Positions 1 through 34,046 of a stretch of 34,046 nt of DNA are shown here, one piece after another; position 1 is the first letter of the stretch; each line of letters begins with the position of its first letter. A program made the translations under genes and the position numbers. Under the pieces are notes generated by a model that saw nothing but the letters and a program-made list of their open reading frames with translations, was not told the DNA's origin and did not search any database. The stretch comes from Akkermansia muciniphila (GTDB lineage: Bacteria; Verrucomicrobiota; Verrucomicrobiia; Verrucomicrobiales; DEV007): the NCBI GenBank assembly GCA_945883495.1, contig CAMCXS010000063.1, positions 1-34,046 of the forward strand, written 5' to 3'.

Positions 1-618
1 CTTGGGATCCTTCACGATTCCGGCACGCACCGCGTTGAGGTCGATGTAGGCGGTGGTTTTCCGCAGAGCCTCTCCAGAAGGTTCGACCAAGGTACTGCCA
101 AAACGCCCTTGCCAGAGCGTGCCGCGCCGACCGTGACGCTCGTTGAACCAGGCGCTGAAGCGCCGCTGCACGATGTGCATGTACTTCGAAATGTCATACA
201 TCTGAGCCCGGAGCCGCCGTATGATGGACTCGGCCAAGGCTTCCTTGCCTGGGGTGGAGCGGAACTTCTTGAGCCGTTGCTTCGTTTCTTTTAGATAAGC
301 CTGCGAATAGCACTTCTTCATCCGCTCGAAGATCTCCTCCTCGGAAACCTCCGCCCGCAGCCGCGCTCCTTCGGCCTCGCTGGGAACGTTGAGGACGAGG
401 TGAAAGTGGTTGTCCAAGCAAGTCCAGGTCAAGACCTCCAAGCCACAAAAGTGAGCCGCCCCAAAGACCAAGGAGCGAAAGTGCTCCTTCTCATCCGGCC
501 CGAACAAAAACAGCCCGCCCGCCGTGCGGTTGAAGGCATGCATGACACCCCACGACGAAGTGCCACCTGGCAAAAAGCGCTTGTACTGGGGAAACGGTCG
601 GTCGGCGGTCTCGTTCAT
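1..618 (-). CDS. REP-associated tyrosine transposase (RAYT, IS200-like Y1 family), C-terminus cut by window edge
   Basis: I translated the complementary strand by hand; the frame is open to the left edge, so 206 codons are visible without a stop. The HUH motif of Y1 transposases appears as NHFHLVLNVP (H71 and H73). Candidate catalytic tyrosines lie at about residues 104-108 (CYSQAYLKE), followed by a RAYT-like block (NERHGRRGTLWQGRF) and the conserved tail YIDLNAVRAGIVKDP. The start chosen is the ATG at 618-616, giving MNETADRPFPQYKRF; an in-frame stop lies further upstream. No clear ribosome-binding site is seen. Family members are single-strand DNA nucleases that act on REP palindromes. The paired palindromic units at 646-709, just upstream, fit that relationship. 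The gene looks intact as far as it can be seen. Confidence 0.92.
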   Translation of the reverse strand, partial: MNETADRPFPQYKRFLPGGTSSWGVMHAFNRTAGGLFLFGPDEKEHFRSLVFGAAHFCGLEVLTWTCLDNHFHLVLNVPSEAEGARLRAEVSEEEIFERMKKCYSQAYLKETKQRLKKFRSTPGKEALAESIIRRLRAQMYDISKYMHIVQRRFSAWFNERHGRRGTLWQGRFGSTLVEPSGEALRKTTAYIDLNAVRAGIVKDPK

Positions 619-645
619 AATAACTGTCACGATGAACACGCTATT

Positions 646-709
646 CCTGAACAGTCAAGCGGGATGATTGTTCTCCTCCTGAACAGTCAAGCGGGATGAT
701 TGTTCTCCT
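646..709. repeat. Tandem pair of 32-bp REP-like palindromic units upstream of the RAYT gene
   Basis: Positions 646-677 and 678-709 are identical 32-bp direct repeats. Each contains an imperfect hairpin: GAACAGTCA, a 7-nt loop, then TGATTGTTC (9-bp arms with one G-T wobble). The core GCTTGACTGTTC, read on the minus strand, recurs in modified form near 10550 and 32480. Its position between the RAYT gene and the next large gene, and its hairpin form, match the REP elements that RAYT enzymes recognise. The minus-strand TTGACT inside each unit could also act as a -35 element for the RAYT gene, but I see no good -10. Confidence 0.7.
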
Positions 710-779
710 CTTGATCTTCTCATTTCTTCACGCACCGATGCTTGATTCCGGAGAGGCTTCTCTGATCCTGAATCCCTCC

Positions 780-3700
780 ATGCTGCGGAATTTCTGGTCT
801 TTCCCTTTCCTCGTCGCCCTGCTGACGGCGTCAATCGCCTCGGCCACTCCGGTGAACGTGGCGCTGAATCGACCCGCCCGGGCCGACTCTTTCTTCGGCA
901 GCGCGCTGCCCGAATACGCGGTGGACGGGGAAGCGACTTCGACCGCTTCCCGCTGGCTCTCGGCCGATACCCCGGCACCGCACTGGTTGGAACTCGACCT
1001 GGGCCAAAGCTACCAGGTGAGCCGCCTCTGGTTCAAAACCGGGAACACCAACGGGCCTTTCCCCCTGGACGATTTCGCCCTCCAACAATGGACCGGCAGC
1101 GGCTGGTCGGACGTCCTAAGCGTGACCGATAGTCCCGTCACGGGCGATACCGTGGATCTCTCCTTCGATCCGTTGCTGGTATCCAATCGGGTGCGCCTGT
1201 GGGTCGCGGGGCTCAAGGTGGACAATACCGTCCGGTTGTATGAGCTGCAGCTGGATGGCGAACCCCATGGCCTCACGGTGGAGTCTCTCGGTGCTTCGGA
1301 CACCGCCCCGGCACTGGACCCGGCCGCGCCCATCACCGTGACCTTCAGCGCGCCGGTGCAATTGGGCGTGACCACCGGCGTGCGCATTGAAGATTTGGCC
1401 GCTGGCACCGACCTCACCGGGGTGAGCACCACTGTGAGCGGCGCGGTGCTCAGCTTGACTCATCCGGAGTTGGTGCCAGGCCAGTCCTATGCAGTCCATC
1501 TCCCGCAAGGCACGGTCGTGCTCGCGGCCGATGGCACCACGCCCAACGGGGCCTTTTCGTGGGCGTTTCCGGTCGCTCCGGTCTTGCCTCAGTTCCTCGG
1601 GTTGAACTCCTCCTTGCCGGATCTGAACGCGCCGATCGAGCTGACTTTCGACCGCCCCCTGACCTTGCTCAACCCGGCCGCCATCTCGGTGGAACGAGTC
1701 AGCGATGGCGCGCCGCTCGCCGGGATCGTGCCCACGGTCAGCGGCCCGACCCTCTCCTTGGCCCACGCTCCCTTGGTGGCTGAGGAACTCTACCTCGTGC
1801 GGCTTGCGGCGGGAGCCGTCGCTGGCCAGAACAACGGGTTGACGCAGCAGGCGCTGAGGGCGGTCGTCTTTGCGGGCTCGGTTACGCTTGTCCAAACCGA
1901 CTTCGACACCGGACTGGAAGGCTTCCAACTCGCCAGGGACATTCCGGGAACGGTCCCGTCCAGCGCCACCAACTGGGCGTGGACCACGACCCAGACGGCC
2001 ATTCCGGGCGACGATCTCCGGTTCCTGACGCAGCAGACGCTGCATGCTGGCGACTTCGCGGCTTCACCCGCCATTGGCTTCTTGGCGGGTGCCGGCTACT
2101 TGCTTGAGGGGCAGGTCCTGCTCAACACGGACCTCACCGTGGAACTCGGCACCAGCCCCGCTCTCGCCGGCGCATCTCCGTTGCTGACGGTGGCGGCGAC
2201 CGGTGGCTTCAAGAATACCATTCGCCATCAGTTCACGGCAGAGGCCAGTGGCACGCGTCACCTGCTGTTCTCCAGCGGCGTCAGTGGCGTCTACCACCGG
2301 CAGTGCCTGGACCAGGTCACCCTCCGACGAGCCCTGCCGCCGTTGGTTCGTTTCCTCAACCCCGCCCCCGGCGCGACCCTGCGCGAGAGCGATGCCGTCA
2401 CCGTCTCGATCGAGGCCGTCGCGGTGGATGCGGAGGTCGCGTCCATCGCCTTCTACGACAACGGCTTCCTGCTGGGCTCGCCGGCGGGAACCGGCGGACT
2501 CTACACCTTCGATTGGAGCTACCATCCCCCTGGCCATCATACGTTGCGCGTGGAGGTCACCGATTCCTGGGGCTTGGTCACCGTGCGGGAGATGGCGGCC
2601 GTCGTGACGTTTGATGATGGGACTCCGCCGCCCGGGCTGATCTACACCTTTGATCAGGGCACCGATGGCTGGACCCGCACCGATGGCACGCCCATCAGCC
2701 GGTTCGGCGATTCCGCCGGCAGACCCGGATCATCGCTGCGCTACAGCACCCAGGCGAGCCAGAAAATCGCCGCTTCCTCCCCCTTGCTCTATCTTTCCGC
2801 TGGGCAGACTTACACTTTGACGCTGAAAGCCTTCACCACCAGCGGCGGAGGCCCCTTTACCTTCGGCTTCCTGCCCACGGCCACGCCAGGATATCCCAGC
2901 AACACCACGGAGATGCAGACCTTCGTTGTGTCGCGGGGGCCGACGGACTGGAGTGAATTCAACCTTCCGTTCACCGTCCCGGCGAATGGGGCTTACCACC
3001 TGACGATTTTCTATCCGAAGCTCACCGGCTTTATTACCATTCAATTGGACGACATTGGCCTGAGCGGCCCGGTCAATCTGGCACCCACGGTCACCCTCAC
3101 CGCGCCCGCCACGGACATCACCACGATTGCAGGGGCCACCGTGCAACTGGCCGCCTCCGCCACCGACAGCGATGGCTCGGTTTCGGAGGTCTCGTTCCGC
3201 ACCGCCGCCGGAACCCTGGTGGCCCCGGATGCCACTGACACCACCGAGCCCTTCAGCTACGCGTGGACGGGCCTTCCCGAAGGCCAATTCGACGTCCTCG
3301 CCCGGGCAGTGGACGACTTCGGCGCGTTCGGCCAGAGTTCCGTGCGCCAAGTCACCGCCGTCGCCAACCATCTGGACATTTCCACCTATTTGGGCGGGCC
3401 CTCGGACGAAAACTTCACCGCCGCCTGCTACCTCACCGACGGCACCCTGGTGCTTGGCGGGATCGCCGACCCGGCGCTATTTCCCGGAGTGACGCCAGCT
3501 TATGTCAATGGCGCCACGGCCGGGGATCGCGGCATCATCGTTCGCCTGTCCGGGGATGGACGAACCGTGCTGAGCGTGACGGTAGTCGGTGCCGAGGTGT
3601 CGGACTTGGACACCGATGGCGTCGGCCGCATCTACGTCGCGGCCATGGCCGACGGGGCGCTCGCCATCGACGCTTCTGGCCAAACCGTCCTGTGGTCCCA

Positions 3701-6700
3701 AACCTACGCGGGACGCTATGCCCACCGGGTGGACGCGGGCGACGGCGGCACCTTCGCCGTGCTCACCTCCAGCAACAGCGATTTCCGCGACCGGCAGCTG
3801 GGCAACGGGGTCGCCCAAACCTATGCGCCCGGCTTTGCCTTTCTCGGGGCGTGGGGGGGCGCCGGCCACTACACGAACGACCTCGCGGTCGATGAAACAT
3901 CCGGCAATGTCATCGTGGCCGGTTGGCGCAACTACACCAGCATGCCGGATGATTCCTCACTCGGCACCAATCCGGTGGATATCCCCATCCTGATTTGCCG
4001 CCGCCTGACCGACGGGGCTGAACAGTGGCGCGCTTACGACTGGGGCCTGCCAAACGACCCGGTGACCGGAAATGACCGCTTCCTGAACCGGGTGGCCAAC
4101 AACATGGCTGACACCCGAATCCACCGCGTGGTGCTGCATGAAGACAAGCTTTACGTCGCCTTCGAATACCAAGGCGGGAACACCCCCTTGCGCTACGACC
4201 CCTTTGATTTGGATACCTTGGTGAACGTCGTGGGCGGTGACCAATATCATGCCAACTTTAACTCCAACACCGAGCCGAAGACCTTCATCGGCCGCTACTC
4301 CGCGGCTACGGGGGCCTTCGAGACGGGACAATGGTTGGTCAACCGCCTCAGCAGCGGGGCGGCCAACACCATCCGAATCGAGAACGGAGGGCTGGCGGTG
4401 GATTCCTTCGGCCGGGTCCACCTCGTTGGAGAGTGCGCTTCCGGGCTTCCCCTGACGCATGACCCGCTCCCCGGCGGTTACAACGGCGGCGGCTGGCACA
4501 TGGTGCTCAGCCCGGACCTGGGCACCCGCGAGTTCGTCACGCGCCTGTCCTCTGGGGGCGATTGCGCCGCGGTGGCCATCAGCCCCTCGGGCCAAGTCGC
4601 CATCGTCGGCCGCACCGATGGGCCCCTTTTCCCCAGTAACGCTGTCCAGACGGCTCTCGGCGGGGGCTTCGACGCCTTCTATGCGGTGGCCGACTATGCT
4701 CCCTACTACCAATACCAACCCGGCGAGCACCCCCGGCTTTTCTTCTCCGCCGCCGACTTGCCGGCGATCCGGGCCAAGCTCGGGCGGGAGCCCTTTGCCA
4801 GCATGTTGGCGGAACTCATCGCCCAGCGCGACTTCGCCGACAATTACCGTCCTTATGATCCCAACAACGGCAAGAGCCTCCTCCTCCGCGTGCAGGCATC
4901 CGCCTTCCTCTATGCCGTGACCGGTTTGGAAAGCTATGCCCTTGATGCCCGGAACGATCTGGAAGCCGCGTGGGAGATTCTGGGCGACACCTGGGACTCG
5001 CCCTCGACCCGGGCTCTCGACCTCTACACGAACGCCGCCCGCGTGGCGATCGCCTACGACCTTTGCGCGAACTCGCCCCACTGGACTGGGGAACTCAATT
5101 ACCGGACCTCCATCAAATTGCGCGATCTTGCGGCCGTCATCGTCGATGGGGGAGGGAGCGAGTTGAACTCGGAACTGGCCAGCAATTTCACCGCCGCCCG
5201 CGGGGCTTCCGCCGGGTTGGCCCTGCTCGCCACCGACCATGACTACCAGCCCGACTGGCTGACCAGCACGCACGCGTTGACCGTCAATTACCTCAACACC
5301 AACCAGGGCGGCTCTTCCCCCCGAGGTTGGAACCCCGAGGGCTTCGGTTACACCGCCTATCCGCTGGGGAACTTCTTGGGTCCGTATGCCCTTGCAGCCA
5401 AACGCAACGGGGCCGGAGACCTGACCACCCACGCGGGGCTGCAATGGATGCCCTGGACGGGCTTCGCCGGCGCCACCACGGCTCTCGACGTTTATGGTTT
5501 GGGCGGCGTCAAAACCGATTGGTCGGACGACAACGCCCACATTGGTGGCGAGGGGACCTACGGCTTGGCCTTTGCTTTCGCCCCAGCTTCCCTCCAGCCT
5601 GGCCTCAAACACGCCTACGATCGCCTCATGGGGCATCTCGCGCCCAACCCCACCTGGGATGTCACGCGGGGCGGTAGTTTCTGGTCCATTCTCTACTACC
5701 CGGAGTCCATCCTTTCGCAGAATCCCAACGAGATTTGGGACTGGCACCGCGCCTCGAATGACTCCGGCGGCCTTGGCCTCTTCACCTTCCGCGACGCCTA
5801 CGCAGGGGCGAACGACATCCTGGTGCAATTCAAGGCCAAGCTGCGCAACACCACCCAATCGCACGACGGCCCCGATGGTCTTGGGTTCCGTCTCATCGGG
5901 CTCGGCAACCCCTTCGTGGTCGGTGGGGGCCGCAACGCACCGGGGCGTGACCTCAATCAAGCCACCGTCTATCCGGTGAACCCGGACGGCACCGTGACGA
6001 CGAACCGCAACACAGGCACGATCGTCGGCACCCCGCTCATCAAGCCTGACGGCGGCGGCCATGTGATTGCCTCCATGGCCACCAGCAATGTCGGGACCAC
6101 CTCCCACAAGCGCTGGCTCGTGACCGACTTCGATGTCTCGAACACCGGCGCGGCGGCGGTCGTCGTGGTGGCGGACACGACCGCCAACGGCACGCACTGG
6201 CAGCTTCCCACCTTTCTGAACAACACGATCACGACAGACGGCAGCACCTTCACCATCTCCGGGGCAAACGGAGCCTCGCTGCGCGGCACCATCCTTCACC
6301 CGGGCGGCACGCCGGTCATCACCGTGGGCACCAAGGCACGGGGGGAAGGCTACACCTTGGCTCAGGGCGGCACCCTGGCCGCCGAAGACCCGGTCACCAA
6401 CCCCCGCATCTCGGAGAATCGTTACCTGCATCTTCAGCACGGTGGAGACGGGGACTTTCTGGTGGTGATGACCCTGAGCTCTACCGGCACCCACCCAACC
6501 GTGGCGCGCCTTTCCGGCGCGGTGGCCGATGCCGTGGTCCAAGTCGGCGGCAAGCGCTACGCCCTGCAACCCAGCGATGTGCTCTACGGGCTGGGCGAAG
6601 AACCCCCGGCGGCCTACCTCCCGCCCGCAGTTACCGTGACGTTTGGAGCCGACGGCAAGGGAACGCTGAACGGCATGGCACCGGTCCAAGTCATCCCCTA

Positions 6701-7232
6701 CGGAGGCACCGCCGTGGCTCCCACGGTCACTCCCAAACTGGGCTACGCATTCGCCGGCTGGGACAAGTCCCTCGGTCCGGTGGTGCAGTCCATGGAGATC
6801 ACGGCTCGCTTTGATCCTGTGCCGCTGAGCTTCGACGATTGGATTAACGATCCCGCGTACGAACTCGGCCCGGAGGAACGAGTTGCCGACTTCGATGCCG
6901 ATGGCGACGGTTGGTCGAATTTGCTCGAATACGTCTTGGCCTTGAACCCCGCCCTGCGGGATGGAACGGAGGAGATTTCGCTTCATCTCGATGGCGAGGA
7001 AGTGGCGTTCCAGTATCGCCTGCGCAACGATCTGGTTGGCGTCACCGTGGCGCCGCAACATGCAGCGGAGCTGGCCCCGGAAGCCTGGTCAGATATCCCA
7101 GCGGCCAAGGTGCGCTTGGTGGAATCAGGTCCGGCCTTTGCCCGCTATGAAGTGAGATGGCCAGTGACCGTGAATTCTAGCTTTTTCCGCCTCGAAATTG
7201 TTGAGCCCCCACCATTCCACGCAGACCGGTGA
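780..7232 (+). CDS. Giant secreted mosaic protein with discoidin, Ig-like, propeller and heparinase II/III-like domains
   Basis: The start at 780 gives a signal peptide (MLRNFWSFPFLVALLTASIASA) and a protein of 2150 aa; the open frame begins earlier, inside the repeat at 696. Approximate domains: F5/8 type C (discoidin) 24-160; two SbsA-type Ig-like domains 163-363; jelly-roll-like segment 370-517; Ig-like 518-617; second jelly-roll-like segment 620-763; Ig-like 765-860; a beta-propeller region resembling SBBP repeats 863-1307; an alpha/alpha-barrel starting HPRLFFSAADLPAIRAKL, as in heparinase II/III and related lyases, about 1310-1680; a beta-sandwich to about 1946; an InlB B-type repeat 1949-2013; a calcium loop DFDADGDGWSNLLEY; and a C-terminal beta-sandwich ending near FFRLEI. 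It is probably an extracellular uronate-polysaccharide lyase with many binding modules. The lyase assignment is by fold signature only; catalytic residues were not resolved. Confidence 0.85.
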   Translation: MLRNFWSFPFLVALLTASIASATPVNVALNRPARADSFFGSALPEYAVDGEATSTASRWLSADTPAPHWLELDLGQSYQVSRLWFKTGNTNGPFPLDDFALQQWTGSGWSDVLSVTDSPVTGDTVDLSFDPLLVSNRVRLWVAGLKVDNTVRLYELQLDGEPHGLTVESLGASDTAPALDPAAPITVTFSAPVQLGVTTGVRIEDLAAGTDLTGVSTTVSGAVLSLTHPELVPGQSYAVHLPQGTVVLAADGTTPNGAFSWAFPVAPVLPQFLGLNSSLPDLNAPIELTFDRPLTLLNPAAISVERVSDGAPLAGIVPTVSGPTLSLAHAPLVAEELYLVRLAAGAVAGQNNGLTQQALRAVVFAGSVTLVQTDFDTGLEGFQLARDIPGTVPSSATNWAWTTTQTAIPGDDLRFLTQQTLHAGDFAASPAIGFLAGAGYLLEGQVLLNTDLTVELGTSPALAGASPLLTVAATGGFKNTIRHQFTAEASGTRHLLFSSGVSGVYHRQCLDQVTLRRALPPLVRFLNPAPGATLRESDAVTVSIEAVAVDAEVASIAFYDNGFLLGSPAGTGGLYTFDWSYHPPGHHTLRVEVTDSWGLVTVREMAAVVTFDDGTPPPGLIYTFDQGTDGWTRTDGTPISRFGDSAGRPGSSLRYSTQASQKIAASSPLLYLSAGQTYTLTLKAFTTSGGGPFTFGFLPTATPGYPSNTTEMQTFVVSRGPTDWSEFNLPFTVPANGAYHLTIFYPKLTGFITIQLDDIGLSGPVNLAPTVTLTAPATDITTIAGATVQLAASATDSDGSVSEVSFRTAAGTLVAPDATDTTEPFSYAWTGLPEGQFDVLARAVDDFGAFGQSSVRQVTAVANHLDISTYLGGPSDENFTAACYLTDGTLVLGGIADPALFPGVTPAYVNGATAGDRGIIVRLSGDGRTVLSVTVVGAEVSDLDTDGVGRIYVAAMADGALAIDASGQTVLWSQTYAGRYAHRVDAGDGGTFAVLTSSNSDFRDRQLGNGVAQTYAPGFAFLGAWGGAGHYTNDLAVDETSGNVIVAGWRNYTSMPDDSSLGTNPVDIPILICRRLTDGAEQWRAYDWGLPNDPVTGNDRFLNRVANNMADTRIHRVVLHEDKLYVAFEYQGGNTPLRYDPFDLDTLVNVVGGDQYHANFNSNTEPKTFIGRYSAATGAFETGQWLVNRLSSGAANTIRIENGGLAVDSFGRVHLVGECASGLPLTHDPLPGGYNGGGWHMVLSPDLGTREFVTRLSSGGDCAAVAISPSGQVAIVGRTDGPLFPSNAVQTALGGGFDAFYAVADYAPYYQYQPGEHPRLFFSAADLPAIRAKLGREPFASMLAELIAQRDFADNYRPYDPNNGKSLLLRVQASAFLYAVTGLESYALDARNDLEAAWEILGDTWDSPSTRALDLYTNAARVAIAYDLCANSPHWTGELNYRTSIKLRDLAAVIVDGGGSELNSELASNFTAARGASAGLALLATDHDYQPDWLTSTHALTVNYLNTNQGGSSPRGWNPEGFGYTAYPLGNFLGPYALAAKRNGAGDLTTHAGLQWMPWTGFAGATTALDVYGLGGVKTDWSDDNAHIGGEGTYGLAFAFAPASLQPGLKHAYDRLMGHLAPNPTWDVTRGGSFWSILYYPESILSQNPNEIWDWHRASNDSGGLGLFTFRDAYAGANDILVQFKAKLRNTTQSHDGPDGLGFRLIGLGNPFVVGGGRNAPGRDLNQATVYPVNPDGTVTTNRNTGTIVGTPLIKPDGGGHVIASMATSNVGTTSHKRWLVTDFDVSNTGAAAVVVVADTTANGTHWQLPTFLNNTITTDGSTFTISGANGASLRGTILHPGGTPVITVGTKARGEGYTLAQGGTLAAEDPVTNPRISENRYLHLQHGGDGDFLVVMTLSSTGTHPTVARLSGAVADAVVQVGGKRYALQPSDVLYGLGEEPPAAYLPPAVTVTFGADGKGTLNGMAPVQVIPYGGTAVAPTVTPKLGYAFAGWDKSLGPVVQSMEITARFDPVPLSFDDWINDPAYELGPEERVADFDADGDGWSNLLEYVLALNPALRDGTEEISLHLDGEEVAFQYRLRNDLVGVTVAPQHAAELAPEAWSDIPAAKVRLVESGPAFARYEVRWPVTVNSSFFRLEIVEPPPFHADR

Positions 7233-7290
7233 CTCGTGAGAGTCCCTCCAGTCGATCGATTCGTAGGGTCTGCTCCGTATAGCCACTCTG

Positions 7291-10200
7291 ATGCCATCAA
7301 AACACAGCACGCTCCTCCTTGTTTGTCTCGCCGTTCTACTTCCCGGTAGGCTTCCGGCCGCACTCGTCTCATCGACCGCTTCCCTGAGCGAGTATGCAAG
7401 TGGCACCGATCAACTAGTCGTCTACACCGACGTGCCAGGTCACGGCACCTCCGTGATCAACGGATACCAAGCCCGCGCCAAATCGGATATCTATGAGATC
7501 TGGGTAAGGTCTCCCGCGACCGACAACATATGGGTTCAGTGTTTTGCCAACATGACCTACAATCGCGGCGCGGAGATGCCGACCTTGGCCGGTTTTAATA
7601 CCGCGACCGCCTCGCACGCTTATCAAAAGTTTACTGCCGGTTGGACTCATTCCTACGCGAATATTGAGATGAGCGACCTATCTCCCGTTGAGGTCGAGGT
7701 CCGGAAAATTGGCGACACCTTGTTGGACGGCTCGTCCGTGATTGTAAAATCAGCCGTCCATCCCGAGCATAAGATCATTCCCGGGAGCAAATTCGACGAG
7801 AACGGTCGGGTCTATTTCAAGATCAATCACCCGTGCCAGATCGTCATCGATATCAACGGGCAAATGGACGACCACAATGCCGCTTACTCATCGACCACCC
7901 CGGGTGGGCGCATGCCCGGGACCAATATGTATGTCCACTCCGTGGCTTTCTATGCCAATCCCATCCTGGCCAGGCCGGTCGCCAGCCCGGCCCATCGGGT
8001 CGTCACGGTCCAAGCAAGCGAGAGCCAGCCGACTTCCCTCCTCACCGCGCCCGATCCCGCCACCTATGAGACCCTGGCCTTTGGCCCCGGCGTTCATTTT
8101 ATCGGACCCGGCTTCAAGGTCCATCCGGGCAGAAGTTACTACATCCCCGGAGACGCGATTCTTTACGGAAACCTGACCAACTACGGGGTGGACGACGACG
8201 GCTACCGAAGCAACGGAGACCGCATTCAAATCTTTGGCTATGGAACGATTTGCGGCATCCAGATACCCCATTATCAGAATAATACTGGTAACCCCGAATA
8301 CCCCGAATGGAACGCGTTGACCGGCGACAAAAGCGGGGATGTCGGCATCGCGATCCAAAACGCTTGGGACACCACGATCACGGGCGTTACCTCAGTGGAT
8401 CCGGCGAATTTCAATACCAAGTTCGACGGTCAACACAACCGCACCAATGACCAGTGTTTAGTGAGCTGGGTGAAGCTGCATTCCTGGCGGGTAAACGGCG
8501 ACGGTTTCGGGGGGTATTCCAAGGTCGAGGACTCCTTTTTTCGCACCAGCGACGATTCCACCTACGTGCGTGACTGGCGAAGGCGGTGCACCTTTTGGAA
8601 GGACACCAATGCGAATATCTTTCGCTTTGTGAACCATGTCTCGGGTGGAGTTGATGACTGCGACATCCTCTACAGCCGCTGGCGCGATCCCCGGGGAGTG
8701 GGCAGTGTCTTTGAGTTTGCGAGCAACGATGGTGCCACGCCCCAGGTGATTGAGCGCAATCTGACGCTGCGAAACATTCGATTCCACGACAAACTCTCCA
8801 ATCCCCGACACCTCTTTGATATGGCCACGGCGGAAAGTTTCACCGGCCAGACTTTCGAGAATATCTCCTTTTATCTACCCAAGAACGGCACCAAATCCCG
8901 CCTCTTGGGGAGCGCCTCGGCTCCATGGTATGAGCGTGTGGTATTCAAAAACATCACCTACAAAACCAGCGAACAAGAAGCCTACGACACAGGAACCCTG
9001 CTGACGGCGGACAATTTTACTGACTATTTTGATACCAACGAGTTTGTCAAATACACCCTCTTCGACGATCCGCGCGCGCTGACCGCAAACGGAGTTTCCG
9101 AGCCGGTCCAGGGCTTCGTCACCAAAACTCCCGCCCAAGCCACGCACTTGGAAACAACGTTGGTCACCCTGAACGCGACGGCGGAGCCGGGGTATCGCTT
9201 CGCCAGCTGGACGGGCCTGAACGGGGACGATCCTTCCAACGATAGCACCGCCAATCCGATCACCATCAGAATGTTGGAAAACCGGGTGCTCACCGCGGTT
9301 TTTGCCCTGGCCGACATCACGGCACCGGTGGACATCCGCGGCCCGAAAACCGGATCTTGGACCGTGCCGCTGGGTGTTTACAGCGCCACCGTTCAGGTTT
9401 GGGGGGGCGGCGGGGCCGGTGGATCGGCCGAACATACGCCCGGCTCCACCAGTGTCAGCGTCCGGGGGGGCGGGGGAACGGGCGGTGGCTTCGCCAGTCG
9501 GTCTCTCAAGGTGCGGCCCGGCCAGATGATCCGCTACACCGTGGGGGCGGGCGGGGTGGGTTCCACTTTGGCCGCCGGAGAGGTTTTTCCCAGCGATTCC
9601 AATGGCGGCGACGGCGGTGCTTCGTTCGCCTCGGTGAATGATCAGCCCGTGGTCTCCGCCATCGGTGGGCTGGGCGGCAAGAACAAATCCGGATCCACCG
9701 TCTCGACAGGGGGAAGCTCCCGGACGGCTCCGGCCACCGGAAATTTGGGCGAGGTCGTCTACTATGGAGGCAATGGCGGGGGCAGCGCCTCCACGGGCAC
9801 CGGCGGAGGGGGGGGCGGCGGCGGCTCCCAGGGGAACGGCGGGAACGCGGTCAGCCAGAACGCGGGCGCGGCAGGGCTGGGAGAAGGAGCGGCAGGCGCG
9901 GCCGGACACAATGGGACAAATCATGGCAATATCGGCGGCTTTCCCGGAGGCGGCGGCTCCGGGGCTGGGGTGCGCCTCAATTCAACCGGCGCTTCGATGG
10001 CGCGCATTGGCGGCCGAGGCGGCGATGGGCGGATGCTCGTGACCTACAATACGCTGCCCCGTTCGCAGTTCGAACTCTGGCATGAAGCTGCCTTTGCCTC
10101 CGCCGCTGCGGATCCGGCGATCGCCGGGGACCTCGCCGACCCGGACGAGGACGGCCTTGCCAACATCCAGGAATTTGTCTTCGGCGGGGATCCTCTGTTC

Positions 10201-10476
10201 CGCGACGACCAGGATCGCCTGCCTCGGGTGAGTGTGAGTGGTCCCGAATTTGAATTCCGCTACCTTCGGCACCCGGATGCCGCCGACGTCGTGCTTGTTC
10301 CCGAAGCCAGCTTCGACCTGATGACCTGGCGCCCGCTGGTTCCCGGAAGCGAGGGTGTTACGCTCACCATCCAGACGCCTGCCCCCGCGGACGGCATTGA
10401 CCAGATCACGATCCGAACGCCCATGCCCGCGTCCGGCCAGTATTTTCTGCGCCTGACTGCATCCTCGACCTACTAG
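7291..10476 (+). CDS. Secreted beta-helix glycoside hydrolase (GH49/GH28-like) with glycine-rich C-terminal region
   Basis: The 1061-aa product starts with a signal peptide (MPSKHSTLLLVCLAVLLPGRLPAAL). The N-terminal third looks like a beta-sandwich. From about residue 260 it reads as a right-handed beta-helix, with the stretch GFKVHPGRSYYIPGDAILYG and a carboxylate-rich site near DGFGGYSK and RTSDDSTYV. Sandwich plus helix is the layout of GH49 (dextranase, isopullulanase), but GH28-like enzymes are an alternative. An InlB B-type repeat follows at about 605-670. Next is a glycine-rich domain of about 230 residues that opens like the known GTWTVPxGVxSxTVxxWGGGG family, then a calcium loop (DPDEDGLANIQEF) and a terminal beta-sandwich ending YFLRLTASSTY. 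The catalytic part is visibly less GC-rich than the flanking genes, so acquisition by transfer is possible. The substrate is unknown. Confidence 0.8.
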   Translation: MPSKHSTLLLVCLAVLLPGRLPAALVSSTASLSEYASGTDQLVVYTDVPGHGTSVINGYQARAKSDIYEIWVRSPATDNIWVQCFANMTYNRGAEMPTLAGFNTATASHAYQKFTAGWTHSYANIEMSDLSPVEVEVRKIGDTLLDGSSVIVKSAVHPEHKIIPGSKFDENGRVYFKINHPCQIVIDINGQMDDHNAAYSSTTPGGRMPGTNMYVHSVAFYANPILARPVASPAHRVVTVQASESQPTSLLTAPDPATYETLAFGPGVHFIGPGFKVHPGRSYYIPGDAILYGNLTNYGVDDDGYRSNGDRIQIFGYGTICGIQIPHYQNNTGNPEYPEWNALTGDKSGDVGIAIQNAWDTTITGVTSVDPANFNTKFDGQHNRTNDQCLVSWVKLHSWRVNGDGFGGYSKVEDSFFRTSDDSTYVRDWRRRCTFWKDTNANIFRFVNHVSGGVDDCDILYSRWRDPRGVGSVFEFASNDGATPQVIERNLTLRNIRFHDKLSNPRHLFDMATAESFTGQTFENISFYLPKNGTKSRLLGSASAPWYERVVFKNITYKTSEQEAYDTGTLLTADNFTDYFDTNEFVKYTLFDDPRALTANGVSEPVQGFVTKTPAQATHLETTLVTLNATAEPGYRFASWTGLNGDDPSNDSTANPITIRMLENRVLTAVFALADITAPVDIRGPKTGSWTVPLGVYSATVQVWGGGGAGGSAEHTPGSTSVSVRGGGGTGGGFASRSLKVRPGQMIRYTVGAGGVGSTLAAGEVFPSDSNGGDGGASFASVNDQPVVSAIGGLGGKNKSGSTVSTGGSSRTAPATGNLGEVVYYGGNGGGSASTGTGGGGGGGGSQGNGGNAVSQNAGAAGLGEGAAGAAGHNGTNHGNIGGFPGGGGSGAGVRLNSTGASMARIGGRGGDGRMLVTYNTLPRSQFELWHEAAFASAAADPAIAGDLADPDEDGLANIQEFVFGGDPLFRDDQDRLPRVSVSGPEFEFRYLRHPDAADVVLVPEASFDLMTWRPLVPGSEGVTLTIQTPAPADGIDQITIRTPMPASGQYFLRLTASSTY

Positions 10477-10684
10477 GCCAGCTGGAAGCACATTTTCCTT
10501 TCAAGGATAAAAGGACTCTGAAAAGTTCAGGCACAATCAAGCTGATTGCTTGACGGTTCTTTCTGGTTTTTCCCGCCTGGATGTTACCCCATCAGAGTTG
10601 GCGTGATCGCCTCGTGAGGCAGAGCGCGCCTCTCCTCACTGCACGATCCGCCTTTTCCCAGTCCCGATCCGCTACCCAAAGCGC
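10477..10684. other. Intergenic region of 208 bp with a REP-like hairpin
   Basis: This gap separates the glycoside hydrolase gene from the ThuA gene. It is AT-richer than its surroundings at the 5' side and carries short inverted repeats. One is TCCTTT/AAAGGA near 10497-10516; it has no following T-run and is only a weak terminator candidate. The REP-like element at 10534-10564 is listed separately. No convincing promoter for the ThuA gene was identified. Confidence 0.4.
10534..10564. repeat. REP-like hairpin, diverged copy
   Basis: CAATCA-AGC-TGATTG forms a perfect 6-bp hairpin at 10534-10548. It is followed at once by GCTTGACGGTTCTTTCT, which shares the GCTTGAC-x-GTTC core with the units at 646-709 (read on the minus strand) and with the hairpin at 32468-32488. 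It lies in an intergenic gap, as expected for REP elements. Confidence 0.45.
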
Positions 10685-11590
10685 ATGAAAACCCTCATCC
10701 TCTTCACCCTCTGTCTCCTCGCCCAAGTCTTGCAGGCGGCGGACGCGCCGCGCGTGCTGATCGTCGTCGGTCCCAGCAATCACCCGCCCGGTTCGCATGA
10801 GGTCGCCGCGGGCGGACGCCTCATCAAACACTGCGTCGAAACCATGTCCAACCTGCCCGGCGTGGAGGCGGATGTCGTGGAGATTTGGCCGGACCAAGCG
10901 CTGCGCGATGCCGCGAGCACCGTGGTTTTCATCGGCGACTTCTTCCCGCCCAATCGTCTGCCCAACGCCGCGCAAAACCTTGCCGATCTCGATGCCATGA
11001 TGCGGCGCGGTTGCGGCATCGTCTGCGTGCATTACGCCACCGGCGTGCATGGCGATGACGTGACGCCCGAGGGCGACCACCCGTTGCTGCGCTGGATGGG
11101 CGGCTATTTTGCGAACCGCACCTGCAAGCATCACGAATCCTTTGCCAAGATCTTCCCCGCCGCCACCATCACATTCGCCGCGCCGAACCATGCAACCACG
11201 CGCGGATGGAAGGAGTTCACCCTGCACGACGAGCCTTACACGAACAACTACTTCGGGCCCGGCAACGTCATGGCCCCAAACGTCACCGTGCTGGCCACCT
11301 CCATGCTGCCGCCGGAAAACCCCAAGCGTGAGACGGTGGCTTGGTGCATCGAGCGCCCCGACGGCGGACGCGGCTTCGGCATCGTGATGCCGCACTTCTA
11401 CAAAAACTGGCGCCACGACGATCTCCGCCGCTTCATCCTCAACGGCATCGTCTGGACGGCGAAGCTGGAAGTGCCCGATGAAGGCATCCAGAGTGCCGCG
11501 CCCGATCTCGCGAGTTTTCGTCCGGCTTCCGTTGAGTATGTGCCACCACCGCCAAAGGTGAAGCAGGCAGCCCCACCGGCCAAACCATGA
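10685..11590 (+). CDS. Secreted ThuA-like domain protein
   Basis: The 301-aa product has a signal peptide (MKTLILFTLCLLAQVLQAADA). It is followed by a ThuA-like, class I glutamine-amidotransferase-type alpha/beta fold: RVLIVVGPSNHPPGSHE near the N-terminus, GCGIVCVHYATGVHGDD in the middle, and a C-terminal block with FGIVMPHFYKNWRHDDLRRF and FILNGIVWTAKLEVP. The tail is proline-rich. ThuA-like proteins are common beside sugar-catabolism genes in Verrucomicrobiota and Planctomycetes, often without a proven reaction; ThuA itself takes part in disaccharide oxidation. The sulfatase at 11769 lies 178 bp downstream on the same strand, so co-transcription is possible. The family call is firm; the reaction is not known. 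Confidence 0.9.
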   Translation: MKTLILFTLCLLAQVLQAADAPRVLIVVGPSNHPPGSHEVAAGGRLIKHCVETMSNLPGVEADVVEIWPDQALRDAASTVVFIGDFFPPNRLPNAAQNLADLDAMMRRGCGIVCVHYATGVHGDDVTPEGDHPLLRWMGGYFANRTCKHHESFAKIFPAATITFAAPNHATTRGWKEFTLHDEPYTNNYFGPGNVMAPNVTVLATSMLPPENPKRETVAWCIERPDGGRGFGIVMPHFYKNWRHDDLRRFILNGIVWTAKLEVPDEGIQSAAPDLASFRPASVEYVPPPPKVKQAAPPAKP

Positions 11591-11661
11591 GTGCGGGAGT
11601 GGTGCCGCGCAGCTTTCTCGTGCGCATCCACACCGAAGGCCACCAATCTTTGGTCCTCTGA
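11587..11661 (+). other. Very short frame overlapping the ThuA stop, possibly a gene remnant
   Basis: An ATG overlaps the ThuA stop codon (ATGA at 11587-11590) and opens a 24-codon frame ending at 11661. The overlap type is the one used by true operon neighbours elsewhere in this window, but the frame is too short to recognise. It may be chance, or what is left of a deleted gene. Nothing else is evident between here and the sulfatase start at 11769. Confidence 0.2.
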
Positions 11662-11768
11662 ACCCACGTCAGGGAAAGGGTTCGATGAAATCCTGCGGCA
11701 AGACACGATCCCAACCAGCCAATCGCCGGAATCGCTCGCCCCGTGTCCTATTTCTCCCCACCTCTTCC

Positions 11769-13283
11769 ATGACCTCCGCGGCGTTCAGATCCATTTTCTG
11801 CCTCCTCTGCCTTCCCTTGATTCAATCTCACGCCGCCGCGAAGGCGGAGAGGCCCAACATTCTCCTCATCCTTGTCGATGACATGGGCTACGGCGATCCC
11901 CATTGCTTCCATGCGGAGTCCAAGATTGCCACGCCTCACCTTGACCAGCTCGCGGCGGCGGGAATGCGTTTTACGGATGCCCATGCGGGGGCGTCCATTT
12001 GTGTGCCGAGCCGTTACAGCTTGTTGAGCGGCCGGATGCCGTATCGCAACTGGAATACGGCGGAAGCGAAGCGGCCCCGGAAAGGCGATTTGAGCGCGCT
12101 GGAAAAAAAGCACTTTCCCCAGCCGCAACTGCAACACGAGCCAGGCCGGCTCCATCTCGCGACGCTCTTGCAGCAACAGGGCTATGCGACCGCTTGCGTG
12201 GGCAAGTGGCATCAGGGCATGTCGTCCAAAGCCGAGGCGGATGGCACCCTGAAGATGACCCCGGTGGACTTCGGCTTTGATGCCTACTTCGGCTTTGATG
12301 CGCCGGAACAAGGGCCGTACGCGTGGATCGAAAACAAACGCTTCGTCGTTGCTCCGTCGGAGAGCATCGAGGACCATCCCGGCGAAGGCGTAACCAATCC
12401 TCAAACGCAAGGCGCGCATTGGCGCAAAGGTTTGGCGGCGTCGGACTGGAAGTTCGAGGGCTATCTTTCGACCCTCGCCGGCAAGGCGGACGAGTGGATC
12501 GAGAAGCAAGCCGGGAACAGCGAGCCCTTCTTCCTCTACTACGCCATCCCCGCGCCCCATGCGCCCTGGGCGACCGCCAGCGAGTTCAAAGGCAAGAGCG
12601 CCGTGGGGCAGTATGGCGATTTTGTGATGGAGGTGGACGCAAGGATCGGCCAGGTGCTGGCGACGTTGCACAAGCTGAAGCTCAATGACAACACGCTCGT
12701 GATTTTCTCCAGCGACAACGGCCCGGTCTGGTATGCAAAGGACATCGAGACGTTCGGCCACAGCGCCGCTGGTCCGTGGAACGGCATGAAAGGTGCACTC
12801 ACCGAGGCGGGACACCACATGCCCTTCATCGCGAGTTGGCCCGGCAAGATCAAGGCGGGCAGTTCCTGCGGGGAGCTCATTTGTTTTGCCGACTTGCTTG
12901 CCACTGTGGCTTCGCTGATCGGCGCAAAACTTCCCAACGATGCCGGGGAGGACAGTTTGGATGTGTCCCCGCTGTTCCGCGGCGAAAAACCATCGAGGCC
13001 CATCCGCAACGGCATGGTCCATGTGAACTACGGCTCCTACACAATGGCCATCCGGGAGGGCGATTGGAAACTCATCCTGCCGGCGGGCATCTACGCGGTG
13101 CAAGATGGAACCATCACACCGGACCACCTCGTCGATCCCGAAGGGAACCAGAAATTCCTGCTCCACAACCTCCGCACCGATCCCGGCGAGGTGAAAAATC
13201 TCTTTGCGCAAGAGCCGGACAAAGCGAGGAAACTCTTCGCTTCGCTGAAGGCTGATCTCGCTCGAGGAAGAAGCCGGCCGTAA
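11769..13283 (+). CDS. Secreted sulfatase, S1 (formylglycine-dependent) family
   Basis: The start at 11769 yields a signal peptide (MTSAAFRSIFCLLCLPLIQSHAAA) and a 504-aa product; the frame is open further upstream, but that part lacks a signal. The N-terminal metal site RPNILLILVDDMGYGDPH is followed by the C-x-P-S-R sulfatase signature at residues 78-82 (CVPSR in CVPSRYSLLSGR). Cys78 is the residue expected to become formylglycine. Further family features are GKWHQG, HAPWATASEF and FSSDNGPVWYA (the second metal site). The arrangement suits arylsulfatase A-type enzymes that remove sulfate from glycans. The maturase needed for Cys-to-formylglycine conversion is not in this window. The substrate cannot be read from sequence. 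Confidence 0.93.
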   Translation: MTSAAFRSIFCLLCLPLIQSHAAAKAERPNILLILVDDMGYGDPHCFHAESKIATPHLDQLAAAGMRFTDAHAGASICVPSRYSLLSGRMPYRNWNTAEAKRPRKGDLSALEKKHFPQPQLQHEPGRLHLATLLQQQGYATACVGKWHQGMSSKAEADGTLKMTPVDFGFDAYFGFDAPEQGPYAWIENKRFVVAPSESIEDHPGEGVTNPQTQGAHWRKGLAASDWKFEGYLSTLAGKADEWIEKQAGNSEPFFLYYAIPAPHAPWATASEFKGKSAVGQYGDFVMEVDARIGQVLATLHKLKLNDNTLVIFSSDNGPVWYAKDIETFGHSAAGPWNGMKGALTEAGHHMPFIASWPGKIKAGSSCGELICFADLLATVASLIGAKLPNDAGEDSLDVSPLFRGEKPSRPIRNGMVHVNYGSYTMAIREGDWKLILPAGIYAVQDGTITPDHLVDPEGNQKFLLHNLRTDPGEVKNLFAQEPDKARKLFASLKADLARGRSRP

Positions 13284-13639
13284 AGCGGTCAAGCTTGGCC
13301 ATTGCTCCGCCCTCCAACCGCTGCTGCGAGGGCGATGGACAGTGAAATCCTGCATGGTTGTCAGAATGCGGGTTCCACCCCGCCTGAAACCTCGTGCCAT
13401 CTTGCCGGGGAGGGAGGCCCGTCCGCCCCCGGTTCGCCGAATCCATTCAGTTTCTTGCGGTTGCAGCCGTAACCGCGGCAGCGGATCGACGTCGTCAAGA
13501 GCAGCGAACTGCTGGGCGACGCCGGGCATTTTGCATTACCAAATTATTAACATTCATCGGAACGGTCGTGACTTTACGAAGGCTTAACAATTCTCCCCAT
13601 GACATCCCTAGGTTGCGCGCTACGATCGACGCCACCCTG
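13284..13639. other. Intergenic region of 356 bp with AT-rich tract and possible gene remnant
   Basis: A near-palindrome GGTCAAGCTTGGCC follows the sulfatase stop at about 13287; without a T-run it is not a clear terminator. At 13473-13550 a 25-codon stretch ending in TAA reads RIDVVKSSELLGDAGHF, which looks like the C-terminus of a lost gene but is not recognised. GTAACC at 13469 followed by CGTC after 15 nt weakly resembles the paired sites at 31568-31683. The tract 13530-13590 is AT-rich and is the likeliest promoter area for the following gene. A 13-codon upstream frame (13599-13640) ends in a TGATG overlap with the kelch gene start. Confidence 0.35.
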
Positions 13640-15650
13640 ATGACCCTCGCCGCGCGCTTTCACCTTCTGTTTGTGTGGCTGCTGCTAGCCCCGGCCTTGC
13701 ACGCCGAAGTTCCGGGTTTGTTGAACTATCAAGGCCGGGTTCTCGTCGCTGACGCCCCTTTCACGGGGACCGGTCTGTTCAAGTTTGCCCTGGTCGATTC
13801 AACGGGGGCAACGACGTATTGGAGCAACGATGGGAGCGGCAGCGGAGGCAGCGAGCCTTTGGCCGCCGTTTCTCTGGCGGTGACCAAAGGGGTTTACTCC
13901 GTCCTCCTGGGGGACACGAACCTGGCGAATATGACGGCGGTGCCCGCGAGCGTCTTTGCTCACAGCGATGTGCGGCTTCGTGTCTGGTTCAATGACGGGA
14001 GCAACGGCTCGCAGTTGCTTCTTCCCGATCAACGGATCGCGGCCGTCGGCTATGCGCTGATGGCGAAGTCGGTGGAAGATGGCGCGATTACGCAGGACAA
14101 GTTGGCCGCAGGCGCGGTGGGGAGCTCTCACCTGGCCACCGGCGCCGTTGGGGCATCGCAACTGGCCTCCGGAGCGGCAGCCGCCAATCTCGCATCCGGC
14201 GGGCAAAGTGCGGTGGGCAGCGGCGGCTTGATCCTCTCCCCGGCTAAAGTGCGGCTCTGACGGCGGCCGGCTTTGTCAAGATCGGCACCACCAACGTCGC
14301 CGAGGGCTGGGAACTGCGCTCTAATGGCTCTCCGGCGAGCCGGGGAGGGCACACCGTCGTCTGGACCGGCTCGGAAATGATTGCCTGGGGCGGCTACCAT
14401 ACGAACTATGGCTACTTTGCGGACGGCGCGCGCTACGACCCGGCGACGAATCGGTGGACCCCTCTGAACTCCTCGGGGGCGCCCACGGCCCGCTCGAATC
14501 ACACGGCGATTTGGGACGGCACGGAAATGATTGTCTTTGGGGGATACGACGGGAGCAATTACCTCGGCGACGGCGGACGCTACGATCCCGCAACCGACAG
14601 CTGGACGGCCTTGGCCACGACGAATGCTCCCGCTCCGCGGTCCAACCACTCGGCGGTCTGGACGGGCACGGAAATGATCGTTTGATCGTTTGGGGCGGAA
14701 CCAATGGCACCGCTCTGAGCGACGGGGCGAGCTACCGGCCTTCCACGAATACATGGACCCTGTTGCCCACGAGCGGCGCGCCTTCCGCCAGATATTCGCA
14801 CAGCGCTGTGTGGAGCGGCACCGAGATGATCGTCTATGGCGGTTTCAACGGAACCTCCTATCTGGCCGACGGAGCCCGTTACCATCCGGCACTCAATACC
14901 TGGACGGCTTTGCCGGCCAGCGGCGCTCCGTCTGCCCGCTACCTGCACACGGCGGTCTGGAGCGGCACGGAAATGATCATTTGGGGCGGCTACAGCGGGA
15001 CGGCTTATCTCAACACCGGCGCCCGGTATAGTCCCGCAGCAAATACTTGGACAGCGGTCAGCACCACGAGCGCTCCGGCGGTCCGCTCCGACCACACCGC
15101 GGTCTGGACCGGAACCCAGATGATTGTCTTCGGCGGCTACAATGGCACGTCCGTGGTGAACACCGGGGGGCGTTACAATCCATCGACGAATAGTTGGAGC
15201 GCGATTTCCACCACGAACGTCCCGGCGGCACGATCCAATCACACGGCGACGTGGACCGGCGCGGAGATGGTGGTGTGGGGCGGTTTTGGCGGAACCACCA
15301 ATTTGAGCGACGGCGCGCACTACAATCCCGCGGCGGATACCTGGACCGCCACCGTGACCGCCGGTGCTCCGGTGGCGCGAAGCTACCAAACGGCGGTCTG
15401 GACTGGCAACGAGGTGCTCGTCTGGGGAGGCTACAACGCGGCTTACTTAGGACTGGGAGGCCGCTACAACACCCTCACCGGGCTCTGGACCACGACCTCG
15501 GCCACCGGTTCGCCTCCAGTCCGCGCCGCGCACAGCGCTATTTGGACGGGAACGGAGATGATCGTGTTTGGCGGATACAATGGAGGCTATCTCAACGACA
15601 CGATTGTCTATAGCATTGGCAAGAATCTTTACCTCTATCTGAAGCCGTGA
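13640..15650 (+). pseudogene. Secreted kelch-repeat propeller protein, broken by two frameshifts
   Basis: Three frames together form one protein. The start at 13640 gives a signal peptide (MTLAARFHLLFVWLLLAPALHA) and an N-terminal domain common in Verrucomicrobiota (NYQGRVLV, GDTNLANM, PDQRIAAVGYALMAKSVEDGAI). The first frame stops at 14258-14260. The second frame takes over from about 14250 (SAALTAAGFVKIGTTN), as if one base were missing near 14245. It stops at 14683 inside an exact 8-bp tandem duplication (14676-14683 and 14684-14691), after which the third frame continues to 15650. Nine kelch-type repeats of about 49 residues follow from 14320, each with a core like SAVWTGTEMIVWGGYNGT and YNPATNTWT. 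The repeats and the GTGA overlap with the next gene look well preserved, so decay is recent, or the shifts are sequencing errors. Confidence 0.85.
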
Positions 15651-16552
15651 CCGTGCGGGACTCCATCGTTTGTCTCGGGCTGATTCTCTTGCCGCCGGTG
15701 CTGGCCGGGCCGCGATCGAGCAGCAGCTATTCGGTATCGGCTGAGAGCATCGATGCCGGAGGTGCCGATGGAACGAGCGCGGCTTACAACTCCGCGGGGA
15801 CCTTGGGTGGAATCACGGGTGTTTCCGCCGTGGCCGCGCCCGCGCAAACCATCCGCCACGGCTTCATGGCACAGCGCTTTGAGCCCGCCATGCTGACCCT
15901 CTCCGCCGCCGTAGTCGCGGTCCCCGAAACGGAAGGGCTTCAGCTTTCCGCCACCTACCGGGGCGAGGACGAAGGGATCGATGCATCGGTATCGCCCGGC
16001 ATGGTCGCCTGGATCATCGTCTCCGGGCCGCTGAGTTCGATCAGCGCAACCGGGCTGGTCAGCACAAGCGCAATTCCGTCCGAGGGACAAGCCGTGGTAT
16101 CCGGCGGCTATTTGGATGCGGCGGGGCGGTTCCTCTTCACGGTCCTCAACACTCAACCGGATAACTTTGGCCTCTACGCGGGCGATGGATTGGCGGATGA
16201 TTGGCAAGAGACCCATTTCGGCTTGGAGAATCCTTCTGCCGCCCCGGGTTTCGATGCGGACGGGGATGGTCAGGACAATGAATTTGAGTTCCATGCCGGC
16301 TTGATCCCCACGGATGCCGCATCGGTGTTTACCATCCAGATGCAAATGGTCCCTGGGGAGCCAGCGCAAAGGAAGATCGTCTTCTGGCCACGCTGGAAGG
16401 AACGCACCTACGTCGTCCAGACGAGCCTGGATCTCGCGGTTTGGGATCCGCTGACGGAGATTTCCACCGTGGACGACGGGACAATGCGCTCCGTTACGGA
16501 TCTGTTTGGAACCGGACGCAAGTTCTATCGGATCTTGATCGGCCTTCCCTAA
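15647..16552 (+). CDS. Secreted protein with the calcium-loop and beta-sandwich C-terminal module
   Basis: A GTG start at 15647 overlaps the kelch gene stop (GTGA), which indicates translational coupling. The 301-aa product has a signal peptide (MTVRDSIVCLGLILLPPVLAG), then a short segment opening SSSSYSVSAESIDAGG that I know as a common N-terminal element of secreted Verrucomicrobiota proteins. Next come an Ig-like stretch, a hinge (LADDWQETHFGLE), a calcium-type loop (FDADGDGQDNEFEFHAG) and a terminal beta-sandwich ending KFYRILIGLP. The last 100 residues match in layout the C-termini of the proteins at 780-7232 and 7291-10476. The function is unknown; a role in surface attachment or export is inferred only from the shared module. 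Confidence 0.8.
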   Translation: MTVRDSIVCLGLILLPPVLAGPRSSSSYSVSAESIDAGGADGTSAAYNSAGTLGGITGVSAVAAPAQTIRHGFMAQRFEPAMLTLSAAVVAVPETEGLQLSATYRGEDEGIDASVSPGMVAWIIVSGPLSSISATGLVSTSAIPSEGQAVVSGGYLDAAGRFLFTVLNTQPDNFGLYAGDGLADDWQETHFGLENPSAAPGFDADGDGQDNEFEFHAGLIPTDAASVFTIQMQMVPGEPAQRKIVFWPRWKERTYVVQTSLDLAVWDPLTEISTVDDGTMRSVTDLFGTGRKFYRILIGLP

Positions 16553-16580
16553 GCCCCTCTCGCTAACTCTTCAAATTGCC

Positions 16581-17231
16581 ATGCACAGACTGCTCGCTCT
16601 TCTGCTTCCGATCCTGGTGCTTGCCACGAGCGCCCCTCGCGCCGAAACCGCGGACACCCGCGCGCCGCTCGCGCTTGGCCAACTCTGGGGTGCTTCCGTG
16701 AAGGCTGAAGAGAATAAGGATTATCAGGCTGCGATTGCGGCCATGAAGTCCTTCCACGAGAAGGGAGGAGATGCCTTTCTCGCCACTCTCCGGGCAGGTT
16801 GGCTCCACTACCAGGCGGGGCAGTATGCGGATGCCTACAAGACCTACGAGAAGGCCGCCCGTCTGAGCCCCACCTCACTCAATGCCCGGCTGGGCGCGCT
16901 CAACGCGGCGCAGGCGTTGCTGGACATCCGCGGCACCGTCACGGCGGCGGAGAACGTCCTCAAGGTGGAGCCGACGAACTACCGGGCCTTGATGGCCGTC
17001 GCGGGCGTCTACTATGCCCAGAAGGACTACCGCCAAGCCGCGGCGGGCTATGGACGGGTTCTCATTACTTACCCGGATGATCTCGATGCGCGCAGCGGTG
17101 CGGCTTGGTCCGCCTTCAATATGGGTGACAAGCGCGCTGCGGAAAGCTCCTTTCGTCTCCTTCTCAGCATGTCTCCGGATTACCCCCAAGCCCGGGAAGG
17201 ATACGATTTAGCGATTGGCGCAAAGAAATAA
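16581..17231 (+). CDS. Secreted TPR-repeat protein
   Basis: The 216-aa product has a signal peptide (MHRLLALLLPILVLATSAPRAETA), so it should act in the periplasm. At least four tetratricopeptide-type helical pairs follow, including AGWLHYQAGQYADAYKTYEK, VAGVYYAQKDYRQAAAGYG and AWSAFNMGDKRAAESSFRLL. TPR arrays are protein-protein scaffolds. It lies 28 bp after the secreted protein and 21 bp before the PqqD-like gene, so it probably belongs to the same transcript and may organise periplasmic parts of the system encoded downstream. No enzymatic domain is seen. Confidence 0.88.
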   Translation: MHRLLALLLPILVLATSAPRAETADTRAPLALGQLWGASVKAEENKDYQAAIAAMKSFHEKGGDAFLATLRAGWLHYQAGQYADAYKTYEKAARLSPTSLNARLGALNAAQALLDIRGTVTAAENVLKVEPTNYRALMAVAGVYYAQKDYRQAAAGYGRVLITYPDDLDARSGAAWSAFNMGDKRAAESSFRLLLSMSPDYPQAREGYDLAIGAKK

Positions 17232-17252
17232 TCCAGCATCCACTCCATCACC

Positions 17253-17498
17253 ATGGCTTCAACCCTTTCCGATCTGATGCTCAACGACCGCGGGTTCGCC
17301 TTCGACCCAGCCAGCGGGGAAACCTTTCAACTCAGCACGACAGGATTGCGACTTGTTCGCCTGCTGCAACAGGGAATGAAACCAGAAGAGGCTGTCGGCT
17401 ATCTTGTCGGGGAATTTGAGGTCGATGAGAACACCGCGTGGCGGGATGCGACCGAATTTTTGCGCGCGTTGGAACAACTTGGATGGATTTCCGCATGA
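17253..17498 (+). CDS. PqqD-like peptide-binding protein (RiPP recognition element fold)
   Basis: This is a small 81-aa cytoplasmic protein without signal or membrane segment. The pattern LNDRGFAFDPASGETFQLS, then TGLRLVRLLQQG, and the C-terminal helix region DATEFLRALEQLGWI fits PqqD-family proteins: an N-terminal beta-hairpin followed by three helices. Family members bind leader peptides and pass them to a modifying enzyme (PqqD with PqqE in PQQ synthesis), and are also found in operons with ATP-grasp or HPr-kinase-like enzymes. Here the next gene is an ATP-grasp ligase, with a 4-bp ATGA overlap at 17495-17498. No radical SAM protein or obvious precursor peptide is nearby, so its partner is inferred to be the ligase. 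Confidence 0.8.
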   Translation: MASTLSDLMLNDRGFAFDPASGETFQLSTTGLRLVRLLQQGMKPEEAVGYLVGEFEVDENTAWRDATEFLRALEQLGWISA

Positions 17499-18556
17499 AC
17501 CCCGGCCAACTCCGAATCATGGTCACCGGCCTGCACCGCGGAGAGAATCCGCAGCCGGGAGCCGGAATTGTCCGCAGCATCCGGCGCGCTCTGCCGGACG
17601 CCTTTATCGTGGCGTTGGTCTATGATGCGCTGGAGAGCGGCATCTATATTGAGGGCGGCCCCGACGCCGTTCACGCGATGGTTTACCCGACCAGCGGGGC
17701 TGACGCCTACCTGGACCGGCTTGATGCGATCCTCCATCAATCGCCAGCCGACCTGTTCATTCCCACCCTTGACGCGGAGATCGAGTTGCTCGCCCATCTT
17801 CCCGGTGAGCTCGAGGCCCGCGGGCTTCGCTTCGTCTTGCCGGACAAAGCAACGCTCCAGCGCCGCTCCAAACAGCATCTCCCGGAACTCGCCGAGGCGT
17901 GCGGAGTCCCCGTGCCGCGGACGATCGCGGTGTTTGATCTCGCTGGTGCTCGACAGGCGGCTAGCGAGTTGGCGTTTCCGCTTTTTGTCAAAGGACAGTA
18001 CTACGACGCCACGAAGGTGGAGAACGAGCTGCAACTGGCGGGGGCGGTGTCGCGCCTGCTGGCGGAGTGGGGGGCTCCAGCGATTCTTCAGCAACGGGTC
18101 CACGGGCCCGAGTTCGACGTTTTGGGGCTCGGCGATGGTCAGGGGGGCACGATCGGAATGTGTGCCATCCGCAAAACGGCCCTGAGCGACAAGGGCAAAG
18201 GGCTCGGGGGAATGACGGTGAGCGACAAGCGTCTGCTCCAGATCTGCGAGCGCCTGATTGGTGAGCTAAAGTGGTGCGGGCCGTTCGAAGCGGAGTTCAT
18301 GCTCGACGAGTCTACGGGGGCATATTGCCTCATTGAAATCAACCCCAGGTTCCCGGCATGGATTGATTTCCCGTCGATGTGCGGGGCGAATTTCGCGGCG
18401 GCACTGGTCGATCGCCTCGCCACCGGCGCTTGGCCGGAGCCGCTCCCGGTTTGTCCGGCGGGCCATTTCTATCTTCGGCATCAAATTGAAGTCCACGGGC
18501 GGGTGGATCAACTCGCCCTGCTCACGACGGGGACAGGTTTCGGACAAGGACAATGA
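17495..18556 (+). CDS. ATP-grasp carboxylate-amine ligase
   Basis: The start at 17495 overlaps the PqqD-like stop (ATGA); the frame is open earlier, but the overlap and the Rossmann-like start MNPGQLRIMVTGLHRGE decide the start. The 353-aa protein has a pre-ATP-grasp domain (to about 115), then an ATP-grasp core related to carbamoyl-phosphate synthase and PylC-type enzymes. It includes an ATP-binding lysine in FPLFVKGQYYD (about residue 164), FEAEFMLDE (about 264-272) and the metal-binding motif LIEINPRFPAW (about 279-289). Such enzymes activate a carboxylate as acyl phosphate and join it to an amine or thiol. A glycine-rich loop (LSDKGKGLGGMTV) covers part of the active site. The substrates are unknown; the decarboxylase next door could supply an amine. 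Confidence 0.88.
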   Translation: MNPGQLRIMVTGLHRGENPQPGAGIVRSIRRALPDAFIVALVYDALESGIYIEGGPDAVHAMVYPTSGADAYLDRLDAILHQSPADLFIPTLDAEIELLAHLPGELEARGLRFVLPDKATLQRRSKQHLPELAEACGVPVPRTIAVFDLAGARQAASELAFPLFVKGQYYDATKVENELQLAGAVSRLLAEWGAPAILQQRVHGPEFDVLGLGDGQGGTIGMCAIRKTALSDKGKGLGGMTVSDKRLLQICERLIGELKWCGPFEAEFMLDESTGAYCLIEINPRFPAWIDFPSMCGANFAAALVDRLATGAWPEPLPVCPAGHFYLRHQIEVHGRVDQLALLTTGTGFGQGQ

Positions 18557-19980
18557 CATCGATGCACACGCGCGCCCCCTACACACGCCCCACCGTTCAA
18601 CGGCTCAGCCAGGGACCGGTCAACCCCTTCCGTCACGGTGCCTCTCCCGCCTGCTCGGAAATCGACGGAGTCACCGTGGCTGATCTAGTCAAGCAGCACG
18701 GAAGCCCGCTGTTTGTCTATTCAGAGAACACCCTCAGATCTCTCTATCGCAACGCGCACCGGGCGTTCACGCGCCGTTATGAGGATGTGCAGTTTGCCTG
18801 GTCCTACAAGACCAATCATCTCAACGCCATCTGCCGCGTCTTCCACCAGGAAGGATCGATCGCGGAGGTTGTCTCCGGCTTTGAATACGAAAAGGCCCGG
18901 CACAATGGCATTCCGGGAAATCAGATCATCTTCAACGGCCCCCATAAGGAAAAGGCCGACCTTGAGCGCGCCATCTCAGAGGGGGCCATGATCCAGGTCG
19001 ATAACATGGACGAGTTGCTCGTCCTCGCCGACATGGCCAAGGGCCGCAGGGAAGCTCTCCCCATCGCGCTGCGCGTGCATATCAGCACGGGAGGCCATGT
19101 TGTCTGGTCCAAGTTTGGATTCAACGGGGATGACGGGGAAGTGCAGCAGATCATCCGCCGCATCATTGCGATTCCGCAGCTCCGTCTCATTGGTCTGCAT
19201 ACCCATATCGGAACCTTCATCCTGGACCCGGAATGGTATCAGATCGCCACCCGCAAATTGGTCGGGCTGGCCTTGGAAGCAGAAGCGATGGGCGCCGGAC
19301 CGATCACCTATCTGAATTTGGGAGGAGGCTTCGCCTCGATGGCCCGGCTCCATTACCAATACCTTCCCCCGGAGCAAGTCACACCGGCCGTGGACCGTTA
19401 CGCGGAAGCGATTTGTGATACCATCACCGGGATGTGGCCGGCGAATCGGCCGCTGCCCCGTCTCTATTTGGAGACAGGCCGCGCATTGGTTGACGATGCC
19501 GGTTATCTCATCGCATCCGTGGTCGCGGTGAAGCGAAAGTCGATTCATGATCCGCTCCAGGCCGCACTCGTGGCCTACGGAAAGAATTCGGCGCCGCTGG
19601 TCGCACATGGCTCCCAGAATGCGTTGGTGCTCGATGCCGGGATCAATCTGCTCTATACCACGACTTGGTACCAGCCCCGGATTTTTCCGGTCAAGCCCTG
19701 CCTCGACGCGCCCGTTCCGACCACGGTCTATGGTTGTCTCTGCATGAACATTGACGTCATTCGGGAGGAGGCGCCGCTGCCGAATCTGAACACGGGAGAT
19801 CAGGTAGTGATCCATCCGGTGGGCGCATACAATCAGACGCAGTCGATGCAGTTCATCACCTACCGCCCCGCAGCCGTTTTGGTCGGTCAAGACAAACGGG
19901 TGCATCTGATCCGGAAGCGGGAGAATCTGGAATATGTGCAGGGCATGGAAGTTCTGCCCGCTCACTTGTCCGGCTCATGA
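18553..19980 (+). CDS. PLP-dependent decarboxylase, diaminopimelate decarboxylase-like (fold type III)
   Basis: This 475-aa protein starts in an ATGA overlap with the ligase gene. It has the alanine racemase/DAP decarboxylase layout. The PLP lysine is K86 in AWSYKTNHLN, the phosphate-binding barrel has HTHIG (H216 onward) and LGGGF (257), ETGRAL (E307 onward) replaces the usual EPGR, and YGCLCMNID carries the expected catalytic cysteine (C397). Family members decarboxylate meso-diaminopimelate, ornithine, arginine, carboxynorspermidine or related substrates. The unusual N-terminal extension of about 40 residues and the ETGR variant suggest a specialised substrate rather than housekeeping LysA. 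Its place between an ATP-grasp ligase and a transporter suggests biosynthesis of an amine-bearing metabolite or of a group added to a peptide or cell-wall component. Confidence 0.88.
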   Translation: MTSMHTRAPYTRPTVQRLSQGPVNPFRHGASPACSEIDGVTVADLVKQHGSPLFVYSENTLRSLYRNAHRAFTRRYEDVQFAWSYKTNHLNAICRVFHQEGSIAEVVSGFEYEKARHNGIPGNQIIFNGPHKEKADLERAISEGAMIQVDNMDELLVLADMAKGRREALPIALRVHISTGGHVVWSKFGFNGDDGEVQQIIRRIIAIPQLRLIGLHTHIGTFILDPEWYQIATRKLVGLALEAEAMGAGPITYLNLGGGFASMARLHYQYLPPEQVTPAVDRYAEAICDTITGMWPANRPLPRLYLETGRALVDDAGYLIASVVAVKRKSIHDPLQAALVAYGKNSAPLVAHGSQNALVLDAGINLLYTTTWYQPRIFPVKPCLDAPVPTTVYGCLCMNIDVIREEAPLPNLNTGDQVVIHPVGAYNQTQSMQFITYRPAAVLVGQDKRVHLIRKRENLEYVQGMEVLPAHLSGS

Positions 19981-22160
19981 TCTTCATCCCGGAGAGGGAA
20001 GCGCCACTCACCGCGCTCACGTTTGCTCAATCTCTCTGGCGGGGATTGCCGCGTGCCTATGCCATCTTGTTTTTCTCAAGCAACGTGCGTTTTGGGTGGT
20101 GGCTGTTGTCCGTGGGGTTGATCCAGCCGGTCCTGGGTCTGTGTGGTTTGTTTGGAGTGGTCTCCTCCGCCGCGCTGGCTTGGTGTCTCGGTTTTGACCG
20201 GGTGCTCTTGCGCACCGGTTTTTCCCTGTTCAACCCGATGCTCACCTGCTTGACCGTGGGATGGTTGCATCATTGCCATCACTTTGAATGGCCGGTGCTC
20301 GCGCTGCTGTTGGCGACTGCGGCGGCCGCGGGCTTCTTCCTCTCCGCGGGAATGAATGCTTGGTCGGGCATTCACTTCGGTATCTCCGCGCACAGTTTGC
20401 CGGCGGTGTTGGGTGCCTATCTGCTCTACTTGGTTTCGCACGCCCTCTACGGCCCCGCGATTCCACCTCCCCAAGAGGCATCGGTTTGGATGGACATGCC
20501 GTTTCTTCCCCCCTTGTGGCAGGGGCTGTTTCAAGCATTTGGAAGCATGGCCTTTCAAGCACGGGCTCTCCCTGGACTCCTCGTGTTCATCGGTCTGGCA
20601 TGCACCTCCCCTTTGGCGACGCTGGTAGGGACAGCCGCCTACGCTACGGGACTGGCGGTCTTGGTCCAACTGGGCGTGGCCGCGGAATCGGCCGGCCTTC
20701 TGGTGGGGGGCTACAATTTCGTGCTATGCGGGATTGCTCTAGGTACGGCTTATTATATTGCCTCTGGCGCCACGATTCTCCTGGCGCTTTTCGGCACGGT
20801 GATCTGCGCGATCAGCGGCGTGGCGCTCTCTGCGGCACTGCAATATTTCTCCATGCCGCCGAGCGCTTTGCCTTACAATTTGGTGCTTCTGGCGCTGCTC
20901 TATCCGTTGCGGCAACGGTTTAGCGCCGGCGCCTTAGTTCCCTCTCCCGCCCCGGGGGCCATGCCTGAGGAAGCTGCACGGATTGTCCTCGTTCAGGCGC
21001 GGCGATTTCCGGATCTCCACAAGCCCGCGCTCGCTTTACCCTTCGATGGGCCTCGTTTGGTGACCCAAGGATTCACCGGTCCGCTCACCCACAGGGGCAG
21101 GTGGCAGCACGCCCTTGATTTTGAGATGGAGGAACGCGGCTCCCGCCATTCAGGGAGTGGAGACTCTCTGGTGGATTATCACATCTTCGATACGCCGGTG
21201 CTGGCCCCGGTGCCCGGATATGTGGTCCATATCGCGGACGACGTTCCGGACAATTTCCCAGGACAAAACAACCCTGACCGCAATTGGGGCAACTGTATTA
21301 TTCTTTACGCCGATGCAGGTTATTACGTCATGGCCGCTCACCTCAAAGCTGGCTCCGTGACGGTGAGAGCGGGCCAACGAGTGGCCGCGGGAGAGGAGCT
21401 GGCCCGGTGCGGAAACAGCGGCCGTTCTCCCGTGCCGCATTTGCATTTGCAGATCCAGGGAAATGGATACTACGGCGCATCCACGCTCCCGTTTTGCCTG
21501 AAGAACTATATTGAAACTGGAACCGACTCAGGCCCGGTGTTTCAGACGTCCGGGGTGCCCCTGGCCGGGTTCACGATCCGGCCTGCCCCGCGGCATGCTG
21601 CCTTGGCCGAAATGCTCGGCGGACTCCTTCCTGGAGAATATCGCTATCGCGTCACCGATCATCGGGACCGTTCCCGGGAAGAGACGGTGATCCTGGACTT
21701 TGACGAATGGGGACGCTACCGCTTCCGCTCCAGGCGTTACGGAGCGCAGGTGACCGCCTTCATCAACGATGGGGTGTTCTATATGGGAGATTACACCGGT
21801 CCGGGACAGAGTGTCCTCGCCCTCATCGCCGCTGGGATGGCGCGGATCCCGTGCATTGACGTTCCGGAAGTCACCTGGATCGACCGGGTGAGCAGTGCGC
21901 CATTCCGCTCTCCAAGCCTGGCCTGGGGGCTCGACCTGATCGAGCCGTTTTTCGGGCCATTCCTGATGTCCTTGCGATACCGGATGGAGGCGGAGCATGG
22001 TGGGGGCGTGGCCATTCATTCGACTCTGATCGGACCTAGCGACGGGTCAACGCCTGCGGCGATCACTTGCGGGCTTCAATCGCGACGTGGCGTCGTCCGG
22101 GTGGAAGCACGGTTTCACAACGATCATACGCTCAAAGCCGTCCAGACGGATTTCAAATGA
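19977..22160 (+). CDS. Urea transporter-family membrane domain fused to M23 (LytM-like) peptidase
   Basis: The start overlaps the decarboxylase stop (ATGA at 19977-19980). Residues about 20-320 are strongly hydrophobic with about ten membrane spans and two pseudo-repeated signatures of the UT/SLC14 family (GFSLFNPMLTCLTVG and GGYNFVLCGIALG). Residues about 350-510 form an M23 domain with the zinc ligands H378 and D381 (HALDFEM) and HLH at 488-490, plus the AHLK histidine near 447; all expected active-site residues are present. A beta-rich C-terminal region of about 200 residues follows. UT proteins are narrow channels for urea or similar small amides; LytM enzymes cut peptidoglycan cross-links or other glycine-containing peptides in the periplasm. 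The fusion suggests coupling of envelope peptide cleavage to uptake or export of a small product. Confidence 0.87.
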   Translation: MIFIPEREAPLTALTFAQSLWRGLPRAYAILFFSSNVRFGWWLLSVGLIQPVLGLCGLFGVVSSAALAWCLGFDRVLLRTGFSLFNPMLTCLTVGWLHHCHHFEWPVLALLLATAAAAGFFLSAGMNAWSGIHFGISAHSLPAVLGAYLLYLVSHALYGPAIPPPQEASVWMDMPFLPPLWQGLFQAFGSMAFQARALPGLLVFIGLACTSPLATLVGTAAYATGLAVLVQLGVAAESAGLLVGGYNFVLCGIALGTAYYIASGATILLALFGTVICAISGVALSAALQYFSMPPSALPYNLVLLALLYPLRQRFSAGALVPSPAPGAMPEEAARIVLVQARRFPDLHKPALALPFDGPRLVTQGFTGPLTHRGRWQHALDFEMEERGSRHSGSGDSLVDYHIFDTPVLAPVPGYVVHIADDVPDNFPGQNNPDRNWGNCIILYADAGYYVMAAHLKAGSVTVRAGQRVAAGEELARCGNSGRSPVPHLHLQIQGNGYYGASTLPFCLKNYIETGTDSGPVFQTSGVPLAGFTIRPAPRHAALAEMLGGLLPGEYRYRVTDHRDRSREETVILDFDEWGRYRFRSRRYGAQVTAFINDGVFYMGDYTGPGQSVLALIAAGMARIPCIDVPEVTWIDRVSSAPFRSPSLAWGLDLIEPFFGPFLMSLRYRMEAEHGGGVAIHSTLIGPSDGSTPAAITCGLQSRRGVVRVEARFHNDHTLKAVQTDFK

Positions 22161-23191
22161 CAGCGTTCATCAGACTTCACCCTTTGCTCCTGACACTCGG
22201 TGCGATCGGAACTCTGTTGGCGGGGGAAGGACCTCCGCCGGTTCCAGGCAGCCCCTTCGCCGAAGAGGCCTACTGGGCCACCGTGATGAATTACCCGAGG
22301 CCCGGGAACCTGCACGGGATCGTCAATTTCAACGCAACGGACGACTATGTGACGGGGAATGGATTGCTCCTGGAGAACCAGGGGGTGATGCTGCAGCCGC
22401 TGGTGCGAGTCACCACCCCTCTGTCTGCCAATCCCACGAAGTGGCTCAGCACGGTGAGCCTCACCTTAGGTGGCTGGGCGACTTGGCATAGCAATGAGGA
22501 CGCTGCCGATCCCCGTGAGTGGCAAGAAGTCGATGTCTTCGGTGGAATCTCTGCCCAATTCGCGCGCGATTGGACCTTGAGCACCTTTTACTCAGCGTAT
22601 CTCAGTCAAACAGGCGCGTTTCCGACAGCATGGGATCTCGTGGTGGCCTTGTCCTATGATGACAGGCGACTGTTCGGCGCATTGGCATTGCACCCGTTTG
22701 TGGAGTTCAAACGCCAAACAGAGGGCAGTGTAACCGTCTCATTTGTTCCGGAAAATCGCGACGAAAGTTATTCGTTCCGTCTGGGCGTGGCCCCGTCCCG
22801 GCAGTTCAAGCATTTCCGCATCGAGTTGCCGGCATTTGTGACGCTTGTGCCGGAGGGATTTTATCAGCGGTCCTCCACCAAAACGGAAACCGGGCTCTTC
22901 TACGCGTATGATCCTTACTATCTAGTCTATTATCCAGTGCCGTATACTTATGAGGTCCACGACGGCCAACCTGCCCAGGGCGGGATCGGGTTTCTCAGCG
23001 CGGCCATGAAAGCCACCGTGCCAGTTGAGGTCCTCTCCTCGCAGCAAGTCCATACGGCGGTGTATGGGGCGGTCCAATTTTATCATTTCGTCAATGAAGG
23101 GCTTATTGAAGGGAACCAAGCTCTTGCCGGCACGAGCAGCCGCGAAGAAGATCTCGTGCAATTTCACGTAGGTGTGACGGTGTCGTTCTAG
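22157..23191 (+). CDS. Probable outer-membrane beta-barrel protein
   Basis: The start at 22157 overlaps the transporter stop (ATGA). The 344-aa product has a signal peptide (MTAFIRLHPLLLTLGAIGTLLAG). Many alternating aromatic/hydrophobic strands follow, such as WLSTVSLTLGGWATWHS, WTLSTFYSAYLSQTG, AVYGAVQFYHFV and FHVGVTVSF. It ends in phenylalanine, the terminal residue recognised by the BAM machinery in outer-membrane proteins. The layout resembles barrels that form small-molecule channels, but I do not recognise a named family. As last gene of the ATGA-linked set it would supply the outer-membrane step. No terminator is evident after the stop. Confidence 0.75.
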   Translation: MTAFIRLHPLLLTLGAIGTLLAGEGPPPVPGSPFAEEAYWATVMNYPRPGNLHGIVNFNATDDYVTGNGLLLENQGVMLQPLVRVTTPLSANPTKWLSTVSLTLGGWATWHSNEDAADPREWQEVDVFGGISAQFARDWTLSTFYSAYLSQTGAFPTAWDLVVALSYDDRRLFGALALHPFVEFKRQTEGSVTVSFVPENRDESYSFRLGVAPSRQFKHFRIELPAFVTLVPEGFYQRSSTKTETGLFYAYDPYYLVYYPVPYTYEVHDGQPAQGGIGFLSAAMKATVPVEVLSSQQVHTAVYGAVQFYHFVNEGLIEGNQALAGTSSREEDLVQFHVGVTVSF

Positions 23192-23394
23192 AGCTCGTCC
23201 AGCGGATGGCCACTTCAAAGACGGCACCGGCAGCACCGCACGCCAACCGGAGACGGGTGGGCAGGCTAGCCATGAGAGCTCCCACGGGAGAATATCCGGA
23301 TTCAGGGGAGAATTTCCGGTCCAAAAGAATTCCCAGCGATCGCCAACTTCCTTGTCCACGTTCGCCCGTTCGAGGGGACAACCTCTTGATCGTC

Positions 23395-23890
23395 CATGCC
23401 TCCAAAACTTCACTCCGCTCGCTCTTGCGCTCGTTGGGGTCCTTTGCGGCCAAGTCCACGCGCAAACACCCGGTGAGGCCGCTTTTCAGCGACTCGACAA
23501 GGACTAGGGCGGCAAGATCACCCTCGACGAATCACCGGGCCACTGCGGAGGAAATCGCCGGGTTGCTCGCCGGGTCCAGTGCCATGCGCTTCCTCGTCGC
23601 TTTGGAGAAAGCGCAGACCGGCCCGCTGAAATTCCGCGTGCAGGACTCGCTCGATTTCGCCGCCCGCATCGGCGGCCAACGCCCCGAGAGCGAAACGGAC
23701 GAACGCGCCCAAAACACCTCCGCCATCCAAGGCTGGCTCGGTAAACCGGGCGGCTCCCGTCGCCATCGGCTTCGAGATTCTGTATGCGAAGGTCGGCGAC
23801 GCCGAAATAGATCCGGATTCCGCCCGTGCTCTAGGCCAAGACATCGCCAATGCTCTGGTGGCATACTTGCAGACCACGCCGAAGCCATGA
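23395..23890 (+). pseudogene. Decayed secreted EF-hand gene, fragments in three frames
   Basis: A signal-like stretch LALALVGVLCGQVHA followed by AAFQRLDKD, a TAG stop at 23505-23507 and then GGKITLDE is the start of an EF-hand protein of the kind often fused to esterases in Verrucomicrobiota. Reading continues in other frames. The final part (APVAIGFEILYAKVGD to AYLQTTPKP, from about 23753) is in yet another frame and ends at 23890. That stop overlaps the ATG of the next gene (ATGA), so the remnant once headed the downstream operon. The original function is not recognised. The stretch 23192-23394 before it holds nothing I can identify. Confidence 0.55.
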
Positions 23891-25665
23891 AACAATCTCA
23901 AGCCCTCGTCCTTGCCCTTTTGTTCGGCTGCCTGGCTTCACCGGCCCGAGCGCATACCGTAATCACTTTTGGCGATTCCGTCACCGCGCCTCGGGGCAAC
24001 TCGGAGGACTACGCCGGCATCCTTGCCTCGGATTTGTTGTTCGATGGCAAAGCAATCGAGGTCAGCAACGCGGGCGTGGGCGGGAACACGACGGCGATGG
24101 CGCTGAAGCGCTTCGATGCCGATGTCCTCCAAAAGCAGCCAGATACCGTGGTGCTGATGTTTGGCATCAATGACTCGGCGGTGGATGTCTGGAAAAAACC
24201 GCCCGCCACTCAGCCGCGCGTGGCACTGGATCCGTTCAAGAGCAACCTCGCTTCCATGGTGAAGGCACTCAAGGAACGAGGCACCCGCGTGGTGCTCCTG
24301 ACGCCCAACCCGCTCAAGTGGACCGACACCCTGCGCCAGCTCTACGGCCAGCCGCCTTACCTGCCCGATGACCCCGACGGCATGAACGTCCTGCTGCGCG
24401 ATTATGCGCAAGTCGTGCGCGACCTCGCGAAACAGGAGGGCGTGGGCCTGGTTGATGTGTATGCTCTTTTCAAAGCCTACGAGGCCACGCCTGCCGCCAA
24501 ACATCGCCCGCTCTCACGGGATGGCATGCATCCCGATTCCGAAGGGCAGCACCTCATCGCCACCGCGCTCATCAAGGAACTGAGCGCGCTTGATGCCCGC
24601 TATGCGCGCAAGCCGGGCACCGTGTGGACGCCCAGCGGCGAGGTGAATGAGGTTCACCCCCTGGCCACCGACATCACCCACGACGCGCCGGGCCCGGCCG
24701 TGCTCGGCCCCGCGCTGGTGAAGCTCGGCGACGGCTCGGTAATGTCCATTTTCTCCACGCCCACCAGCTACGGAGGAAAACCAGGCGAATGCTTCATCGC
24801 CGGCCGCATCACACGCGACGGAGGCAAGACCTGGGAGCCGGTGCGCGAGTTGACCCGCCTTCCGAAAGGGCGTGCAGCCCATCCCACCGCGCACCGCAGC
24901 CGCGATGGCACGCTGCATCTCTTCTTCCTCGGCTACATCAAGTTCGAGTGGGACAAGGAGCACATCAACCCAACCGAGCAATGCCGCAGCGACCTATGGA
25001 CCGCGCGCAGCACCGACGACGGCAAGACGTGGAGCGAACCGCAAATGATTTTCCAAGGCTACACCGGCAGCACCAACGGCGCGGAGGAAACCCGCAATGG
25101 CCGCCTCGTCGTGCCGTTCTCCCACTACGTCTCCGGCCCGGGCCGCCTCGTCGCCAAGACCGTGAGCAGCGTGGACGGAGGGCGAACATGGGAACCCAGC
25201 AACGCGCTAGACATCGGCGGTGCGGGCGATCACGAGGGCGCGCTTGAGCCCTGCGTCATCGAGTTGCAGGATGGCCGCCTGTGGATGCTCATCCGCACCA
25301 CGCGCAAGGTCTTCTGGGAAAGCTTCTCCACGGACGGCGGACGCACCTGGTCCCCCGCGAAGGCAACCACCATCGACAGCGCCAGCGCCCCAGCCCACGT
25401 CATCCGCCTGACGGACGGCCGCCTCGCCATGGCCTGGAACCGAGCGCAAGGTGGACGCACCAGGTTGCACCTCGCGCTCTCCGCGGACGATGGGAAAACC
25501 TGGACGCCCTCCTTCATCGCAGTGCGCGGCAGCGCGACCTATCCCTTCGTGCTCGAAGCCAACCCCGGAGAACTCTGGGTCGGTTACATGGACGCCCACG
25601 CGGGCTGGGGCACCACCCCGCGGGCTAGGCATTTCAAAGTTTCCGTATCACATCTCCAGCCATGA
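23887..25665 (+). CDS. Secreted SGNH hydrolase fused to sialidase-type BNR propeller
   Basis: The start at 23887 gives a signal peptide (MKQSQALVLALLFGCLASPARA) and 592 aa; the longer open frame upstream runs through the decayed gene. The SGNH part (about 24-240) has GDSV with Ser31, GVGGNTT, FGINDS and DGMH (D212, H215), so all four family blocks are present. From about 250 a six-bladed sialidase-like propeller follows, with five Asp boxes (RDGGKTW, DDGKTW, VDGGRTW, TDGGRTW, DDGKTW). The combination suggests removal of O-acetyl groups plus cleavage or binding of sialic acid or a similar sugar. It is not certain that the propeller is catalytic. The ATGA overlap with the CE15 gene at 25662 shows tight coupling. 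Confidence 0.88.
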   Translation: MKQSQALVLALLFGCLASPARAHTVITFGDSVTAPRGNSEDYAGILASDLLFDGKAIEVSNAGVGGNTTAMALKRFDADVLQKQPDTVVLMFGINDSAVDVWKKPPATQPRVALDPFKSNLASMVKALKERGTRVVLLTPNPLKWTDTLRQLYGQPPYLPDDPDGMNVLLRDYAQVVRDLAKQEGVGLVDVYALFKAYEATPAAKHRPLSRDGMHPDSEGQHLIATALIKELSALDARYARKPGTVWTPSGEVNEVHPLATDITHDAPGPAVLGPALVKLGDGSVMSIFSTPTSYGGKPGECFIAGRITRDGGKTWEPVRELTRLPKGRAAHPTAHRSRDGTLHLFFLGYIKFEWDKEHINPTEQCRSDLWTARSTDDGKTWSEPQMIFQGYTGSTNGAEETRNGRLVVPFSHYVSGPGRLVAKTVSSVDGGRTWEPSNALDIGGAGDHEGALEPCVIELQDGRLWMLIRTTRKVFWESFSTDGGRTWSPAKATTIDSASAPAHVIRLTDGRLAMAWNRAQGGRTRLHLALSADDGKTWTPSFIAVRGSATYPFVLEANPGELWVGYMDAHAGWGTTPRARHFKVSVSHLQP

Positions 25666-27596
25666 AGCACCGGATCACGCTGCTCGCCATCCTGCTGCTC
25701 GCGACGCTTGCTTCGCTCCACGCCGGGCCCCGCATCGCGCTGAAGTCCGACAGCCAGGACGGCACTTGGCGATTTTACCCGGCGGAGCCTGACTTGCGCC
25801 TGCGCCGCGTGCTGCTGATTGGCGACTCCATCATGAACGGGTATCGCAACGGCGTGGCCGCCAATCTGAAGGGCCGCGCCACCGTGGATGCCTGGCTTAC
25901 GCCCATCACCATCAAGACGCCCGAGGTTCACGAGGATCTGCGCACCGTGCTCCAGCAAGGGCCGTACGATGTGGTTCATTTCAACATCGGCCTGCATGAA
26001 TGGGAAAAGGGCTTTATCCCCGAAGGCCAATACGAGCCACTCCTCCGTGCCTATGTGAAGACGATCCGCGACCAAGCCGGGAATGCCACGCTCATCTGGG
26101 CCAGCACCACGCAAATGACCGTGAAGGACAACCCCACGGAACTCGACCCGGAGAACAATTCCACCATCGTCGAGCGCAACGCCATCGCCGCCCGCGTGAT
26201 GAAGGAACACGGCATCGCCATGGACGATCTCTACGACCTCATGAGCGGCAAACTCGCGCTGGCGAAGGGGGACCGCTTTCATTGGACCAAGGACGGAGCC
26301 GCCGTTCAGGCCGCCGCGGTCAGTAACGTCATCGGCACGATTTTGGAGCAGAAGAAGCGCATCGTGATCGAGGGCAGGGTGAATTACGACGAGGCGAAGG
26401 TCGGCAATTTGCCGCTGCCGCCCCTGCTCACTTCCGCCGATGGCTCCACGGTGGCGACGCGCCAGGATTGGGAAACGAAGCGCCGGGCCGAGGTGCTCGA
26501 ACTCTTCCGCGAGCACGTCTATGGCCGCACTCCGGCGATCGATGCCGAGCCGAAGTTCGCGGTCACCGCCATCAAGCCCGACGCTCTCGGCGGTCTCGCC
26601 ATCCGCAAGTTCATTCACATCTCCATTCCACAGCATCCCGATTGGCCCGGCATGGAGTTGATGCTCCACCTCCCAAACTCCGCCCTCGGTCCGGTGCCCG
26701 TTTTTTGTGGGTTGAACTTCGACGGCAACCACGCCGTGACCACGGAGTCCGATTTTCCGTTATCCACCCAATGGATGCGCGAAGCACGGGAGAAAGGCAT
26801 CGTGGATCACCGTGCCACCGAGGCCAGCCGTGGCATCGAAAGCACCCACTGGCAACTGGAGCGCGTCCTGCGGCGGGGATTCGCCGTCGCCACCATCTAC
26901 TACGGCGACATTGAGCCCGATCACCCCGATGGTTGGCGCAATGGCATCCGCGCCGCCCTCAGCCCGCACGGGGCCAACACCTTCTGGAAAAGTGGTGACT
27001 GGGGCGCGATCGGTGCCTGGGCCTGGGGCCTCAGCCGTGCGCTCGACTACCTGGAGACCGACCCCGCCGTAAATGCACGCCAGGCCGCCGTCATCGGCCA
27101 TTCCCGTCTTGGCAAGACCGCCCTCTGGGCCGGTGCCACGGATCCTCGCTGGGCGCTCGTCATTTCCAACAACTCCGGCGAAGGCGGCGCCGCCCTCATG
27201 CGGCGGAACTTTGGGGAAACGACCTGGGTCATCACGCGCTCTTTTCCGCACTGGTTCACCCCCAACTACACCGCTTACGTGGACAACGCGGCCGCCTGCC
27301 CCGTCGATCAGCACATGCTCATCGCCCTCATGGCTCCGCGTCCGGTTTCCATCGCCAGCGCTGCCGAGGACGAATGGGCCGACCCAAAAGGCGAGTTCCT
27401 TTCCGGTCACCATGCCGGCTCCGTCTATGAACTTTTCGGCAAAGCCGGCCTCGGCACCGCCACGCCACCTCCCATCGACCAGCCCGTGGGCGACTTCATC
27501 CGCTACCACAAGCGCACCGGCAAACACGCCGTCACCGACTACGACTGGGAGCAATACCTCGCCTTCGCCCAGAGGCATTTCGGCCTCCAACCGTGA
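25662..27596 (+). CDS. Secreted SGNH hydrolase fused to CE15 glucuronoyl esterase
   Basis: This 644-aa protein starts in an ATGA overlap and has a signal peptide (MKHRITLLAILLLATLASLHAG). The SGNH domain (about 48-230) shows GDSI with Ser56 and a C-terminal DRFHW. The second domain (about 255-644) is a CE15 enzyme: the nucleophile serine is S481 in GHSRLGKTALWAG, a conserved glutamate region is NNSGEGG (E507), and the histidine is H551 in VDQHML. CE15 enzymes cut ester bonds between glucuronic acid side chains and lignin or other alcohols, and some bacterial members act on other uronate esters. Fused SGNH/CE15 proteins would remove two types of ester from one polysaccharide. The next gene is a sulfatase, 34 bp downstream. 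Confidence 0.88.
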   Translation: MKHRITLLAILLLATLASLHAGPRIALKSDSQDGTWRFYPAEPDLRLRRVLLIGDSIMNGYRNGVAANLKGRATVDAWLTPITIKTPEVHEDLRTVLQQGPYDVVHFNIGLHEWEKGFIPEGQYEPLLRAYVKTIRDQAGNATLIWASTTQMTVKDNPTELDPENNSTIVERNAIAARVMKEHGIAMDDLYDLMSGKLALAKGDRFHWTKDGAAVQAAAVSNVIGTILEQKKRIVIEGRVNYDEAKVGNLPLPPLLTSADGSTVATRQDWETKRRAEVLELFREHVYGRTPAIDAEPKFAVTAIKPDALGGLAIRKFIHISIPQHPDWPGMELMLHLPNSALGPVPVFCGLNFDGNHAVTTESDFPLSTQWMREAREKGIVDHRATEASRGIESTHWQLERVLRRGFAVATIYYGDIEPDHPDGWRNGIRAALSPHGANTFWKSGDWGAIGAWAWGLSRALDYLETDPAVNARQAAVIGHSRLGKTALWAGATDPRWALVISNNSGEGGAALMRRNFGETTWVITRSFPHWFTPNYTAYVDNAAACPVDQHMLIALMAPRPVSIASAAEDEWADPKGEFLSGHHAGSVYELFGKAGLGTATPPPIDQPVGDFIRYHKRTGKHAVTDYDWEQYLAFAQRHFGLQP

Positions 27597-27630
27597 CCAC
27601 CACCAACCTCGCAATACAACCAATCCCGCA

Positions 27631-29031
27631 ATGAAACACGCCCTCCCACTCCTCGTCTCCCTGCTGCTCCTACCCCTCGCTGTCGGCGCCGCCTCCCCCC
27701 AAACCAAGCCGAACGTCCTGCTCATCATGGCGGACGATCTCCGGGACTTCGGCGGGGCGTTCACCAAAGAGGCCGTCAAGACACCCAACCTCGACCGCCT
27801 GCGCGCTCGGGGTACGACCTTTGAGCGGGCGTATGTGCAGTATCCCGTGTGCAATCCGAGCCGCAATAGCCTGATGACCGGGCTGCGGGCGGAGCAGACG
27901 GGGATTGTCGGCAATGACATCCCGTTGCGGCAGAAGATGCCGGACATTGTCACGCTGCCCCAACTTTGCAAAGACGCGGGGTGGCAATCGCACGCGTTCG
28001 GGAAGCTCTTCCACCTCGGCGGCGGTAGGGACGCCGAAGCCCGGCAGCGCTGGATGGACGAGGGACGCTCGTGGCACACGGCGCAGGCGTTTGAAGCCAC
28101 GAAGACGGGCCTCAAGCTCCTCGAAGGCCGCAACTTGACCGGCGGGGCCATCAAATGGTGCCAGTGGGGCGCGGCGGACGGTACGGATGACGATCAACCG
28201 GATGGCCAAATCGCCGCCGCCACCGTGGCGATGATCGAGAAGCTCGGCGACACGCCTTGGTTCATCGGTTGCGGTTTCATGAAGCCGCATGATCCCTTCA
28301 TCGCGCCCAAGAAATATTTCGATCTCTACCCCCCGGACTCGCTGAAGATCTGGCGCGATCCCGCTGGCACGACGCCAGTTCGCACCCAATCGATTGGCTC
28401 CGGCGCCTATGGCGAGGTGTTTGCGAAATTCTCCGAGGAGCAGTGGCGCGAACTGTTCCGCGCCTACCTCGCGGGGACGAGCTTCATGGATGCACAGCTC
28501 GGACGGGTGCTCGATGCGTTGGATCGGCACCAGCTTTGGGACAAAACGCTCGTCATCTTCGTCGGAGATCATGGCTATCACACGGGTGAGCGGCAGTGGT
28601 GGAACAAGAACAACCTCTTTGAGCGCTGTTGCCGCGCGCCCCTCCTCATCGCGGCGCCCGGGATCAAAGGTGGTCAGACGACCCGCTCGCTCGTCGAGTT
28701 CGTCGATTTATATCCCACTGTCGTGGACCTCTGTGGCTTGACCATGCCCCACGCCGCCGCCGGAACCAGTTTGCGGCCCATTCTGAGCGACCCCAACGCC
28801 CGCACCAAGGACGCCGCCTTCACTCTCGTCACCCGCGGGGACAAGCTGCACGGCCAAAGCATCCGCACCGCCCGATGGCGTTTTACCCGCTGGAGCGATG
28901 GCGTCGCGGAGCTTTACGATCACGACGCCGATCCCGAGGAGCTGCACAACGTAACGGCACGGCACGCCGACATCGTCACGGACCTCACCGCCCAGCTCCG
29001 GAGCCTCCCTCCGCTCTCCGCTAAACCGTGA
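27631..29031 (+). CDS. Secreted sulfatase, iduronate-2-sulfatase-like S1 enzyme
   Basis: The start at 27631 gives a signal peptide (MKHALPLLVSLLLLPLAVGAA) and 466 aa. The metal site KPNVLLIMADDLRD is followed by the sulfatase signature CNPSR with Cys74, the formylglycine precursor. GFMKPHDPFIAPKKYF and VGDHGYHTGERQWWNKNNLFE are characteristic of the iduronate-2-sulfatase branch and differ from the sulfatase at 11769. It probably removes sulfate from a sulfated uronic-acid or related glycan, in keeping with the CE15 and sialidase-like partners upstream. A hairpin lies 15 bp after its stop. Confidence 0.93.
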   Translation: MKHALPLLVSLLLLPLAVGAASPQTKPNVLLIMADDLRDFGGAFTKEAVKTPNLDRLRARGTTFERAYVQYPVCNPSRNSLMTGLRAEQTGIVGNDIPLRQKMPDIVTLPQLCKDAGWQSHAFGKLFHLGGGRDAEARQRWMDEGRSWHTAQAFEATKTGLKLLEGRNLTGGAIKWCQWGAADGTDDDQPDGQIAAATVAMIEKLGDTPWFIGCGFMKPHDPFIAPKKYFDLYPPDSLKIWRDPAGTTPVRTQSIGSGAYGEVFAKFSEEQWRELFRAYLAGTSFMDAQLGRVLDALDRHQLWDKTLVIFVGDHGYHTGERQWWNKNNLFERCCRAPLLIAAPGIKGGQTTRSLVEFVDLYPTVVDLCGLTMPHAAAGTSLRPILSDPNARTKDAAFTLVTRGDKLHGQSIRTARWRFTRWSDGVAELYDHDADPEELHNVTARHADIVTDLTAQLRSLPPLSAKP

Positions 29032-29045
29032 AAGCGCCACGGGCT

Positions 29046-29077
29046 CGTCCCTAGGGTGAGATATTCATCCCGGGACG
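29046..29077. terminator. Long imperfect hairpin after the sulfatase gene
   Basis: CGTCCC at 29046-29051 pairs with GGGACG at 29072-29077, and the inner GGGTGA pairs with TCA-T-CCC around a 5-nt loop. It may end transcription of the sulfatase operon, but no T-run follows, so it could instead be a processed or regulatory hairpin. The remaining sequence to 29180 shows nothing recognisable. Confidence 0.35.
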
Positions 29078-29179
29078 CCAGGAGTACTGATCGAGGGACG
29101 CTCGCGTTATCTCCGGCCCCTAGATGGGCAGGCAACCACAGAACGCCCACCGCCAAGCGGGTTCACCGGTAACCGCAGC

Positions 29180-29443
29180 TCACAGCCCGGCCTCGACAAC
29201 CTTTTGGATGGCTTCGGCGCGCCGCTTGAGGTCGTCCTCGTTCGACCAAGGCGTGAAGTTCATCGTCAACACACCGTCGGTCAGTTTCAATCCGGTCTCG
29301 TAATTGCTGGCGGGTGCGGTGGATTCGTCAAACGTGATCACCACTTTCTTCAACCCAGCCTTCAACGCTTCTTTTCCAATGTCATCCGCCGTGATTGCCT
29401 TCAACGCGTCCACCATCGCTCCTGAAATGCTATGGATTGGCAT
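29180..29443 (-). CDS. Small hypothetical protein, possibly a truncated gene
   Basis: The 87-residue frame reads like a real alpha/beta protein: DALKAITADDIGKEALKAGL, then strands (KKVVITFDE, GLKLTDGVLTMNFTPW) and a final helix (DDLKRRAEAIQKVVEAGL). I do not recognise the family. AGGAG lies just before the internal ATGGTG near 29414, so the true start could be there, at the GTG about 5 nt from it. The 5' end abuts an esterase fragment on the opposite strand that also lacks its N-terminus, so this may be only the C-terminal part of a larger gene. Confidence 0.45.
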   Translation of the reverse strand: MPIHSISGAMVDALKAITADDIGKEALKAGLKKVVITFDESTAPASNYETGLKLTDGVLTMNFTPWSNEDDLKRRAEAIQKVVEAGL

Positions 29444-29751
29444 CGATGGACGAGGCGTTAAACCCCACCCCTGAACTGCAGCGCCTCTACGCCGAGGCTG
29501 CCGCCATCACGCACCTGACGCGCGACGATCCGCCGCTCTACATGATGTACAACGAACCCGACATCGTTCCGCCAGCGGATTCGAAGCCGGGTCAATTCAT
29601 TCATCACCCCAACTTTGGGCGCCAGATCAAGGCCAGGATGGATGAGCTCGGGATCGAGAATGTGTTTGTCAATTCCGGCGCAAACCCGCCCACGCCACAA
29701 CCGCCCGGCGGTTTGCTCGAGTTTCTGAAGAAGCGCCTCCTGGTCGAGTGA
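29434..29751 (+). pseudogene. C-terminal fragment of an alpha/beta-hydrolase esterase
   Basis: The fragment (from about LASMDEALNP to the stop at 29751) resembles the last third of BD-FAE-type esterases: an ITHLTRDDPPLYMMYNEPD segment where the catalytic aspartate loop sits, then a helix RQIKARMDELGIENVF. The domain parts with the HGGG oxyanion hole and the serine nucleophile are absent, as is a signal peptide. It begins where the minus-strand gene at 29180-29443 begins, which suggests a rearrangement junction. Confidence 0.55.
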
Positions 29752-29781
29752 ACGCGCCTCCCGTCTGGAAGGAAGGATCTG

Positions 29782-30204
29782 TCACGGAGCCAGACTCCAC
29801 GGACGGAGGCGTTTGGCGATGGATTCCCGGAACGCGGCGCGTTTTTCTTCGGGGAGATCCGCCGCCACGCGCTCGATCGTGTCAGCGATGACGACCCGGC
29901 CATCCGCATACATGTCGCTGCGCATGGCTTGGAGCCGCTCCACCGTGAGAGTGAGTTCGTGGTGAGCCCGGGCGGCCTCGCTTGGGCTAAAATCCAGTTC
30001 CGCCGCGATATCGCGCTCCCACCGGGCACTGACGCGCACCAAGGGATCGTAAGGTCCCAGGTTTCCGGCCAGTCCGCGCTGGGCGAGATGACGCATCGCC
30101 AAGAGGCTTCCGCCGATTCCGGTCGCCGCTCCGATCACAAAGACGATGAGGAGAAGCAGCACCGCGCGCAAACGGTGTGAGTCGAGAAATCTGGGCAGGT
30201 TCAT
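29782..30204 (-). CDS. Membrane-anchored periplasmic sensor, CnrX/Spy-like
   Basis: The start at 30204 (MNLPRFLDSHRLRAV) gives 140 aa; the longer frame upstream overlaps the anti-sigma gene. A single N-terminal membrane segment (AVLLLLIVFVIGAATGIGGSLLA) is followed by a mostly helical periplasmic domain (LDFSPSEAARAHHELTLTVERL and DLPEEKRAAFRESIAKRLRPW). This matches the size and layout of the heavy-metal sensor family that includes CnrX and Spy/CpxP relatives, in which a helical hairpin senses metal or misfolded protein. It is the last gene of the sigma operon, 31 bp after the anti-sigma gene. Sensor identity is inferred from layout and context. Confidence 0.65.
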   Translation of the reverse strand: MNLPRFLDSHRLRAVLLLLIVFVIGAATGIGGSLLAMRHLAQRGLAGNLGPYDPLVRVSARWERDIAAELDFSPSEAARAHHELTLTVERLQAMRSDMYADGRVVIADTIERVAADLPEEKRAAFRESIAKRLRPWSLAP

Positions 30205-30235
30205 GAAAGGTCGGTTTTGGAGTGGGGATGAGGGA

Positions 30236-30529
30236 TCAGGGATAGACCGCGTAGTAGACCGCCAGTTCATCGAGTTCGGCCAAGCCCCGCCAACAGCAAA
30301 CCGTGGCCACGAGCGCAAGACAGGTGAGGGCAGTCTGCATCCACCGGTTTCCACACAGGACGAACAGTTCCTCCAGGATGCCGGATGACCTCGCGTCCGG
30401 CAAAGGTGCCGCCTGGGACAGTTCCGCGAGGATGGCGGGGCGGACGTCCAGATCTGGCGGAGCGGAGGCTTGCCGCGCCCTGGCGACTAGATCTCGCCAG
30501 GACCGGGGATCAGAAGGGGGTATAGCCAT
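30236..30529 (-). CDS. Small single-span anti-sigma factor, CnrY-like
   Basis: The start at 30529 (MAIPPSDPRSWRDLV) overlaps the end of the sigma gene by 20 bp and gives 97 aa. An N-terminal cytoplasmic part of about 65 residues (WRDLVARARQASAPPDLDVRPAIL) precedes one membrane span (MQTALTCLALVATVCCW) and a short periplasmic tail. Short one-span proteins beside an ECF sigma gene usually hold the sigma factor at the membrane; CnrY (about 95 aa) is the closest layout I know. No zinc-binding anti-sigma motif (HxxxCxxC) is present. Confidence 0.65.
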   Translation of the reverse strand: MAIPPSDPRSWRDLVARARQASAPPDLDVRPAILAELSQAAPLPDARSSGILEELFVLCGNRWMQTALTCLALVATVCCWRGLAELDELAVYYAVYP

Positions 30530-31082
30530 GGCGGATGAGGATTGTTTTGAGACGTTGACGAGCCCGGAAGGCCCGGACCTTGGCATTGACACGGCTCCAG
30601 CCAAAGTGTTCGGCGATTTCTGCCAAGGGCATTTGTTCCAGGTGCAAGAGCGTCAGCAAGGCCCGGTCCTCGGGCGGGAGATGGGAGAGCAGAAAAGCGG
30701 CTTCGCCCAAGGCATCGCGCTCCGGATCCTTTGGAAGGTCGTCCGAGGGAAGGGAATCCACCGGATTGCGCCCCTCATCATCCGGCCCCAAGGCCAGGGC
30801 CAGGGGAGAGGTCTTGCGCCGCCGGTAGTGATCCAAACCGCAGCGCACCGCGATCCGTTTGAGCCAGTGGAGGAAGGGCTTTTCCGCCCGCCAAGTGGCC
30901 AGAGCATGCCAGGCCTTGACAAACGTCTCCTGGACCAAATCTTCGAGGTCAGCCCGGGACGGAGCAAAGCGGAAAAGCAGCGCACTCACGGTAGATTGAT
31001 GGCGGCGGATGACTTGGTCAAAGGCTTCCAAATCCCCCGCCTGCGCCTGCCGGACAAGGTCCAAATCCGGGTCGATGGTCAC
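30510..31082 (-). CDS. ECF RNA polymerase sigma factor
   Basis: This 190-aa protein has region 2 (DLVRQAQAGDLEAFDQVI and DLEDLVQETFVKAWHAL) and region 4 (LPPEDRALLTLLHLEQM, then AEIAEHFGWSRVNAKVRAFR), typical of extracytoplasmic-function sigma factors. It directs RNA polymerase to a set of stress promoters when its anti-sigma partner lets go. It lies 32 bp after a small secreted-protein gene and overlaps the anti-sigma gene. GTAACC-N16-CGTT, a plausible recognition sequence for this type of sigma factor, stands upstream of the operon at 31568-31593 and, in opposite orientation, at 31658-31683. Confidence 0.93.
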   Translation of the reverse strand: MTIDPDLDLVRQAQAGDLEAFDQVIRRHQSTVSALLFRFAPSRADLEDLVQETFVKAWHALATWRAEKPFLHWLKRIAVRCGLDHYRRRKTSPLALALGPDDEGRNPVDSLPSDDLPKDPERDALGEAAFLLSHLPPEDRALLTLLHLEQMPLAEIAEHFGWSRVNAKVRAFRARQRLKTILIRHGYTPF

Positions 31083-31114
31083 AGCGCGAGACGGGGGCAG
31101 GGAGGTCCGTGAAA

Positions 31115-31501
31115 TCAGTTCTTCGTCTTGGACGTCGTGGTGGTGTATCCCTTCGTTTGTCCATTCGGACCGGTGACGCTGCGCGCTGCGGTGCGGGTTG
31201 CCTCGCTAAAGGTCACCGAACCGTTGGTGGTCGCCGTCTTGCCTCCTGGCCCGCTGTAAGTGCCCGCGCTGGCCCGGCCTTGTCCGGTGCGCACGACCTG
31301 TTGGGAAGCTTGGGCGGAGCGGCCAGCGGGACCGGTGGTGGTGGCGGAGCGGTTCACCGCGCCCGGGGCGACGGTCCCGGAAATTTGGCGCGTGGCGCTG
31401 CCATTCGCGGATTGGACCGTGGTCTTGCGGCCAAAGTCACGGGCCGAAGCGCCCAGGGTGGTGATGAGGCCGAGGGCGACGATCAGTGCGGTTGTTTTCA
31501 T
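31115..31501 (-). CDS. Small secreted Ser/Thr/Gly-rich protein, first gene of the sigma operon
   Basis: The 128-aa product has a signal peptide (MKTTALIVALGLITTLGASA) and a low-complexity mature part rich in Thr, Ser, Gly and Ala with weak repeats (TTTGPAGRSAQ, TYSGPGGKTATTNGS, SVTGPNGQTKGYTTT). It is probably an extracytoplasmic or surface protein, and by position is likely the main output of the sigma operon. No family recognised. There is no cysteine or histidine cluster for metal binding. Confidence 0.75.
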   Translation of the reverse strand: MKTTALIVALGLITTLGASARDFGRKTTVQSANGSATRQISGTVAPGAVNRSATTTGPAGRSAQASQQVVRTGQGRASAGTYSGPGGKTATTNGSVTFSEATRTAARSVTGPNGQTKGYTTTTSKTKN

Positions 31502-31567
31502 TTCGATGAGTTGTGTCTTGGTTGAAGGTTGATTCTTGGGAGCGGCATGGTGCCGTCCGTTGGGTCA

Positions 31568-31593
31568 AACGCGCCCTCGACGCGAACGGTTAC
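31568..31593 (-). promoter_or_regulatory. Candidate ECF promoter of the sigma operon
   Basis: On the minus strand, GTAACC (31593-31588) is followed after exactly 16 nt by CGTT (31571-31568). The -35 AAC and -10 CGT pattern is typical of ECF promoters. The expected transcription start is about 60 nt before the ATG at 31501. An identical arrangement on the plus strand lies 64 bp away. Confidence 0.5.
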
Positions 31594-31657
31594 AGTTTCT
31601 TCTGCCCTTCGTGTCTGCCAAACCTTAGGCGGTCCGCCGTGCCCGGGACAAGATTTC

Positions 31658-31683
31658 GTAACCGCTCCGAATGCCGCCGCGTT
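31658..31683 (+). promoter_or_regulatory. Candidate ECF promoter of the divergent esterase gene
   Basis: GTAACC (31658-31663), 16 nt, CGTT (31680-31683): the same ten fixed positions and spacing as on the opposite strand at 31568-31593. The ATG of the decayed esterase is at 31693, so the transcript would be almost leaderless. Confidence 0.5.
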
Positions 31684-31692
31684 CGGAAGTGT

Positions 31693-32487
31693 ATGGAGCA
31701 TCCTGTTTGGAATCATCCTTCCCTCGTGACCGCCCTCGCCCTGTGCGCTCCGGTCTGTCTCCTGCTTTTGCCAGTGGAATCGGGTCCGTGCCGGAGGGAA
31801 CCCGGGTGATCCGGTCCATCGACTACGCGGGGGGAGGCGGCAACCGCCTGACCCTGGACCTCTATCTCCCTCCGAAGACGGCGGCGGGGACCAAGCTTCC
31901 GCTCATCGTCTACATTCATGGCGGCGGATGGATGGTTGGGGACAAGAATCAAGCGAAATGGCGGATGCAGGGGTTCATGGAATCCGGCGAATACGCCGTG
32001 GCCAGTGTGAACTATTGTCTCAGCGGAGACGCCGTTTGGCCCGCCCAAATACATGATTGCAAGTCGGCGCTTCGCTGGCTCAAAGCGCATGCGCCGGAAT
32101 ACGGGTTTGATCGCGATCGTTTCATTCCGGTCGGTGTCTCCGCCGGTGGGCATCTTGCCGGGATGCTCGGCCACCACGGAGGGGCGCGCCGCGATGGCGG
32201 GGGACGTGGGAAACCACCGGGACCAAGCCGATGACGTCACGGCCGCCGTGATCATCTGCGGACCCACGACGTTTGTCAGATCGGTGGTGGCCCCGCCCGC
32301 GGGTGAACAGAAAGGAGGCTACCTTGCCACCCGGCTCCTCGGTGCCGCTGCCAGCGATGAACCGGAGTTGGCTCGGACGGCTTCCTCTTTGACCTACGCC
32401 TCCGCCTCCGCCTATGTTGCTCATCTATGGCGCGGAGGATCCCTTGGTGCCGGCCACTCACAGGGCGACAGTCAACCTGCTTGACTG
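31693..32487 (+). pseudogene. Decayed secreted esterase of the BD-FAE/alpha-beta-hydrolase type
   Basis: Pieces in three frames form one hydrolase. A signal peptide (MEHPVWNHPSLVTALALCAP) is followed, after a frame change near 31775, by VIRSIDYAGGGGNRLTLDLY, the oxyanion motif IHGGGW and the nucleophile motif GVSAGGHLAG. A second change near 32170 leads into GDVGNHRDQADDVTAAVII, and a third near 32410 into PMLLIYGAEDPLVP, the catalytic aspartate loop. The C-terminal histidine region is missing, and the end runs into the REP-like hairpin at 32468. With three frameshifts it cannot make a normal enzyme. Such enzymes remove acetyl or feruloyl groups from plant-type polysaccharides. It sits downstream of a candidate ECF promoter. 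Confidence 0.75.
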
Positions 32488-32498
32488 TTCTTTCTCCG
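32468..32498. repeat. REP-like hairpin at the end of the decayed esterase
   Basis: ACAGTCAA (32468-32475), a 5-nt loop and TTGACTGT (32481-32488) form a perfect 8-bp hairpin, followed by TCTTTCTCC. It shares GCTTGACTGTTC with the units at 646-709. It replaces the expected end of the esterase and lies about 60 bp before the TIR gene start. Confidence 0.55.
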
Positions 32499-32549
32499 CC
32501 GATTGTTGCTTGCGCTGGCGCGTCCGGATTGTAGCTAGAGAGAACCACG

Positions 32550-34046
32550 ATGAGGCAGGGGGTATTCATTTCCTATCGCCGTATGGATTCGCAGGCGGAG
32601 GCGGGCCGGTTGTTTGACCGGTTGGAGGAAGCTCTCGGCCGCGACCGGGTCTTCAAAGACGTCGATTCCATCCGTCCGGGCGAGAACTTCCCGGAGGTGA
32701 TCGCCCGCAGCCTCCGGGAGACGGAGGTCGTTCTGGTGCTGATCGGCCCCCGGTGGCTGCTCGTGCGCGGGGACGATGGACAGCGCCGGTTGGATGACCC
32801 GGAAGATTTCGTCCGGCTGGAGGTGGAAGCGGCCTTGGCTTCGCCGAAACGGGTCATTCCCGTCCTGGTGGGAGGAGCCGCGATGCCAAGTCCGGACGAG
32901 CTGCCGGAGACGTTGCGCCCGCTGGTGCAGCGCAACGCCATGCATCTGCGGCCGGATCCGGATTTCCGGCCCGATGCGGAACGCATTTTGACGGCGGTCA
33001 CCGGTCGCAAGCGGTCGGGAGGGCGCCGCCCTTCGCCGTGGATCGCGGTGCTTCTGATCTTGGCCCTGCTCGCCTTGGCGGCCGCGGGTTACCTTTGGTT
33101 CCAACCCGTGCCTCTTCAGAAAGGAGCCGCCATGCCTTCCGGGGGACTGCCAGCCGAACTTCGCGGCTTGGATCGCAACGACCCAGAGAGCGCCGCGTTC
33201 CTGGCGGCGGTGAGAGACGCCTCCCGGTCGCGAAAATCGTTGACCCTTCGCTCCGAGCCCTCGGGTGCCTACGTCACCATCGACGATTTGTTCCGGGCCA
33301 ATCCCGTCACCCCGGTCGCGGTGGTTTTTGGCGACGCCTCCTTCGTCGGTCCGGGGACTCCGGCCGTGTCCACCCACGTCTGGGTGGTGAAACCCGGATT
33401 CCGACCCGTCCGCTTCGAGCCCGGGACCGAGCCGGACGGGGCGACCCCGTTGATCCGTCTCGAACCGCGCCCCCAGGAGGCGATCCCCGGCCAGCCCCTG
33501 ACGAAGCGGCACCAGCTCCTCGATCTCTCGTGGATTGACTTCGTCGATGTCCCGTTCCAGGTGCGCGGGAAACTGGAACGCGGCTCACCCTACGTGAACT
33601 GCAAGTGGAGCCAGGACGCCACGCAGTACCGTTCCTTCCAGCTGACCCTGCAGGGAGCTGACTCCATCCACGTCCAGGTACCCGTCGCCAAGGTGGCGGC
33701 GTTGCAAGCGGCACTCGACGGCAGCGGATCGGAGGAGGTCGAAGGCATCTTCACCCTGGTCTTGCCGGGACGATTCTTGGTGCCGGAACAGGCGGACGTC
33801 GACCAGTGGGAACTGACGGATTGGAAGGTCGAAGCGGCTGGCGCCACGGCAGGGAATCAACCGATCTGGGGCACGTCCACCTTGGCCGCCCCGGGCTACG
33901 GTGCCCAGCAAATGCGTTCGTTCGCTTGGAAGGATGACGGCAAGTCAATCGTCGCCGCCGGATTCGGCGGGCTTTTTCTTTCCGAGGACCGCGGGGAGAC
34001 TTGGGAGCCGGTGCCCGTCACGACTTCCGATCCTTGGAAGCAAGTC
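32550..34046 (+). CDS. TIR-domain membrane protein with PEGA-like and propeller regions, C-terminus beyond the window
   Basis: Read by hand, the frame from the ATG at 32550 is open for 499 codons to the right edge. Residues 1-120 are a TIR domain (VFISYRRMDSQAEAGRLFDRLE, DSIRPGENF, VVLVLIGPRWL and FVRLEVEAALAS, which carries the usual glutamate). One membrane span follows at about 164-185 (WIAVLLILALLALAAAGYLWF). A PEGA-like surface domain is at about 230-307 (LRSEPSGAYVTIDD), then a beta-rich region. A propeller of BNR type begins near 450-485 (SEDRGETWEP). The TIR part should be cytoplasmic and the rest outside. Bacterial TIR domains can be NAD-consuming enzymes or assembly modules, often in defence. 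Weak purines (AGAGAGAA) precede the start. Confidence 0.88.
   Translation, partial: MRQGVFISYRRMDSQAEAGRLFDRLEEALGRDRVFKDVDSIRPGENFPEVIARSLRETEVVLVLIGPRWLLVRGDDGQRRLDDPEDFVRLEVEAALASPKRVIPVLVGGAAMPSPDELPETLRPLVQRNAMHLRPDPDFRPDAERILTAVTGRKRSGGRRPSPWIAVLLILALLALAAAGYLWFQPVPLQKGAAMPSGGLPAELRGLDRNDPESAAFLAAVRDASRSRKSLTLRSEPSGAYVTIDDLFRANPVTPVAVVFGDASFVGPGTPAVSTHVWVVKPGFRPVRFEPGTEPDGATPLIRLEPRPQEAIPGQPLTKRHQLLDLSWIDFVDVPFQVRGKLERGSPYVNCKWSQDATQYRSFQLTLQGADSIHVQVPVAKVAALQAALDGSGSEEVEGIFTLVLPGRFLVPEQADVDQWELTDWKVEAAGATAGNQPIWGTSTLAAPGYGAQQMRSFAWKDDGKSIVAAGFGGLFLSEDRGETWEPVPVTTSDPWKQV

Follow-up and report, generated by a model that had tools for sequence, protein, structure and literature searches.

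Organization and conservation of the locus

The window, i.e., the whole 34,046-nucleotide stretch of Akkermansia muciniphila DNA analyzed here, carries a cassette of six plus-strand open reading frames (ORFs), all located where an earlier note, made from the sequence alone, had placed them. ATGA start/stop overlaps were found at positions 17495, 18553, 19977 and 22157, and 21 nt lie between the stop of the TPR gene (17231) and the start of the PqqD gene (17253). The features are as follows:

13394..16552, +, upstream: possible accessory secreted proteins (an LNYQGR-domain ORF, Kelch ORFs in two frames and 'family 9')
16581..17231, +: TPR protein, signal peptide by eye (Pfam TPR_19, 1.2e-11)
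17253..17498, +: discrete PqqD-like RRE (PF05402, 8e-11, 42.6 bits, cut-off 23.4)
17445..17447, +: Asp65 codon of PqqD, position R-D-x-x-x-F, proposed match to LppB D70
17495..18556, +: ATP-grasp ligase (NCBIfam PRK12767, 6e-18, below its cut-off)
18553..19980, +: fold-III PLP decarboxylase, DC (Orn_Arg_deC, 3e-28)
18553..18654, +: DC N-terminal tail, aa 1-34, probably flexible (pLDDT <50 over aa 1-34)
18580..18597, +: RRE-type recognition motif YTRPTV in the DC tail
19977..22160, +: UT-M23-LolA-like fusion (Pfam UT and M23; Foldseek LolA)
20049..20906, +: UT channel domain, aa 25-310 (PF03253, 6.8e-35, 121 bits, cut-off 25)
21189..21467, +: M23 domain, aa 405-497 (PF01551, 7e-14, 52.2 bits, cut-off 28.7)
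21564..22154, +: tentative C-terminal LolA-like beta domain, ~aa 530-726 (several LolA entries, best 2zpc, 5.6e-4)
22157..23191, +: putative outer-membrane barrel (signal peptide and C-terminal Phe by eye)

Homologues of these genes were found together, rather than scattered, in 32 loci of 31 genomes, a recurrence that chance does not explain. This confirms both the operon and the conservation of the cassette, and supports the earlier proposal of a single functional unit. The distribution is patchy, with members in Verrucomicrobiota, in Lambdaproteobacteria and in the lineage to which a "delta proteobacterium" bin belongs. PqqD adjoins the ATP-grasp gene in 31 of the 32 loci, and DC is present in all 32 (fused in one, cut by contig ends in two). 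A UT-M23 relative occurs in 28, among which L018 and L056 end before the M23 part; of the four loci without it, L057 and L069 lie at contig ends, and L035 and L086 are variants described below. In genome G501 the ATP-grasp gene is split into two contig-end pieces. Among close relatives, ATP-grasp matches were obtained in 17 of 57 genomes including the window's own, and these are weak, at 23-30% (best other E 1.6e-8). Plasmid searches returned nothing cassette-like in three of three ATP-grasp matches, nor among the 20 of 50 UT-M23 and the 20 of 285 DC matches listed, and three neighbourhoods from these searches (Streptomyces twice, Antarctobacter) carry neither a PqqD annotation nor the cassette.

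The DC alignment used below (24 rows) omits L018, where DC is in two frames, and the truncated L057 and L069; that of UT-M23 (22 rows) omits L018 and L056 (cut) and L035, L057 and L069 (no UT); and that of PqqD omits L034, whose ORF was found later. Loci L086-L090 were added after all three.

The two enzymes

The earlier description of DC as DAP-decarboxylase-like holds for the fold only: the protein scores 222.1 bits against the LysA model TIGR01048 (cut-off 297.9), while the genome encodes a separate LysA elsewhere (472.7 bits). As DC also forms its own clade in a tree, separate from five LysA-like proteins, the possibility that it represents a second LysA was rejected. All features of AR-fold decarboxylases (PLP Lys, His, GGG, ExGR, Cys..Asp) are present, and the PLP-site residues K86, H216, G257-259, E307, R310, C397 and D401 are invariant in 24 rows. 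The nearest solved relative in a profile search is FigC/FslC (7kh2, 2.3e-79), although DC scores 193.6 bits against the FslC/FigC model NF041039, which has a cut-off of 500. The neighbour of the catalytic Cys397 is Met398, as in FigC (C354-M355), in place of the acidic residue of LysA, and the YTTTWY stretch at the 310-helix is without the DAP-binding Arg. According to sections of PMC7857480, FigC, SbnH, AcsE, MccE and BtrK use conjugated substrates; judged by its residues, the DC active site resembles those of such conjugated-amino-acid decarboxylases, FigC in particular.

The ATP-grasp assignment is sub-threshold by Pfam (ATPgrasp_Ter, 26.5 bits, cut-off 29.1), but profiles match solved ATP-grasp enzymes, e.g., the CPS-like 2pn1 (4e-17), and K126, K166, E281, N283 and R285 are invariant in 21 rows. 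The suggestion that an amide ligase is paired here with an amine-forming enzyme is supported.

A probable recognition motif on the decarboxylase tail

The small protein is a member of PF05402, with a score above the cut-off, confirming its relatedness to PqqD, and it is the single PqqD match in the window genome. Its best NCBIfam model is lasso_PqqD_Strm (6.5e-10, below that model's cut-off), and it has no match to the PQQ-type model TIGR03859 at E<=1; the PqqD of L060 reaches 23.9 bits against this model (cut-off 46) and is thus not PQQ-type by score. Neither Pfam nor NCBIfam revealed a PqqE-type radical SAM partner among the six genes, and no [YW]xxPx[VILFA] motif was found on a separate ORF (25-130 aa) up to 3 kb from the window cassette. 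These results agree with the earlier view that this is not ordinary PQQ or RiPP biosynthesis. The accompanying statement that no precursor peptide is evident holds for separate ORFs in this range, but it overlooked a leader-like peptide that exists as the N-terminal tail of DC.

This tail carries YTRPTV, which matches the published motif [Y/W]xxPx[L/V/I/F/A] by which lasso-type RREs recognize RiPP leaders; according to PMC13381572, D70 of LppB bonds the leader Tyr and YxxP is essential there. Tail flexibility has a weak basis, since the DC model has a mean pLDDT of 59 and aa 318-455 also fall below 50. The motif itself is widespread: Y..P.[VIL] is found in the DC tail of 26 of the 32 loci and L/F..P.[LI] in four. 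Furthermore, [YFLW]..P.[VILF] occurs within the first 40 residues in 23 of 24 DC alignment rows, compared to a mean of 2.4 and a maximum of 8 in 1000 shuffles. By contrast, [YW]..P.[VILFA] is absent from the scanned N-terminal regions of all eight DC paralogues; in some of these the region extended beyond the tail because the PLP-lysine anchor fell late.

The tail residue and the RRE residue were also seen to vary together. A tail Tyr is paired with an RRE Asp in 25 of 26 loci (Asn in the remaining one), and the RRE is without this Asp in all four loci with a tail Phe or Leu. These four form one clade (all family f32, support 100/100), and the co-change therefore counts as one evolutionary event. 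Two variant loci fit recognition of the tail. In L035 DC is tailless and a separate 70-aa ORF carries YEKPMV; of 11 small ORFs with the strict motif within 3 kb of the cassette in 28 loci scanned, this is the only one located between cassette genes. In L086 the ATP-grasp and DC are fused, the best PqqD HMM hit has an E of 0.8 and no [YW]xxP match is found, although looser LxxP matches are present, one of them (LALPKL) in the linker. Both are single cases with a divergent DC; L035 is a flagged long branch, and its family consists of one genome.

The predicted binding of the DC tail by PqqD is well supported by sequence and, as the leader-like peptide is the DC tail, the PqqD partner is most likely the DC enzyme itself, i.e., the "leader" would here be part of an enzyme.

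Channel fusion, TPR protein and putative barrel

The UT domain matches the D. vulgaris urea transporter (dvUT) by Foldseek (TMt 0.73) and retains both constriction Phe residues, yet it misses the urea-transporter model TIGR03441 (62.5 vs 274.6 bits). Of the urea-lining dvUT residues Q24 and E187, the first corresponds to a variable position and the second is replaced by Ala or Ser in 19 of 22 sequences and by Leu or Val in three.

In M23 peptidases the canonical first metal motif is HxGxD. This motif is absent from the fusion, where an invariant His372 lies nine residues ahead of Asp381. The site H372, D381 (just before the domain), H455, H488 and H490 is invariant in 22 rows and includes HxH; a degenerate M23 domain, as the Tyr in place of His378 in L019 and L020 might suggest, was rejected on this ground. 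The model behind the LolA-like match has a mean pLDDT of 62. Domains of the M23 and LolA-like kinds normally reside in the periplasm. However, the charge distribution around the ten-helix UT domain predicts N-in/C-in in 21 of 22 sequences, which would place the M23 part on the cytosolic side. Periplasmic trimming, as proposed earlier, is accordingly weakened and not supported.

The TPR protein is presumably periplasmic, and in most other loci its gene lies upstream of that of PqqD or after the barrel gene. The assignment of the last ORF as an outer-membrane barrel is backed by its signal peptide and C-terminal Phe but not by any family match in Pfam or NCBIfam. It shares 45% with its counterpart in L017, the only kin detectable in other loci, and profile comparison with barrel-like proteins from 13 further loci detected no similarity (probability 0.2 in hhalign).

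Proposed function and alternatives

On balance, we slightly favor a small-molecule biosynthesis and transport cassette, in which two cytosolic enzymes would be joined via recognition parts borrowed from RiPP pathways. PqqD, as a discrete RRE, would clamp the leader-like DC tail. Since recruitment of modifying enzymes is a known RRE role, it may also bind the ATP-grasp ligase, whereby ligase and DC would form one complex; gene adjacency and the natural ATP-grasp-DC fusion without PqqD and YxxP tail support this step. The ligase would then make an amino-acid amide conjugate from which DC would remove the alpha-carboxylate, yielding an acylated amine; decarboxylation of a conjugate is suggested because DC shows FigC-like active-site changes, and the acyl part is probably not citrate. 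In the weakest step, the product, perhaps first hydrolysed at the M23 site, may exit first through the channel of UT type and then through the outer-membrane barrel, the TPR protein bridging the two. More tentatively, and with somewhat less than even confidence, RRE-leader recognition, usually regarded as a means of delivering RiPP substrates, may have been turned into an enzyme-assembly device: a catalytic enzyme would bear the leader within its own chain, an RRE would clamp it to a ligase, and the pathway, with no precursor peptide, would end in a UT/M23/LolA fusion whose metallohydrolase would sit in the cytosol at the mouth of the channel.

Of the alternatives, we consider it unlikely that the tail is modified in cis, i.e., that the ligase attaches an amino acid to the PqqD-presented DC tail and DC self-decarboxylates, in the manner of borosins, whose precursor is fused to its own enzyme. 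In most tails a G-x-x-N-[K/P]-[F/Y] stretch comes after the motif, and the separate motif-bearing peptide of L035 is as expected of a true precursor. However, no post-motif residue is common to all tails (GFMREKK in L063, GSSDKFG in L066, GPVNPFR in the window), which argues against a common acceptor site, and nothing was seen that could free a product from the tail.

It appears slightly less likely still that this is a RiPP pathway whose precursor gene is distant and unlinked, with the DC tail mimicking the leader only to recruit DC as a tailoring enzyme. Delivery of precursor peptides is the normal RRE role, and L035 has both a candidate peptide and, by eye, radical-SAM-like genes, the one tested of which gave no Pfam match at 0.01. 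Against this, only L035 has a motif ORF between cassette genes among the 28 loci scanned to 3 kb, none lies near the window cassette, and no further family (ORFs of at least 70 aa) is common to more than five of 27 loci.

To a similar degree we doubt that the enzymes make a group for a secreted LNYQGR or Kelch protein, with the UT-M23-LolA fusion, TPR protein and barrel as a secretion path for envelope or surface-protein maturation. LNYQGR proteins adjoin the cassette in four of 32 loci (the window, L018, L020 and L030) though single-copy in the window genome, family 9 does so in three (the window, L017 and L030), the fusion has its LolA-like domain, and DC and the TPR protein weakly match the exosortase-system models TIGR03099 and TIGR02917, respectively, far below their cut-offs. 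Nevertheless, LNYQGR and family 9 have no match in those of the 32 loci outside Verrucomicrobiota, where five of ten neighbours tested are metabolic, flagellar or ribosomal-type (FliD, S1, FBPase, IlvD, AFOR).

A metallophore-type pathway, in which the ATP-grasp replaces an NIS synthetase, DC acts as FigC or SbnH and the barrel serves for export or uptake of the product, would suit the nearest solved DC relative and the possible outer-membrane barrel within the operon, but is the least likely of the four. Against it, DC has I400 and Q430 where FigC has its citrate-binding H357 and R387, and Pfam found neither an NIS synthetase nor an MFS exporter nor a TonB receptor domain among the six proteins.

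Significance and comparison with known systems

No description of the cassette was found in the open-licence literature searched, including passages of PMC12710340, PMC7470986, PMC13381572, PMC2922099, PMC7857480 and PMC10541013, and YxxPx[V/I/L] on the extra N-terminal tail of DC is a new observation. When a PqqD-like protein is encoded next to enzymes and transporters, PMC7470986 treats this as a strong sign of a RiPP cluster. If the "leader" is indeed part of an enzyme, genome mining for RREs should be extended to recognition motifs that enzymes carry, and pairs of RRE and tag would be natural parts for enzyme assembly; the enzyme-assembly reading, if true, would define a new class of small-molecule biosynthesis-plus-transport system. 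For a cassette common to several bacterial phyla, the analysis provides a map of partners that is concrete and testable; the cassette also offers a case in which a UT channel, fused to a domain of hydrolase type, is encoded next to dedicated metabolic enzymes.

Exosortase A (PEP-CTERM) loci with TIGR03099 have a decarboxylase and a TPR protein near envelope genes, a likeness the cassette shares; its six genes, however, include no exosortase, and the scores are far below the cut-offs. With the urea transporters dvUT and UT-B it shares the ten-helix UT fold and the two constriction Phe residues, but the E187 position is changed, that of Q24 is variable and the channel is fused to M23 and LolA-like domains. 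The butirosin system BtrJ/BtrI/BtrK, of which BtrJ is the ATP-grasp ligase, likewise pairs such a ligase with a fold-III decarboxylase working on a conjugate, whereas Pfam found no BtrI-like acyl carrier protein among the six proteins and an RRE would take the place between the enzymes. The FigC/FslC clade (SbnH, AcsE, MccE, BtrK) resembles DC as fold-III PLP decarboxylases in which the DAP-binding charges are lost, FigC also in the Met next to the catalytic Cys, but DC lacks the citrate-binding His and Arg, carries a tail and has an ATP-grasp partner. As in an RRE-dependent RiPP cluster an RRE domain is present, yet without a separate precursor (leader and core) near the window cassette. Finally, the discrete RREs of lasso and LPP systems (FusB1, PbaB1, LppB) are matched by the PqqD-type protein, the YxxPx[L/V/I] partner motif and the Tyr-Asp pairing by position; unlike in those clusters, the six genes include neither a lasso cyclase nor a leader peptidase B2, and the motif is borne not by a precursor peptide but by an enzyme of 440-475 aa.

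Operon organisation and gene identities

The cassette at positions 16581-23191 (forward strand) encodes, in order, a TPR protein, a discrete PqqD-like RiPP recognition element (RRE), an ATP-grasp enzyme, a fold-III PLP decarboxylase (DC), a fusion of urea-channel (UT), M23 and LolA-like parts, and a putative barrel. The six ORFs, ATGA overlaps and 21-nt gap described in an earlier note were confirmed, and its TPR, PqqD, PLP decarboxylase, UT and M23 identities each scored above their Pfam cut-offs. The proposed ATP-grasp identity drew support from profile matches to solved ATP-grasp enzymes and from sub-threshold NCBIfam matches. The last gene had been called an outer-membrane barrel; family scans assigned the window protein to no family, and it is a candidate barrel in view of two features recognised by eye, a signal peptide and a Phe at the C-terminus.

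The stretch directly upstream of the TPR gene (window 13394-16552) encodes an LNYQGR-domain protein, Kelch ORFs that occupy two overlapping frames, and one more protein that looks secreted. The Kelch gene looks frameshifted, because its counterpart at L018, an Opitutus-bin locus, is a single open frame of 923 aa. LNYQGR occurs as a single copy in the window genome, yet beside the cassette in four Verrucomicrobiota loci. The downstream ORF (window 23206-25665) carries SGNH-hydrolase and sialidase-like sequence by eye, and has a weak relative (25%, 2e-18) near the L031 cassette.

Conservation and distribution

When genome contigs were searched for the window DC by a pattern-based method, which detects close relatives only, five loci emerged, each combining TPR, PqqD, ATP-grasp, DC and UT-M23 matches. 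Two are near the window (L017, from a Chthoniobacteraceae bin, and L018), and three are distant, with DC identities of 44-47% (L019, 'delta proteobacterium' bin; L020, Verrucomicrobia bin; L021, Lambdaproteobacteria). An ATP-grasp profile (A1) built from six sequences matched strongly in 7 of the 387 genomes searched from the window's phylum, 16 of 395 of the phylum of L019's genome and 3 of 52 of that of L021's genome; further sets overlapping the 387-genome search gave 4/11 and, at a looser limit, 8/288 (centre genomes counted among the positives throughout). No ATP-grasp match was found in two genus-mates of the window genome, one of which is only 81% complete.

In total, 32 loci from 31 genomes were examined (the window, L017-L021, L030-L035, L056-L070 and L086-L090). 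PqqD adjoins the ATP-grasp gene in 31 of these (L032, L034 and L088 recognised by HMM), DC is present in all (as part of a fusion in L086, and truncated by contig ends in L057 and L069), and a UT-M23 relative occurs in 28 (L018 and L056 cut ahead of M23), the other four being two contig ends and two variants. No further ORF family (at least 70 aa) was common to more than five of 27 loci compared, two-component genes being found near four or five of them. Ten neighbour proteins from other-phylum loci comprised five metabolic, flagellar or S1 proteins, two Lcl_C, one DUF4405 and two without a family; the Lcl_C (PF07603) proteins directly adjoin PqqD in two distant loci (L021:7368-8603, L065:9523-10554). 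Since L019 nests among Verrucomicrobiota loci in the tree (support 100/100), its cassette likely reflects inter-phylum transfer or a mis-binned contig.

In family f32, three loci (L032-L034) have a Ser/Thr kinase with TPR, assigned by Pfam, ahead of PqqD, and FHA-like and sigma-factor-like proteins, recognised by eye, also precede the cassette (L032:2261-6843, L033:9533-13018, L034:1981-5093, L088:9495-9965); phospho-control of the f32 cassette is possible. Frame-split genes, through decay or sequencing error, were seen for ATP-grasp (L070:8463-9498) and DC (L018:4784-6210).

A leader-like motif on the decarboxylase

DC carries ~34 extra residues N-terminal to its catalytic domain. Of the 32 loci, 26 show Y-x-x-P-x-[V/I/L] in this tail and four show L/F-E-x-P-x-[L/I]. 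The motif was found in 23 of 24 aligned tails, whereas 1000 shuffles that ignore kinship gave 2.4 on average and never more than 8; a [YW]xxP-type motif was found in none of eight DC paralogues. Low model confidence over the tail suggests flexibility, and does no more than suggest it because the C-terminal domain scores poorly as well.

According to one study, discrete lasso RREs read a leader motif [Y/W]xxPx[L/V/I/F/A], YxxP being essential in LPP, where the conserved LppB residue Asp70 bonds the Tyr (PMC13381572); another describes RREs recognising W/Y/LxxP/L/I as widespread (PMC12710340). The top NCBIfam match of the window PqqD is a lasso RRE model, below cut-off. Among 26 Tyr-tail loci, 25 have an Asp in the PqqD column R-D-x-x-x-F, equated with LppB D70 by position rather than structure, and L031 has Asn there; in the four non-Tyr-tail loci the column holds Ser, Gly, Ala and Tyr instead (Fisher p 1.8e-4). 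As those four form one clade, the co-change reads as a single coordinated change, not four. We consider it quite probable that PqqD binds the DC tail.

PqqD would clamp the tail and link DC to the ATP-grasp ligase, an adaptor model that accounts for the constant PqqD, the DC tail, the co-change and two variants, which were each seen once and in which DC is divergent. At L035, PqqD is accompanied by two ATP-grasp genes and a tailless DC, and a 70-aa ORF with YEKPMV sits between the ATP-grasp genes, as predicted by the model, in which the tag can move. Small ORFs with [YW]xxPx[VILFA] were sought in 28 loci (25-130 aa, on the cassette strand, no more than 3 kb away, outside larger ORFs); there were 11, of which solely that of L035 falls between cassette genes; none lay near the window cassette within the same limits of length, strand and distance. 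In L086, ATP-grasp and DC are fused into one 756-aa protein, which has no [YW]xxP match (the looser LxxP occurs at three places, one within the linker), and no PqqD was detected across 17 kb (HMM best E 0.8; controls L035 1e-23, untrained L034 8e-17). This too is what the model predicts, as direct fusion renders tag and adaptor unnecessary. Two consecutive ATP-grasp genes replace one at both L069:1783-3920 and L035:7904-10268.

Probable decarboxylase chemistry

DC forms its own clade, separate from five LysA-like paralogues (100/98; several long branches flagged), and profile comparison with solved proteins ranks FigC/FslC (2.3e-79) closest, ahead of LysA (7e-63). None of the PLP-binding and catalytic residues varies across 24 aligned rows, and Met adjoins the catalytic Cys in every row except L035, as in FigC, where, according to PMC7857480, Met replaces the Asp that contacts the substrate side-chain amine and H357 and R387 are docked to citrate. 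In the window DC, the positions of the latter two are taken by Ile400 and Gln430. Given the retained Met and these replacements, DC probably acts on a conjugated amino acid whose conjugate is probably something other than citryl.

Membrane and envelope components

The UT domain matches D. vulgaris UT (Foldseek, TMt 0.73). Both Phe of the constrictions are kept in 22 rows; the E187 position is Ala/Ser in 19 of 22 and Leu/Val in three, and the Q24 position is variable. E187 and Q24 line the urea path in dvUT, and since they are not kept, urea cannot safely be taken as the substrate. In the M23 part, H372, D381, H455, H488 and H490 are invariant in 22 sequences, the first His being unusually distant from the Asp, and the C-terminal third of the fusion resembles LolA (low-confidence model, mean pLDDT 62).

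M23 and LolA-like domains are usually periplasmic. However, the placement of basic residues points to N-in/C-in for 21 of 22 UT sequences (exception L058; loop limits set by hand from the model), which, with the ten helices of solved UTs (PMC10541013), would place both parts in the cytosol. A single ORF at L020 combines TPR sequence with a region that looks barrel-like by eye. An envelope path is plausible because the cassette includes TPR and barrel-like proteins.

Proposed pathway and comparison with known systems

The ligase would act first and DC would then decarboxylate, an order we regard as rather likely; export of the product through UT and barrel is more doubtful, and the account in its main lines we favour by a little. 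The parts are known already; neither an RRE acting on an enzyme-borne leader nor this cassette was found in the open-licence papers searched.
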